Shown in pieces: positions 1-64,000 of a stretch of DNA of 64,000 bases. The DNA lies in contig NC_017956.1 of assembly GCF_000264455.2 (NCBI RefSeq), positions 1,905,501 to 1,969,500 on the forward strand, in the 5' to 3' direction. The notes under the pieces are model-generated. The model saw nothing but the letters and a program-made list of their open reading frames with translations, made no database searches and was not told where the DNA came from. Source of the stretch: Tistrella mobilis KA081020-065 (lineage in GTDB: Bacteria; Pseudomonadota; Alphaproteobacteria; Tistrellales; Tistrellaceae). The position numbers and the translations under genes are program-made. Numbering within the stretch: position 1 is the stretch's first letter; the number at the start of each line of letters is the position of its first letter.

Positions 1-380
1 AGTGGCACGCCTTCATCAAGGACGACAAGCGCGTCGTCAACGACCCGATGGAAGCGACCTATATCGGCTTCAAGATGTGGAGCCAGGCGGTGCTGCAGGC
101 CGGCACCACCGACGTCGATGCCGTGCGCCAGGCCATGTACGGCCAGAAGGTCCCGTCGCTGACCGGCACCACCGCGGTCATGAACGTCAACCACCACCTG
201 TCGAAGCCGGTGCTGATCGGCGAGATCCAGGGTGATGGCCAGTTCTCGACCGTGTGGAAGACCGATGGTCCGATCGTCGGCGATGCCTGGTCCGACTACA
301 TCCCGGAAAGTGCCAAGCTGACCGCCGACTGGACCTATCCCTGGGTCTGCGGCAACTGCGAGACGCCGAAGTACAAGTGA
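1..380 (+). CDS. urtA: Urea ABC transporter substrate-binding protein UrtA, C-terminal fragment
   Basis: The window opens inside this gene; the reading frame starts at base 3 and runs about 125 residues to a TGA stop. The fragment ends with a Tyr/Trp-rich segment and a CGNCE motif near the C terminus, as in periplasmic urea-binding proteins of the UrtA/AmiC type. UrtA binds urea in the periplasm and hands it to the UrtBC permease. The identification rests on this tail and on urtBCDE following directly on the same strand. The start, signal peptide and most of the ligand-binding domain lie outside the window. Confidence 0.9.
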   Translation, partial: WHAFIKDDKRVVNDPMEATYIGFKMWSQAVLQAGTTDVDAVRQAMYGQKVPSLTGTTAVMNVNHHLSKPVLIGEIQGDGQFSTVWKTDGPIVGDAWSDYIPESAKLTADWTYPWVCGNCETPKYK

Positions 381-398
381 TGCGCTGACATCACGGCG

Positions 399-440
399 GC
401 TGCGCCGGGCCGGCCCAACCCCGGCATGGCCTGGCGCAGC
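399..440 (+). terminator. Strong hairpin downstream of urtA (attenuator-like)
   Basis: Bases 399-411 pair with 428-440 (13 bp including one G-U), starting 19 nt after the urtA stop. No T-run follows, so it is not a classical intrinsic terminator. A structure here could protect the 3' end of the urtA message or reduce read-through into urtB, so that the binding protein is made in excess over the membrane parts. The pairing is seen; the role is inferred. Confidence 0.45.
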
Positions 441-652
441 AGCATCTTCACGGAAAGTCTTCACCGATCGGACGGTGGCCCGTGCCGCCCGATCGCGGAG
501 GACGGGGCTTCGGCTGTCTGCCTGTGGCCGCGGTACGCTCTCCCGCCGCCCGAGACATCACGACCGCCGAAGCCCCACCCTGCCCTTGCCGCCCCGGATC
601 GGCCGGTCAGCTTCACCGGCGGCTCCGCACGCGGTTGCAGAAGACGAGCCCG

Positions 653-2392
653 ATGCCCGGACAAGCGATTTCTCCCCGCCGGCCTGCCGGCGGCCCCGCC
701 ACGCTGCTGCGCGCCCTCGCGCTGGCGGCGGTGCTGCTGATCCTGCCGTTCGCCACCGGCCCATCCACCTTTTCTCCCGCAGGCGTGGCCGTCGCCCAGA
801 CGACCGATGCCGCACCGACCGCGGAAGAGGATGCACAGCTGCGCGCCGCACTCGCCACCGAAGGCAGTGGCTTCGACGGCGCGCTGGCACTGATTCGCGC
901 CCTGGCCGCCACGGGCGATGCCCGTGCCGCCCGGGCGATCGATGCCCTCCAGTCCGGCAATCTCGGCCGCCTGAACGATGGCGGTCTGGTGATCCTGGAA
1001 GGTCGCGGCAACGATGCCGGCATGCGCGATCCGGTGACCGGCGAGGATCTCGGCAAGGCCGAACGCGGCCTGGTCGAGCGCATCCGCGTCAACAATCGGG
1101 TGCGGGTCGAGGCCCGCGCCGCGATGGGCCTGATCGATCTCAGGGCAAAACGGCCGGAACGGCGCATTGCTGCGGCCGACGGCCTGATCAAGTCTCCGGA
1201 TGCGGCGGCACTGCCGCTGCTCACCCAGGCGATCGAGACCGAGACCGACGGCCGCGCCCGCGATGCCCTGACCAAGGCGCTGGCCGCCGTGCAGGCCTTC
1301 TACGCCGAGAACCCGGAGGAACGCCTTCAGGCGATCGAGACCCTGGGCGACTATGCCGACCCGCAGGTCCGCAGCCTGCTCGGCCGGATCGCCGACGGTA
1401 CACCGGAAGGGCTCTCCCCGGATGCCGCCCAGGCGGTGAAGGGTGCGGCGATCGATGCGCTGGCTGCCGTGGAAGCCAAGCTCGAAATGTGGGCGCTCGT
1501 CGGCAATGTCTATCAGGGGCTGAGCCTCGGATCGGTTCTCGTCCTTGCCGCCGTCGGTCTTGCCATCACCTTCGGCGTGATGGGCGTGATCAACATGGCC
1601 CATGGCGAGATGGTGATGCTCGGGGCCTATACGACCTATCTGGTCCAGCAGGGCATCGCGGCCGCGGCGCCGGCCCTGATGCCGGTATCGCTGTTGATCG
1701 CCCTGCCCGCAGCCTTCCTGGTCTCGGGGGCCGCTGGTTTCGCGATCGAGCGCAGCGTGATCCGCTGGCTCTATGGCCGGCCGCTCGAAACCCTGCTCGC
1801 GACCTGGGGGCTCAGCCTGATCATTCAGCAGGCGGTGCGCTCCATCTTCGGGCCGACCAATCGCGAAGTCTCCAGCCCCGACTGGATGAGCGGCGCTTTC
1901 GAGATCGCCGGCGGCATCACGCTGACCTATAACCGGCTCTGGATTCTGGCCTTCTCCCTGGTCGTGGTCGGCGGCGTGGCACTGCTTCTGCGCAAAACGC
2001 CCCTCGGCCTGCATGTCCGTGCGGTCACGCAAAACCGGTCCATGGCCTCGTCCATGGGCATCCGGACCGGCCGGATCGACGCCCTCACCTTCGCCCTCGG
2101 CTCAGGGATCGCCGGCATTGCCGGTGTGGCGCTCAGCCAGATCGACAATGTCAGCCCGAATCTCGGCCAGGGCTACATCATCGACAGCTTCATGGTGGTG
2201 GTGTTCGGCGGTGTCGGCACGCTCTGGGGCACGCTGATCGGCGGGTTCGCCCTGGGTGTGGTGAACAAGCTGCTGGAACCCTTCGCCGGTGCCGTGCTCG
2301 CCAAGATCCTGGTGCTGATCGCGATCATCCTGTTCATCCAGAAGCGGCCGCGCGGTCTGTTCGCGCTCAAGGGCCGCGCGGTGGAGGCCTGA
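653..2392 (+). CDS. urtB: Urea ABC transporter permease UrtB with long periplasmic N-terminal extension
   Basis: Inner-membrane permease of the high-affinity urea importer, pairing with UrtC. The ATG at 653 gives 579 residues; the open frame continues upstream to 482, but this ATG directly precedes a basic stretch and a hydrophobic signal segment ending in VAVAQ. Residues about 50-278 are a soluble, helical, Ala/Leu-rich extension. The LivH-like permease domain begins near residue 279 and contains the conserved GVINMAHGEM motif. Proteobacterial UrtB proteins often carry such an extension, unlike LivH (about 300 aa). The urtC start follows after 4 nt and uses a GGAGG lying in the urtB 3' end. 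The start codon is less certain than the identity. Confidence 0.93.
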   Translation: MPGQAISPRRPAGGPATLLRALALAAVLLILPFATGPSTFSPAGVAVAQTTDAAPTAEEDAQLRAALATEGSGFDGALALIRALAATGDARAARAIDALQSGNLGRLNDGGLVILEGRGNDAGMRDPVTGEDLGKAERGLVERIRVNNRVRVEARAAMGLIDLRAKRPERRIAAADGLIKSPDAAALPLLTQAIETETDGRARDALTKALAAVQAFYAENPEERLQAIETLGDYADPQVRSLLGRIADGTPEGLSPDAAQAVKGAAIDALAAVEAKLEMWALVGNVYQGLSLGSVLVLAAVGLAITFGVMGVINMAHGEMVMLGAYTTYLVQQGIAAAAPALMPVSLLIALPAAFLVSGAAGFAIERSVIRWLYGRPLETLLATWGLSLIIQQAVRSIFGPTNREVSSPDWMSGAFEIAGGITLTYNRLWILAFSLVVVGGVALLLRKTPLGLHVRAVTQNRSMASSMGIRTGRIDALTFALGSGIAGIAGVALSQIDNVSPNLGQGYIIDSFMVVVFGGVGTLWGTLIGGFALGVVNKLLEPFAGAVLAKILVLIAIILFIQKRPRGLFALKGRAVEA

Positions 2393-2396
2393 TCCC

Positions 2397-3599
2397 ATGG
2401 CATCGACCACCGAACCCGCCGCCGCTCCCCGCCAGGCCCCGCGCGGCCTGGCACGCGGCCCGCGCCGGCCGATCCTCCTGGCCCTGCTCGGCGATCGTGG
2501 CGGGCTGATCTTCATGGGGCTGATCGCGGCCTCCGCCGTGCTGATGCCGATCTCCGCCCTGGTGCTGCCGGCAGAGCATCCGCTGGCGATCCCGTCTTAC
2601 ATGGTGTCGCTGTTCGGCAAGTATCTCTGCTATGCGCTGCTTGCCCTCGCCCTCGATCTGGTCTGGGGCTATTGCGGCATCCTCAGCCTGGGTCACGGCG
2701 CCTTCTTCGCCCTGGGCGGCTATGCCATGGGCATGCATCTGATGCGCGAGATCGGCCCGCGCGGCGTCTATGGCAACCCGGTTCTGCCCGACTTCATGGT
2801 CTTCCTGAACTGGCAGGAACTGCCCTGGTACTGGCATGGCTTCGACATGGCCTGGTTCGCCATTCTGATGGCGCTGGTCGTGCCCGGCCTGCTCGCCTTC
2901 GTGCTCGGCTGGCTGTGCTTCCGGTCGCGGGTGACCGGCGTCTATCTGTCGATCATCACCCAGGCCATGACCTACGCCCTGCTGCTCGCCTTCTTCCGCA
3001 ATGACATGGGTTTCGGCGGCAATAACGGTCTCACGGACTTCAAGGACCTGTTCGGCTACAGCCTGCAGGCACCCGAGATGCGGGTGGCGCTTTATTCCGC
3101 CACCGCCATCGCCCTGGTCGGTGCCTATGCGCTCTCGCGCATCGTGGTGACCTCGAAGCTCGGCAAGGTGCTGGTCTCGATCCGCGACGCCGAAAGCCGG
3201 GTGCGCTTCCTGGGCTATCGGGTGGAGCACTACAAGCTCTTCGTCTTCGTGCTCTCGGCCATGCTGGCCGGCATTGCCGGTGCGCTCTATGTGCCGCAGG
3301 TCGGCATCATCAATCCGGGCGAGTTCGCCCCCGCCAACTCGATCGAAGCCGTGATCTGGGTGGCGGTCGGCGGCCGCGGCACGCTCTGGGGTGCCGCCCT
3401 GGGTGGTATCGCGGTCAACTGGGCAAAGACCTGGTTCACCGGCGCCCTGCCTGAATTCTGGCTCTTCGCCCTGGGGGCGCTGTTCGTTGCCGTGACGCTG
3501 TTCCTGCCCAAGGGGCTGGTCGGCCGGCTGCCGGCCTTCCCCACCTTCGGCCGCCGCCGCGAGGCCGTCCCCCCCGCCGCCACGGAGGACCGCGGATGA
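2397..3599 (+). CDS. urtC: Urea ABC transporter permease UrtC
   Basis: Second permease subunit of the urea importer, 400 residues and LivM-like, with about ten hydrophobic segments. The motif CGILSLGHGAFFALGGY near residue 95 and the segment VAVGGRGTLWGAALGG near residue 325 are typical of branched-chain amino acid/urea permeases. The N-terminal 30 residues are Pro/Arg/Ala-rich and probably cytoplasmic. The ATG lies 9 nt after a GGAGG. The stop overlaps the urtD start (ATGA), so the two are probably translationally coupled. Confidence 0.95.
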   Translation: MASTTEPAAAPRQAPRGLARGPRRPILLALLGDRGGLIFMGLIAASAVLMPISALVLPAEHPLAIPSYMVSLFGKYLCYALLALALDLVWGYCGILSLGHGAFFALGGYAMGMHLMREIGPRGVYGNPVLPDFMVFLNWQELPWYWHGFDMAWFAILMALVVPGLLAFVLGWLCFRSRVTGVYLSIITQAMTYALLLAFFRNDMGFGGNNGLTDFKDLFGYSLQAPEMRVALYSATAIALVGAYALSRIVVTSKLGKVLVSIRDAESRVRFLGYRVEHYKLFVFVLSAMLAGIAGALYVPQVGIINPGEFAPANSIEAVIWVAVGGRGTLWGAALGGIAVNWAKTWFTGALPEFWLFALGALFVAVTLFLPKGLVGRLPAFPTFGRRREAVPPAATEDRG

Positions 3600-4399
3600 C
3601 CGTGCATACCGCCGACCTGCTGGCAGATGCCGGCACCGCACCCGACGGTGGCCGCAGCCCCCGGGGCAGTGCCCTTTATCTCGACGGCGTGACCGTCAGC
3701 TTCGACGGCTTCCGGGCCCTGAATGAGCTGTCGCTGGTGGTCGATCACGGCGAGCTTCGCGCCGTGATCGGCCCCAACGGCGCCGGCAAGACCACGATGA
3801 TGGATGTGATGACCGGCAAGACCCGGCCAGACAAGGGCAAGGTCCTGCTCGACGGTTCGATCGATCTCACGAAGCTCGACGAGGCGCGCATCGCCACCCT
3901 TGGCATCGGCCGCAAATTCCAGAAGCCCAGCGTCTTCGAGACCCATACCGTGGTCGACAATCTGGAACTGGCGCTTGCCGGTGATCGCGGCCCGTTTGCG
4001 GCCCTCAAATTCCGGCGCACCGCCGACAAGGCCGCGCGGATCGAGGCGGTTCTAGAGGACATCGCCCTCGCCCACCGCGCCCATGAACCCGCGGGCCGTC
4101 TCAGCCACGGCCAGAAACAGTGGCTGGAAATCGGCATGCTGCTGATGCAACAGCCGCGGGTGCTGCTGGTCGATGAACCGGCAGCCGGCATGACCGATGC
4201 CGAAACCTCACAGACCGCCGTGCTGCTGAAGCGCCTGGCGCAGTCTCATGCGGTGATCGTGGTCGAACACGATATGGGCTTCGTGCGCGATCTGGACTGC
4301 AAGGTGACCGTGCTGCACGAAGGCTCGGTGCTCGCCGAAGGCTCTCTCGACCATGTCCAGGCCGACCAGCGGGTCGTGGACGTCTATCTCGGCCGCTGA
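3596..4399 (+). CDS. urtD: Urea ABC transporter ATP-binding protein UrtD
   Basis: Cytoplasmic ATPase subunit, 267 residues. Walker A GPNGAGKTT is at residues 59-67, the signature appears as LSHGQKQWLEIG, and Walker B as VLLVDEPAAGM; LivG/UrtD proteins share the AGMT tail after Walker B. The first 25 residues before the ABC domain are not conserved. It overlaps urtC by 4 nt and precedes urtE by 15 nt. With UrtE it forms the heterodimeric ATPase that powers urea import. Confidence 0.95.
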   Translation: MTVHTADLLADAGTAPDGGRSPRGSALYLDGVTVSFDGFRALNELSLVVDHGELRAVIGPNGAGKTTMMDVMTGKTRPDKGKVLLDGSIDLTKLDEARIATLGIGRKFQKPSVFETHTVVDNLELALAGDRGPFAALKFRRTADKAARIEAVLEDIALAHRAHEPAGRLSHGQKQWLEIGMLLMQQPRVLLVDEPAAGMTDAETSQTAVLLKRLAQSHAVIVVEHDMGFVRDLDCKVTVLHEGSVLAEGSLDHVQADQRVVDVYLGR

Positions 4400-4414
4400 C
4401 GGAGGCTTGCACCC

Positions 4415-5110
4415 ATGCTCGACGTTCATGCGCTGGACGTGCATTACGGTTCGGCCCAGGCGCTCAAGGGCGTCTCGATCGAGGCCCGCGCCGGCGAGGT
4501 CACCTGCGTGCTCGGCCGCAACGGTGTCGGCAAGACCACGCTGATGCGCGCAATCACAGGCCATCTGAAGCCCTCGGGCGGCAGCATCAAGCTGGATGGC
4601 GCCGATCTTGCCGGCCGCGCGCCCTATGACCGGGCCCGGTCCGGCATCGGCTTCGTGCCCCAGGGCCGCGAGGTCTTTCCGCTGCTGACGGTGGAAGAGA
4701 ACCTGCGCACCGGCCTCGCCGCCCGGCCACGCAAGCTGGAGCGGAAGATCCCGGACGACATCTTCGCGCTCTTCCCCGTGCTCAAATCCATGCTCGGCCG
4801 CCGGGGTGGCGACCTGTCCGGCGGCCAGCAGCAGCAGCTCGCCATCGGCCGCGCGCTCGTCACCGCCCCCAAGCTGCTGGTCCTGGACGAGCCGACCGAG
4901 GGTATCCAGCCCTCGATCATCAAGGATATCGGCCGGGTGATCCGGCTGCTTGCCCGGGAACGGGGGCTTGCGGTGGTCCTCGTTGAGCAGTATTTCGATT
5001 TTGCCCAGGAGCTTGCGGATCGCTTCATCGTGCTGGATCGCGGTGAGGTGATCGCCGCCGGAGACGGGGCAGCCCTCGACGACGACATCCGTCGCCACCT
5101 CACCGTCTGA
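4415..5110 (+). CDS. urtE: Urea ABC transporter ATP-binding protein UrtE
   Basis: Second ATPase subunit, 231 residues, LivF-like. Walker A GRNGVGKTT is near residues 34-42, the signature is LSGGQQQQLAIGRAL, and Walker B LLVLDEPTEGIQPS. The phrase TEGIQPSI after Walker B is characteristic of UrtE. It is the last transporter gene; ureD begins 18 nt after its stop, which places transport and urease genes in one transcription unit. Confidence 0.96.
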   Translation: MLDVHALDVHYGSAQALKGVSIEARAGEVTCVLGRNGVGKTTLMRAITGHLKPSGGSIKLDGADLAGRAPYDRARSGIGFVPQGREVFPLLTVEENLRTGLAARPRKLERKIPDDIFALFPVLKSMLGRRGGDLSGGQQQQLAIGRALVTAPKLLVLDEPTEGIQPSIIKDIGRVIRLLARERGLAVVLVEQYFDFAQELADRFIVLDRGEVIAAGDGAALDDDIRRHLTV

Positions 5111-5128
5111 TACCGGTAGCCCCCGAAG

Positions 5129-6085
5129 GTGCAGATTCCCAAAGACGATGCGGCTCGTGCCCGGCGTGCCGCCCTGGATTGCGGCCGTCTGACCCTGGTG
5201 ATGGGCCCCGCTCCCACTGCCAGGCGTGGCCTGCGCGACCTTGTCCAGCAGGTGCCCTATCGGGCGCTCTTCCCCCATGCGGAACCCGGCGAGCCGCCGA
5301 TGGTGGTGGTCACCAGCACCTCGGGCGGTATCGTGGGCGGCGACCGGCTGGGGCTGGACGTGACGGTCGAGGACGGGGCCCGGCTGCTGCTGATGCCGCA
5401 GGCGGCAGAGCGCGTCTATCGGACGACCGGACCGGTTTCCACGATCGACAATCTGTTCCGGGTCGGTCGGCATGCCTGCTTCGAATGGCTGCCGCAGGAG
5501 ACGATCATCTACGACCGTGCCCGGTTCGAGCGTCGCACCCGACTAATGCTCGCCGATCAGACCTCTCGCGCCCTGTTCGGCGAGATACTCGTGCTCGGGC
5601 GGACTGCCCACGGTGAGAGCGTCCTCAGAGCACGATTGCGCGATGCCTGGGCAGTCGAGCGTGCAGGCAGGCTTGTGCTGGCCGATGCCTTCGACCTGGC
5701 AGAGGAGGATTTCGCCGCCGCCATCGCCAGCCCCTCCGCGCTGGGCGGCATGACCGCAATCGCAGGATTCTGCGGAATCGGCAGTCCGGGAGAGACCGCG
5801 GGCCAGGCGCTCCGCGACCGGTTGCGGCGGGAACTGGAAGCGGCTGAAGGCCCGGAGCCGGCTTTCGGCACGAAACATGCATCAAATGCAACAGGGTCCG
5901 CTGCGGATCCGGATGCCCTCACCCGTCCCATCGTCGGGATCGGTCTCGTCGACGGGTGTCTGGTGGTGCGGATGGCGGGGGGCGATGCCGCCCGTCTGAA
6001 GCGGGTTTTCGACCGGCTGTGGGCGGTGGCGCGGGCGGAACTTCTTCATCATCCACCGCGTTTGCCGCGCATCCGTCGCGGCTGA
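5129..6085 (+). CDS. ureD: Urease accessory protein UreD
   Basis: UreD (UreH) forms the UreDFG scaffold that delivers nickel to apo-urease. The GTG start at 5129 gives 318 residues. Family features are the [13 protein letters not shown] segment (about residues 55-67), the TQAAERVYR-like stretch [11 protein letters not shown], and the [16 protein letters not shown] motif. A patch near residues 245-265 is poorly conserved and may be a species-specific insertion. It precedes ureA by 67 nt. Start choice is moderately certain, since no ATG lies nearby in frame. Confidence 0.93.
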
Positions 6086-6152
6086 ACTGAAATCCGCCCG
6101 TCAGAGGCGACAGGTTAAACGATACAGGGAACGGCCAGGGAGCGTCCGCCGC

Positions 6153-6455
6153 ATGCATCTGAGCCCTCGGGAGACGGAAAAACTGCTGATCGCCATGGCG
6201 GCCGAAGTGGCGCGAAAGCGCCGTGCCCGTGGCGTGAAGCTCAACTATCCGGAAGCGATTGCCCTGATCACCGATGTCGTGGTCGAAGGCGCCCGCGACG
6301 GCCGCAGCGTCGCCGATCTGATGGCGGCAGGCGGTCGGGTGCTCACCCGCGACGAGGTGATGCCGGGCATCCCCGAGATGATCGAACAGATCCAGGTCGA
6401 AGCGACCTTCCCCGACGGGACCAAACTGGTCACCGTCCACAACCCGATCCGCTGA
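6153..6455 (+). CDS. ureA: Urease subunit gamma UreA
   Basis: Small structural subunit of nickel urease (urea + H2O to ammonia and carbamate), 100 residues, the usual gamma length. It starts [12 protein letters not shown], contains [10 protein letters not shown] near residue 30 and ends in the standard VTVHNPI tail. ureB starts 10 nt downstream with a GAGGGGG element in between. Subunits A, B and C are separate here, as in most proteobacteria, not fused as in Helicobacter. Confidence 0.97.
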
Positions 6456-6465
6456 GGGGGCCAGG

Positions 6466-6864
6466 ATGACCGACACCACCCCGCCCCGCGCTGCTGCGGA
6501 TACCCCGTTCTCTCCCGACGCCGAAGGCCTGGCGCCGGGCGCGATCATCCCCGCCGCCGGAGTGATCACCCTGAATGCCGGCCGCCCGACCATAGAGATC
6601 GAGGTCGCGAACACCGGCGACCGGCCGGTGCAGGTCGGCTCACACTATCATTTCTATGAGACCAATACCGGGCTCACCTTCGATCGCCCGGCCGCTTACG
6701 GAATGCGTCTCGATATTCCCGCCGGCTCGGCCGTCCGCTTCGAACCCGGCCAGACCCGCAGCGTGCGCCTGGTCGCCTATCAGGGCGACCGGGTGGTGCA
6801 TGGCTTCGACGGTAAGGTGTCGGGCGCGCTCGGCGCCGCGGCACCCAAGGGCGGGGAGGGTTGA
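6466..6864 (+). CDS. ureB: Urease subunit beta UreB
   Basis: Beta subunit of urease, 132 residues, slightly longer than the common 100-106 because of an N-terminal extension of about 25 Ala/Pro-rich residues. The core motifs are present: PGAIIPA, the [19 protein letters not shown] block, and [13 protein letters not shown]. The ureC start lies 4 nt after the stop. The protein bridges gamma and alpha subunits in the (ABC)3 trimer. Confidence 0.97.
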
Positions 6865-6868
6865 ACCC

Positions 6869-8578
<1,710 letters not shown>

Positions 8579-8689
8579 CACAGATTTTCCAGGGAGACAC
8601 ACCGAAAGATCACCGATCAAACCCCCCGTCCCGATGCACGATCCGCATGCGACAGCCGCATCGCGTCGCCACGCAGGAGACCGGTTCCC

Positions 8690-9535
8690 ATGAAGATGAC
8701 CCAGCTTTCCGCCACGGCCGCCGCCGTCGAGAAGATCACGCCCCTGGTTCCCGAAGCCCCTCAGTCGGTCATGCCCAGGGCCGTGCAGGTGGTGACTGCT
8801 GCTTTGCCGGTTCTGGGCCCGGATGCCGCCTGGGGCACGATCACCCTGCCGCATGCCGACCGCCATCGCCGGCGGATCCGGCTTGCCACCGATGACGGCC
8901 GCGCCTTCCTGCTGGACCTGCGCGAGGCGGTCAGGCTGGCCGATGGTGACCGGCTGATGCTGGACCAGGGCGGCCATGTCGTGGTCCGGGCGGCACCCGA
9001 AGCGGTGATTGAAGCCGAAACTGCGGATCGGCGGGATCTCGTCCGCATCGCCTGGCATCTGGGCAACCGGCATGTGCCGCTGGCCGTTACCACCCATATC
9101 GTCACGCCGCGGCTGCGCATTTCCCGCGACCTGGTTGCCCGCGACCTGCTCGGCCGGCTGGGGGCGCATCTGACGGAGACCGTCGCCCCCTTCGATCCGG
9201 AACCGATCCTGGGGGCCGCCGGCATCGCGGCGGGGGATGAGCACGGTCATAGCCATGGGCATCACGATCACGGGCATCATGACCACGGCCATGCCATGAA
9301 GGCGAGCGCCGCCGTCGATCTGGTCGGCGGCACCGGTGCCGACACCGCCCGTGCGGCCTGGCAGATCGGCAACCGCCATCGGCCGGTGCAGGTGGTGGAC
9401 GGCTGGCGGATCCGGGCCTCGGATGAACCGCTTGTCCGCCGGATCGCCGCCGCGCTGGGGCTGCGTGTTCTGCCGGCGGCAGATGCCTTCGAGCCTGAAC
9501 CCGGTGCCTATGCCGATCACGGCCATCACCACTGA
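8690..9535 (+). CDS. ureE: Urease nickel metallochaperone UreE with duplicated C-terminal domain
   Basis: UreE binds nickel and passes it to UreG/urease. This protein has 281 residues against about 150-200 for the family. Residues 30-110 are the N-terminal domain and 113-175 a C-terminal metal-binding domain with GNRH at 125-128. A His-rich linker at 185-201 (HGHSHGHHDHGHHDHGH) follows, then a second C-terminal-type domain at about 219-275 with GNRH at 227-230, ending FEPEPGAYA and HGHHH. The two domains are diverged, so the duplication is not recent. The frame is continuous. The gene sits 111 nt after ureC and has an AGGAGA element about 12 nt before its ATG. Confidence 0.92.
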   Translation: MKMTQLSATAAAVEKITPLVPEAPQSVMPRAVQVVTAALPVLGPDAAWGTITLPHADRHRRRIRLATDDGRAFLLDLREAVRLADGDRLMLDQGGHVVVRAAPEAVIEAETADRRDLVRIAWHLGNRHVPLAVTTHIVTPRLRISRDLVARDLLGRLGAHLTETVAPFDPEPILGAAGIAAGDEHGHSHGHHDHGHHDHGHAMKASAAVDLVGGTGADTARAAWQIGNRHRPVQVVDGWRIRASDEPLVRRIAAALGLRVLPAADAFEPEPGAYADHGHHH

Positions 9536-9542
9536 TCCCGCC

Positions 9543-10298
9543 ATGACCGCCGAAGGACAGGCCCTGCTCTACGGATGGCCGGACGGACCCGCAGCTTGTG
9601 CAGTCACGACCGACGTGCAGGGCCTCCACCAGCTGCTCGCCTGGACCAGCCCCAGCTTCCCCATCGGTGCCTTCAGCTACAGTCACGGGCTGGAGCAGGC
9701 GGTCGAAGACGGCACGGTCGGCACGGCAGAAACGCTCGCTGCCTGGATCGACGGCGTCCTGCGCTTCGGGGCCGGGCGGACGGATGCCGGTTTCGCTGTG
9801 CGCGCCGCCCGCCAGGCCCGTGCCGGCGACATGGCCGGGCTTGTGGAAACCGCCATCGTCTCGTCCGCCCTGGTCCCCGCCGGCGAACGCGCCTTGGAGG
9901 CACGCCAGCAGGGACGGTCGTTCCTCCATGCGGTTGCCCGTGGCTGGGCGCTCGACAAAGCCGCGGACCTGGCGGCGCAGCTCGACGCTGTGGAGGTTCC
10001 CGTCACCCTGCCGGTTGCGGCAGGGGCCTGCGGCGGATGGGCCGGCCTGCCCGAAGACATGCTGATCGAAGCCCTTGTCCACGCCTTTGCCGCCAATCTC
10101 GTCTCGGCGGGCGTCCGGCTGGTGCCGCTGGGGCAGACCGATGGCCAGCGGGTGCTGGCGGCGCTGGGGCCTGTGATCGGTGCCGTGGCCACCGCCGCCC
10201 GCGCCAGGCCGGAGGCCGCTCCCGGCGGGGCTGCCATTCTTGCCGACATTGCCGCCCTTCGACACGAAACCCTCTATTCCAGGCTGTTCCGCTCATGA
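9543..10298 (+). CDS. ureF: Urease accessory protein UreF
   Basis: UreF joins UreD and UreG in the GTP-dependent nickel insertion complex. It contains the diagnostic [22 protein letters not shown] motif region near the N terminus and a helical, Ala-rich body; 251 residues. The ATG at 9543 is preferred; an in-frame ATG at 9510 inside the ureE 3' end would add 11 residues. The stop overlaps the ureG start (ATGA). The frame is open further upstream only as a shadow of ureE. Confidence 0.93.
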
Positions 10299-11011
10299 CC
10301 ACACTCTCCCCCGCGCCCATCCCGCTCACCCCCGAGCGTAGTTCCAGGCCCTTGCGCATCGGTGTCGGCGGCCCTGTCGGCTCGGGCAAGACCGCCCTTC
10401 TCGAAGTGCTCTGCCGCAGGCTGCGCGACAGCTATCGCATCGCGGCGATCACCAACGACATCTATACCCAGGAAGACGCGCAGATCCTGACGCGGGCCGG
10501 TGCGCTGGCACCAGAGCGGATCATGGGAGTGGAGACCGGCGGCTGCCCGCATACTGCGATCCGCGAGGATGCGTCGATCAATCTCGCAGCGGTGGCGGAG
10601 ATGAGCACCCGCTTCCCCGATCTGGAGCTCATCTTCGTCGAAAGCGGCGGCGACAATCTGTCGGCGACCTTCTCGCCCGAGCTTGCCGATATCACGGTCT
10701 ATGTGATCGATGTGGCGGCGGGCGAGAAGATCCCGCGCAAGGGCGGCCCCGGCATCACCCGATCGGATCTGCTGGTGATCAACAAAGTCGATCTGGCCCC
10801 CCTGGTCGGCGCCGATCTCGGGATCATGGAGCGGGATGCCGCCCGCATGCGCGGCCGCCGCCCCTTCCTGTTCACCAATATGAAGAGTGGCGCCGGCGTC
10901 GATGCCCTGATCGCCCGCCTGCTGGACCTGGGCGGGCTGGACGATCGGCTGGGCGTGTCGTCTGCGGCACCGCTGGATGTCGCGGCGGCCAGAGCCGAGG
11001 CCGCTGCCTGA
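10295..11011 (+). CDS. ureG: Urease accessory GTPase UreG
   Basis: SIMIBI-class GTPase that energises nickel transfer, 238 residues. The P-loop [11 protein letters not shown] is near residues 26-36. The nickel-binding [13 protein letters not shown], the [17 protein letters not shown] block and the NKVDLAP (guanine specificity) motif are all intact. The ATG overlaps the ureF stop by 4 nt. It is the last gene of the urease operon; the next gene is convergent and only 6 nt away, with no clear intrinsic terminator between them. Confidence 0.97.
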
Positions 11012-11017
11012 TACGGA

Positions 11018-12454
11018 TCAGAGCCGGACGACGCCACCACGGCCGGGCACCGGGACATGCTCGTCCGGCTGGAGTGTGGTGCGCGGCCCCATTGCGGCCT
11101 GGGTCGACCAGAACCCCCGCAGATAGACGAGAAGCGCCGTCACCGTCGCGAGTTCACCCGGCGTGAAGACGGCCGAGTAGACGGCGCTCGCCGCCAGCAG
11201 GAACAGCACATAGTCGCCGAGAGCCGCTGCCATGGCCTCGGCACGCGGGTCGGCGAGCTGCCGCTCGGGCGCCCGCGCCCGCCGGCCATAGGCGTCGCGC
11301 AGCCCCGCAACATAGAGACCAAAGATCAGCAGCGCCCCGACCACGCCATATTCAAAAACGATGCCGACCCAGCCGATATCGGCCAGATAAAAGTGATCGG
11401 TGCCAAACAGGTCGAAAAGCGTCACCGCGCTGAAGCGGGTGATCGACCCCACGCCGAAGAGCCAGCGCCAGACATCCGCCAGCATGTAGTCGAATGCCAG
11501 GGACAGCGACCGGGCCCGGATCGAGAGCGAGTTGCCGAGGCTCTTCTCCAGGGCCTCGACCGCCGGGATCAGAACCGTGATCGCCAGCACCAGCACACCG
11601 ATCCCGAGCCCCAGCGTCACCAGCGATCGGGGCAGCTTGGGCAGATTGCGGTAGAGCACCCAGGCGCTGATCAACAGCAGAGCCAGAATGCTGATCCGCT
11701 GCTTGAAGATGAGCACCATCGTCATCAGCCCGGCCAGATACAGCGCCACATAGAGCAGCCGCGGCGAGACGCTCATCCGTCGAACGAGATAAAGCAGCGA
11801 GAGCACACCGAAGACCATCGGCATATAGATCCGGTAGCCACGCTCCAGTTCGTACATGAACAGCTTGCTCTGGGTGGCATCCACCGCATAGTGCGTGCGG
11901 GGCACGATCAGCCAGAGCAGCCACATCAGCAGGAAGGTCGCCACACCGAAAGACAGAAGGATCCGGCGCAGCAGATCCGGCGACGGGCGCAGCAGTGCCA
12001 GCGTCGAGAGCACGCTGAAATAATAGGTGATCGGCCAGACTTTGATCGTCGTGCCGAACGCGTCGATAAAGGCATTGCCCAGCCAGAGCATCGACAGGGC
12101 CGGGGTAATCCCGATGACATAGCCGAGCACGATGGCATAGAGCGGATGATGACGTCCGCTCAGCCGGAAGGCGCCGTGGAGTGCCAGCGGCAGGGTCAGA
12201 AACGGCCAGGCCTTCGAGAGATAGTAAAATGGTCCCGCATCGATGAGGTAATGGAAGACCTGCCCGAACATCGGCAGTGCCGCGACGAGCAGCAGGATCT
12301 CCATCCGGCCGGTCGATCGGTCCGTCGCCCCGGAACTGGCAAGGACCCTCTCTGCCAGATCGGCGGAGACATCCCCATCGACAGCGAGGCCGGGCGCCAC
12401 GACCCGGCCGCGACGGCGCGACAGAACCGCCTTCTTTCCGCCGCCGGTTCTCAC
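11018..12454 (-). CDS. Probable polysaccharide polymerase (Wzy/O-antigen-ligase-like membrane protein)
   Basis: A 478-residue multi-spanning protein with about ten hydrophobic helices (for example MEILLLVAALPMFGQVF, ALHGAF to LGYVIGI, and the C-terminal DYVLFLLAASAVYSAVF). A long loop before the last helices holds the FGVGS...HFYLADIGWVG pattern seen in O-antigen polymerase/ligase proteins, where the loop acts in glycan transfer. Wzy proteins are very diverse in sequence, so the call rests on topology and on its place in an EPS locus. The GTG start overlaps the upstream glycosyltransferase stop (GTGA). An ATG about 50 codons later (MEILLL) is a possible alternative start. Confidence 0.65.
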   Translation of the reverse strand: MRTGGGKKAVLSRRRGRVVAPGLAVDGDVSADLAERVLASSGATDRSTGRMEILLLVAALPMFGQVFHYLIDAGPFYYLSKAWPFLTLPLALHGAFRLSGRHHPLYAIVLGYVIGITPALSMLWLGNAFIDAFGTTIKVWPITYYFSVLSTLALLRPSPDLLRRILLSFGVATFLLMWLLWLIVPRTHYAVDATQSKLFMYELERGYRIYMPMVFGVLSLLYLVRRMSVSPRLLYVALYLAGLMTMVLIFKQRISILALLLISAWVLYRNLPKLPRSLVTLGLGIGVLVLAITVLIPAVEALEKSLGNSLSIRARSLSLAFDYMLADVWRWLFGVGSITRFSAVTLFDLFGTDHFYLADIGWVGIVFEYGVVGALLIFGLYVAGLRDAYGRRARAPERQLADPRAEAMAAALGDYVLFLLAASAVYSAVFTPGELATVTALLVYLRGFWSTQAAMGPRTTLQPDEHVPVPGRGGVVRL

Positions 12455-13245
12455 GACGGTCGCTGCAGAATGCCGCGGCCACCAAATCGTGCGCGGATGA
12501 TGATACCGAGGATGGGCAGGCTCTCGTGAAATACCCGGCGGAAATGGCCCACCGGCGACAGCATCAGACGCCAGCCGCCTTCAAGGCCGAGCTTTCGAAC
12601 CCAAGCCGGTGCGCGACGCACCAGTCCGGTGACGAAAAGCAGCGAAGATCCGATGCACAGACCCGTGCCAACCGCCCCTCCTGCGTCGGCGATGCGCCGG
12701 GCAAGCAGCTCGGATTGTGGCGAGCCGACCGCAATGAAGACATATCGTGCCGACCGCGCTTTTACTGCCTCCACCGTGGCATCCACTGCGGCTGCATCAC
12801 GAATGAAACCCATGGGCGGCACGTATTGATGAAGGTCGGTCAACCCGAACTGGCGGCGAAGTTCAGTCATCAATCGATCATCACCGCCGACGACCATGAC
12901 TCCGTCGTCGGGCCGGATATGGTGATGGAACAGTCGGCCGGTGACATCGGCTCCCGACGCATGCGGCAAGGCCTGCCCCAGGACAAGGCGAGAGAACCGG
13001 CGCACCACATTGCCGTCGGACAGAACCAGCCACGCACCAGCATAGGCCCGCTCGAACTCCGGAGCTCCTCGGGCAAGCCGAACCATATGTTGGGCGTTCG
13101 GAGTGACCACATAGGCAAAGCCGGCATCGGGATCGCGTGCTGCGATGGCGGCCGCAGCCGGATCGCAATCGAGATCGCTGATCTCGAGCCCGAGAAAGTC
13201 GATCCGCGGCACCGCAGCCGGCGTGGAGGCGGTCTCGGCGGTCAT
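12451..13245 (-). CDS. WecG/TagA/CpsF family glycosyltransferase
   Basis: A 264-residue GT26-family protein that adds a sugar to a lipid-linked intermediate on the cytoplasmic membrane face. Typical features are the TPNAQHMVRLAR segment, LSDGNVVRRFSR (equivalent of the ADG-dipeptide region), VVGGDD, YVFIAVGSPQSELLA and the GLEGGWRL...P tail. The ATG at 13245 was chosen because the upstream part of the open frame overlaps the exporter gene and is low-complexity Ser/Arg. It is the only recognisable glycosyltransferase in the locus apart from the initiating enzyme. Confidence 0.88.
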   Translation of the reverse strand: MTAETASTPAAVPRIDFLGLEISDLDCDPAAAAIAARDPDAGFAYVVTPNAQHMVRLARGAPEFERAYAGAWLVLSDGNVVRRFSRLVLGQALPHASGADVTGRLFHHHIRPDDGVMVVGGDDRLMTELRRQFGLTDLHQYVPPMGFIRDAAAVDATVEAVKARSARYVFIAVGSPQSELLARRIADAGGAVGTGLCIGSSLLFVTGLVRRAPAWVRKLGLEGGWRLMLSPVGHFRRVFHESLPILGIIIRARFGGRGILQRPS

Positions 13246-13264
13246 CCGGTCGTGCCTCCCTGCG

Positions 13265-14038
13265 CTAGAACGGCGTGTTCTTCGTCGTGTCGTTGCGGGT
13301 GATCGAATACTGGAAGACCCGCTGGAACGGCACGACACCCTCGATGAACTGCGCGACCCACAGATTGACCTCTGCAATCCGGCTGCGCGGGACGAAGATG
13401 ATGTCGCCCTGCACGATCGGAATGTCGATCAACCGGCCTTCCAGAAGTCCCCGCAGATCGACGGTGCGCATCATCGGTCGATCCTGCGGGTCTCGTCGGA
13501 TCAGCACGATCTCGTTCATCCGGCCATTGGGCGTTATTCCACCGGCCAATGTCAGGGCCTCGGCGACGCCGATCCGTCCGACGATGCGATATACACCGGG
13601 CGCACGTACGTCGCCGCCGACATAGACCCGGGCCGAAATGGCATCGTCGACGGCCACGTTCACGTCCGGGTCTCGCAGGATGCGCGTCGACTGGCCGGCC
13701 ACACGCTCGGAGGCTTGGGCCGGGGTCAGGTCGGCCACCAGCACCTCACCTGCAGATTTGAGCGAGACATAGCCGTCAGGCCGGACCGTAACCTCTTCGT
13801 CGAACTCCGGCGTTCGCCAGAAACCGACCTTGAGCTTATCGCCCTCTCCAATGCGATAGGGCGGCAGCTCGTCGGTCCAGTCGGCAAAGGCGATCGGATT
13901 ATAAGTGCCGGACGCGAAGGGCGAATCCGCCGCGACCGGACGAATGGCCTGGCCGGTCTCGCAGGCGCCAAGCATCAGCACGAGCCCCATGGCAGCCAGA
14001 AGCCGCCCCCAGTTCCCTGCGATCCGCATCACAGCCAT
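13265..14038 (-). CDS. Polysaccharide export lipoprotein (Wza-like)
   Basis: A 257-residue outer-membrane export protein. A lipoprotein signal is visible: basic start, hydrophobic stretch and lipobox LGAC with Cys near residue 26. Then comes the Poly_export domain (PYRIGEGDKLKVGFW...VRPDGYVSL) and an SLBB-type domain (VYVGGDVRAPGVYRI, LTLAGGITPNG). Wza forms the outer-membrane channel of Wzy-dependent capsule/EPS export together with the Wzc-type co-polymerase encoded just upstream in the same direction. Its start overlaps the end of that gene by 10 nt. Confidence 0.92.
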   Translation of the reverse strand: MAVMRIAGNWGRLLAAMGLVLMLGACETGQAIRPVAADSPFASGTYNPIAFADWTDELPPYRIGEGDKLKVGFWRTPEFDEEVTVRPDGYVSLKSAGEVLVADLTPAQASERVAGQSTRILRDPDVNVAVDDAISARVYVGGDVRAPGVYRIVGRIGVAEALTLAGGITPNGRMNEIVLIRRDPQDRPMMRTVDLRGLLEGRLIDIPIVQGDIIFVPRSRIAEVNLWVAQFIEGVVPFQRVFQYSITRNDTTKNTPF

Positions 14039-16152
14039 CGATAGATCGCCCTCGGAATGTGGAATCGGCGGCCGGTCACCACGGCTCCAAGCATGTCTCC
14101 ACCGGCATCCAGAATCTGGTCCCGGGTGTGGCTGGCGACCGGCGCACGGGTATGTTCAGCCCGCACGACAAGGATGGAGCCGTCGACCACCGGCGCAAGC
14201 CGCAAGGCAACAAAGCTATTGCGGGTCGCCGGTGCATCGACGATGACGAAGTCGTAGCGGCTGGCAAGCCCCTCGATCAGCACCCCCAACTCACCCACCT
14301 CGGTACGCATGCGCCCCAGCGTCGAACCCGCAGCATCCACGGTCACGTCGAGGCGGGGAATCCGTGTCGGCGCGGCCCGGATACCATCGACGCCCAACTC
14401 AACGGCATCTCCGGCGCGCAGTGCGCCAGCCTGGCCATTTCCGTCACGATCGAGATCTACCAAAAGCGTCCGCCGGCCATGCCCTTCCGCCAGTTCGGTC
14501 GCCAGCGCCCTGGAGAAACCCTCACGGTTTTCAGTTTCGCCTGAGGAGACCACCTGAATGGACCGGAGCGACTGCCCATCTTCCCGTCCCGCAAGCAGGC
14601 GTCCGACAAAATAAATCATCTGCTCCTGGGCGCCACCACCCACGAAACCGCCTGCTTCGTTGAAGGTGGCCAGAACCGGCAGTCCGAGGCCGCGCTCGAT
14701 TTCAAGCGGCAGGAGATACACCCTGCGGTTCCAGGCAGCTGCCAGACCTGCAACAGCGGCAAGGAGCAGGCCACCAAACAGGCCGGCCGCCACCAGATTG
14801 GTTGCCTGGCTGCTTCCACGTGCAGGCGCATCGGCATATTCGACCACACGCACATTCGATGCCCGTTCGGCAGCCGCAGCCTCTTCCAGACTGGCCGTTT
14901 CTGCGCGTTCCCGTGCCTGACGGTAGAGCTTGTCGACGACGTCCAGGCTGCGCGTCAGGTCTCCGATCACCTGTTCGCCCTCTCGCAGCTCGGCAATGCG
15001 CGTGCGGGCAACGTCACGCTGACGCTCCAGCTCTTCCAGCTGACGGGCCGTCGCCTCCTCTTCCAGCTGAATCTGGATGAGATGGTTGGTCAGAAAGGCG
15101 ATGGCGGGATTGCGAACGGTCCGGTCGGCAAAATAGACCGGCCGTTCCTTCTCCTGAAACTGCTCCAGCGTCTTGATCTGGCGCTCGATTTCCTGCAGGC
15201 GCGGATGGTTGTCCTGATAGCGCGCCCGCAGCTGGTCCCGTTCAAGCTGGAGTTTGATGCGGGCATTTCGCGCCTCGTCATTGTCGGTACGGTTGGTCCG
15301 TTCCGTGAAATCGAACACCCGTTCCGGAAGCTTGGCCAACCGCTCCTGCGCATTCGCCACCTCGATGCGCAGCGCTTCTCGCCGCTCCATCACATGGCGC
15401 CTGCGTTGAATGATGCTATCCTCCTGGTTCACCGCCAGAAGGATCTCCTGCTCCAGATTCAGGACCTTGTACTTCGCCTTGGCAGTGGCCAGGTTTCGCT
15501 GCAGCTGGTCGATCTGCTGGCGAAACTTCTCAGCTTCCTCTTCCAGGAAGGGCGATCGCGGATTGGCATAGATGGAACCGCGTCGCGCCAGATAGGCCCG
15601 GATCAATTCATCGACCGCCCTGATCGCCACAGCCCGATCCTGATGGGAAAATGCCACGAGCACCAGATTGGAACCGCTCTGCGCGGTGATCCGGAAGCGC
15701 GCCTCGGCCAGGTCGGTGGCGCGTTCGACCAGTTGATCCTCGGAGTCAGCTTTGCCGAAACCCAGCGGTCCCTCGCCATCAAGCCGAGGAAACAGGGTCT
15801 GGACCCCCACCTTGCGCACCATTTCACGGATCAGGGTCCGGCTGCGGAGAATGTCGACTTCCGACTCCGTCGCCCTCAAGCCGTCGATGGACAGGATGGA
15901 CGGGCGTTCGACAAGGTCCTGATTTCCGGACTGCTCGGCATTGAACAGGACAAGAAGCCGCGCTTCCGCCTCGTACCGGATCGGGCTGAACCACGCCGCC
16001 ACACAGGCACCGATCACGGTCACCAGGAACACCGCGATCATGGCCCTGCGATGATAGGAGGCGACGATCAGCAGGTCGCGCAGGGTATATGCCCCCTGTC
16101 CCGTGCCCTGCCTCTGCCGTCGCGCAGCCTCGTTCCCTGTCACGAGCGACAT
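14029..16152 (-). CDS. Wzc-like polysaccharide co-polymerase with degenerate kinase domain
   Basis: A 707-residue PCP-type chain-length protein. A Wzz domain begins after the first membrane helix (AMIAVFLVTVIGACVAAWF, near residue 40), followed by a long periplasmic coiled coil rich in Glu/Arg/Gln (about residues 200-430), a second helix and a cytoplasmic ATPase-like domain. In that domain the Walker A position reads GETENREGFS where active BY-kinases have GKS/T, so the lysine is replaced by Phe. The Walker A' (LLVDLDRDG) and Walker B (FVIVDAP) remain, and the usual C-terminal Tyr cluster is reduced to a single Tyr. It probably sets chain length without autophosphorylation. Start ATG at 16152. 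Confidence 0.9.
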   Translation of the reverse strand: MSLVTGNEAARRQRQGTGQGAYTLRDLLIVASYHRRAMIAVFLVTVIGACVAAWFSPIRYEAEARLLVLFNAEQSGNQDLVERPSILSIDGLRATESEVDILRSRTLIREMVRKVGVQTLFPRLDGEGPLGFGKADSEDQLVERATDLAEARFRITAQSGSNLVLVAFSHQDRAVAIRAVDELIRAYLARRGSIYANPRSPFLEEEAEKFRQQIDQLQRNLATAKAKYKVLNLEQEILLAVNQEDSIIQRRRHVMERREALRIEVANAQERLAKLPERVFDFTERTNRTDNDEARNARIKLQLERDQLRARYQDNHPRLQEIERQIKTLEQFQEKERPVYFADRTVRNPAIAFLTNHLIQIQLEEEATARQLEELERQRDVARTRIAELREGEQVIGDLTRSLDVVDKLYRQARERAETASLEEAAAAERASNVRVVEYADAPARGSSQATNLVAAGLFGGLLLAAVAGLAAAWNRRVYLLPLEIERGLGLPVLATFNEAGGFVGGGAQEQMIYFVGRLLAGREDGQSLRSIQVVSSGETENREGFSRALATELAEGHGRRTLLVDLDRDGNGQAGALRAGDAVELGVDGIRAAPTRIPRLDVTVDAAGSTLGRMRTEVGELGVLIEGLASRYDFVIVDAPATRNSFVALRLAPVVDGSILVVRAEHTRAPVASHTRDQILDAGGDMLGAVVTGRRFHIPRAIYRWL

Positions 16153-16532
16153 TCGACACCTGCCCAGCTGAGGTCGTGGTATCTGGTCTCGATATACAGA
16201 CGCTGAACCACCTGCCAGATCTCGCTCGTGCGATCCGGACAATAGCTCATCGCTGCCGAATGAGGGTTTCCGGCCCAATCTTTGGGAATGTTCAAGGTCA
16301 CCTGATATCCACCAAGAAATTTCTCCGGCTCGGAGGCCCACCATCCAAAAGGCAGTTCGCGTCGGAAGTATTCGCGGATTTCATAGAGCGGATCCAACTG
16401 TCGACTTGCCCTCATGGCTGCGACCGAGGGGTCATCCTCATCCGCACGGAGTTCCTGACCGAAAGCCGCCGGACCGGCAAGAACGGTGAATACGATCGCG
16501 CTAAGGATCCGCCTGCCCGCCCGGTGTCCCAA
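16140..16532 (-). CDS. Small secreted protein of unknown function in the EPS locus
   Basis: Not recognised. A TTG start at 16532 is supported by a GGAGAGG ribosome-binding site 5 nt upstream. It gives 130 residues with a clear signal peptide (basic HRAGRR, hydrophobic ILSAIVFTVLAG, cleavage after AFGQ). The mature part is acidic and aromatic, with pairs FGWW, YEIREYF and an even spread of Trp/Tyr, and two Cys (SYCPD and near the C terminus) that could form a disulphide. It overlaps the start of the Wzc-like gene by 13 nt, so it is probably the first gene of the minus-strand EPS arm. The open frame extends upstream to 16664 without a better start. Confidence 0.65.
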   Translation of the reverse strand: MGHRAGRRILSAIVFTVLAGPAAFGQELRADEDDPSVAAMRASRQLDPLYEIREYFRRELPFGWWASEPEKFLGGYQVTLNIPKDWAGNPHSAAMSYCPDRTSEIWQVVQRLYIETRYHDLSWAGVECRS

Positions 16533-16760
16533 GACGTCCTCTCCAGAGACTTTCCGCAGTCTGACGCGGCCAAGAGATCGACGACAACCGGCGATAGAGC
16601 GGACGCTGCAGCCTTCGAACTCGCTGAGCACAGCATATTTGCCCCGCGCCACGACTTCAAGCACGCCTTGTGGCCACGAAGTAGGTATACTGGCAGAGAC
16701 TTCAGAAACGCGTCAGGAACGACCCGTTCCCGCGAGTCGTCAGTCTTCCCACTCTCTCGG

Positions 16761-18137
16761 ATGGATCGGCAGGTGCAACGGATCGTCCTCTTCTTCCAGC
16801 GCCCTGTGGTTGCGGGCTTCGGTGTGCGAGCCTTTGAAGTGGTGGCGAAGCTGGCGCTTTATCTTCTGACGGCACGTATTCTGGGGGTGGCCGAAGCCGG
16901 TCTGTTTTTCCTCTGCCTTACTTGGTCCAGCTGGTTTTCAACCTTCGGGCGCATGGGCATCGACCGGGCTCTGACCCGTCACATGGGGGCGGAACTGGGG
17001 CTCTCCCAGGGTGCCACCGCGCGGCGGACGCTCCTGGCCGGTGTCGGACGGGTGACCGTGACCGGGCTCGTGCTGGGCATCGCCACCGGACTTGGCGGTA
17101 CCACTCTGGCGCACATCGTCTTCGGCGATCCGGCTCTGGCGCCCGCACTCGTCCACACCTCCATCGCCGTCGCCGGCATGTCCGTAACCTTCACACTGAC
17201 CGCCGCACTCGCGGGCACCGGTCGGACGACCTGGGCGCAATTCCTGCAGAATGCGTTCTGGCCTGCCCTTACCGTGCTCGCCGTCATCGCAGGAGCGCGG
17301 GACGCCGCGAGCCTGGTGACCTGGATGGGTGTTGCGATCTGGTTTTCCGGCGGTGTTGCCGGCCTGATCTTCTTTTGCGACCGGACCCGTTTCCGGCACG
17401 ACACAACACTGAGCGCCGGCGAGCCCGCCTCCGGCTCTGCCGGACATATGCCGCCACTGATGACGACGGCCTGGCCGCTTATGGTGGTCGAGCTCGTCCA
17501 GGCGACCATCGTGTCGGTTCCGGTCCTGCTTCTCGGAGTGATGGCCGACGCTGCCGATGTCGGCGCATTCAGCGTGGCGCTGCGGATCTCGATGCTGGTC
17601 TGGATGGTGCTGGTCAGTCTCGGCACCGTCGCCAGCCCGCGCTTTGCCGCCCTGCATCGCAAGGGTGATCTGGACAGCCTCGGTCATCTGAACCGGCAGA
17701 TCCAGCTGATCGGCACCGTCACCGGCGGTTTCGTCTGCCTGGCGATGATCGTGCTGCCCGAGACGCTGCTTGCCATCCTCTCTCCCGACTTCATCACTGC
17801 TGCGGTTCCGCTGATGATCCTGGGTGCCGGACAGGCAATCAACGCCCTTTATACCGGGCAGGATGTGCTGCTCGCCATGACCGGCAACGGCGGCACCCTG
17901 CAGCGCCTCAATCTCGCGCAGCTGGTGGTGGTTCTGCTATTGTCCGTGAGTTTCATCCCGCTGATCGGTGCATCCGGTGCAGCACTCGCCACAGCAATCG
18001 CAACTGCACAGGGGGGCCTGGGGGCCGCCATGGTCGCGGCCTCGCTGCTACCGGCGGCCCGTCCCTTTGCCGCGCTCCCTCTGCCGGCGACGCTCCGCCA
18101 TCTTCTGGCTCTGAACCGGCAACCGTCAACGACCTGA
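16761..18137 (+). CDS. Lipid-linked oligosaccharide flippase (Wzx-like, polysaccharide biosynthesis protein)
   Basis: A 458-residue membrane protein of the MATE/MOP-type Polysacc_synt family with about 12-14 helices. It begins with the pattern GFGVRAFEVVAKLALYLLTARILG, which is the usual first-helix motif (whole-family G...K...L.LARxLG). It would move undecaprenyl-linked repeat units to the periplasm for the Wzy-like polymerase. The ATG at 16761 is chosen; the longer open frame upstream overlaps the divergent genes. It is the first gene of the plus-strand EPS arm, divergent from the small secreted protein. Confidence 0.88.
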   Translation: MDRQVQRIVLFFQRPVVAGFGVRAFEVVAKLALYLLTARILGVAEAGLFFLCLTWSSWFSTFGRMGIDRALTRHMGAELGLSQGATARRTLLAGVGRVTVTGLVLGIATGLGGTTLAHIVFGDPALAPALVHTSIAVAGMSVTFTLTAALAGTGRTTWAQFLQNAFWPALTVLAVIAGARDAASLVTWMGVAIWFSGGVAGLIFFCDRTRFRHDTTLSAGEPASGSAGHMPPLMTTAWPLMVVELVQATIVSVPVLLLGVMADAADVGAFSVALRISMLVWMVLVSLGTVASPRFAALHRKGDLDSLGHLNRQIQLIGTVTGGFVCLAMIVLPETLLAILSPDFITAAVPLMILGAGQAINALYTGQDVLLAMTGNGGTLQRLNLAQLVVVLLLSVSFIPLIGASGAALATAIATAQGGLGAAMVAASLLPAARPFAALPLPATLRHLLALNRQPSTT

Positions 18138-18192
18138 TCATCTGCTTCCGCCCCGCATCTCACCACCACACGGCTGACGAGGCCCGCCGCGC

Positions 18193-19629
18193 ATGACCAC
18201 GTCCGACAGCATCACGCCCCGGCTGCGCAACATCACTTTCGGTCTTGTGAACCGGGCCGTCCGCTTCCTCGATATCCTGGCCATGCTGGCCGCTGCAGTA
18301 GTCGCCCGGCCACTGTCGGAAGCCACCGCGGCCGATGTGACCTGGGCACAATCGGTGCTTCTGGGTGCACTGGCCGTCGTGCCCATGGTGCAGGTGAACG
18401 AGGGACGTCGGGTCTATCGGTGGGAACGGTACCGCCACCTGCGGGGGCAGGTCGCCGACATCATCCTGGGCCTGCTCGCCTCTCTGGTGGTGGCCGGCAT
18501 CTTCGCCATCGGCTTTCTGCCGGGCGGCATTGTCGAAAGCTGGCTGACGACCTTCGGGATTGCCGGCCTGATCCTGATGACCATCGGGCGAAGCATGGCT
18601 CGGATCGCCGTGGCGGGTATGGAACGGCGTGGGGCATTGAAGCGTCGGGTGGCGGTGATCGGCGCCGGCGAAGAAGGCGAGGCGGCGATCCGCTATCTCG
18701 ATGCCCCCGGCCGGCGTGATCTCTATGAATTGATCGGTGTCTTTGACGATCGCGCAGCGCGTCGCGCAGTGGAAATTGCGGGCCTCACCGTCACTCACGG
18801 TGTCGACGAACTGGCCCGTCGGGCGCGTCAGGAACGCGTGGACGTGGTGATCATCGCCCTGCCCTGGCGGGCCGGCCAGCGCATTGCCGAGATGATGCGT
18901 AAACTCTGTGCCATCCCGGCCGACGTGCTGCTGCCGATCGAGGCGGACTGGATCAATCTGCGCGGTGCGCAGCTGTTCAATGTCGGCGGCCTGCCCTTTC
19001 TTCAGGTCGCACGCCGGCCGCTCAAGGGCACTGACGCGATTCTGAAGAGCATCCTGGACTATATCGTTGCCGGCATTGCCGTTCTTCTGCTGTCCCCGCT
19101 GCTGCTGGTGGTCGCGATCCTGGTGCGGCTCGACAGCCCCGGTCCGGTCCTGTTCCGACAGCGGCGGGTCGGTTTCAACGGCCGTGAATTCGACATGTTC
19201 AAATTCCGGTCGATGACCGTCGATCCCACCGACGACGGGTCGCGCGGCACGCCGATGGACAATCCACGCATCACCCGGCTCGGTCGCTTCATTCGCAAAA
19301 CCAGCATCGACGAACTGCCGCAGCTGTTCAATGTCCTGCGCGGTGAGATGTCGGTCGTCGGCCCCCGCGCCCATGTCCCCAATATGCTGGTCGGAGAGCG
19401 CACCTATTTCGAGACGGTGCAGGAATATGCCGCCCGCCACCGGGTGAAGCCCGGTATCACCGGCTGGGGGCAGATCAACGGCATGCGCGGCGGCATTCAC
19501 GATGCCGACAAGGCCCGGCGTGGGGTCGAGCTGGACCTGCAATATATCGAGAACTGGTCGCTGTGGTTCGACATCCGGATCATGGCCCGGACTTTGTTCG
19601 GCGGCATGGCCGGACGGGATGTGTTCTGA
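18193..19629 (+). CDS. Undecaprenyl-phosphate sugar phosphotransferase (WcaJ/EpsE-like initiating enzyme)
   Basis: A 478-residue polyprenyl glycosylphosphotransferase that loads the first sugar phosphate onto undecaprenyl phosphate. Four N-terminal helices are followed by a CoA-binding-like Rossmann segment (RVAVIGAGEEGEAAIRYL), a membrane re-entrant helix (ILDYIVAGIAVLLLSPLLLVVAI) and the catalytic Bac_transf domain: LDSPGPVLFRQ, MFKFRSM, TSIDELPQLFNVLRG, MSVVGPRAH and RVKPGITGWGQINGMRG. Domain order matches WcaJ. The preferred sugar (often glucose) cannot be read from the sequence. The stop TGA overlaps the ATG of the GH18 gene. Confidence 0.94.
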   Translation: MTTSDSITPRLRNITFGLVNRAVRFLDILAMLAAAVVARPLSEATAADVTWAQSVLLGALAVVPMVQVNEGRRVYRWERYRHLRGQVADIILGLLASLVVAGIFAIGFLPGGIVESWLTTFGIAGLILMTIGRSMARIAVAGMERRGALKRRVAVIGAGEEGEAAIRYLDAPGRRDLYELIGVFDDRAARRAVEIAGLTVTHGVDELARRARQERVDVVIIALPWRAGQRIAEMMRKLCAIPADVLLPIEADWINLRGAQLFNVGGLPFLQVARRPLKGTDAILKSILDYIVAGIAVLLLSPLLLVVAILVRLDSPGPVLFRQRRVGFNGREFDMFKFRSMTVDPTDDGSRGTPMDNPRITRLGRFIRKTSIDELPQLFNVLRGEMSVVGPRAHVPNMLVGERTYFETVQEYAARHRVKPGITGWGQINGMRGGIHDADKARRGVELDLQYIENWSLWFDIRIMARTLFGGMAGRDVF

Positions 19630-20648
19630 TGCAGGCGATGCGCGCCCTTCTGTTGACGACGATCGGCCTTCTGGCGACGCAGGCGGCCTCGGGCGCCGAG
19701 CGGGTCACGCTTCCCCAGCCCTTCTCGATGGCCTATTACGAAAGCTGGGACGAGATACCCGTGGCACTCGGCAGCGCCACGCGGCTGGCGATGACACCGG
19801 ACCATATCGATGTACAGGTCCTGGGTTTCGTCAAACCGGACCTCGTCTACCGAGGCGGGCTGGATCTTACCGAGACCGGGCTCCAGGCCCCGGTCCCCGG
19901 CCCCGTCCTCGCCGATGCCATTCGGGCGCTGAAAGGGCGCGCACCTGCGATGAAGGTGCTACTGGCGGTCGGTGGGTCCGGCTATGTCGATGGCTGGCAC
20001 CGCTATGACCCCGGGGCCCTGGCACGTCTGGTCACTGATCTTGGGCTCGACGGCGTCGATCTGGACTACGAGCCGGCAAAACCGGATTGTCAGACGGCGG
20101 AGGCGCGCAAAGGCTCCACCGTCGTCTGTCGGACGGATCTCACCTGGTCGAGGCTGATCGCCGACACCCGTGCGGTGCTTCCACGCCCGATGATGCTGAG
20201 CATTCCGGCCTGGAGCACTGGGGCTTATGGCACCGGCGCATTTCAGACCGAGCCGCCCGGCGGCCCGTATACGGGCAGCATGCTGTGGTTGAGCCGCGAT
20301 CGCGAGGCGGCCGCCGCCGTCGATCTGGTGACCATCATGGCTTATGCCGCCGGCCCGTCCTACGATCCGGAACGCGCTTTCGCGGCCTATCGGGCAATCT
20401 GGGACGGCCCGCTCGCACTCGGGCTGATCGTGCCCCCTGACCCGACCGGCCAACCTGTTCCGGGAATCGATGCCATTCGCGATCTTGCCGCACGCCTGAA
20501 AGACCAGGAGCAGGCCGGGGTGATGGTCTATGGCATGCTTGGCACACCGCCCTCGGGCCCAAGTGCCGCAACGCCCAGCGGCGGCATGATGCTGCGGGCC
20601 GTCTGCGAGGGCTTCGGCCGCGACGGATGCGATGCGGTTCTCCCTTAA
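19629..20648 (+). CDS. Secreted glycoside hydrolase family 18 (chitinase-like) protein
   Basis: A 339-residue protein with a signal peptide (MRALLLTTIGLLATQAASGA). The GH18 barrel is recognised by the YYESW start of strand 1, LLAVGGSG (SxGG-like motif) and the catalytic DGVDLDYE, which matches DxxDxDxE with Glu as acid/base. VDLVTIMAYAAGP corresponds to the MxYD-type strand. All catalytic acids are present. Its start overlaps the stop of the initiating transferase, so it is probably co-expressed with the EPS genes. A role in trimming or releasing the exported polymer is inferred; family members can also act on chitin or peptidoglycan-like GlcNAc polymers. Confidence 0.85.
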   Translation: MQAMRALLLTTIGLLATQAASGAERVTLPQPFSMAYYESWDEIPVALGSATRLAMTPDHIDVQVLGFVKPDLVYRGGLDLTETGLQAPVPGPVLADAIRALKGRAPAMKVLLAVGGSGYVDGWHRYDPGALARLVTDLGLDGVDLDYEPAKPDCQTAEARKGSTVVCRTDLTWSRLIADTRAVLPRPMMLSIPAWSTGAYGTGAFQTEPPGGPYTGSMLWLSRDREAAAAVDLVTIMAYAAGPSYDPERAFAAYRAIWDGPLALGLIVPPDPTGQPVPGIDAIRDLAARLKDQEQAGVMVYGMLGTPPSGPSAATPSGGMMLRAVCEGFGRDGCDAVLP

Positions 20649-20670
20649 GCCCTGAAACGGGGCAACGGGA

Positions 20671-21510
20671 TCAGGCAGAGACCACCGGGCCGTAAGCCGC
20701 CTCCAGCCGGGCCAGCGGCTCAGGCCGTGCGACGAAGATGAAATTGTTGACGTAGATCCTGTCGGGCAGCCGGCGGGTCCCCTCTGCATTCAAAGCAGAG
20801 CGATCCTGGAGCCGGGCGATATCGAAGCCCGTCATGTCATGCAGACGGCCGTCGAGCAGATAAAGACCGCGATAGCCGATCGGTCCGAGCAAAGCCTGGA
20901 GTTCGGCCAGAGTGCCCGGGGTGTGACGTTCTTCCGCCTCTATCAGCAGGCTGGGCTGATGGGCCTTCAGGGTTTCGACCGCGCCACGAAGTGCCGTGCC
21001 TTCGAACCCTTCGACGTCGATCTTCACGAAGCCCACGCGCCGGCCGCGGCCGATGTCTGATTTGAGATCGTCGAGCCGCCGGACGGCGACGGCAATGTGC
21101 AGCATTCCAGGCGTGCTGACGCTTTGCACTGCCTCCTCCTTCATGGAGGCGAGACCGGATCCGGCCTCGGGAACATGCAGTACAGCCTCTCCTTCGGCGT
21201 CGCCCAGCGCCATCGGCATCAACACCAGCCGCCCTTCCCGCAATTCACGGGCGAACCGGGTCTTCAGCACCTTGCCCATGGTGGGGTTGGGCTCGAAGGC
21301 GACCACGCGTCCGGCAACCTGCAGCATGGGCGCCGTATAGGCGCCGTGATTGGCACCGATGTCATAGGCGTCGGCATCGGCCTCAGCCAGAATCGGTACC
21401 AACGCCAGTTCCTTTTCGCCGTAATCGGGGGCCATACGATCGCGGAAGTCGATCAGCCGGGCGTAGAGCCGGGGCATTCGTCGTTCAATGATGGTTTTCA
21501 GGCCGGCCAC
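20671..21510 (-). CDS. FkbM family methyltransferase
   Basis: A 279-residue SAM-dependent methyltransferase. The SAM-binding motif is DIGANHGAYT near residue 50, followed by VVAFEPNP and the family block VKIDVEGFE near residue 170. FkbM-type enzymes methylate hydroxyl groups on polyketides and sugars, and EPS loci often carry one. The start is GTG at 21510. It is convergent with the GH18 gene (22 nt apart) and closes the EPS locus. The substrate is unknown. Confidence 0.88.
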   Translation of the reverse strand: MAGLKTIIERRMPRLYARLIDFRDRMAPDYGEKELALVPILAEADADAYDIGANHGAYTAPMLQVAGRVVAFEPNPTMGKVLKTRFARELREGRLVLMPMALGDAEGEAVLHVPEAGSGLASMKEEAVQSVSTPGMLHIAVAVRRLDDLKSDIGRGRRVGFVKIDVEGFEGTALRGAVETLKAHQPSLLIEAEERHTPGTLAELQALLGPIGYRGLYLLDGRLHDMTGFDIARLQDRSALNAEGTRRLPDRIYVNNFIFVARPEPLARLEAAYGPVVSA

Positions 21511-21654
21511 GGCAGAGAATCCCTCGGATCGTATGGGCGATGACTACGAACTTTATCATCATATCACGGTTGTCGACCGGGAGGATGTCTATCGCTGCCA
21601 CAACGCTGCGCGGACGAGACACTTGCCCCGAATGACAGGCCGGCCGATGATCAC

Positions 21655-22176
21655 ATGATGACCACGGACCCCACAGATACCGGCTTCGATGGCCGCGGCC
21701 CCCACGCCCCTGATCCGCGGATCCAGGCTTTGATCGCGTATTGGCGGTCGCTACGGATGGGGCGCCCGATGCCGCTTCGTCGGGATTTCGATCTGCTGGT
21801 CGATATGCCGAGAACCCTGCCCAATCTTCTGGTCATTGAACGCCTGGCCGATGGCGGCTTTCTGCACCGCTATGTCGGCAGTGTCATCGTCGCGCTCGCC
21901 AGACGCGACGCCACCGGCCATCTCGTCGACGGCATCTGGTACGGAAATCGCTGTGCCGACATCCTGCGCGCTTATGACCGCGCCATCGACGAGGCCACAC
22001 TCATCTGGGGCGTCGATCGTGCCACCTGGCCGGATGGCGAGTGGCGCATGGCAGAGTGGCTGATCATGCCGCTTGCCCGCGCAGACGGCACGCCCGGCTG
22101 GGTCGCCACCTATACCGTCGTGCTCGACGGCCCGGTAACGGCCTACCGTCCGCAGGTTCGTGTCCTGAAGGACTGA
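21655..22176 (+). CDS. PAS_5 domain protein of unknown function
   Basis: A 173-residue soluble protein. Residues about 20-150 fit the PAS_5 (former DUF1457) family: an LIAYWRSLRMGRPMPLRRDFD start, a LPNLLVIE strand and an RYVGSVIV...DATGHLVDG sensor-like fold. The family is abundant in Rhodospirillales-type bacteria and is thought to be a stand-alone sensory module; no output domain is attached here. A second ATG lies one codon downstream. It is convergent with the LysR gene (11 nt apart). The ligand and partner are unknown. Confidence 0.75.
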   Translation: MMTTDPTDTGFDGRGPHAPDPRIQALIAYWRSLRMGRPMPLRRDFDLLVDMPRTLPNLLVIERLADGGFLHRYVGSVIVALARRDATGHLVDGIWYGNRCADILRAYDRAIDEATLIWGVDRATWPDGEWRMAEWLIMPLARADGTPGWVATYTVVLDGPVTAYRPQVRVLKD

Positions 22177-22187
22177 TATCCCCACGG

Positions 22188-23036
22188 CTACAGCCTGAAA
22201 TGCTGCGCCAGCACGGAGCCAATCGCCCCGACGGCGTCGTCGCCATCCGATGAATGCGCAAGGACAACAGCCTGGTGCACACCGATCGGGGGTAGCGTTT
22301 CCACGATCTGCATGGCCGGCGTCACTCTGGACCTGTCGACCACCGACAGGGCAAGCCCGGCTTCGACGCAGGTCTCGACCGCACCGGCCGACGGGCTGGC
22401 GAGCAGCACCCGCCACGACCGGCCGGCTGATGTCAGAGCCTCCAGCATCGCATCCCGATAGGGGCAGTCGGCCGCATGAAGAGCGAGCGGCAGAATGTCG
22501 GGCAGCGCCTTTGCCAGCGCCGGCGCCGCCACCCAGACCGGCGTCGTCGCCACAAGGTACCGCCCGTCATGCTCTCCCCCGGCCGGCCGCACGATCACCG
22601 CCATGTCCAGCCGCCCGCGCCGGAATTGATCCGTCAGTACACCACTTGCAGCCGTTTCGACCTCGAGCACCACCCGGGGCCATCGCGCCACGATAACGGG
22701 CAGGATGTCCCGGATCACATGCCCGGCATATTCATCGGGCACCCCCAGGCGGACCTTCCCGGCAGGTCCGGTATCCTGAATCTCGTCCATAAGACGGTCA
22801 TGGACCCGAAGCAGTTCGGTCGTCCCCGCGAGCAGACGCTGGCCCAAGGGTGTCAGCACGACGGCGCGGTTGTCACGCTCGAACAGGCGACCGCCGGCCA
22901 CCGCCTCGAGCCGTTGGACCTGAACGCTGATGGCCGCCGGGCTTTTGTTGAGCCGTTCGGCTGCAGCCCGAAACCGTCCCAGCCGGGCGATCATGTGGAA
23001 GCTGCGCAGAAGGTCGAGGTCGAGCATTGGCGGCAT
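22188..23036 (-). CDS. LysR family transcriptional regulator
   Basis: A 282-residue LTTR. The N-terminal helix-turn-helix reads LDLLRSFHMIARLGRFRAAAERL...SPAAISVQVQRLEAVAG (residues about 8-50). The effector domain follows from about residue 90, with ValArgLeuGly-type strands and a C-terminal LSVVDRS region. ATG at 23036 is used; ATG at 23027 (MLDLDLLRSF) is an equally plausible start. It is divergent from an EamA exporter with a palindromic T-N11-A site between them, which suggests it controls that exporter and itself. Confidence 0.9.
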   Translation of the reverse strand: MPPMLDLDLLRSFHMIARLGRFRAAAERLNKSPAAISVQVQRLEAVAGGRLFERDNRAVVLTPLGQRLLAGTTELLRVHDRLMDEIQDTGPAGKVRLGVPDEYAGHVIRDILPVIVARWPRVVLEVETAASGVLTDQFRRGRLDMAVIVRPAGGEHDGRYLVATTPVWVAAPALAKALPDILPLALHAADCPYRDAMLEALTSAGRSWRVLLASPSAGAVETCVEAGLALSVVDRSRVTPAMQIVETLPPIGVHQAVVLAHSSDGDDAVGAIGSVLAQHFRL

Positions 23037-23065
23037 GATCAAATTTTTCCGAACATGGTGATCAA

Positions 23066-23088
23066 ATCATTTCGTTTTAGTGAATGAT
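23066..23088. promoter_or_regulatory. LysR-type operator (T-N11-A palindrome)
   Basis: ATCATT at 23066-23071 and its exact complement AATGAT at 23083-23088 are separated by 11 bases, which gives the classic LysR T-N11-A layout with 6-bp perfect arms. It lies 29 nt from the LysR start and 54 nt from the exporter start, in the only AT-rich stretch of the intergenic region. Binding by the adjacent regulator is inferred. Confidence 0.6.
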
Positions 23089-23142
23089 AACACCGCGGCA
23101 GGATCAAGACTCCTTTCACGACCCTCCGCAACGGAATGTGCC

Positions 23143-24141
23143 ATGACGATGATCTCCACCAGGCTTCGCCACCCGGGGACCAGTATGCCCTTGGCCCTGC
23201 TCGAAGCCGGCCTGGTGGTCAGCTGGAGCTCCGGCTTCGTCGGCACGCGCCTGGCGGTCGATCACGCGCCGATTTTTCTGGTCGTGTTCTGGCGGTGCAT
23301 TCTGGTCAGCCTGATCCTGCTGCCCTGGGCCATCCGCCAGATCCGCAGAACTGGCCCGCTCCGCAGATCGGGATGGCGACGCCTCGGCGCCGAGGCCGCA
23401 ATCGGCGCGCTGGCGATGGGCGGCTATCTCGCCGGCGTCGCGAAAGGCATCGAGTTGGGGGTGCCCGCGGGGCTCGCGGCCCTGATCGCAGATCTCCTCC
23501 CCATCGGTACGGCTCTGCTCGGCGCCGCCTTCTTCGGCCGGCATCTGCCGGGTCGCGGCTGGGCGGGCCTCGTTGCCGGTGGCATCGGCGTCGCTATTGT
23601 CGGCCAGGATGCGTTGGCGTCTCACGAGATACCGGTCTTCGCGATACTGCTGCCGCTCGGTGGCATGGCGGCACTGGCGATCGCCACCCTCTGGCAGGCC
23701 CGGCTGCCGGCCGGGGGGGACCCCGGCCCCCTTGCACGGCTCTGGCTGCACGCGGTGGTCTCTGCCCTGGTGTTTGCCGGTCTGGCCGGCGCCGATGGCG
23801 GTCTCGCACCGCCGGCGACACCCGGCTTCGCAGTTGCGGTGCTCTGGACGGGGCTTCTGTCCAGCCTCGGCGGCTATGGCCTCTACTGGCTCTGCCTCGC
23901 CCGAAGCTCGCCCACCCGGGTGGCCACGGTTCTCTATCTGAGCCCGGCCGTCACCCTGGTCTGGGCATGGGCCATGTTCGGTGAGCCGCTCACCTGGATG
24001 ATGGTGGTCGGCACCGCGCTCTCTGCCTGGGGCATCTCGCAGGTCATCCGTGCCGAAGGCCAGGGCAGCGAACAAGGCCAGGGCAGCGAACGGCGAAGGC
24101 CCGCCCGGATCGCTCCGGACGGGCCTTCGTGCAGGTCGTGA
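23143..24141 (+). CDS. EamA/DMT family transporter (RhaT/YdcZ-like exporter)
   Basis: A 332-residue membrane protein with ten predicted helices in two EamA repeats. The first begins LEAGLVVSWSSGFVGTRLA and contains FWRCILVSLILLPWA; the second ends with VLYLSPAVTLVWAWAMFGEPLTW. Such proteins export amino acids or metabolites. ATG at 23143 is preferred; the frame opens upstream to 23080 over the LysR operator. The last 35 codons hold a GQGSE direct repeat and then run through the enolase terminator hairpin, so the C-terminal tail is unlikely to be functionally constrained. The substrate is unknown. Confidence 0.85.
   Translation: MTMISTRLRHPGTSMPLALLEAGLVVSWSSGFVGTRLAVDHAPIFLVVFWRCILVSLILLPWAIRQIRRTGPLRRSGWRRLGAEAAIGALAMGGYLAGVAKGIELGVPAGLAALIADLLPIGTALLGAAFFGRHLPGRGWAGLVAGGIGVAIVGQDALASHEIPVFAILLPLGGMAALAIATLWQARLPAGGDPGPLARLWLHAVVSALVFAGLAGADGGLAPPATPGFAVAVLWTGLLSSLGGYGLYWLCLARSSPTRVATVLYLSPAVTLVWAWAMFGEPLTWMMVVGTALSAWGISQVIRAEGQGSEQGQGSERRRPARIAPDGPSCRS
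24094..24129 (-). terminator. Terminator hairpin of the eno transcript, inside the EamA 3' coding end
   Basis: A 16-bp stem with one mismatch (CGAAGGCCCG at 24094 pairing with CGGGCCTTCG ending at 24129) and a 4-base TCGC loop. It lies 37 nt downstream of the enolase stop on the minus strand and within the final codons of the convergent EamA gene. No long T-run follows on either strand. It probably terminates transcripts from both sides. Confidence 0.65.
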
Positions 24142-24165
24142 TCGCCGGGATCGACGATGGCGGGA

Positions 24166-25602
<1,437 letters not shown>

Positions 25603-26457
25603 TCAGACGGCCAGCGGGCGGGCCTTCGCGGCGGCATCGAACGCCATCCAGTCGGCCACCATCTCGGGCAGCGCCTTCAGCGGCACCATGTTCGGCCCGT
25701 CGCTCGGCGCCTTGTCGGGGTCGGGATGGGTCTCGGCAAAAATCGCCGCCACACCCACCGCCGCCGCCGCACGCGCCAGCACCGGCACGAATTCGCGCTG
25801 GCCGCCGCTGCGCCCGCCCAGACCGCCGGGCTGCTGAACCGAATGGGTGGCGTCGAACACCACCGGGCAACCGGTGCGGGCCATGATCGGCAGGCCACGA
25901 TAATCGGTTACCAGGGTGTTGTAGCCGAAGCTCGCCCCCCGCTCGGTGAGCAGCACGTTGGGGTTTCCGGCCGCATCCAGCTTGGCGACCACATTGGTCA
26001 TGTCCCAGGGCGCCAGGAACTGGCCCTTCTTGACATTGACCACCCGCCCGGTCTTCGCCGCCGCGACCAGAAGATCGGTCTGCCGGCAAAGGAAGGCCGG
26101 GATCTGCAGCACGTCCACGGCCTCGGCCGCGATGGCGCACTGCTCGGGCAGATGCACGTCGGTCAGCACCGGCAGGCCGGTGGTCTCGCGGATCTCGGCG
26201 AAGATCGGCAGCGCGTCTTCAAGGCCCAGGCCGCGCTCGGCACTGGCCGAGGTGCGGTTGGCCTTGTCGAACGAGGTCTTGTAGATCAGGCCGATGCCGA
26301 GCTTTTCCGACATCTCCTTCAGCGCCGCCGAGACCTCTAGGGCGTGGGCCCGGCTCTCCAGCACGCAGGGGCCGGCGATCAGCACCAGCGGCCGGTCATT
26401 GGCGATCTCGAGCGCGCCGACGCGCACGCGGCGCATACCGTTCTGGGTCTCGGTCAT
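25603..26457 (-). CDS. kdsA: 3-deoxy-8-phosphooctulonate (KDO-8-P) synthase
   Basis: Condenses arabinose-5-phosphate and phosphoenolpyruvate for the KDO core of LPS; 284 residues. Motifs are IAGPCVLES, KTSFDKANRTS, RQTDLLVAA, VKKGQFLAPWDM, FDATHSVQQPGG and HPDPDKAPSDGPN. The Cys in AGPCV is the residue that distinguishes the metal-dependent class from the E. coli type, which has Asn there. ATG at 26457 fits the family start; the longer open frame upstream runs antisense-like into the pyrG end and is not conserved. It uses PEP, the product of the neighbouring eno. Confidence 0.97.
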   Translation of the reverse strand: MTETQNGMRRVRVGALEIANDRPLVLIAGPCVLESRAHALEVSAALKEMSEKLGIGLIYKTSFDKANRTSASAERGLGLEDALPIFAEIRETTGLPVLTDVHLPEQCAIAAEAVDVLQIPAFLCRQTDLLVAAAKTGRVVNVKKGQFLAPWDMTNVVAKLDAAGNPNVLLTERGASFGYNTLVTDYRGLPIMARTGCPVVFDATHSVQQPGGLGGRSGGQREFVPVLARAAAAVGVAAIFAETHPDPDKAPSDGPNMVPLKALPEMVADWMAFDAAAKARPLAV

Positions 26458-26501
26458 CTCGGGCCTTCCTTGGGATGTCCGCAGCAGGGGGATCTTGTCG
26501 G

Positions 26502-28184
<1,683 letters not shown>

Positions 28185-28299
28185 TCAACGGGCGAAGGCC
28201 ACGCCCCGAAAGCGCGGCCCGGCCGGCGATCGACACACCGGCCCGTCCTCGAAGTCCTTGAGCGGACCGGCCCCGACGGGCCCGTCCATCAAGCTCCGA

Positions 28300-28325
28300 G
28301 CCCCGCGGCCGAAGCGGCGCGGGGC
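28300..28325 (-). terminator. GC-rich hairpin downstream of secG
   Basis: GCCCCGCG at 28300-28307 pairs exactly with CGCGGGGC at 28318-28325, with a further CCG/CGG pairing inside. It begins about 15 nt after the secG stop on the minus strand. There is no U-tract, so it may only pause transcription or stabilise the 3' end; read-through to pyrG is possible. Confidence 0.4.
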
Positions 28326-28339
28326 CCGAAGCAGTGTCG

Positions 28340-28765
28340 TCAGTTTGCGGCCGGAGCGGCCGGCGCCGAAGGCGGCGTCACCGTGTCGCCCGAAGGCGCC
28401 GGTGCCGCAGGCGACGAAGGCGTCTCAGCGGGTGCGGCCGGTGCGACGGGCGCCGTCGGCGTCGCCGGGGTGATCGGCGCAGCCGGGCCCGCCGGCGTGG
28501 TGGTGTCGATGCGGTCGAGGACCGAGCCACCCCGATTGTGGGTGCCGCCGAGGATGGCGAGGCCCAGGCTGGTCAGGATGAACAGCGTGGCGAGTACCGC
28601 GGTCGCACGGGTCAGCAGGTTGGCCTGGCCGCGCACCGACATCAGCCCGCCGCCGCCACCGCCACCACCGATGCCGAGCGCACCGCCTTCGCTGCGCTGC
28701 AGAAGGATCGTGATGATCAGCGCGATCGCCAGCAGCAGGTGGATGACCAGCAGAACACTTTCCAT
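28340..28765 (-). CDS. secG: Protein translocase subunit SecG
   Basis: Small subunit of the SecYEG channel, 141 residues. It has the two expected helices (SVLLVIHLLLAIALIITILLQ and ATAVLATLFILTSLGLAIL) joined by the conserved LLQRSEGGALGIGGGGGG region. A Pro/Ala/Thr-rich tail of about 65 residues follows, as is usual in alphaproteobacteria. It lies between tpiA and pyrG, its normal neighbours in this class. Confidence 0.95.
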   Translation of the reverse strand: MESVLLVIHLLLAIALIITILLQRSEGGALGIGGGGGGGGLMSVRGQANLLTRATAVLATLFILTSLGLAILGGTHNRGGSVLDRIDTTTPAGPAAPITPATPTAPVAPAAPAETPSSPAAPAPSGDTVTPPSAPAAPAAN

Positions 28766-28855
28766 GGGGCGTGTGGTCCGTTCTCGAAAGTGTGGTCGCG
28801 AGACCCGGGCTTTCTGCCGGGCCGCACGGGTTTCTCAGAGGGGGGAGCCTCGGCC

Positions 28856-29614
28856 TCAGCGGGCCGGTGCCGCCGCCCCGATGGCCAGGAAGTCTGCGGC
28901 GTTGAGGCTGGCACCGCCGACCAGGGCGCCGTCGACATCGTCGACCCCCAGGATCTCGGCTGCGTTGCCGGGCTTCACCGAACCGCCATAGAGGATGCGG
29001 ATGCCCTGGGCGGCATCGCCGAAGCGCGCCGCCAGGCGCGCACGGATCGCGCCATGCACCGCACGGATATCGTCGGTCGTGGGCACCAGACCCGAGCCGA
29101 TCGCCCAGACCGGCTCGTAGGCCACCACCAGACGGTCGGCCGAGGCGGAGGCCGGGACGGAGCCGTCGACCTGCGTTTCCACCACCGCAACGCCCTCGCC
29201 GGCCTTGTACTGATCCAGCGTCTCACCGACGCAGACGATCGGGACGAGGCCTGCGGCTGCCGCCGCCTCCGCTTTCGCGGCGACAACGGCATCGGTCTCG
29301 CCATGATCCTGGCGCCGTTCGGAATGGCCGACGATCACATAGGTGCAGCCGACATCCTTGAGCAGGGCGGCGGCATGATCACCGGTGTGGGCACCGGAGG
29401 CCTTGGCGTGGCAGTCCTGGGCGCCCAGGGCGACCTTCGAACCGCGGATCGCCTCGCCCACGACCGGAAGCAGTGCGGCGGGCGGGCAGACGGCAAACCC
29501 GGCGGCGAGGCCTTCGGCGCCGGCGGCGACTTCGGCCGCAAGCGCGCGGCCATCGGCCACCAGCATGTTCATCTTCCAGTTCCCGGCGACCAGCGGCGTG
29601 GGACGATGCGGCAT
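28856..29614 (-). CDS. tpiA: Triosephosphate isomerase
   Basis: Interconverts dihydroxyacetone phosphate and glyceraldehyde-3-phosphate; 252 residues. Motifs are GNWKMN (catalytic Lys), VIVGHSERR (catalytic His), YEPVWAIGSG (catalytic Glu) and YGGSVKPGNAAEI (phosphate binding). ATG at 29614 is chosen because GNWKMN falls at residues 11-16 and a GGGAG lies about 8 nt upstream. It is the first gene of the minus-strand series and divergent from ppiD. Confidence 0.98.
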   Translation of the reverse strand: MPHRPTPLVAGNWKMNMLVADGRALAAEVAAGAEGLAAGFAVCPPAALLPVVGEAIRGSKVALGAQDCHAKASGAHTGDHAAALLKDVGCTYVIVGHSERRQDHGETDAVVAAKAEAAAAAGLVPIVCVGETLDQYKAGEGVAVVETQVDGSVPASASADRLVVAYEPVWAIGSGLVPTTDDIRAVHGAIRARLAARFGDAAQGIRILYGGSVKPGNAAEILGVDDVDGALVGGASLNAADFLAIGAAAPAR

Positions 29615-29971
29615 ACCCGGTAGCTCCCGTAATCTTATAAGAGGCGGCTGCAGAAACGAGTCGGTCTCTTCCCCGGCAGGAAAGCCCGGTTCACCGGCGG
29701 ATCCGCGGGATGATCGCCGGCGGCAATCAGGTCCACGCACGCATTCACGCCCGGCAAACGCGCCCTCCGCGTCCGGTCGGGGCTGCTATAACACGCCTCG
29801 CAGGGCATTTCCAGTCGGTGCGACAGCACATAACGCAGGCCCGACATGCAGCGGGCGGGTTTCAAGATTGCGACGCAGAGGCCCCGCCTTCTATTATGCG
29901 CGCGACCGTGACCCCGGCCGTGCCCGCCTGACCGTGCCGCCGGGCCGAACAGAGATCAGGATCCGTCCCGC
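29615..29971. other. 357-bp divergent intergenic region between tpiA and ppiD
   Basis: No conserved protein or RNA is recognised here. On the minus strand a TATAAG-like box lies about 30 nt before the tpiA start, but no good -35 partner was found. On the plus strand a good promoter for ppiD is present at 29868-29897. Short open frames in the region have no family features. Confidence 0.5.
29868..29897 (+). promoter_or_regulatory. Predicted sigma-70-type promoter for ppiD-trpE
   Basis: TTGCGA at 29868-29873 and TATTAT at 29892-29897 are separated by 18 bases. The start of ppiD is 75 nt downstream of the -10 box. Both hexamers are close to consensus in an otherwise very GC-rich region. The trpE gene follows ppiD after 70 nt without a terminator and could use the same promoter. 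Confidence 0.5.
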
Positions 29972-31885
29972 ATGCTCAACCAGTTTCGTACCGCGTCCCG
30001 CCACTGGCTGTTCCGCGTGTTCCTCATCGCGCTGGCAGCCAGCTTCGCGGTCTGGGGAATCGGCGACATCTTCCGCGGCCGCAATTCCACCGTCGTGGCC
30101 GAGGTTGGCGGCGTGGAGGTGACACCGCAGGAGCTGGACCGGATCTATCAGGGTGAGATCCAGCGCGCCCGCCAGATCTTCGGCCCGACCTTCGACCAGA
30201 ACATGGCCCGCAGCATGGGCCTCTTGGAGCGCTCGGTCGGCATGGCGGTGGGCGATGCCATGATCCGCGCCGAGACCGCGCGGCTCGGGCTCGGCGTCAC
30301 CGATGACATGATCGCCCGCTCGATCACCGAGGCGCCGGCCTTCCGTGGCATGGGCGGCCGGTTCGACCGGATGGTCTACGAGCAGGTCCTGGCGCGCAAC
30401 GGCTATACGCCGGCAACCTACGAGGCGTCGCTCGCCGATGATCTGCGGCGTCAGCAGCTGATCTCGGCCCTGGCGACGCCCGTTCCGGCCCCGGAGCCGC
30501 TGGTGACGCTGGAGCACATGTTCCAGGGCGAGCAGCGCCGGCTGATCACGGTGCGTGTCCCCGCCGATCCGGCCGCGATCGAGGCGCCGTCCGACGAGGT
30601 GCTGGCCACCTATTACGATGCCAACAAATCGGCCTATGCGATCCCCGAGCGGCGGGCCGTCAGCTTCGCAACGCTGACCCCCGAGGCGCTGGCATCCGAG
30701 ATTACCGTCGACGAGGCGGCGCTGCGCGAGGCCTATGAGGCCCATCTCGACCGCTACACCACCCCGGCCACCCGCCAGGTGCTGCAGATGACCTTCCCGG
30801 ACGAGGCTGCGGCCAAGGCTGCCCGCGACCGGATTGCTGCCGGTGAATCTTTCGACGAAGTCGCCGGTGCGCTGGGCTTCGACGCCTCGACCATCGATCT
30901 GGGCGACGTCACCCGCGAGCAGATGCTGCCCGAACTTGCCGATGCAGCTTTCGCCCTTGGCGAAGGCGCGGTGTCGGCACCGGTGCAGAGCCCCCTCGGC
31001 TGGCATGTGCTGACCGCACGCAATGTCGTCGAGGGCAAGACCCAGAGCTTCGACGAGGTCCGGCGAGGCCTTGAAGAAGAGCTGAAGCTGGAGCGTGCGG
31101 TCGACAAGGTCTATGAGGAAGCGACCCGGATCGAGGACAGCATTGCCGGCGGTGCGACCATCGAGCAGGTCGCGCAGCAGTTCGGCCTGGACCTGGTGAA
31201 GATCGACGCGATCGCAGCCGACGGCACCGATGGTCTGGGTCATCCGGTCGCCCGCGCGCCCGAGACCGACCGCTTCCCGGCCCTCGCCTTCTCCACCGAT
31301 CAGGGTGCTACCACGCCGCTGACCGAATGGGAAAACGGCCGCTATTTCATCCTGCGTGTCGACGGTATCACCCAGCCCGAGGACCGGCCGCTCAACGAGG
31401 TGCGCGAGCGCGTCGTGGCCGACTGGCGGGCCGAAGAAGCCCGCAAGCAGGCCTCCGAGCGTGCCGAGAAGCTGGTCGAAGCGGTGAAGGGCGGCGCGGC
31501 ACTCGCCGCGGCGGCGGCCGGGTTCGGCCTGGATGTCGAAACCCCGCCGGCAATCGATCGCCGCGGCCAGATTGCCGGTGCCCCGGGTGCGCAGCCGCAG
31601 CGCGCCAATCTGCCGGCGCCCCTTGTCCGTGATGCCTTCGCTGCAAAGACCGGCGATGCCGTCGCCGCCGATACCGGCGACGGCAGCCGTATCGTTGCGG
31701 TCGTGGCGGATGTGATCGTGCCCAAGGCGCCCGAAGGGGCGGAAGCGGCCGCTCTTGGTGCGCGACTGGAACAGGCGCAGTCCCAGAGCATCCTCACCCA
31801 GTACGAGAAGGTGCTGCGCGCCCGCCATCCGGCCTCGATCAATCAGGGCCTGATCAACCAGATGTACCCGGCTGCCGGCTCCTGA
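29972..31885 (+). CDS. ppiD: Periplasmic folding chaperone/peptidyl-prolyl isomerase PpiD-like
   Basis: A 637-residue protein anchored by an N-terminal helix (HWLFRVFLIALAASFAVWGIGDIF). A SurA_N-type chaperone region follows (about residues 40-200), then a parvulin-like segment around residues 255-375 (PATRQVLQMTF, AGESFDEVA, SPLGWHVLTARNV). A second helical domain and a RANLP...AKTGDAV segment complete the protein. PpiD sits at the Sec exit and assists outer-membrane and periplasmic proteins. In alphaproteobacteria it typically stands between tpiA and trpE, as here. Confidence 0.92.
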   Translation: MLNQFRTASRHWLFRVFLIALAASFAVWGIGDIFRGRNSTVVAEVGGVEVTPQELDRIYQGEIQRARQIFGPTFDQNMARSMGLLERSVGMAVGDAMIRAETARLGLGVTDDMIARSITEAPAFRGMGGRFDRMVYEQVLARNGYTPATYEASLADDLRRQQLISALATPVPAPEPLVTLEHMFQGEQRRLITVRVPADPAAIEAPSDEVLATYYDANKSAYAIPERRAVSFATLTPEALASEITVDEAALREAYEAHLDRYTTPATRQVLQMTFPDEAAAKAARDRIAAGESFDEVAGALGFDASTIDLGDVTREQMLPELADAAFALGEGAVSAPVQSPLGWHVLTARNVVEGKTQSFDEVRRGLEEELKLERAVDKVYEEATRIEDSIAGGATIEQVAQQFGLDLVKIDAIAADGTDGLGHPVARAPETDRFPALAFSTDQGATTPLTEWENGRYFILRVDGITQPEDRPLNEVRERVVADWRAEEARKQASERAEKLVEAVKGGAALAAAAAGFGLDVETPPAIDRRGQIAGAPGAQPQRANLPAPLVRDAFAAKTGDAVAADTGDGSRIVAVVADVIVPKAPEGAEAAALGARLEQAQSQSILTQYEKVLRARHPASINQGLINQMYPAAGS

Positions 31886-31955
31886 ACCGGCAGCCATCCG
31901 CATCGGTACCAGGCCACGCCTCGCCTGCCCCCTCTTTGAAAGCACATGGCCGCCC

Positions 31956-33473
31956 ATGGACATCGCGCCCGATTTCGACCGCTTCGCGACGCTCTACGGC
32001 GAAGGCCGGGCCCAGGTGGTCTCCACCACCCTGGCCGCGGATCTGGAAACGCCGGTCTCGGCCATGCTCAAGCTCGCGGATCGGCGGCCCTATTCCTTCC
32101 TGCTCGAATCGGTCGAGGGCGGTGCCGTCCGCGGCCGCTATTCGCTGATCGGTCTCAAGCCCGATCTGATCTGGCGGGTGGTCGACGGCCGGGTCGAGGT
32201 CAATCGCGACGCCCGGGCGGATCTGGATGCCTTCGTGCCGGAGGAGGGCGCCGAGCCCATCGCCTCTCTGCGGGCGCTGATCGCCGAGAGCCGTATCGAC
32301 CTGCCGGACGGCCTGCCGCCGATGGCGGCCGGCCTGGTCGGCTATCTGGGCTATGACATGGTGCGCTTCATGGAGCGCATGCCGGCCCCGAAGAACGATG
32401 CGCTGGGCATACCCGACGGGGTGTTCACGCGCCCCACCGTGATGGCGATCTTCGATGCGGTCGACAGCACCGTCACCCTGGTGACGCCCGTCCGCCCGGC
32501 TGCAGGATGCGATGCCGCCATGGCCTGGCGGCTGGCGCGGGAACGGCTGATGGATGTGGTGGCGGATCTGGGCCGCGGCCTGCCGGTCGGTCTGGCGCCC
32601 TCGGCGGCCGATCTTGGCCAGACCGGAGAGCCGCGCTCCAATGTCGGTCAGGCGCGCTTCGAGGAGATGGTCCGCACCGCCAAGGACTACATCCTGGCCG
32701 GCGACGCCTTCCAGATCGTGCCCTCGCAGCGCTTCACCCTGCCCTTCCGGTTGCCGCCCTTCGCCTTCTACCGGTCGCTGCGCCGCCAGAACCCCTCGCC
32801 CTTCCTGTTCTATCTGGATTTCGGCACCTTCCAGGTGGCGGGTTCCAGCCCCGAAATCCTGGTCCGGGTCCGCGATGACGTGATCACCGTGCGCCCGATC
32901 GCCGGCACCCGTCGGCGCGGCAAGGATGCCGCGGAAGATCAGGCGCTGGCCGAAGAGCTGGCGGCCGATCCGAAAGAGGTGGCCGAGCATCTGATGCTGC
33001 TCGATCTGGCCCGCAACGATGTCGGCCGCTTCGCCGAAATCGGCACGGTCAAGGTCACCGAGAATATGATCATCGAGCGCTACAGCGCGGTGATGCATCT
33101 GGTCTCCAACGTCGAAGGCCGGCTTGCCGATCGTCATGATGCACTGGATGCCCTGATCGGCGGCTTCCCGGCCGGCACGGTTTCGGGTGCCCCCAAAGTG
33201 CGGGCGATGGAGATCATCAACGAGCTGGAGCCCGACCGCCGCGGCGTCTATGGCGGCGGTGTCGGCTATTTCTCGGCCGGCGGTGCCATGGACAGCTGCA
33301 TCGTGCTGCGCACCGCGGTGATCAAGGATGGGGAGCTGCACGTCCAGGCTGGCGCTGGCGTGGTCGCCGACAGCGACCCGACCTCTGAATACGAGGAAAC
33401 CCGCGCCAAGGCCCGGGCCCTGATCCGCGCTGCCGGCGAAGCCTGGCGCTATGCGGGTGGCCTTGCGCGATGA
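31956..33473 (+). CDS. trpE: Anthranilate synthase component I
   Basis: First committed step of tryptophan synthesis (chorismate to anthranilate), 505 residues. The tryptophan feedback site appears as SFLLES near residue 48. The chorismate-binding domain has VPSQRF, SPEILVR, RPIAGTRRRGKD, DLARNDVGR, LVSNVEGRL and FPAGTVSGAPKVRAMEII. All look intact. The TrpG glutaminase partner is not adjacent but 5.5 kb downstream beyond a copper module. The stop overlaps the start of a GNAT gene (ATGA). Confidence 0.98.
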   Translation: MDIAPDFDRFATLYGEGRAQVVSTTLAADLETPVSAMLKLADRRPYSFLLESVEGGAVRGRYSLIGLKPDLIWRVVDGRVEVNRDARADLDAFVPEEGAEPIASLRALIAESRIDLPDGLPPMAAGLVGYLGYDMVRFMERMPAPKNDALGIPDGVFTRPTVMAIFDAVDSTVTLVTPVRPAAGCDAAMAWRLARERLMDVVADLGRGLPVGLAPSAADLGQTGEPRSNVGQARFEEMVRTAKDYILAGDAFQIVPSQRFTLPFRLPPFAFYRSLRRQNPSPFLFYLDFGTFQVAGSSPEILVRVRDDVITVRPIAGTRRRGKDAAEDQALAEELAADPKEVAEHLMLLDLARNDVGRFAEIGTVKVTENMIIERYSAVMHLVSNVEGRLADRHDALDALIGGFPAGTVSGAPKVRAMEIINELEPDRRGVYGGGVGYFSAGGAMDSCIVLRTAVIKDGELHVQAGAGVVADSDPTSEYEETRAKARALIRAAGEAWRYAGGLAR

Positions 33474-34051
33474 CGGTATCCGCGACCGAGCCGCTGGTTC
33501 CGCCAGAAGTGTCGTCGGTCCGGATCGAAACCGACCGTCTGATCCTGCGTCAGTGGCAGCAGGGCGACCTGGCGCCCGTTGCCGCTCTCCGCGGGGACGT
33601 ACGGGTGGGCGAGACGCTCGGCGGCACGCTCACCGGAGACCAGTCCCACGCCTTTGCACAGCGGATGGCGGCGGAGATCGCCGCGCGCGGCTGGGGCTTC
33701 TTCGCGATGGAAGACCGCCGCTCAGGGGATTTCGCGGGCTTCGGCGGCCTGCGGCCGGTCCCCTTCGAGGCGGCCTTCACGCCGGCCATTGAACTGGGCT
33801 GGACGCTCTCCCCGGCCCTCTGGGGACAGGGGCTTGCGACCGAAGCCGCACGGGCGGCAAGCGGCTTTGCCTTCGAAACCCTGGGCCTTGACGAGGTCGT
33901 GGCCTACACGGCCGCGTCCAACCAGCGCTCGCAGGCGGTAATGCAGCGACTGGGCATGGTTCCGGATCCGGCGCTGGATTTCGATCACCCGCGCCTTGCT
34001 CCGGACCATCCCCTTGCTCGCCATGTGCTCTACCGCCTGCCGCGGCCGTAG
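33470..34051 (+). CDS. GNAT family N-acetyltransferase (RimJ/RimL-like)
   Basis: A 193-residue acetyltransferase of the Acetyltransf_3 type. It begins with IETDRLILRQWQQGDL and has GWTLSPALWGQGLATEAARAA (acetyl-CoA binding loop) and VVAYTAASNQRSQAVMQRLGM, all typical. Substrates in this family range from ribosomal protein N termini to antibiotics; none can be assigned. The ATG overlaps the trpE stop by 4 nt, so it is probably translated with trpE although no link to tryptophan is known. Confidence 0.9.
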   Translation: MTVSATEPLVPPEVSSVRIETDRLILRQWQQGDLAPVAALRGDVRVGETLGGTLTGDQSHAFAQRMAAEIAARGWGFFAMEDRRSGDFAGFGGLRPVPFEAAFTPAIELGWTLSPALWGQGLATEAARAASGFAFETLGLDEVVAYTAASNQRSQAVMQRLGMVPDPALDFDHPRLAPDHPLARHVLYRLPRP

Positions 34052-34073
34052 AGCACCATCAGGGAGCGCGCCA

Positions 34074-34292
34074 TCAGGCCGCCTTGCCACCGAAGTCATA
34101 GCCGGCATCATCGATCGCCTCACGCACCACGGCCTCGTCATGGGCGCCGGCGATCGTGACCAGGCCGGCCGGCCGGTCGATCTCGATCTCAGCCTCGGGC
34201 AGGCGGGTGCCCAGGGCGCGGCGGACCGCCTTTGCGCAGCCGTCGCAGGTCATGCCCTCGACACGATAGGTCTGGGTGGTCATGTCCGTCAC
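34074..34292 (-). CDS. copZ: Copper chaperone CopZ-like (heavy-metal-associated domain)
   Basis: A 72-residue HMA-domain protein with the metal-binding GMTCDGCAKAV motif near the N terminus and a AIDDAGYDF end, the usual ferredoxin-like fold. It would carry Cu(I) to CopA. The frame opens with GTG at 34292, overlapping the upstream stop (GTGA); ATG at 34283 is an alternative start. It is the last gene of the copA-cueR-deacetylase-copZ series. Confidence 0.9.
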   Translation of the reverse strand: MTDMTTQTYRVEGMTCDGCAKAVRRALGTRLPEAEIEIDRPAGLVTIAGAHDEAVVREAIDDAGYDFGGKAA

Positions 34293-35974
34293 TCCTTCAC
34301 TGCCGGCCCGTCGGCAAAGACCGGGCCTTCCTCGGCCCGTGCGGGGGCCGCCTCGTCCGACGCGGTGCGGGGACCGGCCGGTTCACTGGCGCCGGGGACC
34401 GCGACCAGCGCAGTCAACGGCACGAAAACAATGCCCCGCGCCTGGGCCGCCGGCAGCCAGCGGTTCAGTACCTTCAGGGTCTCGGGATGCGGGTGGCCGA
34501 TGGCGATCGCAGCGCCGTGACGCCGGGCGATCGCCTCCAGCCGGTCAAGCTGGGCCGCGATCTTGCGCTCGTCGATCTCGTGATCCAGAAACACGTCGCG
34601 CTGAACATTCGGAATGCCGGCCGAAATGGCAGCCTTGGAGCCTACCGATTTCGCGGTCGTCCGGCTGTCCAGGAACAGCAGCCCCCGCGCCTTCAGCTCG
34701 GCCATCACCGCCGCCATCAGTGGCGTGTCCTCGGTCGCCCGGCTGCCCATGTGGTTGTTGATCCCGACATAGGCGCCGAAGGCCTCCAGATTATGCTTCA
34801 GCCGCTTGACGTTTTCGGCCACCGGCAGCGCCGGATTCAGGGCACCCGGCCCCGGATCGGCCGGGCCCTGCGGCTGCATCGGCATATGCACGATCAACTC
34901 ATGCCCTGCTGCCCGCGCCTTGGCCGCCTGCCCGGCGACATCCTGGGCATAGGGCAGGAAGGCGAATGTGATCGGCGACGGCAGGCCGATGGCGGCTGCG
35001 GTCTGCGGCTTGTTGACCCCCATATCGTCGATGACGATGGCGACCCGCGGCCCCTTGGATGCCACCGGTGCCGGCATCGCGTAACGCTGCCAGGCGGGCT
35101 TGCCGTCGGCCGGCGGCCGGATGGCATCCGGCACCGGCGGTTGAATCGCCGCCAGTTGCTGCGGCGCCGGTTCAGCTGTGGCAACGGCAGCCGGTGCCTC
35201 GGCCGGCTTCGCAGGCGCGGCTTTTGGCGCCGCCGGCTGCGGATCAGGCTTCGCGGCCGGTGCAGGCGGCGTGGTCGCGGCGGCCTGGGGCTGCGACTCA
35301 CGGCTCGCATCCGCACCTGTGATCGTATCGCCGCTGCCGGCCAGATCCGGCGTCCATTCCTTCCGCGGTGCTTCGGGGGCTGCGGCCGGGGCCTCCGGGG
35401 CCTGGGGCCGGGCAGGCTCGGTCACGGCTGCACCGGCAGGCAGGGTCGGCCGGGCGACCTGTTCATAGCGCGCGGGCTTGATCAGCGACCCGATCACGGC
35501 GCCTGCGACCACCAATAGGGCGATGCCGACCAGCCCATAGCCCAGGAAACGCCGCCGGGCGAGCAGAGCCGAACCGAAACGAGCAAGAAACCCGGGGCCT
35601 TCAGCCCCCGAAGCCCCGACCGGCCCACGCAGGCTGCGCGGTGTGCCACCAGATGCGGGCTTGCGGGATGCCGCCTTCGATGCCGGCTTGCCGGCAGCCG
35701 TCCCCGGTTTTGCACCCGCAGCCCTGAAGGTGGCGCCCTTGGCCGCGCCGGCCTTCGCCCCAGCCGCCTTTGACGCCGACGCCTTTGACGCCGACGCCTT
35801 TGACGCCGACGCCTTTGACGCCCCCGCCTTGGACGCGCCAGTGGCGCTACTGCGTGGCCTGCTTCCGGCAGCCGGCTTGCGGCCGGCCGTGCCGGTCTCG
35901 TCGCTGCCCTTGCGGCTGCCGCCACCCTTTCGGCCGGCGCCGCCGTCGCGGCGTCCGTCCTCGCCCTTGCTCAT
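34289..35974 (-). CDS. Divergent polysaccharide deacetylase (YibQ/DUF610-like) with Lys/Ala-rich N-terminal tail
   Basis: A 561-residue protein in three parts. Residues 1-125 are cytoplasmic, rich in Lys, Ala and Ser with ASKAS repeats, resembling histone-H1-like bacterial tails. A membrane helix follows near residue 145 (LGYGLVGIALLVVAGAVIG), then a Pro/Ala linker, and from about residue 310 a NodB-like fold: RVAIVIDDMGVN, ITFAFLPYAQ, GHELIVHMPMQP, NNHMGSRAT, LLFLDSRTT and IGHPHPETL. The family is called divergent polysaccharide deacetylase; its activity is not established. Its stop overlaps copZ, and it follows cueR by 54 nt, so it is probably expressed with the copper genes. Confidence 0.85.
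   Translation of the reverse strand: MSKGEDGRRDGGAGRKGGGSRKGSDETGTAGRKPAAGSRPRSSATGASKAGASKASASKASASKASASKAAGAKAGAAKGATFRAAGAKPGTAAGKPASKAASRKPASGGTPRSLRGPVGASGAEGPGFLARFGSALLARRRFLGYGLVGIALLVVAGAVIGSLIKPARYEQVARPTLPAGAAVTEPARPQAPEAPAAAPEAPRKEWTPDLAGSGDTITGADASRESQPQAAATTPPAPAAKPDPQPAAPKAAPAKPAEAPAAVATAEPAPQQLAAIQPPVPDAIRPPADGKPAWQRYAMPAPVASKGPRVAIVIDDMGVNKPQTAAAIGLPSPITFAFLPYAQDVAGQAAKARAAGHELIVHMPMQPQGPADPGPGALNPALPVAENVKRLKHNLEAFGAYVGINNHMGSRATEDTPLMAAVMAELKARGLLFLDSRTTAKSVGSKAAISAGIPNVQRDVFLDHEIDERKIAAQLDRLEAIARRHGAAIAIGHPHPETLKVLNRWLPAAQARGIVFVPLTALVAVPGASEPAGPRTASDEAAPARAEEGPVFADGPAVKE
35766..35840. repeat. 15-bp tandem repeat in the deacetylase N-terminal tail
   Basis: Three exact copies of GCCTTTGACGCCGAC (35766-35810) are followed by two degenerate copies to 35840. 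On the coding (minus) strand each unit gives five residues of the ASKAS type. The array keeps frame because the unit is a multiple of three, so copy-number change would only lengthen or shorten the basic tail. Confidence 0.85.
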
Positions 35975-36028
35975 GCGTCTGGTCCGTAATCACTCTGGTC
36001 CTGGGCCGACCCGCGGCCGGCGGGCGCA

Positions 36029-36489
36029 CTATAGCCCATCGTCCGGCCGCTGCCGATGGGCCTGCACGTCATGACCGGCGACCACATCCTGCCCGTCATG
36101 CTCGGCCAGATCGTCCAGGATCGGGCAATCCGGACGACCGTCGCCATGGCAGTTTGCGACCAGATGGGCAAGGGTGCGCCGCATGCTCCGGAGTTCGGCC
36201 ATCCGGCGGTCGATCTCGGTGATCCGGGCTTCGGCCAGCTGGCGGACGTCGCGGCTGGCCCGTCCGCGATCATCCCAGAGTGCCAGCAGGTCGCGGACGT
36301 CATCCACCGGGAAGCCCAGATGCCTGGCGCGCAGTACGAACCGCAGCCGATCGAGTGTCGTCGCCGGATAGTCGCGATAGCCATTGGCGGCGCGCGCCGG
36401 CTTCGGCAGCAGCCCGATCTCCTCGTAATAGCGCACCGTCTTGGGATTGGTTCCCGCAGCCTCGGCGAGCGCACCGATGGTCAGGCCGG

Positions 36490-36493
<4 letters not shown>
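36029..36493 (-). CDS. cueR: MerR-family copper-responsive regulator CueR-like
   Basis: A 154-residue MerR protein. The winged helix-turn-helix starts TIGALAEAAGTNPKTVRYYEEIGLLP, followed by a dimerisation helix. The C-terminal metal loop reads CHGDGRPDC with two Cys eight positions apart, the same spacing as the Cu(I)-binding pair in E. coli CueR. That and the copA neighbour support a Cu(I)/Ag(I) sensor. Its ATG overlaps the copA stop (ATGA). A matching CueR-type promoter lies ahead of copA. Confidence 0.9.
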
Positions 36494-38754
<2,261 letters not shown>

Positions 38755-38772
38755 TTCGCAACCCTCTCTCGA

Positions 38773-38817
38773 ATGCTCCGCGGGGGTGACGCCGATGGGC
38801 GGCATCGGATGGAGCAT
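38773..38817 (-). other. Structured 5' leader of copA
   Basis: In the predicted copA leader, ATGCTCC (38773-38779) pairs with GGAGCAT (38811-38817), and inside it CCGATG (38792-38797) pairs with CATCGG (38803-38808). The stem ends about 18 nt before the start codon, close to the ribosome-binding region. The structure is seen; a regulatory effect is not shown. Confidence 0.4.
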
Positions 38818-38830
38818 CCCTTCACGACCC

Positions 38831-38861
38831 AGTCTGCACCTTCCAGTCGCTGGAAGGTCAA
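38831..38861 (-). promoter_or_regulatory. CueR-type copA promoter/operator
   Basis: Perfect dyad of 9-bp arms ACCTTCCAG and CTGGAAGGT around TCG (38838-38858). Read on the minus strand, a -35 box TTGACC (38856-38861) and a -10-like CAGACT (38831-38836) are separated by 19 bp, the long spacer typical of MerR-family activation. The dyad closely resembles the E. coli copA operator. It lies about 80 nt upstream of copA, so control by the CueR encoded in the same operon is expected. Confidence 0.85.
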
Positions 38862-39024
38862 GCACCCCCTGACCGATTGCGACGGCCTGTCGCGGCGTTC
38901 CGGCAACCGGCCGGTGCTACGGCCGCATCCCGCGGCTTGACGGCAGCGGATGCAGGGGGTTTCCTGTGCCTCCGGCGGCCCTGTATGGGCCGGTATTCTT
39001 CCGTGCGCGAGGACCCCGACCCCG

Positions 39025-39648
39025 ATGATCCTGCCGACCCCGAAGATCCTGATGGTGGACAATTACGACAGCTTCACCTGGAATCTGGTCCATTATCTGG
39101 GCGAGGCCGGGGCGGAGGTCGAGGTGGTGCGCAACGACCAGATGACCGCAGACGAGGCCATGGCGCATCGGCCCGACGGCATTCTGCTCTCGCCCGGCCC
39201 CTGCGATCCCGATCGCGCCGGTATCTGTCTCGACATGGTCGCGGCAGCTGCCCGAACCGGCACGCCGCTGCTCGGCGTCTGCCTTGGCCACCAGACCATC
39301 GGTCAGGCTTTCGGCGGCCATGTGGTACGGGGGCCGAAGCCGATGCATGGCAAGGTGACCGCCATCCACCATCATGGCGGTCCGCTGTTCGCCGGCCTGC
39401 CTGAGACCTTCCCCGTGACCCGTTACCACTCGCTGGTCGTAGAGCGCGCAAGCCTGCCGGCCGCGCTGGTGGTGACCGCCGAGGATGATGACGGCATCAT
39501 CATGGGGCTGTCGCATCGTGACCTGCCGATCCATGGCGTGCAGTTCCATCCCGAAAGCATCGCATCCGCCCACGGTCACGAGCTGATCGGCAATTTCCTG
39601 AAGACGGTCCGCACCTCCGGGACCGCACGCGCGACGGAGACCGCATGA
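39025..39648 (+). CDS. trpG: Anthranilate synthase component II (glutamine amidotransferase)
   Basis: Supplies ammonia to TrpE; 207 residues. The class I amidotransferase has VDNYDSFTWNLVHYL at its start, the catalytic Cys in LLGVCLGHQTIGQ and the His-Glu in VQFHPESI. ATG at 39025 is used; the frame opens upstream to 38950 without family similarity. trpD follows with a 4-nt overlap. Since the copper genes upstream run the other way, trpGDC needs its own promoter; TTGACG at 38937 is present but no good -10 was found. Confidence 0.96.
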   Translation: MILPTPKILMVDNYDSFTWNLVHYLGEAGAEVEVVRNDQMTADEAMAHRPDGILLSPGPCDPDRAGICLDMVAAAARTGTPLLGVCLGHQTIGQAFGGHVVRGPKPMHGKVTAIHHHGGPLFAGLPETFPVTRYHSLVVERASLPAALVVTAEDDDGIIMGLSHRDLPIHGVQFHPESIASAHGHELIGNFLKTVRTSGTARATETA

Positions 39649-40685
39649 CTTCCGACACCACCAGCCCGGATTTCCGGGCGCTGATTGCCCGTGCCGCCGA
39701 CGGCCATGCCCTGACCCGCGAGGAAGCCCGCCAGGCTTTCCGGCTGATGATGGGCGGCGAGGCGACGCCGGCGCAGATCGGCGGTTTCCTGATGGCACTC
39801 CGCGTGCGCGGCGAGACGGTCGAGGAAATCACCGCGGGCGCCGAGGTGATGCGGGCCAAGGCCACCACCGTCCGGGTGCCGGCCGGCGCGATCGACACCT
39901 GCGGTACCGGCGGCGATGCGCGCGGCACCTACAACATCTCGACCGCCGCCGCACTGATCGTGGCGGCCTGCGGCGTGCCGGTGGCCAAGCATGGCAACCG
40001 TGCGCTCTCCTCCAAATCCGGCTCTGCCGACGTGCTCAAGGCGCTGGGGCTCAATATCGAGGCCGATCTGGAGCGGGTGGAACGCGCGGGACGCGATGCC
40101 GGTTTCTGCTTCCTGATGGCGCCGCGCCACCACGCCGCCATGCTGAACGTCGCCGGCCCCCGGGTGGAGCTCGGCACGCGCACCATCTTTAATCTGCTGG
40201 GCCCCCTCGCCAATCCGGCGGGCGCCACACGCCAGTTGATCGGTGTCTTCGCCGAGCGCTGGGTGGAGCCGGTCGCTCAGGTGCTGCGCAATCTGGGCTC
40301 GGAACGCGCCTGGGTGGTCCATGGTCGCGACGGACTCGACGAGATCACGGTCACCGACGAGACTGCCGTGTCGGAGCTGAAGGACGGCAAGGTCACCAGC
40401 TTCACGGTCTCGCCCGAGATGTTCGGGCTCACCCGCCATCCGGCAGAGGCGCTGAAAGGCGGCGATGCCCAGACCAATGCCGCGGCGATCCTGGCGATGC
40501 TGGACGGCACGCCCGGCGCGCTCCGCGACATCGCCCTGCTCAATGCCGGTGCTGCCCTGTTGGTGGCCGGGGTTGCGGGCGATGTCGGCCAGGGCATCGC
40601 CATGGCCCGCGACGCCCTGGATCAGGGCCGCGCCAAGGCGGTTCTGGACAGGGTCATCGCGATCACCAATGGCCGGGAGGGCTGA
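39645..40685 (+). CDS. trpD: Anthranilate phosphoribosyltransferase
   Basis: Second step of the tryptophan branch, 346 residues. It has the CGTGGD phosphoribosyl pyrophosphate motif, [21 protein letters not shown], and the [14 protein letters not shown] block. The ATG overlaps the trpG stop; trpC starts 4 nt after its stop. Catalytic Asp/Glu residues in the DE.. segment (GLDEI) are present. No fusion to trpG is seen, unlike some enterobacteria. Confidence 0.98.
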
Positions 40686-40689
40686 CGAC

Positions 40690-41505
40690 ATGGCCGGCGA
40701 TACCCTCGCCCGGATCTGCGCCGACAAGCGCGACCACATCGCCCGCAAGAAGGCCGAGACGCCGCTTGCGGCACTTGAGGACCGGCTCGGCGAAGCCTCG
40801 GCGCCGCGCGGCTTTCGCAAGGCTCTGGCCGCCAGAACGGTGCAGGGCCTTCCGGCCTTGATCGCCGAGGTCAAGAAGGCCTCACCCTCCAAGGGACTGA
40901 TCCGCGCCGATTTCGACCCCGCATCGCTTGCTCGCGCCTATGCCGCGGCCGGGGCGGCCTGCCTGTCGGTGCTGACCGACACGCCCTATTTCCAGGGCGA
41001 GGATGCCTATCTGGTCGCGGCGCGTGGAGCGGTCGACCTGCCGGTGCTGCGCAAGGACTTCATGCTCGACCCCTATCAGGTGATGGAGGCACGCGCGCTC
41101 GGCGCCGACTGTATCCTGCTGATCATGGCGGCACTTGACGATGGTCAGGCGGCAGAGCTTGAAGCGGCGGCGTTCGAGCTTGGCATGGATGTGCTGATCG
41201 AGGTTCACGATCGCCCGGAACTCGATCGTGCCCTTCGACTGAAGAGCCCGCTTCTCGGCATTAATAATCGCAATCTCAAGACCCTGGTGGTCGATCTTCA
41301 GACCTCGATCGAGCTTGCGGCCGCGGTGCCCGCCGATCGGGAACTGGTCTGCGAAAGCGGGCTCGACGGCCCCGATGCGCTCACGCGGATGATGGGGCAT
41401 GGCATGTTCCGCTTCCTGGTCGGCGAAAGCCTGATGCGACAGAACGACGTCGAGGCGGCGACCCGCCATCTGCTGTCGGCGCGGGCGCCGGCCGCGGCGG
41501 AGTGA
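40690..41505 (+). CDS. trpC: Indole-3-glycerol-phosphate synthase
   Basis: A 271-residue (beta/alpha)8 enzyme forming the indole ring. Motifs are [14 protein letters not shown] (catalytic Lys), [35 protein letters not shown] and [12 protein letters not shown] at 40690 fits the family start MxDTLxxIxxxKxxxIAxxK. It stands alone, not fused to trpF. The stop TGA overlaps the ATG of moaC. Confidence 0.97.
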
Positions 41506-42008
41506 TGGCGATGACATCCGGCCTCACCCATTTCGACGAAAGCGGTGCCGCGGTCATGGTCGATGTATCGGCCAAGGATGTGACCGAGCGCGTAGCCGTG
41601 GCCGAAGCGCGGGTGCGCATGGCGCCGGAGACGCTGGCCGTGGTGAAGCGGGGGGATGCGAAGAAGGGCGACGTCATCGCCATCGCCCGCCTCGCGGGCA
41701 TCATGGGTGCCAAGCGCACCGCCGACCTGATCCCTCTCTGCCATCCGCTGCCGCTGCAGTCGGTGACGCTCGACCTGGAGGCGGATGACGCCCTGCCCGG
41801 CCTGGTCATCCGTGCCACCGCCAAGGTCACGGCGCGCACCGGCGTCGAGATGGAAGCGCTGACCGCCGCGAGTGTCGCAAGCCTCACGGTCTACGATATG
41901 CTGAAGGCGATCGATCGCGGCATGACCATCGAGACCATCCGCCTGATCGAAAAGCGTGGCGGCCGGTCGGGGCACTGGCAGGCGGCCACCCCGGACGACG
42001 CCGGCTGA
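41505..42008 (+). CDS. moaC: Cyclic pyranopterin monophosphate synthase MoaC
   Basis: Second step of molybdenum cofactor synthesis, with MoaA; 167 residues. Conserved parts are [48 protein letters not shown] and [19 protein letters not shown] with the catalytic Lys/Asp region. A GTG codon one position earlier (41502) and an ATG at 41511 are alternative starts. Its place after trpC and before moeA is the usual alphaproteobacterial order. Confidence 0.97.
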
Positions 42009-42046
42009 TCGACACGCCCCTCTTCACGCACCGGGAGCCCGACATC

Positions 42047-43282
42047 ATGCTCACCGTCGACGACGCCCGCGCCCGCATCCTTGCAGACGCAACGCCGCTC
42101 GGCGCCGAAACGGTGCCGCTGGGGCTCGCCCGTGGCCGGGTGCTGGCACGCGATGTCGTCGCCCGCCGCACCCAGCCGCCGCAGGCCATGTCGGCCATGG
42201 ATGGCTGGGCGCTGCGCAGTGTCGATCTTGCCGAGGGGCACCGGACCTTCCGGGTCAACGGCGAAGCCCGCGCTGGCGAAGGCTTCGGCGGCGATGTCGG
42301 ACCCGGCGAGGCGGTCCGGATCTTCACCGGCGCGCCGGTCCCCCCGGGGGCCGATCTGGTGGTGATCCAGGAGGATACCAGGGTGACCGGCCACCACGAC
42401 AGCGGCGCCCCTGCTGCCGTCGAGATCACGGGGGAGCGCGCGGACGCGGAGGCCGGGGACAATATCCGGCCGGCCGGCATCGACTTCCAGACCGGTGCGG
42501 TCGGTCTTCAGGCCGGCAGAGGGCTGGAAGCACGGGCGATCGCCCTTGCCGCCGCCATGGGACACCCCTGGTTGCCCGTGCACAGGCGGCCGCGGGTGGC
42601 GATCCTTGCCACGGGCGACGAGCTGGCCCGGCCGGGGGAGCCGCTCGGGCCCGATGCGATCGTCGACGCCGTCAGCCCCTGCCTCACCGCGCTTTTTGCC
42701 GATGCCGGCGCCGATGTCGTCGATCTGGGCATCGCCCCTGACGCGCGCGACCGGATCGATGCGCAGATCGCCGCCGCGCGGGGCGCCGATCTTCTGGTCA
42801 CCATCGGTGGCGCGTCGGTGGGCGATCATGACCTCGTTCAGGCCGCACTGCTGGCTGCGGGGGCAGAGATCGATTTCTGGAAGATCGCCATGCGTCCGGG
42901 CAAGCCGTTGATGTACGGACGACTGAGCGGCATGCCGGTGCTGGGCCTGCCGGGCAATCCGGTTTCGGCCTATGTCTGCAGCCTGCTCTTCGCCCTGCCG
43001 CTCATCGACCGGCTGTCGGGGCGCGAGCCGCGCGATGCCGCCTCGGAACGGCTGCCCCTGGCGGCGCCGGTTGCAGCCAATGCCATGCGGCAACACTATA
43101 TGCGGGCACGCCTTCTGCGTGATGGCGATGGCGCTGAAACGGTGCTGCCGGTTCGTGATCAGGACAGCTCGCTTCTGTCGGCACTGGCCGATGCAGATGC
43201 CCTGATTCTCCGCCGGCCTCATGCCCCCGCGGCCGAACCGGGAGAGCTCGTCGACATTCTCCGTCTCGACCGGCTCGACTGA
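42047..43282 (+). CDS. moeA: Molybdopterin molybdenumtransferase MoeA
   Basis: Inserts molybdate into adenylated molybdopterin; 411 residues. It has PQAMSAMDGWALR at the N terminus, the MoCF_biosynth segment (VAILATGDELARPGEPL, TIGGASVGDHDLV) and FWKIAMRPGKPLMYGRL...GLPGNPVSAYV near residue 300. The C-terminal domain IV is complete. It follows moaC by 38 nt with a GGGAG ribosome-binding site. Confidence 0.96.
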   Translation: MLTVDDARARILADATPLGAETVPLGLARGRVLARDVVARRTQPPQAMSAMDGWALRSVDLAEGHRTFRVNGEARAGEGFGGDVGPGEAVRIFTGAPVPPGADLVVIQEDTRVTGHHDSGAPAAVEITGERADAEAGDNIRPAGIDFQTGAVGLQAGRGLEARAIALAAAMGHPWLPVHRRPRVAILATGDELARPGEPLGPDAIVDAVSPCLTALFADAGADVVDLGIAPDARDRIDAQIAAARGADLLVTIGGASVGDHDLVQAALLAAGAEIDFWKIAMRPGKPLMYGRLSGMPVLGLPGNPVSAYVCSLLFALPLIDRLSGREPRDAASERLPLAAPVAANAMRQHYMRARLLRDGDGAETVLPVRDQDSSLLSALADADALILRRPHAPAAEPGELVDILRLDRLD

Positions 43283-43391
43283 TCTGATGATTTACATCTT
43301 TTGTTAGAATGAATTGCATTCATAAGCTCCCATCAGTTGTATTTTCGCGAACAGGTGCGAACAAGACTGAAACGAACAGACGACAAGCGTC

Positions 43392-43420
43392 TTGACGCGT
43401 GGCGATGACAGGCGTAGCCT
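43392..43420 (+). promoter_or_regulatory. Predicted lexA promoter
   Basis: TTGACG at 43392-43397 and TAGCCT at 43415-43420 with a 17-bp spacer, located in the 248-bp gap between moeA and lexA. The transcription start would fall near 43427, so the leader is about 105 nt. A GTTC-type LexA box follows immediately. An inverted repeat GAATG/CATTC at about 43307-43321 lies further upstream and has no assigned role. Confidence 0.55.
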
Positions 43421-43429
43421 GAAATTGAT

Positions 43430-43444
43430 GTTGCGCCTTTGTTC
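43430..43444 (+). promoter_or_regulatory. Candidate LexA (SOS) box
   Basis: GTTG-N7-GTTC, one mismatch from the alphaproteobacterial LexA box GTTC-N7-GTTC. It overlaps the expected transcription start, 10 nt after the -10 box, a position suited to autorepression. Extra GTTC copies lie at 43462 and 43478, and GAAC copies at 43349, 43359 and 43374, without the 7-base spacing. Confidence 0.5.
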
Positions 43445-43530
43445 TGTGCGACAACAGTCTCGTTCAAGCAGTCTGCGGTTCAGAGATCGGTCGGGGCCGG
43501 TTTTTGCCGCGCGATCACCGGGAGGCGCGG

Positions 43531-44379
43531 GTGCTCACACGCAAGCAGCACGAATTGCTGCGGTTCATCCTGGACCGGGTGCGGGCCACGGGGGTGGCGC
43601 CGTCTTTCGAAGAAATGAAGGACGCGCTCGACCTTAAGTCCAAGTCAGGCATCCATCGCCTTATCCTTGGGCTTGAAGAGCGCGGGTTCATCCGCAGGCT
43701 TGCCCATCGTGCCCGGGCGATCGAAGTCATCCGCCTGCCGGATGGCGGACCGTTCCAGATGCCGGGGCAGAGCCAGGGCGACAGCCCCTCTACGGCACCG
43801 GCCAGTCTGGCCTCGGCCAATCCCTTCGTCACCCCACCCGTGGCTCCGCGCGGGCCGCGTCTGGTCGAAATCGGCATCGGGCGGGCGCCCGTCGCCGCGC
43901 AAGCCCCCCAACTCCAGCCCCAGCGCTTTCGCAGCCTGACCCGACCGCCGTTGAATGCGCCGCCGCGCACCGGTCGTTCGGACGACAACGGCAATGTGGT
44001 GCTGCCGCTTTACGGCAAGATCGCCGCCGGTACCCCCATTGAGGCCCTGTCCGACGGGGACCGGACCGTCGAGGTGCCGGCGACCATGATCCCGGCCGGA
44101 TCTGAGTATTTTGCGCTCGAGGTCGAAGGCGATTCGATGATCGAAGCCGGTATTATGAACGGCGACACCGTCATCATCCGCCGGACCGATACCGCCGACA
44201 ACGGTACCATCGTCGTCGCGCTGATCGATGGCGGCGAGGCAACGCTGAAGCGTCTGCGCCGGCGGGGTCAGTCGGTGGCGCTGGAGCCCGCGAACCAGCA
44301 CTACGAAACCCGAATCTACCGACCGGACCAGGTGAAAGTGCAAGGGCAACTGATCGCCCTCTTCCGCCGCTACGCCTGA
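43531..44379 (+). CDS. lexA: SOS repressor LexA with extended linker
   Basis: Represses DNA-damage genes and is self-cleaved with RecA; 282 residues against about 200-240 for relatives. The GTG at 43531 lies 5 nt after GGAGG and gives the family start [12 protein letters not shown]. The winged helix (residues 1-70) ends in RARAIEVI. Then comes a Pro/Ala/Ser-rich linker of about 85 residues, much longer than usual, and the protease domain with cleavage site IAAGTP, Ser in EVEGDSM and Lys in ATLKRL. All catalytic parts are intact. Confidence 0.95.
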
Positions 44380-44397
44380 TCGCGTTCCGAACCTGGG

Positions 44398-44433
44398 AAA
44401 GCCGCCGCCCGCACCTCTGCGGTCGGCGGCTTT
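44398..44433. terminator. Terminator between convergent lexA and comEC
   Basis: AAAGCCGCCG (44398-44407) pairs exactly with CGGCGGCTTT (44424-44433), and CCGC/GCGG extends the stem inward after one mismatch. The arms carry T residues at the 3' side on both strands. It lies 18 nt after the lexA stop and 30 nt after the comEC stop, so it probably works in both directions. Confidence 0.8.
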
Positions 44434-44463
44434 CTGTCGGAAGAAGCATCCGGGAGCAGATGC

Positions 44464-46611
44464 TCACCGTGTCCAGGGCCGATCTCCGCGCGGCCCCACA
44501 ACCCCCTCGATCACCGGTCCTGCCTCGTCGAGACGCACCGTCACGGCGGCACCACCGAAGTTGCGGCCCGTACGTTCAATCAGCGTGGTCGCAGCGCAAC
44601 CATCCGGTCGCCTGATATAGGGGGCATCGCGACGGGGATCGGCCCCGGCGAGCACGAGGTCGGCATGGGCGCAGGCTTCTGCCAGACGTTCGCGTCCACG
44701 GACCAGGGCGATACGAAGCCCCGCGCGTTCAAGCCGGCACAGATCCCCACCGTCACATGCAACGGCTTCGGTCATGTCGCGGATTGTGAGCGTCCCCAGC
44801 TTTTCCGCCCACTGATCCAGCACGAAGCGGTCGCGTTCCGGTGTCATCGCGTAAAGAGCACCGTCCGGCCCGCGCAGCGCCATGCTCCGCCCATCCCCCG
44901 ACAGGAACAGGTCCGGCAGGACCGGCCGGGCCGCCAGCAGCATTCCGAGCGCAATGGCCACCAACCCCGCCCAGCGCCAGGCCCGTCGCCAGATCACCAG
45001 CCACAGCCCGCCGAAGGTCATCAACAACAGGGCCGTCACGCTGAAGCCTGCAACCGGCACCACCGCCCCCGGCCAGCCGGCAACGGTGGTCGCGGTCGCG
45101 ATCACCAGCTCCATGCCCCGTGCTGCGAGCGCAAAGCAGATGCCGCCCGCGCTTTCCGAAACGAGACTGAGCAGGCTTCCGGTCAATGCGACAGGCATGA
45201 TCCAGAAGCCGGTGACGGGCACGGCAACCAGGTTCGAAACCAACCCATAGCCGCTCGCCCGGCCGAAGGCATAGGCGGCGTAAGGCGCGGTCGCAGCGCC
45301 GGCGATCATCGATGTCGCGAGCAGGCCGAAGATCCATGTTGCCGCCCGCATGGGCAGGCCGCGCCTCGTGCCGGCGTCGAGACCGGCAAGGCGCCGGATG
45401 GTCGGGCTTTCATAGAGTGCGATCAGAGCAATGACCGCTGCAAAACTCATCTGGAAGCTGGGACCGGTCAGGGCCGCCGGCTGCAGCACCAGCACGACGA
45501 TCGCCGAACTGGCCACCAGTGGCAGCGACAACACCGGCCGGTCGGTCAGGATGGCGAGCAGGCCCAGCGCGGTCATCACGAAGGCGCGTTGCGTGGGCAC
45601 CGCAAAACCGCCGACCGCGAGATAGGCAGCAGCCCCCAGCAGGGCCGCCACGGCGGCAATCTTTCGTCCCGGCCAACGATCCGAAATACGAGGCAGGAAG
45701 GCCATGACCAGCCGGACGGCGCCGAAGATCAGCCCCGCGACCATGGTCATGTGCAGACCGGAAATCGAGATCAGATGGGCGAGGCCGCTGTCGCGCATCG
45801 CTGCTTCCGCCTCATCGCCGATCGCCCCTCTCAGCCCCGTCACCATGGCCGAGAGCACCGCACCGCCCTCGCCAGGCGCCGCCCCACGTATGACGGCATC
45901 CAGATCGAGGCGCAACCGTTCCACGGCTTCGCGCGCCGTCTGCAGGATTTCCGACGGCTCCGGGGCCGGTACGATATCGGGTTGCGCATAGGCAAAACCA
46001 ATGCCGCCAAGCCGCTGAAAAAAAGCGCTTCGGGCGAAGTCATGACCGCCGGGCACCACGGGCAGCGACGGCGGTGACAGACTGGCGCGCAGCCGGACGC
46101 CATCCCCCGGACGGGGCACAGGCCCCTGCCGGACGGTGATCCGGACCCGTGCCGGCAGATCTTCTGCCGCGACGCGGTCGATCGCCGTCGGAACGATCAG
46201 AAGCCGCCCGCCACCGCGGCCATCGGGCTCCACCGCCAGCACACGGCCGGTCACCTCCCCCTGAGCCGGGCGCATCAGCATCGGGGCATCGACCAGCCGC
46301 GTTCCCGTGACCGCCGACCAGAACCCCGCCGCCGTCCATGCACAGGCGAAGAGTGTCAGAGCGAGCCAGGGCAGTCGTGACCGGAGCGCGATGCCGAGAC
46401 CGAGCGCGCCGAGCGTGAGCACCACCCCCAGCCAGACGGGCGGTTCCGCCGCCAGGCCGAAATAGCCTCCGCAGCCGATTGCGAAGAAGACCGCACTCCA
46501 CAGCCGCCATCGATCCTGCTCGGCGATGAAGGCGCGCAGGAGCGGCCCACCGAGGCTGCGACGGCGGCCAGCCGTGGCCGGCGCATCTCCGATCTCATCC
46601 ACCAGGCTCAT
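44464..46611 (-). CDS. comEC: ComEC/Rec2 family DNA-uptake channel protein
   Basis: A 715-residue membrane protein. An N-terminal DUF4131 part (about residues 40-220) precedes the Competence domain, with [23 protein letters not shown] and the following helices ([27 protein letters not shown]-like [13 protein letters not shown]). The C-terminal about 150 residues lack the HxHxDH metallo-beta-lactamase motif, as is common for alphaproteobacterial members. ATG at 46611 has a GGGGA site 5 nt upstream. It imports single-stranded DNA where other competence genes exist; none are in the window. Confidence 0.9.
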
Positions 46612-46731
46612 GCTATCCCCGCTGTCTGCTGCCGAAGACGCCAAGCCCGGGGCTGCACCCGCGGATTTTTCGTGCTAATCAGAGGGCCACTCGCCGTGCC
46701 CGCCGCGGCGCCCATTCGAAAGCCGTGTTCC

Positions 46732-48129
46732 ATGACCGTCGTCACCCGATTCGCCCCCTCGCCCACCGGCTTCCTCCATATCGGCGGCGCACGCACCGCG
46801 CTGTTCAATTGGCTGTATGCGCGTCATACCGGCGGACAATTTCTACTCCGGATCGAGGATACCGATCGACAGCGTTCGACCAAAGAGGCGATCGACGCGA
46901 TTCTTGATGGTCTGACGTGGCTGGGCCTCGATTGGGACGCTCCGGAGACCTATCAGTTCGCCCGTGCCGAGCGTCACGCCGAGGTTGCCCGCGACATGCT
47001 GGCGCGCGGCCGCGCCTATCACTGCTGGTGCACGCCCGAAGAACTGGAAGCCCAGCGCGCCGAACAGCGCGCGGCCGGCAAGCCGGTGCGCTATGACGGC
47101 CGTTGCCGCCACCGCGACCCGGCGACCGTTCCAGCCGGCGTGAAGCCGGTGGTACGCCTGCTCGCGCCGTCGGAAGGCGAGACCGTGGTCGACGACCAGG
47201 TGCAGGGCACGGTCCGGTTCTCGAATGATCAGCTCGACGACCTGGTCCTGCTGCGCGGCGACGGCACCCCCACCTACATGCTCGCGGTGGTGGTCGACGA
47301 TCACGACATGGGCATCACCCATGTGATCCGCGGCGACGACCACCTGACCAATACCGCACGCCAGAGCCTGATCTACCAGGCGAATGACTGGCCGACCCCG
47401 ACCTTCGCCCACATCCCGCTGATCCACGGCCCGGATGGCGCCAAACTGTCCAAGCGCCATGGCGCGCTGGGGGTCGATGCCTATCGGGACATGGGCCTGC
47501 TGCCCGAGGCGGTCCGGAACTACCTGCTGCGTCTGGGCTGGTCGCATGGCGATGACGAGATCATCTCCGACGCTCAGGCGATCGAATGGTTCGACCTGCC
47601 GGCGATCGGCCGGAGTGCCGCGCGTTTCGACATGGCCCGGCTGACCAACCTGAACTACCACTACCTGCGCACTGCCGAGGACGCCCGACTCGTCGACCTG
47701 GTCGTGCCATTCATCGAGGCGAACACGGGCAAGACAGTGGACAAGACCGGTCGCGCCCGCCTGCTTGCCGGTATGGCAGGGCTGAAAGAGCGTGCGAAGA
47801 CCTTGATCGAACTGGCTGAATCTTCAGCCTTTTATACCGTGGAGCCGCCGTTCAGCTTCACCGACAAGGCCGCCAGGATCCTCGATGGCGGCGGTCGCGA
47901 CGTGCTGACCGCGCTGAAGCCCAAGCTGGAAGCGGCCACCGCCTGGGAAGATGCGGTTCTCGAGGACATCGCCCGCGCCCATGCCGAAGAGACCGGTCTG
48001 AAGCTGGGAGCGGTCGCCCAGCCGCTCCGGGCGGCCCTGACCGGCACCACCGTTTCGCCCCCGATCTTCGAGGTGCTGCGCGTGCTTGGCCGCGAGGACG
48101 CCATGAAGCGGATCGACGCCGCGCTCTGA
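46732..48129 (+). CDS. gltX: Glutamyl-tRNA synthetase
   Basis: Class I synthetase charging tRNA-Glu, 465 residues. The nucleotide-binding signature is [22 protein letters not shown], and the KMSKS loop is [11 protein letters not shown]-type segment ([21 protein letters not shown]) and the anticodon-binding helical domain follow. ATG at 46732 gives the family start. Divergent from comEC by 120 nt, with an intrinsic terminator directly after the stop. Confidence 0.98.
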
Positions 48130-48135
48130 ATTACT

Positions 48136-48170
48136 GAAACCGGCTTTCTTGCAAGAAGCTGGTTTCTTTT
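48136..48170 (+). terminator. Intrinsic terminator of gltX
   Basis: GAAACCGGCTT pairs with AAGCTGGTTTC (one G-U), with TCTT/AAGA extending the stem, followed directly by TTTT at 48167-48170. It starts 7 nt after the gltX stop. Confidence 0.85.
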
Positions 48171-48222
48171 GGCCAAAAATAACACGGAATTTACGTATAA
48201 AATTTTCTATCAACATATACAT

Positions 48223-48251
48223 TTGACGAATTTTATGCTGCGGGACATAGA
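48223..48251 (+). promoter_or_regulatory. Predicted promoter in AT-rich region ahead of the metQ-like gene
   Basis: TTGACG (48223-48228) and CATAGA (48246-48251) with 17-bp spacing, in an unusually AT-rich stretch (48170-48250). A dyad GTATA/TATAC (48195-48199 and 48216-48220) lies just upstream of the -35 box and could be an operator. The expected transcript starts near 48258, about 90 nt before the apparent signal peptide. Confidence 0.5.
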
Positions 48252-48350
48252 TGAAGCGATCACGACCAGGGCAGGGCCATCGCCCTGCTCCGCTCCCCTC
48301 GACACCTGCATCTCCAGAGGCCAGGACCGCTCCTATCGCCCTTCCCGCCA

Positions 48351-49148
48351 ATCGACCGCCGCCGCTTCCTGACCGCCATCGCGGGGCTCGGAATCGTCCT
48401 CTCGGTTCCTGCCACCAGCTTTGCAACAAGTACCCCCCTCAAAATTGGCGTTTCTGCAGGGCCTTATGGCGAAATTCTCGACTTCGCTGCAAAGATCGCC
48501 GACCAGGAAGGCTTGAAGGTCGAGATCGTGGAGTTCACCGAATGGACGGTGATCAATGCCGCCCTCCAGTCGGGCGATATTGATGCCAACAATTTCCAGC
48601 ATATCCCCTATCTGAACGCTCAGATCTCCGCCCGGGGCTACGACATCGTGCCACTCCAGCCCTCGATCGTGGTGCCGATGGGGATCTATGCGGGGCGCGC
48701 CAAAGACCTCGACACTCTGCCCGATGGCGCGACCATCGGGATTCCCAATGATCCCACCAATAGTGCACGTGCGCTGAAGCTGCTGGAACTCGCCGGGCTG
48801 ATCCGCCTCAAGCCGGACATCGACCAGGATGCAGCCTCTCCCCTCGATATCGCCGACAACCCCAGACATCTTCGCTTCTCCGAGATCGACGCTGCCCAGC
48901 TACCCCGCACCCTGCCGGATATCGATCTGGGCGTGATCACCCTCAACTATGCAGTGCTTGCCGGTCTCGATCCGAAGGCTGCGCTAAAACTCGAGGACGA
49001 GACCTCTCACTGGACGCTGGTCTGGGCTGCACGCCGCGACCGCGCCCAGGATGCCCGCCTGGTACGTTTCATTGAGATCTACCGTTCAGCTCCGGTGCGG
49101 GATTTCGTGCTCGAACGCTTCAAGGGCAGCATCCTGCCGACCTGGTAA
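48351..49148 (+). CDS. MetQ/NlpA-like periplasmic binding protein lacking a standard start codon
   Basis: The frame encodes a MetQ/NlpA-type binding protein (about 265 residues): LKIGVSAGPYGEILDFAAKIA, then EIVEFTEWTVINAALQSGDIDANNFQH, a DPTNSARALKLLELAG hinge motif and a LGVITLNYAVLAGLDP segment, all typical. Upstream in frame is an obvious signal peptide with a Tat-like RRRFLT and hydrophobic AIAGLGIVLSV, ending TSFA; there is no lipobox Cys. Yet between the in-frame stop at 48252 and the TTG at 48513 there is no ATG, GTG or TTG. The ATC at 48351 stands where a start is expected. Either a non-standard start, a mutation (pseudogene) or a sequence error is possible. MetN and MetI are absent nearby, so the ligand is unknown. 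Confidence 0.7.
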   Translation: MDRRRFLTAIAGLGIVLSVPATSFATSTPLKIGVSAGPYGEILDFAAKIADQEGLKVEIVEFTEWTVINAALQSGDIDANNFQHIPYLNAQISARGYDIVPLQPSIVVPMGIYAGRAKDLDTLPDGATIGIPNDPTNSARALKLLELAGLIRLKPDIDQDAASPLDIADNPRHLRFSEIDAAQLPRTLPDIDLGVITLNYAVLAGLDPKAALKLEDETSHWTLVWAARRDRAQDARLVRFIEIYRSAPVRDFVLERFKGSILPTW

Positions 49149-49220
49149 GCCGGGCTTGTCGCATATCCCCCATCCATGACACCCTCAGGAACCCCATCCC
49201 AAGGGAAGGACCTGAGGACC

Positions 49221-50609
49221 ATGCAGGCCGAGGACGGCATCTGGACCAACGCCGCAGAGCTGTGGCAACAACAGATGGAACTGGATGCCCTCGGCCCGCG
49301 CCTGCCTGGCAGCACCGCCCATGAAACCTTCACGGAGCGCCTCGCCGATCACCTGCACGGGATCGGCCTGGAAGTTCGTACCGATGTCTGCAACTTCGAT
49401 CTCTGGCAGCCGCGGTCTTGCAGCCTGCAACTGCCGGGTGGTGTGCATATTCCATGCACCCCTTTCCCGTATTCTGGCGAAACGCCCGCGGATGGGGTGA
49501 CGGCGCCTCTGATCCGATGTCGCAACCGACGGGATCTTGCCAGGGCGAGCGGGGCTATTGCGCTGCTGGAGGTCGACATGCCGGCCGTACCGGCTCGGCT
49601 GCTGTTTCGCAGACGAGGTTCAAAACCAGCCGATCTCCGCCTGCCCGGCCTCATCAGAAATGCAGTGATTGCCTCGGTTCTGCGGGCACCGGATCTTCGC
49701 AAAGCCGCATCCCTGGGTGTCCTCGGGGTCGTTTGTCTCTGGAAGGGCATGTCAGCAGAGAATGCCCGTGCCCAACATCTCCCCTTCACCACGCCCTATC
49801 AGGGGTGTCCGGCGATCTGGGCCGACGTGGAGACGCGCGATCGTCTGATTGCACATGCCGGCGAGGGCGGCCTCGTGACACTGACGCTGGCCGCAGAGAG
49901 GCGACCCGCTACCTCACGCACCCTCTGGGCAGTTCTGCCGGGCCGGGATGCTGAAAGCACCATCGTTATCAACACGCATACTGATGGCCCCAATGCCTGT
50001 GAAGAAAACGGGCCGCTCGGCTTGATTGCTCTCGCCCGCTATTTCCACAGCCGGCCGATCGCACCGCGACGGACGATGGTTTTCGTCTTCACCACCGGCC
50101 ATTTCCAGATCCCGCAATTCGGCATTGATCACAGACAGGCGACCTCCCGCTGGCTGGAAGATCATCGTGACTGGTGGGACGGTGCGGCCGGTCACCGTCG
50201 GGCCATCGCCGGTATGACGCTGGAGCATCTCGGCTGCATGGAGTGGAGGGATACGGCCGATGGTTTCGGCCCCACCGGGGAGATCGAGGCTGAGCTGGTC
50301 TATGCCGGCAATGACCGTCTCGCCCGGCTCTACCACGAATGTCTTGCCGATCGCAGCCGGACCCGATCCATCATCCTGCGCCCTCACAACCGATTGCACT
50401 TCGGTGAGGGGCAACCTTTGTTTCAGGCTGGTATTCCCGCAGTCGCCCTGATCCCTGCCCCCGACTATCTCTGTCGTAACGGCGATGTTCTTCCACAACT
50501 CGATCCAGAACTGATGCTTGAGCAGCTCAGCACCTTCCGGGAAGTTCTTGATCGCCTCGATCAGCTTGACGACCCGGGCCCGGTTCAGCGCCAGTCCTGG
50601 GGATTCTAA
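49221..50609 (+). CDS. M28-like peptidase/PA-domain protein
   Basis: A 462-residue protein not closely recognised. The C-terminal half has an aminopeptidase-fold pattern: TIVINTHTDGPNACEENGPLGLIALARYF (HxD metal-ligand-like motif near residue 253), MVFVFTTGHF, GMTLEHLG and a late His in RLHFGEGQPLFQAGIPAVAL. The middle (about residues 85-235) resembles an inserted PA domain. No clear signal peptide is seen. ATG at 49221 follows GAGGA; an ATG at 49176 would add 15 residues. It follows the MetQ-like gene by 72 nt on the same strand, which suggests co-expression. Metal ligands are not fully conserved in my reading, so activity is uncertain. Confidence 0.6.
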   Translation: MQAEDGIWTNAAELWQQQMELDALGPRLPGSTAHETFTERLADHLHGIGLEVRTDVCNFDLWQPRSCSLQLPGGVHIPCTPFPYSGETPADGVTAPLIRCRNRRDLARASGAIALLEVDMPAVPARLLFRRRGSKPADLRLPGLIRNAVIASVLRAPDLRKAASLGVLGVVCLWKGMSAENARAQHLPFTTPYQGCPAIWADVETRDRLIAHAGEGGLVTLTLAAERRPATSRTLWAVLPGRDAESTIVINTHTDGPNACEENGPLGLIALARYFHSRPIAPRRTMVFVFTTGHFQIPQFGIDHRQATSRWLEDHRDWWDGAAGHRRAIAGMTLEHLGCMEWRDTADGFGPTGEIEAELVYAGNDRLARLYHECLADRSRTRSIILRPHNRLHFGEGQPLFQAGIPAVALIPAPDYLCRNGDVLPQLDPELMLEQLSTFREVLDRLDQLDDPGPVQRQSWGF

Positions 50610-50648
50610 CCGGCTCTCTTTTTAAATCAAACAGTCCGGCCAATATTT

Positions 50649-51839
50649 TCAGGCGTGTCCAATGCGCCGCGCAGCGAGGTCGAGAACGACCCGCGCTGCC
50701 CGAGCGCTGGGCCGCGCCGGATCGTCGGCGGGTCCCCGCAACCGGCTGAGCGCTTCCGCAAGATCCGCACGCTGGGCATCGCGCAGGTCTGCACGCTCTA
50801 TCAGCGGGGTCAGGGTCCGGACCATGTCGTCGGGTGTCGCCTTGTCCTGGATGAGTTCGGGGACGATCTCGCGATCCATGACCAGATTGACCAGGCTGAC
50901 ATGGCGTACCGTCACCAGCCGCCGGGCAATGCTGTAGGTCAGCGGGTTGATCCGGTAGACCACCACCATGGGCACCGACTGTCGCGCCAGCTCCAGGGTC
51001 ACCGTGCCCGATGCGGCAAGGGCCAGATCACCGGCTGCAAAGGCGTCGCGGCGCTCGGCCGCCGTCGCCACCACCACGGCCGGCTGCGGCAAGGCCCAGC
51101 CCGCAACAATGGCGCGAACCCGGTCCGCCTCCGCCCGGATTGCCGGCACCACCACACGCAGCTTCGGATGCCGCTGCGCCAGCCTGGCCAGAGCTTCCCC
51201 CATCGGCGGCGCCAGCCGGGCGATTTCGCCCTTGCGGCTGCCTGGGAGTGCCAGCACCACCAGATCGTCGGGCGTCATGCCGTGTGCGGCCCGGAACCCG
51301 GCTCCGTCGCCGACATCGACGGCATCCTCGACCGCAGGATGGCCGACGAAGGTGCAGGGCAGACCGACCCGGGTGAACCAGGGCGGCTCGAAAGGCAGCA
51401 GGGCCAGCAGGTGATCGAAGATGGCCGCAAACTTTTCCGCCCGCTTCGGCCGCCAGGCCCAGACGGTGGGCGCCACATAATGGACCAGCCTCAGCCCCAG
51501 TGGCTTCAGACGCGTCGCCAGCCGGCGGTTGAAACCGGGGCTGTCGATGGTCACCACAACATCGGGGCGTGCTGTTGCAATGGCTTCTGCCGTCTGGTTC
51601 AGACGCCGCCGCAACGATCGGACATGTGGCAGAACCTCCAGCAGGCCGAACAGGCTGAGTTCTTCCATCGGGAAGAGGCTCTGAAAACCTTCCGCCGCCA
51701 TGGCTTCGCCGCCGACACCCATCAGCCGGACCCGGCCACCGGTCATCTCGCGCAGCGCCCGGATCAGCCGGGCGCCGATCAGATCGCCCGAGGCTTCGCC
51801 GGCAACAAGAGCGATGAGCGGCCCTTCGGTCGCAGTCAC
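50649..51839 (-). CDS. lpxB: Lipid-A-disaccharide synthase
   Basis: Joins UDP-diacylglucosamine and lipid X in lipid A synthesis; 396 residues, GT19. Features are LVAGEASGDLIGARLIRAL at the N terminus, GVGGEAM, DSPGFNRRLA, YVAPTVWAWRP, FVGHP and LALPGSRKGEI. The GTG start at 51839 overlaps the lpxI stop (GTGA). It is the last gene of the lipid A block on this strand and converges with the M28-like gene. Confidence 0.97.
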   Translation of the reverse strand: MTATEGPLIALVAGEASGDLIGARLIRALREMTGGRVRLMGVGGEAMAAEGFQSLFPMEELSLFGLLEVLPHVRSLRRRLNQTAEAIATARPDVVVTIDSPGFNRRLATRLKPLGLRLVHYVAPTVWAWRPKRAEKFAAIFDHLLALLPFEPPWFTRVGLPCTFVGHPAVEDAVDVGDGAGFRAAHGMTPDDLVVLALPGSRKGEIARLAPPMGEALARLAQRHPKLRVVVPAIRAEADRVRAIVAGWALPQPAVVVATAAERRDAFAAGDLALAASGTVTLELARQSVPMVVVYRINPLTYSIARRLVTVRHVSLVNLVMDREIVPELIQDKATPDDMVRTLTPLIERADLRDAQRADLAEALSRLRGPADDPARPSARAARVVLDLAARRIGHA

Positions 51840-52660
51840 GACATTTCCCCCGTGACGAACAGCCCCGCGCCATCCGCAGCTGCAATGATCGCCGGACGGT
51901 CGAGCACCAGAACCCGCCCCGCCCCAAGCGCCAGACCGGCAAAACCGGCCGTCCGGAGCTGATCGATGGTGTCGGTTCCGATGGTCGGCCAGTCGACCCG
52001 GCGTTCCTGCCCGGGCTTGGCCGTCTTCACCAGAACCGGTCGCGACCCCGGCCGCGCCAGTGCACCACATCGGGCGATGAGGGCCTCTGTTCCCTCGATG
52101 GCTTCGACGCCCAGCACGATCCCCTGCTGAACCACGACCGCCTGACCGATGTCGAGACGGCCAAGTGCCTGTACCACCTCAAGGCCCCGGCGGATGTCCA
52201 GCCGCGCCTGATCGTCCGGCGCATGCCGCCCCCAGACGCCGGGCGGTGCATCAAGGCCGCCCGCAATCTGGTCGGCCCCGACCACCCGAAAGCCTTCGGA
52301 TTCCAGGTCGGCCACCACAGCCTTCAGCAGGGCGTCATCCCCCTGCCCGATCCGCGTCGCCACCCGTGCCAGCAGCCTGGCACCTCTGGCATCGGGCATG
52401 ACGGTCGCGAAAGATGGCCGCTTCACGCCGCCGGCCATCACGAGGTCGCGCACGCCCGCGGCCTTGAGCGCCGCGATGATCCGTCCGGCGGCACCGATAC
52501 GGATCCGGGCATGCGGCACGTCTGCAAAGCGTGCCGGATCTCCGGCGCCGTCCAGCACGACCACAAAGACGTCGCGGCCGGCATCGCGGGCGGCCTGCAC
52601 CACCAGTTCGGGCAGGCGCCCGGCGCCGGCGATGACACCGAGCGTGGCCTCGCTGGTCAC
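51836..52660 (-). CDS. lpxI: UDP-2,3-diacylglucosamine pyrophosphatase LpxI
   Basis: Hydrolyses UDP-2,3-diacylglucosamine to lipid X; 274 residues. It starts TLGVIAGAGRLPELVVQAAR and has VMAGGVKRPSF, GDDALLKAVV and a C-terminal VDWPTIGTDTIDQL...AGLALGAGRVLVLDR segment, all typical of LpxI (DUF1009). LpxI replaces LpxH in alphaproteobacteria. The GTG start overlaps the lpxA stop by 4 nt. Confidence 0.96.
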   Translation of the reverse strand: MTSEATLGVIAGAGRLPELVVQAARDAGRDVFVVVLDGAGDPARFADVPHARIRIGAAGRIIAALKAAGVRDLVMAGGVKRPSFATVMPDARGARLLARVATRIGQGDDALLKAVVADLESEGFRVVGADQIAGGLDAPPGVWGRHAPDDQARLDIRRGLEVVQALGRLDIGQAVVVQQGIVLGVEAIEGTEALIARCGALARPGSRPVLVKTAKPGQERRVDWPTIGTDTIDQLRTAGFAGLALGAGRVLVLDRPAIIAAADGAGLFVTGEMS

Positions 52661-53496
52661 GATGCGTCGCCCGCTCCGCCCTTCACCCGCGGGCGGGTCA
52701 GGGCCCGGTCGGCCTCCGCCTTCACGAAGTCGATCAGCGGGCGCACGGCCTCCACCTCACCGAACTCCGCCTCGACGGCAGCCAGGCGTTCGGCCTGAGT
52801 GCCGCCATCGGCCAGGAACAACCGGCGATAGGCCGCCCGCACCGCATGCATGTCCTCGCGGCTGAAGCCGCGCCGCTTCATGCCGACGATGTTGAGGCCG
52901 GCCAGATGGGCACGCTCACCGGTCACCGTCCCATAGGGGATGACGTCGGCTTCCACGCCCGACATGCCGCCGATCATCGCATGGGCGCCGATCCGCACCC
53001 ACTGATGCACCGCCGACAGACCGCCGATGATCGCATGATCTTCGACCCGGACATGACCGCCGAGCGTCGCATTGTTGACCAGCAGGCAGTGATTGCCGAC
53101 ATGGCAATCATGGGCGACATGGGCCCCCACCATCAGCAGCACGTTGTTGCCGATGGAGGTCAGCATGCCGCCGCCCTCGGTACCGGGATTGACGGTCACA
53201 TGCTCGCGGGCGACGACGTCGTCCCCGATTTCGATCCGGCTGTCTTCCCCCCGATATTTCAGGTCCTGGGGCTGGTGGCCGATGACCGCGAAAGGAAAGG
53301 CCTGAAAGCGGGCCCCGATGCGTGTGTTGCCCGTGACGACGACATGGCTGTGGAGCACGGAGTGGGGGCCGATCTCCACCCGCGGGCCGACGACGCAGAA
53401 CGGGCCGATGCGACTGCCGGCGCCGATACGGGCACCCTCCTCGACAACCGCACTCGGATGGATCTGGATGGCCTCGGTCATGGTTTCATCCGTCAC
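52657..53496 (-). CDS. lpxA: UDP-N-acetylglucosamine acyltransferase LpxA
   Basis: First acylation step of lipid A; 279 residues with left-handed beta-helix hexapeptide repeats (IHPSAVVEEGARIGAGSRIGPF..., HSHVVVTGNTRIG). The catalytic His is in the VGAHVAHDCHVG segment, and the C-terminal helical domain includes NIVGMKRRGFSREDM. The GTG at 53496 overlaps the fabZ stop; an ATG five codons later (MTEAIQIHP) is an alternative. Confidence 0.97.
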   Translation of the reverse strand: MTDETMTEAIQIHPSAVVEEGARIGAGSRIGPFCVVGPRVEIGPHSVLHSHVVVTGNTRIGARFQAFPFAVIGHQPQDLKYRGEDSRIEIGDDVVAREHVTVNPGTEGGGMLTSIGNNVLLMVGAHVAHDCHVGNHCLLVNNATLGGHVRVEDHAIIGGLSAVHQWVRIGAHAMIGGMSGVEADVIPYGTVTGERAHLAGLNIVGMKRRGFSREDMHAVRAAYRRLFLADGGTQAERLAAVEAEFGEVEAVRPLIDFVKAEADRALTRPRVKGGAGDAS

Positions 53497-53969
53497 GCGC
53501 GGTCGACGATCATGGCGGCGAAGGTGGCCTGTGCCACCACCTTGTCGTCGACGGTCACCTTCGACTCAAACTTCCACACCGCACCGCGGCTCTGCTTCTT
53601 CTCGACATTCACACGCATGACATCGCCCGGCTTCACAGGCCGGCGGAACCGCGCTTCATCGATCGACATGAAGTAGACCAACTTGCCTTCGCTGTCGGGG
53701 CCGAGGGTACGGACCACGAGCACGGCCGCCGTCTGCGCCATGCTTTCGATGATCATCACGCCCGGCATGATCGGCGCGCCGGGGAAGTGGCCCTGGAACT
53801 GATATTCGTTCATCGAGACACATTTGATGCCGACTGCGCCCACGTTCGGCTTTACGTCGACCACCTTGTCGATCAGCAGGAACGGATAGCGGTGCGGAAT
53901 CATCTCCATGACCCGCTCGATCTCGATCACCTCGGACTGTTCTGCAGAAGGCACGGTGGTTTCGCTCAT
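53493..53969 (-). CDS. fabZ: (3R)-hydroxyacyl-ACP dehydratase FabZ
   Basis: Hot-dog-fold dehydratase of fatty acid elongation, 158 residues. The active site His and Glu are in GHFPGAPIMPGVMIIESMAQTA. The N terminus has MEMIPHRYPFLLIDKVV. It lies between lpxD and lpxA, the conserved position that balances fatty-acid and lipid A synthesis. ATG start with GGGGA nearby. Confidence 0.98.
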   Translation of the reverse strand: MSETTVPSAEQSEVIEIERVMEMIPHRYPFLLIDKVVDVKPNVGAVGIKCVSMNEYQFQGHFPGAPIMPGVMIIESMAQTAAVLVVRTLGPDSEGKLVYFMSIDEARFRRPVKPGDVMRVNVEKKQSRGAVWKFESKVTVDDKVVAQATFAAMIVDRA

Positions 53970-54033
53970 CTCGATGGATATCCCCTGAAAAGTCGCCCTC
54001 GCGGATTGTTTCCCGCTGTCGGGCTGCCCGATG

Positions 54034-55065
54034 TCATTTCGGCTCCCGGTCGCGCCGCCGGATCAGCTTCGCCAGTGTCACACTCTGACGATGCCAGTCG
54101 CGCACCGGAACCGCCGGATAGCCGCCCCACACCGCCCTGGCCGGTACGTCGGTGATGACCCCCGACTTAGCCGCCAGTTGGGCGCCGGCACCGATGTTGA
54201 GATGACCGGCAATGCCGACCTGGCCGCCGGCCACCACGAAATCGCCCAGCACGGTGGACCCGGAAATGCCAACCTGCGCCACGATCACGCAACCGCGACC
54301 AAGGCGGACGTTGTGACCCAGCGTCACCAGATTGTCGATCATGCAACCATCGCCGATGATCGTGTCAGGTCCGGCGCCGCGATCGATGGTCGAATTCGCG
54401 CCGATCTCCACGTCGTTGCCGATCACCACCCGGCCGACCTGAGGAATACGGACATGACCGACGGCCGGATCGCTGGCAAAGCCGAAACCATCCTGGCCGA
54501 TCCGCACACCGGTATAGACATAGACCCGGTCACCGAGGATGGCGAAGCCGACATAGGCGCCGGCGCCGATCACGCAATTCCGACCGATCACCGTGTTCCG
54601 GTCGATGACGGCATTGGCCTGGATAATGCTGCCGTCGCCGATTCGGGCACCAGCCATCACCACCGCACCCGGGCCGATCTCGACATCGCTTCCCAGTTCT
54701 ACGCCATCCTCAACCACCGCGCGAGGATGAACTCCCGGGCTGGTGGGCCGTGGTGGATGAAACCGCCGGGAAATCCGTGCAAAGGCCATGTAAGGTGCCG
54801 GCGACACCAGCAGGGGCAGATGGGCAGGCGCACGCTCGGCATCGGCCGGCGACAGGATGCACAGCCCCGCCCGACACTCGGCCAGCCTGGGCAGATAGGA
54901 CCGGTTGTTCAGGAAGGTGACGTCGGCCGGACCGGCAGCATCGATCGGGGCGACGGCGCTGAGCATGCCCGCAGGCGCCGGACCGGCCAGAACTGCGTTC
55001 GCCGCCTCTGCCAGTTCCTGCGCCGTAAACGGCCCGGCAACATCGAAGAACCGTGGATCAGCCAT
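54034..55065 (-). CDS. lpxD: UDP-3-O-(3-hydroxymyristoyl)glucosamine N-acyltransferase LpxD
   Basis: N-acylation step of lipid A; 343 residues from ATG 55065. It has the uridine-binding N-terminal domain (FTAQELAEAANAVLAGPAP, ADVTFLNNRSYLP), then hexapeptide repeats from about residue 105 (HPRAVVEDGVELGSDVEIGPG) with the catalytic His in LVTLGHNVRLG. The start is uncertain: GTG at 55098 and ATG at 55077 are in frame, and an AGGAGGG lies between them. Confidence 0.95.
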   Translation of the reverse strand: MADPRFFDVAGPFTAQELAEAANAVLAGPAPAGMLSAVAPIDAAGPADVTFLNNRSYLPRLAECRAGLCILSPADAERAPAHLPLLVSPAPYMAFARISRRFHPPRPTSPGVHPRAVVEDGVELGSDVEIGPGAVVMAGARIGDGSIIQANAVIDRNTVIGRNCVIGAGAYVGFAILGDRVYVYTGVRIGQDGFGFASDPAVGHVRIPQVGRVVIGNDVEIGANSTIDRGAGPDTIIGDGCMIDNLVTLGHNVRLGRGCVIVAQVGISGSTVLGDFVVAGGQVGIAGHLNIGAGAQLAAKSGVITDVPARAVWGGYPAVPVRDWHRQSVTLAKLIRRRDREPK

Positions 55066-55176
55066 GGCTTTTCCCATCCCTCCTGTTGGAGACGGCACCG
55101 TGACGCTCCCGCCACGGTGCCGCTTCCGATCGTCTGATCATGTCCGCAGGTCCCGAACGGAGCCCGCAGAGACCGA

Positions 55177-55764
55177 TCACTTCTTAGGTGCCTGGGCCTT
55201 GGGCAGATCCAGTTTCGGCACGCTCTTGTTCATGCGCTGGATGATCTCGTCGGTCACATCCAGGCCGTTGTCCACCAGAATGGTGGTCTGGCGCGGCAGG
55301 ACCAGGGTGTAGCCCCGCTCCTCGGCCAGATTGGCAAGCACCTGCAGGAAGGCCTGGTCGATGGCCATCTGCGCACGCGCGCTGGTCTCGTCGAAAGACC
55401 GACGACGTTCGGCAACCGCCTTCTGCATCTCACCGTATTTGCGCTCGAACTCCTCGCGGCGCTTCTGGAAGGCCTCGGGAGACAGCAGGCTGCGCTGCTT
55501 CTGGAGGTCCTCCTGCTCCTTGCGCAGGGCCTCCTCGTCTTTGGCGATGCCGTCGCGGAAGCCGGCGCGCACCTTGCCGAGCTGCTCCTGCAGGCTCTTG
55601 GCGGCGCTGGTCTCCTCCATCACCTTCTGCACATCGACGACGGCAACGCTCAACGGCTTCTGCTGAGCGGCGGCCGGGCCGGCAGCCACAAGAGAGGCGG
55701 AGGTGAGGGCGAGCCCGGCGGCAAGCGCGACACCACGCAGGCGCTGGCCGATCTTGGAAGTCAT
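55177..55764 (-). CDS. skp: Periplasmic chaperone Skp/OmpH family
   Basis: Holds unfolded outer-membrane proteins in the periplasm for BamA; 195 residues. A signal peptide (GVALAAGLALTSASLVAAGPAAAQ) is followed by SVAVVDVQKVMEETSAAK and a long charged coiled coil (about residues 70-150), then the conserved YTLVLPRQTTILVDNGLDVTDEII end. ATG at 55764 was preferred over a frame opening 16 codons earlier. It is 4 nt from bamA. Confidence 0.95.
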   Translation of the reverse strand: MTSKIGQRLRGVALAAGLALTSASLVAAGPAAAQQKPLSVAVVDVQKVMEETSAAKSLQEQLGKVRAGFRDGIAKDEEALRKEQEDLQKQRSLLSPEAFQKRREEFERKYGEMQKAVAERRRSFDETSARAQMAIDQAFLQVLANLAEERGYTLVLPRQTTILVDNGLDVTDEIIQRMNKSVPKLDLPKAQAPKK

Positions 55765-55768
55765 GGGT

Positions 55769-58060
55769 TCAGAACCTCGTTCCGAAGCTGAAACGGAAGA
55801 CTTCTGTATCATCGAAATCCTCCTTGAGAACCGCCTGGGCAGCGTCCAGGCGGATGGGACCGAAAGGCGAAATCCAGGTCAGGCCCACGCCAATCGAGGC
55901 GCGGATCGAGTTAACATCCCGGATTTCGGGACCGCTGTCGTCGAGTTCGGTGACACTGCCGAAATCGCTGAACACGCGGCCACGCACGTCGTAGTCATCC
56001 GGCAGCCCCAGAGGGAAGCCGACTTCGACCGTGCCCGAATAGAGGAAGTTGCCGCCGAGGGCATCACCGGCCTCTACGTCGCGCGGGCCGACACCGGCGG
56101 TCGCGAAGCCACGCAGGCTGTCCCCGCCAAGGAAGAAGCGATCATTGATCGGCACGTCTTCACCCAGGCCCACGATATAGCCTACCTGACCACTGACCAG
56201 ACCGACCACGTCGTCAGTAATCGGATAGTACCATGCGGCATCCACTCGGTGACGCGCGTACTTGGCATCGCCGCCAAGGCCGGCCAGATCCTGAGTCAAG
56301 CGCAACAGATAGCCGTCCCGTGGATCGACTTTGCTGTCCCGCTTGTCGTAAGTGAAGGTCTGGCTGACAATCGAACTGAGACGATCGCCCTCCTGCTCCC
56401 GAATATAGCGCGAGGCGTCATCGTCGACGTCCGTTACTTCATCATTACGCAAGGTATATTTGAGACCATGCCGCAGGCTCGGTGTCAGCCAGTAATCAGC
56501 ACGCAGTGCACCACCGGTCGTCTTCTGCACATAACCGGACTCGTCTTCACGGTCGATCTCGCGGCGGAAGACGTCGAAGCCGGCGGCAACGTCGCGATTC
56601 AGAAAATAGGGTTCAGTGAAGCTGAGATCGATCAGCTGCTCATCGCCCGAAATCGTGAAGCCCAGCCGCAGATCCTGGCCCCGGCCCAGCAGGTTGCGTT
56701 CACGGATACCCACGTCACCCAGCGGACCGGAGCCCGTCGAGTAGCCCACGCCGAACGAGATTTCACCGGTCGACTTCTCCTCCACATCGACCTTGACCAC
56801 CGTCTTGTCAGGGTCGCTGCCGGGCTCTGTGGTCACCTCGACCTTGTCGAAATAGTCCAGATTGCGGACGCGATCCCGCGAGGTGCGGATGCGCTCGGCG
56901 TTGAACGGATCACCTTCCGCCACACGAAATTCGCGGCGAATGACTTCGTCCAGCGTCCGGGCGTTGCCGTTCACCTCGATACGTTCGATGAAGTTCCGTG
57001 GTCCTTCATCGATATTGTAGGTGATGTTGATGACGTGGGTCTCACGATCCTTGCTCACCGAGGGCTGAACCCGCACGAAGGGGTAGCCGCGATTGGTGAC
57101 TTCAGTCGTAAGGGCCTCGACGGTGCGATCGACCTTCGTCGCGTCGTACCAGTCGTCGCTTTCGGTTTCCACCACATCGCTGAGCGTGGCGGTGTCGAGC
57201 CCCGGCAGGGTGCTCTGCACATCCACCTTGCCCAGCTTGTAACGCTCGCCCTCTTCCACCACGAAAGTGACGTAGAACTCTTCGCCCTCAGGCGCCAGTT
57301 CCGCCACGGCCGACTGCACAGAGAAATCGGCATAACCGTTCTTCAGATAGAACCGGCGCAGCAGTTCGCGATCGTAATTCAGACGGTCCGGGTCGTAGGT
57401 GTCATTCGAGGTGAAGAAATTATACCAGCGCGCCTCGGTGGTCAGGACGACATCGCGAAGCGCACTGTCGCTGAACCGGTCATTGCCGGTGAAGCTGATC
57501 TTGCGCACCTCGGTCCGCGGACCTTCCTCGATCTCGAAGATCAGGTCGACACGGTTCTGATCGAGCTGAATGATCTTGGGGTCAATCCGGGCGGCATAGC
57601 GGCCGTTGCGCCGATAGACCTCCTGCAGACGCTCCACATCCTGGGCGACCCGGGTGCGGGTGTAGACCGTACGCGGACGCAGCAGCACCTCCTTCTCGAG
57701 GTCGCTGTCTTCCAGGCGCCGATTGCCCTCAAAGTCGATCCGGTTGATGACCGGGTTCTCGACCACGTCCACCACCAGCGTATTGCCTTCGACACGCAGG
57801 GCGACGTCGGCAAACAGACCTGTGCCGTAGAGGGTCTTGAGGCTCTCGTCAATCAGGGATGGATCGGCAGGATCCCCCTGGCGCAAGGACAGGTAGGACC
57901 GGATGGTCTCCGCCTCGATGCGCTGATTGCCGTTCACCTGGATACGGTCGATCCGGACCGCCTGGGCGGCCGGTGGCGCCACGGGCGCCTGAGCATGCGC
58001 GATTGCCGTGCTGGCGAGCATCGTCGCCGTCATGGTCATGGCCAGCCAAGAACGCGGCAC
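55769..58060 (-). CDS. bamA: Outer membrane protein assembly factor BamA
   Basis: Core of the BAM complex that inserts beta-barrels; 763 residues. The GTG start at 58060 has GGGAGG 6 nt upstream, followed by a signal peptide (MTATMLASTAIAHAQ). Five POTRA domains span about residues 35-430 (IDRIQVNGNQRIEAETIRSYL opens the first), then the 16-strand barrel with the family motif DSLRGF region GGDSLRGFATAGVG and a C-terminal aromatic ending FSFGTRF. Its partners skp and rseP are adjacent. Confidence 0.97.
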   Translation of the reverse strand: MPRSWLAMTMTATMLASTAIAHAQAPVAPPAAQAVRIDRIQVNGNQRIEAETIRSYLSLRQGDPADPSLIDESLKTLYGTGLFADVALRVEGNTLVVDVVENPVINRIDFEGNRRLEDSDLEKEVLLRPRTVYTRTRVAQDVERLQEVYRRNGRYAARIDPKIIQLDQNRVDLIFEIEEGPRTEVRKISFTGNDRFSDSALRDVVLTTEARWYNFFTSNDTYDPDRLNYDRELLRRFYLKNGYADFSVQSAVAELAPEGEEFYVTFVVEEGERYKLGKVDVQSTLPGLDTATLSDVVETESDDWYDATKVDRTVEALTTEVTNRGYPFVRVQPSVSKDRETHVINITYNIDEGPRNFIERIEVNGNARTLDEVIRREFRVAEGDPFNAERIRTSRDRVRNLDYFDKVEVTTEPGSDPDKTVVKVDVEEKSTGEISFGVGYSTGSGPLGDVGIRERNLLGRGQDLRLGFTISGDEQLIDLSFTEPYFLNRDVAAGFDVFRREIDREDESGYVQKTTGGALRADYWLTPSLRHGLKYTLRNDEVTDVDDDASRYIREQEGDRLSSIVSQTFTYDKRDSKVDPRDGYLLRLTQDLAGLGGDAKYARHRVDAAWYYPITDDVVGLVSGQVGYIVGLGEDVPINDRFFLGGDSLRGFATAGVGPRDVEAGDALGGNFLYSGTVEVGFPLGLPDDYDVRGRVFSDFGSVTELDDSGPEIRDVNSIRASIGVGLTWISPFGPIRLDAAQAVLKEDFDDTEVFRFSFGTRF

Positions 58061-58182
58061 GCGGGGCCTCCCACCTCAAGCCAGATGTCGGCCGGGCGAT
58101 CACGCCCGGCCGACCTCAAAAATTCATGCGACCCGCCGGACCTCTCCCACCGGGCCCCCCTCTCCTGCCGCATCACAATGCG

Positions 58183-59340
58183 TCAGGTGAAGAGGCCTGC
58201 AAGATAGTCGACAACCCGGAGCCTGACGAGATCATTCCAGGTCGCTACGATCATCAACGTCAATACCAAGACCAGCCCGAAGCGGAAACCATATTCTTGC
58301 GCCCGCTGGCTCAGCGGACGACCTCGCGCCGCCTCGGCTGCATAGAATGCCAGATGTCCGCCATCGAGCAAGGGGACCGGCAAAAGATTGATCAGGCCGA
58401 GATTGATCGACAGCATCGCCGTAAACCAGATGACGGTCGCCACACTCATGCGCACAACCTCACCGGACATCTGAGCAATGCCGATCACGCCCGCCAGTTC
58501 TTCGGTGCCCCTCGTCCCGGCGATCATTTCCCCGACGGCGCCAAAGGTCATGGCGACGATCGACACCGTTTCGCGCACCGCACCGGTGACTGCCTCCACC
58601 GGGCCCTGCCGGACCCATTCTGTGCCCGATGCCGAAATGCCGATCCGCGGCATCTGGTGCGTGTTGCCGAAGCGGTCATCGACCGACACCATCTCAGGCG
58701 TCAGTGACATGGAAATGACACGGCCGTCGCGATCGACTTCCAGCGTCACCGGCTGACCATTGCCGGCAACCACCGCGGTCTGCAGATCCTCGAACCGGGT
58801 GACGGCGCGGCCGTCGACGCCGGTGACCCTGTCGCCCGGCTCCAGCCCGGCAGCGGCCGCCGGACTGTCCTCGAGAACAGTCCCGATCACCGCCGGTGTG
58901 GTCTGCTGCCCCCAGATCATGTAGAGCGCAGCCAGTGCCACGATCGCATAAATGAAGTTGAACACGGGGCCCGCCGCGACGATGGCGGCCCGCGCCTTCA
59001 CCGGGCGCCCGTGGAAGGACACCTTGCCGGTCGCAGGATCATCTGCGGCAATGCCGCCCGCGCTGGTCGCGTCGGCATCGCCATACATCTTCACATAACC
59101 GCCGAGCGGCAGAAGCGAAACCTTCCAGCGGGTCCCGGATTTCGCCGTCCAGCCGAAGATCTCGGGGCCGAAGCCGATCGAGAAGGTCTCGACGGTCACA
59201 CCGCAGCGCCGCGCCACCCAATAGTGGCCGAATTCGTGCACGAAGACGACGATTCCGAGCACGACGGCGAAGCCGATCGGGTAGCTCAGCGATTGGATAA
59301 GCTGGTCCATCTGCAGCGTCAGATCCCGCTTGAAGTGCAT
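58183..59340 (-). CDS. rseP: Site-2 protease RseP
   Basis: Inner-membrane zinc metalloprotease of regulated intramembrane proteolysis; 385 residues. The HExxH motif is in VVFVHEFGHYWVARR near residue 35. A PDZ domain follows (about residues 140-220: GTVLEDSPAAAAGLEPGDRVTGVDG), and the LDG motif is in LLPVPLLDGGHL near residue 330. It may cleave anti-sigma factors in the envelope stress response. An in-frame ATG ten codons later (MDQLIQSL) is an alternative start. Confidence 0.97.
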   Translation of the reverse strand: MHFKRDLTLQMDQLIQSLSYPIGFAVVLGIVVFVHEFGHYWVARRCGVTVETFSIGFGPEIFGWTAKSGTRWKVSLLPLGGYVKMYGDADATSAGGIAADDPATGKVSFHGRPVKARAAIVAAGPVFNFIYAIVALAALYMIWGQQTTPAVIGTVLEDSPAAAAGLEPGDRVTGVDGRAVTRFEDLQTAVVAGNGQPVTLEVDRDGRVISMSLTPEMVSVDDRFGNTHQMPRIGISASGTEWVRQGPVEAVTGAVRETVSIVAMTFGAVGEMIAGTRGTEELAGVIGIAQMSGEVVRMSVATVIWFTAMLSINLGLINLLPVPLLDGGHLAFYAAEAARGRPLSQRAQEYGFRFGLVLVLTLMIVATWNDLVRLRVVDYLAGLFT

Positions 59341-59389
59341 CGGCGCATCCGCCGGCGCAAAAGGTCGTCCGAAGGGTGGTCGTGGCCGT

Positions 59390-60601
59390 TCAACGGGCGT
59401 CCACCAGGGCCACAGCCCGGCGACGGGCCGCTGCGTCGAGTGCGATCACCTCGTCGATCGACCCGGGGGCCCGGCGAGGCTCTGCTTCCAGCGTATCGGC
59501 CACGACACCGGCAATGTCGAGGAAGCCGATCCGGCGGGCAAGGAAGGCCGCCACAGCCACCTCGTTCGCGGCATTCAGGATTGTGGCGGCGCCGTCCCCG
59601 CATTTCAAGGCGTCGCGGGCGAGGGCCAGACAGGGGAACCGCGTCACATCCGGCGCTTCAAACGACAGCGTTGCGATCCTCGCCAGATCCAGCCTGTCGC
59701 TCGGCGCCGGCCGCCGGTCGGGCCAGGCCAGCGTCCAGGCGATCGGGGTGCGCATGTCCGGCGCGCCCAGATGAGCCAGCACCGATCCATCGGCATACTG
59801 GACCAATCCATGAATGATCGACTGCGGATGGACCAGCACGTCGAGGCGGTCGAGACCCACCGGAAACAGATGATGTGCCTCGATCAGTTCCAGCCCCTTG
59901 TTCATCATCGACGCGCTGTCGACCGAGATCTTCGCCCCCATCGACCAGTTGGGATGGGCAACCGCCTGCTCCGGCGTCACCTGGCGCATCTGATCGAGGG
60001 TCAAGCTCCGGAACGGGCCACCCGAGGCGGTCAGAATGACCTTCTCGACCACATGCAGGCGCTCAGGTTCCAGGATCTGGGCGATGGCGTTGTGCTCGCT
60101 GTCGGCCGGCAGCAGCCGGGCGCCATGACGTTCCACTTCGGCCGTGAACAGATCGCCGGCACAGACGAGGCATTCCTTGTTGGCGAGCGCCACGAGCGCG
60201 CCACGACGCACGGCCGCCAGCGTCGGCGCCAGACCGGCCGAGCCCACGATTGCCGCCATCACCCAGTCCGCCGGGCGTTGTGCCGCCTCGATCAAGGCCT
60301 CTGGTCCGGCCGCCACGTCGATACCGCTGCCGGAAAGGCATGCCTTCAGATCGGCATAGCGTGCAGGATCGGCGGTCACCGCCAACCGCGCCTTCAGCTG
60401 AACGGCATCGCGCGCCAGCTGCTCTACATTGCCGTTGGCGGTCAACGCCTCAACCGGATAGCGCTCGGGATCACGGGCTATCAGATCGATGGTCTGGCGA
60501 CCGACGGATCCGGTGGCCCCGAGGATGGAGATCCGTCGCGGGGCTCCGGACGCTGCATATGAGGAAGAAGGCTGCGCAGGTGACTGTAAGGGTTGGGTCA
60601 T
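59390..60601 (-). CDS. dxr: 1-deoxy-D-xylulose-5-phosphate reductoisomerase
   Basis: Second step of the MEP isoprenoid pathway; 403 residues. NADPH-binding SILGATGSVGRQTIDLIARDP is near the N terminus. Metal and substrate sites are LPADSEHNAI, ILTASGGPFR, HPNWSMGAKISVDSASMMNKGLELIEA and HPQSIIHGLV, all intact. ATG at 60601 overlaps the cdsA stop (ATGA); the longer open frame upstream is a cdsA shadow. It feeds the undecaprenyl synthesis done by UppS nearby. Confidence 0.97.
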   Translation of the reverse strand: MTQPLQSPAQPSSSYAASGAPRRISILGATGSVGRQTIDLIARDPERYPVEALTANGNVEQLARDAVQLKARLAVTADPARYADLKACLSGSGIDVAAGPEALIEAAQRPADWVMAAIVGSAGLAPTLAAVRRGALVALANKECLVCAGDLFTAEVERHGARLLPADSEHNAIAQILEPERLHVVEKVILTASGGPFRSLTLDQMRQVTPEQAVAHPNWSMGAKISVDSASMMNKGLELIEAHHLFPVGLDRLDVLVHPQSIIHGLVQYADGSVLAHLGAPDMRTPIAWTLAWPDRRPAPSDRLDLARIATLSFEAPDVTRFPCLALARDALKCGDGAATILNAANEVAVAAFLARRIGFLDIAGVVADTLEAEPRRAPGSIDEVIALDAAARRRAVALVDAR

Positions 60602-61479
60602 AGTCCCTCGGCAAACAGGCCGCCGGTCACCATCAGCATGAGTGCCAGCGCCGGGGCAGCGAACAACAGGCCGTCGAGCCGGTCGAGCAGGCCACCATGG
60701 CCCGGCAGCAGCCGGCCGCTGTCCTTCACGCCGAAATGGCGCTTCACGCCGCTTTCGACAAGGTCGCCGATCTGCTCGACGACCGCAAGCGCCGCCCCGG
60801 CAGCACCAATGGCCACGAGGTCCTGGGGCAGGCGCACACCGGCGATGACGGCAACCAGCACGGAAATGACAAACGCGGAAAACATGCCGCCGAACAGACC
60901 GGCCCAAGTCTTGTTCGGGCTGATGCGCGGGGCGAGCCTGAACCCGCCGATGGCCCTGCCGAAAACGAACGCGCCGATATCCGTGGCCCAGACCACGAGC
61001 ATCAGCCAGAAGGTCCATTCCAGCCCGAGCGGCTGCGATCTCAGCCAGATCAGCGCCAGAACCGGCAGGCCGACATAGACCACACCCGCCGCCAGCCAGC
61101 GCCGCCGCGCACCTTCGATCTTCAGGAAGGCTGCGGCGAGCGCCGCAACCGCAACCATCAGCAGGGCGGCCTCGTAGCGCCCGGTCCCGGCGATCCAGGC
61201 AGCGCCACCGAGGATGGCGCCGAGGGCCAGCCCGACCGCCATCCAGGTGATGCCGGTCAGATCGACCAGCCGGCGCCACTCATTCAGCAGAAGCACCGAC
61301 AGAAGGCCGGCAAAGAGATGAAACACATCGCCGCCCAGATAGATCAGGGCCAGCACCGGCGGGCCAAGCACCAACGTCGTCAGCAGACGCAATTCCAGCG
61401 TCCGCCGCCGCTCCGCCCGGGCATCTGCGGCCGCCTCCTCACCTCCTGCCGAGGGTCGGGGTCCGCTAGACGGCGCCAT
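60598..61479 (-). CDS. cdsA: Phosphatidate cytidylyltransferase CdsA
   Basis: Makes CDP-diacylglycerol for phospholipid synthesis; 293 residues with about eight helices. The signature near the C terminus is SGVKRHFGVKDSGRLLPGHGGLLDRLDGL (CTP_transf_1 family), with the catalytic Asp residues present. ATG at 61479 lies 14 nt inside the uppS 3' end, and the hydrophilic N-terminal 40 residues precede the first helix. Confidence 0.95.
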   Translation of the reverse strand: MAPSSGPRPSAGGEEAAADARAERRRTLELRLLTTLVLGPPVLALIYLGGDVFHLFAGLLSVLLLNEWRRLVDLTGITWMAVGLALGAILGGAAWIAGTGRYEAALLMVAVAALAAAFLKIEGARRRWLAAGVVYVGLPVLALIWLRSQPLGLEWTFWLMLVVWATDIGAFVFGRAIGGFRLAPRISPNKTWAGLFGGMFSAFVISVLVAVIAGVRLPQDLVAIGAAGAALAVVEQIGDLVESGVKRHFGVKDSGRLLPGHGGLLDRLDGLLFAAPALALMLMVTGGLFAEGL

Positions 61480-62179
61480 AGCGACGTTCGCGGCGTTTGT
61501 ATTCGGCAAGCGCCGCATCGAGCGCCGCCTCATCAAAATCCGGCCACAATGTCGGAACGAAGATCATCTCCGCATAGGCCAGCTGCCAGAGCAGAAAATT
61601 GCTGATCCTCTGCTCGCCGCTGGTCCGGATGATCAGATCCGGGTCCGGCAGGTCGTGGGTCTGAAGACGGGCGCCGAAAGACTCTTCGTCCAGCCCGTCC
61701 AGATCCACCCGGCCTGCAAGAGCATCGGCCGCAAGCTCCCGCGCCGCCGCCAGGATCTCGGCCCGCCCGCCATAGCTGATCGCGATGGTCAGGACCATTC
61801 CGGTACAATGCCGGGTCCGTTCCACAGACCGATCGAGAAGATCGCGCATGTCCGAAGACAGTCGCGAACGGTCGCCAATGAAGTTGAGGCGGACATTCCG
61901 ATCGATCAGCAGTTTGACTTCCCGGTCCAGATAGAACCGAAGCAACCCCATGAGGTCACGAACCTCGTCGAGCGGGCGCTTCCAGTTTTCGGACGAGAAG
62001 GCGAACAGGGTGAGATAACCGATCCCGTGCTCCACGGCGCGATCGATCACCTTGCGGACCGATTCGGCCCCGCGATAGTGACCGACGGTGCGCGGCAGGC
62101 CGCGGGCTTTCGCCCAGCGGCCATTGCCGTCCATGATGATCGCGACGTGGCGCAAGGGGGGATCTGAGACCAGCGCCAT
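61466..62179 (-). CDS. uppS: Undecaprenyl diphosphate synthase (cis-prenyltransferase)
   Basis: Makes the C55 lipid carrier for cell wall and surface glycans, including those of the EPS locus; 237 residues. The substrate motif HVAIIMDGNGRWAKARGLPR is at the N terminus (catalytic Asp), with FAFSSENWKRP, and the C-terminal LIIRTSGEQRISNFLLWQLAYAEM. ATG at 62179 is used; an ATG 5 codons earlier (62194) is possible. It is separated from frr by 37 nt. Confidence 0.96.
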   Translation of the reverse strand: MALVSDPPLRHVAIIMDGNGRWAKARGLPRTVGHYRGAESVRKVIDRAVEHGIGYLTLFAFSSENWKRPLDEVRDLMGLLRFYLDREVKLLIDRNVRLNFIGDRSRLSSDMRDLLDRSVERTRHCTGMVLTIAISYGGRAEILAAARELAADALAGRVDLDGLDEESFGARLQTHDLPDPDLIIRTSGEQRISNFLLWQLAYAEMIFVPTLWPDFDEAALDAALAEYKRRERRYGAV

Positions 62180-62216
62180 GGGGCTCGGCTCCATCCTGAG
62201 GGGACGCGCTCCGGAC

Positions 62217-62777
62217 TCAGACCTGCATGATCTCCTTTTCCTTCGCCGCCACCAGATCGTCGATCTGCTTGATGCGTTCATCCGTCACGGTCTGAACGCG
62301 ATCAGAAGCACCACGCAGTTCGTCCTGGCTGATCTCGCTGTCTTTCTCGAGCTTCTTGAGCTTATCGAGGCCGTCACGGCGAACATTGCGAACCGAAATG
62401 CGGGCCTGCTCGCCGTAACGCGAGGCCACCTTGCCCATCTCGCGGCGGCGCTCTTCGGTCAGCTCCGGAATCGGCACCCGGATCACGGCACCCTCACCGA
62501 TCGGGTTGAGACCCAGGCCGCTGTCACGAATCGCCCGCTCAACCGCCTTGGCAAGGCTCTGATCCCAGACCTGGACCGACAGCATGCGCGGCTCGGGAAC
62601 GCTGATGGTCGCGACCTGGGAGACCGTCATCTCCGAGCCATAGGCGTCGACACGCACCGGCTCGAGCAGATTGGCCGAGGCGCGGCCGGTACGCAGACCC
62701 GCCAGCTCATGCTTCAGGGCGTCGACCGCGCCGTCCATGCGGCGGCGGACGTCCTTGATGATGTCATCCTTGGACAC
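62217..62777 (-). CDS. frr: Ribosome recycling factor
   Basis: Releases ribosomes from mRNA after termination with EF-G; 186 residues. The three-helix body starts [31 protein letters not shown] and has [11 protein letters not shown] and [14 protein letters not shown]. The GTG start at 62777 follows a GAGG located in the pyrH 3' end, only 3 nt after the pyrH stop, indicating coupling. Confidence 0.98.
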
Positions 62778-62780
62778 GGT

Positions 62781-63509
62781 TCAGGCCTCGTTGGTAATGA
62801 TGGTGAAAAGTCCCCGACCGAGCATCACCTCGGCAAAGCCGCCGGCATGATGCAGGTTGAAAACCACGATCGGGATGTTGTTGTCGCGGGCCAGCGTGAT
62901 GGCGGAAGCGTCCATCACCTTCAGGTCACGCGAAAGAACCTCCAGATAGCCGAGGCTGTCATAGCGTTCGGCGCGCGGGTCCTTCTTGGGGTCGGCAGTA
63001 TAGACACCGTCGACCTGGGTTCCCTTCAGCAGCGCATCGCAACCCATCTCCACGGCACGCAGGGCAGCTGCGGTGTCGGTGGTGAAGAAGGGGTTACCGG
63101 TACCGGCAGCGAAGATCACCACCCGGCCCTTCTCCATGTGCCGCACGGCACGGCGCCGGATATAGGGCTCGCAGATGCTCGACATCGGGATGGCCGACTG
63201 CACCCGGGTCGCAACGCCGATCCGCTCCAGTGCACTCTGCATCGCCAGCGCGTTCATCACCGTCGCCAGCATGCCCATGTAATCTGCCGTCGCCCGCTCC
63301 ATGCCGGTCGCGGCACCGGAAATGCCGCGGAAGATGTTGCCGCCGCCGATCACCAGGCAGACCTGCACGCCCATGGACTGCACGGACCGGATCTCGCCGG
63401 CGACGCGCTCCACCATATCGACGTCCAGACCGTACTGGCGATTGCCCATCAACGCTTCGCCCGAGACCTTCAGCAGGACCCGGCGGAACCGCGGGGTGGA
63501 GAACGACAT
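62781..63509 (-). CDS. pyrH: Uridylate kinase
   Basis: Phosphorylates UMP to UDP; 242 residues, amino-acid-kinase fold. Motifs are [43 protein letters not shown] and [21 protein letters not shown] at 63509 gives the family start; the longer upstream frame is rejected because it crosses the promoter and the tsf terminator. It has its own promoter, so it is not solely dependent on rpsB-tsf transcription. Confidence 0.97.
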
Positions 63510-63647
63510 GGATTGTCTCCTGTTCGACGACGCTGTTCGGCCCGGAAGGGATGCGACCGGGTCCGGAATGGCTACGCCGGCATTGGCCGGACGGATGCGG
63601 ACACGGTGTGACAGCCGCGGCAGCGACGCCGGGCACGGGCCGTGTAA

Positions 63648-63676
63648 CGTATAGCCGTGCGCGCGGGCCAAGGCAA
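63648..63676 (-). promoter_or_regulatory. Predicted pyrH promoter
   Basis: Read on the minus strand, TTGCCT (63671-63676) and TATACG (63648-63653) are separated by 17 bp, downstream of the tsf terminator and about 140 nt before the pyrH start. Both boxes are good matches to the housekeeping consensus. Confidence 0.6.
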
Positions 63677-63712
63677 CCGCCGCAAAAGGGCGTGCGGCAC
63701 TGCCGGCGGGAA

Positions 63713-63744
63713 CAAAAAAGGGGCGCCCCGTTCGAGGCGCCCCT
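63713..63744 (-). terminator. Intrinsic terminator of tsf
   Basis: AGGGGCGCC (63719-63727) pairs exactly with GGCGCCCCT (63736-63744), and on the minus strand the stem is followed by a run of six T (63713-63718). It begins 28 nt after the tsf stop. Confidence 0.9.
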
Positions 63745-63771
63745 CTTTCGCATCTGCGGATCGGCAGAGGA

Positions 63772-64000
63772 TCAGGCGCCCAGCGCCTTCTCCACCTCGG
63801 CCGCGAAGTCTTCCTGCTTCTTCTCGACGCCCTCGCCGAGTTCGAAGCGGGCAAAGGCCTTCAGGGTCACCGGCGCACCGACCGTCCCCTTGGCATTCTC
63901 CACGACCTTGCGGATCTTGGTCTCGCCGTCGATCACGAAGATCTGTTCAAGCAGGCAGACCTGCTCGTAGTACTTGCGGATCCGGCCTTCGACCATCTTC
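63772..64000 (-). CDS. tsf: Elongation factor Ts, C-terminal fragment
   Basis: Nucleotide exchange factor for EF-Tu. Only the last 75 residues are in the window; the gene continues past the end. The fragment reads [22 protein letters not shown], typical of the EF-Ts C-terminal coiled-coil module, and ends in EEDFAAEV-type acidic helix sequence. The ATG at 63996 is internal, not the start. tsf upstream of pyrH and frr is the general bacterial order. Confidence 0.95.

Follow-up and report, generated by a model that had tools for sequence, protein, structure and literature searches.

The ureE gene of Tistrella mobilis KA081020-065 encodes a product that, judged from its sequence, is a urease nickel chaperone UreE with two C-terminal domains, for which a role in nickel delivery is predicted. 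The usual UreE layout has one C domain per chain, and the product departs from it in carrying two UreE_C domains in a single chain. The gene was analyzed within a stretch of 64,000 nucleotides (the window). The tandem arrangement is a conserved UreE variant and has so far been seen in one genus among the Pseudomonadota sampled. We lean towards the view that the UreE of this genus has been remodelled into a single-chain pseudo-dimer, with a nickel site of the Klebsiella aerogenes His96 type lying within one chain.

The gene occupies positions 8690-9535 of the plus strand, starts with ATG and encodes 281 amino acids arranged as UreE_N, UreE_C, His linker, UreE_C and His tail. The sole UreE_N domain (Pfam PF02814, E = 7.9e-14) is at positions 8822-8977 (residues 45-96). 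The first UreE_C domain (PF05194), D1, follows at 8999-9214 (residues 104-175), and the second (PF05194), D2, at 9308-9499 (residues 207-270). Both families, in the order PF02814 then PF05194, score above the Pfam gathering score, and the whole protein reaches 158.3 bits with the NCBIfam UreE equivalog NF009751, whose cut-off is 144. Each C domain has a GNRH motif, at residues 125-128 in D1 and 227-230 in D2. Its histidine, His128 (9071-9073) or His230 (9377-9379), corresponds to K. aerogenes His96 in the alignment to K. aerogenes UreE chains. D1 and D2 are joined by about 30-35 residues, which include a His-rich linker at 9242-9292 with 10 histidines in residues 185-201. In the alignment this linker falls in the same place as the C-terminal His stretch of other UreEs. 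Behind D2 lies a C-terminal arm, PGAYADHGHHH (9500-9532), made up of the family GAY motif and 4 histidines. The first-pass annotation had described two GNRH-containing domains flanking a His-rich linker and followed by a further His tail, and that layout is borne out. A separate start for D2 at an internal ATG, residue 203, was considered and rejected; the sister species has Thr there. Very long His tails occur in some other UreEs, with 131 residues past the C-domain match in L116, where the tail has GHKHDH-type repeats, and 83 in L014.

The surroundings of the gene are those of a urease operon. The plus strand carries ureD at 5129-6085 (PF01774, E = 1e-46), ureA at 6153-6455, ureB at 6466-6864 and ureC at 6869-8578 (the last three by NCBIfam match), then ureE, ureF at 9543-10298 (PF01730, E = 7e-36) and ureG at 10295-11011 (cobW/UreG in Pfam; TIGR00101). 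The gene thus lies between ureC and ureF in a cluster urtCDE-ureDABCEFG, in which ureABC, ureD, ureF and ureG are all present. Immediately upstream of ureD, at 2397-5110 and again on the plus strand, are urtC, urtD and urtE, the genes of a urea ABC transporter. The genome measures 6.5 Mb in 5 contigs. A second ureE in it, as a partner or a source of D2, was sought and rejected, only one UreE-like ORF being found. HypA was looked for as a nickel donor, and PF01155 has no match in the genome.

Each of the two C-terminal segments is recognized as UreE_C when taken alone. The D1 segment (window positions 9020-9235) scores 62.0 bits (E = 6.4e-17) and the D2 segment (9290-9532) 56.1 bits (E = 4.4e-15), against a Pfam cut-off of 23 bits. 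Aligned directly, D1 and D2 share 20 identities over 54 aligned positions with a BLOSUM62 score of 88, where 1000 shuffles gave a mean of 24, a standard deviation of 4.7 and a maximum of 49 (Z = 13.6). By this sequence comparison their resemblance is far beyond chance. The earlier assignment of both segments to the UreE C-terminal domain is thereby confirmed, and the possibility raised with it, that the second segment is unrelated to that domain, was tested and did not materialize.

The order of the source organism is represented by 3 genomes of a single genus. Besides the genome of the window, these are a further one from its species and one, at 93% identity, from a second species. The tandem ORF is present in all three genomes, hence in 2 species. 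In the class sample UreE_C was found in 106 of 385 genomes, and two copies in one frame only in those three. In the phylum sample, where genomes with more than one match received a second search, UreE_C occurs in 147 of 398 genomes among the matches listed, and the tandem only in the window's genome. The class of genome G613 has UreE_C in 85 of 369 genomes and the tandem in none. The two genomes of this class that have two UreE_C matches, G613 and G982, carry them on separate contigs and at a distance of roughly 128 kb. Ten genomes from outside the genus gave more than one match in the class and phylum samples; a repeat search of them showed the matches to lie, without exception, on separate contigs or at a large distance from each other. 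Counted by hand and with weak matches admitted, 318 distinct genomes of these Pseudomonadota samples have UreE_C; no tandem was found in the approximately 315 of these that lie outside the genus. An all-frame scan of the window and 147 loci detected UreE_C everywhere except in L015 and L016, so that 145 of the loci have it; apart from the window itself, the tandem was confined to copies or orthologues of it (L001, L127 and L002). In a plasmid collection 75 records had a match, and no single place in any of them accounted for 80% of the query. Tandem UreE_C was also absent from the titles and abstract openings of the literature searched, a coverage that takes in few subscription papers.

Selection was assessed by NG86 dN/dS between two species (G000 vs G001). 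The ratio is 0.021 for the N domain, 0.016 for D1, which is the most tightly constrained part, 0.246 for the His linker and 0.089 for D2. Between the species D2 differs by 6 nonsynonymous and 19 synonymous changes (binomial p = 4e-7 vs neutral site counts). For the neighboring genes as wholes the ratios are 0.086 (ureB) and 0.090 (ureF). D2 is thus under purifying selection, with a constraint equal to that of the whole of ureB or ureF. Since the architecture is intact in 3 of 3 genomes of the genus and D2 is under purifying selection, the tandem is not an assembly artefact. The synonymous rate is itself uneven along ureE, with a dS of 0.83 in D1 as against 0.37 in the N domain and 0.47 in D2, which reflects either recombination or chance.

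The origin of D2 is a separate matter. A ranking in which most other UreEs came ahead of D1 as partners of D2 (D1 being 127th of 143) was rejected as a biased comparison, because the other rows had kept their GAY and His tails and D1 had not, and some genes were present twice. With tail-free, deduplicated cores D2 scores 81 against D1 and a mean of 85 against 129 others, 86 of which score above D1; the other loci lean towards D1, because 80 loci were chosen by the whole query. The distance of D2 from D1 is therefore about the same as its distance from the others. In a tree of 101 of 141 rows and 68 columns D1 and D2 stand apart, both on long branches. A tree holding D1 and D2 as one clade is not rejected by the AU test (p = 0.55) and is 3.0 log units better. 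On these sequence comparisons D2 may have arisen in place by duplication or have been gained through fusion with a second UreE. The first-pass annotation had spoken of a diverged duplicated domain that has long been kept. Of that, the keeping of D2 by purifying selection stands, but a descent from D1 is only one of the possible origins on the scores and the tree, and 'duplicated domain' is therefore to be read as 'second UreE_C domain'.

The residues of D1 and D2 were compared with 137 other UreE_C rows, which represent 129 distinct cores and have 22 columns in which at least 85% of rows share one residue. Both D1 and D2 keep the Arg, the Ala, the Trp, Gly-Asn-Arg-His, Leu-Gly and Phe-x-Pro-Glu. 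The interfacial nickel-ligand histidine (KaHis96), which is His in about 98% of the other rows, is H128 in D1 and H230 in D2. D2 has Gln225 in place of the histidine that precedes LGNRH (His in 96% of other rows) and is altered at five more strongly conserved columns, namely Ile, Asp, Val, Met and Pro (columns 42, 45, 47, 51 and 65). D1 is altered at the Met column and has lost the GAY tyrosine, which D2 keeps as Y274; the assignment of Gly-Ala of this motif in D1 depends on the alignment, D1 having two extra residues. At the KaHis112 column, His in 86% of the other rows, D1 has Leu148 and D2 has Pro247, and neither copy has the K. aerogenes-type secondary site of KaHis110 plus KaHis112. D1 also has a 4-residue insertion right after GNRH (residues 131-134, positions 9080-9091), which is occupied in 3 of 100 rows and lies within a strand whose counterpart in Proteus mirabilis UreE contributes to the dimer interface. 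For this reason the dimer face is considered altered. When the P. mirabilis dimer span is mapped by hand, to residues 114-135 in D1 and 216-237 in D2, D2 has the consensus residue at 10 of 21 interface-span positions as against 12 of 47 in the rest of the domain, a difference short of significance (Fisher p = 0.09); for D1 the numbers are 12 of 21 and 22 of 47 (p = 0.6). A better keeping of the D2 consensus in the interface span is suggestive only.

Several genomes have second, separate UreE loci with departures in the same region. L138, L139, L140 and L141 are such loci of G528, G513, G282 and G506, all of one other alphaproteobacterial family. Their GNRH region reads WQLG(S/G)(N/S)H, with Gln in the same place as Q225 of D2. 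In L143 and L144, second separate UreE genes of G164 and G261, the region reads LGARGVP, with another residue in place of the nickel-ligand histidine, a change that suggests decay or a function unrelated to nickel.

An AlphaFold2 prediction of the full-length protein with 100 aligned rows has a mean pLDDT of 77.6, a pTM of 0.67 and 195 of 281 residues at 70 or above. The part formed by the N domain and D1 resembles 14 solved UreE entries (Z = 9.5-13.2), the best match being model residues 28-176 to 9zlo_A (Z = 13.2, rmsd 2.1, 143 aligned, 31% identity). D2 is predicted to comprise a strand (209-212), a helix (216-227), two strands (233-236 and 240-243), a helix (246-256) and a strand (259-262), a β-α-β-β-α-β order that is the same as in the model of D1. 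For residues 104-281 modelled alone, AlphaFold2 gives a pTM of 0.75 and 134 of 178 residues at a pLDDT of at least 70; most ten-residue blocks of D1 and D2 have pLDDT values of 88-92, and the lowest domain blocks 77-78. This fragment model was built on 55 aligned rows in which D2 is covered by 3 rows of the genus only, so that no inter-chain signal from homologues stands behind it. By an arithmetic estimate (one domain being about 70 of the 178 residues), a fragment whose domains had no fixed relation would have a pTM near 0.4, and on the same estimate 0.75 suggests a value near the ceiling for both domains placed together. The model thus suggests a firm placement of D1 against D2 within the chain. 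In structural comparisons of the fragment, UreE chains align to D1 only, and D2 draws other ferredoxin-like chains; for this reason the UreE fold of D2 rests on its sequence and its predicted elements. MAFFT alignments with at least 10 homologue rows place those rows on D1 instead of D2. Among the matches listed by Foldseek and VIA-align, no single PDB chain spans both domains of the fragment closely, a negative of little weight.

In an ordinary UreE, as described in PMC13044922 and PMC7055735, two chains meet head to head, C-terminal domain to C-terminal domain, and each contributes its GNRH histidine to the grip on one interfacial nickel. In every UreE characterized so far, the review PMC7055735 states, one conserved histidine together with others binds the nickel at the dimer interface; the same review notes that loss of the His tail leaves K. 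aerogenes UreE functional. According to PMC13044922, the dimer of P. mirabilis UreE is made by helix α3 and strand β8, which starts at the GNRH histidine, and the C-terminal arm of one chain contacts α3 of the other; in Helicobacter pylori UreE it is the N domain that binds UreG.

In the tandem protein the His-rich linker ties D1 to D2, and the two would most likely pack together within the chain, with His128 and His230 forming the interfacial nickel site. The 10 linker histidines and the 4-His tail would probably collect nickel, by analogy with His tails elsewhere, and the single N domain would dock one UreG, to which the nickel would pass. With one N domain there would be one UreG docking place per nickel site. 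We infer packing by the known face, nickel binding at this site and the one-UreG stoichiometry. The pseudo-dimer is the simplest reading because both GNRH histidines are kept, both C domains are predicted to be folded, the linker is long and the placement is confident. Losses differ between the two domains as well (the histidine before LGNRH in D2, the GAY tyrosine in D1), which would be expected if each had to serve one side only and the halves no longer needed to match. The intramolecular pseudo-dimer proposed in the first-pass annotation finds agreement in the predicted placement of D1 and D2 in one chain, but not as regards packing by the known dimer face; nor does the greater nickel load that the annotation also considered find such agreement. 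The pseudo-dimer is weakened by the divergence of D2 outside the interface span and at strongly conserved columns, the non-significant enrichment in its interface span, the altered dimer-face strand of D1 and, on the side of the models, the matching of UreE chains to D1 alone.

Part of this evidence would suit an ordinary two-chain dimer formed through D1, in which D2 and the His stretches serve as a nickel store or buffer or as a contact surface for UreG or urease. The N domain, D1 and the His stretch are already laid out like an ordinary UreE, the constraint is tightest on D1, and PMC7055735 and PMC13044922 describe His tails that raise the nickel capacity of K. aerogenes and P. mirabilis UreE. 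A mere store would have no need of a folded GNRH domain, however, and the fragment model fixes D2 relative to D1. Moreover, the altered interface strand of D1 argues against an unchanged homodimer, and the interface helix and GNRH of D2 are somewhat better kept than its remainder, although not significantly. We regard this arrangement as unlikely, though it deserves serious attention.

Lower still is the probability of a domain swap, in which D1 of one chain pairs with D2 of the other to give four C domains, two sites and two N domains. The linker is long enough for this, the two N domains would retain the usual two UreG docking sites, and UreE tetramers (dimers of dimers) are known in other species according to PMC7055735. 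On the other hand, the prediction for the single chain is confident without a partner. A flexible linker usually favors pairing within the chain. The divergence of D2, and nothing else that was found, would fit a sequencing-induced fusion or a neutral leftover. The fusion had been named in the first-pass annotation as a possible objection, and did not prove to be the case. The same frame in three assemblies, one of a second species, and the constraint on D2, with its frame and GNRH intact, make either a fusion or a decaying remnant very unlikely.

For the single-chain pseudo-dimer, a more specific form can be considered, in which one site is built from non-identical halves, one UreG docking domain replaces two, and the hand-over of nickel is possibly directional. 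We hold this asymmetric form as tentative, at somewhat less than an even chance. If the single-chain reading is true, the protein is a natural single-chain UreE, the two-fold symmetry of UreE is dispensable, and nickel is handed over by one chaperone to one UreG. The tandem gene separates the halves of the nickel site genetically, so that each histidine or half-interface can be mutated alone, which is impossible in a homodimer. It opens to direct test the role of symmetry, the ratio of UreE to UreG and the route by which nickel travels from the His-rich stretch to the interface site.

Like the UreEs of K. aerogenes and P. mirabilis (PDB 1gmu, 1gmv, 1gmw and 9zlo), the tandem protein has an N domain, a ferredoxin-like GNRH C domain and a His-rich tail. 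Those proteins have one C domain and dimerize between chains, whereas here there are two C domains per chain; for His112 of the secondary KaHis110/KaHis112 site neither copy has a counterpart (L148, P247). The UreEs of H. pylori and Sporosarcina pasteurii, as described in PMC7055735 and PMC13044922, share with it the GNRH interfacial nickel site and a lack of the KaHis110/112 site, but have one C domain and no His-rich tail. Other alphaproteobacterial UreEs have the same N domain, first C domain and then a His stretch; those surveyed outside the genus have no second UreE_C in the same frame, and it is by this second domain that the UreE of the genus differs from them.
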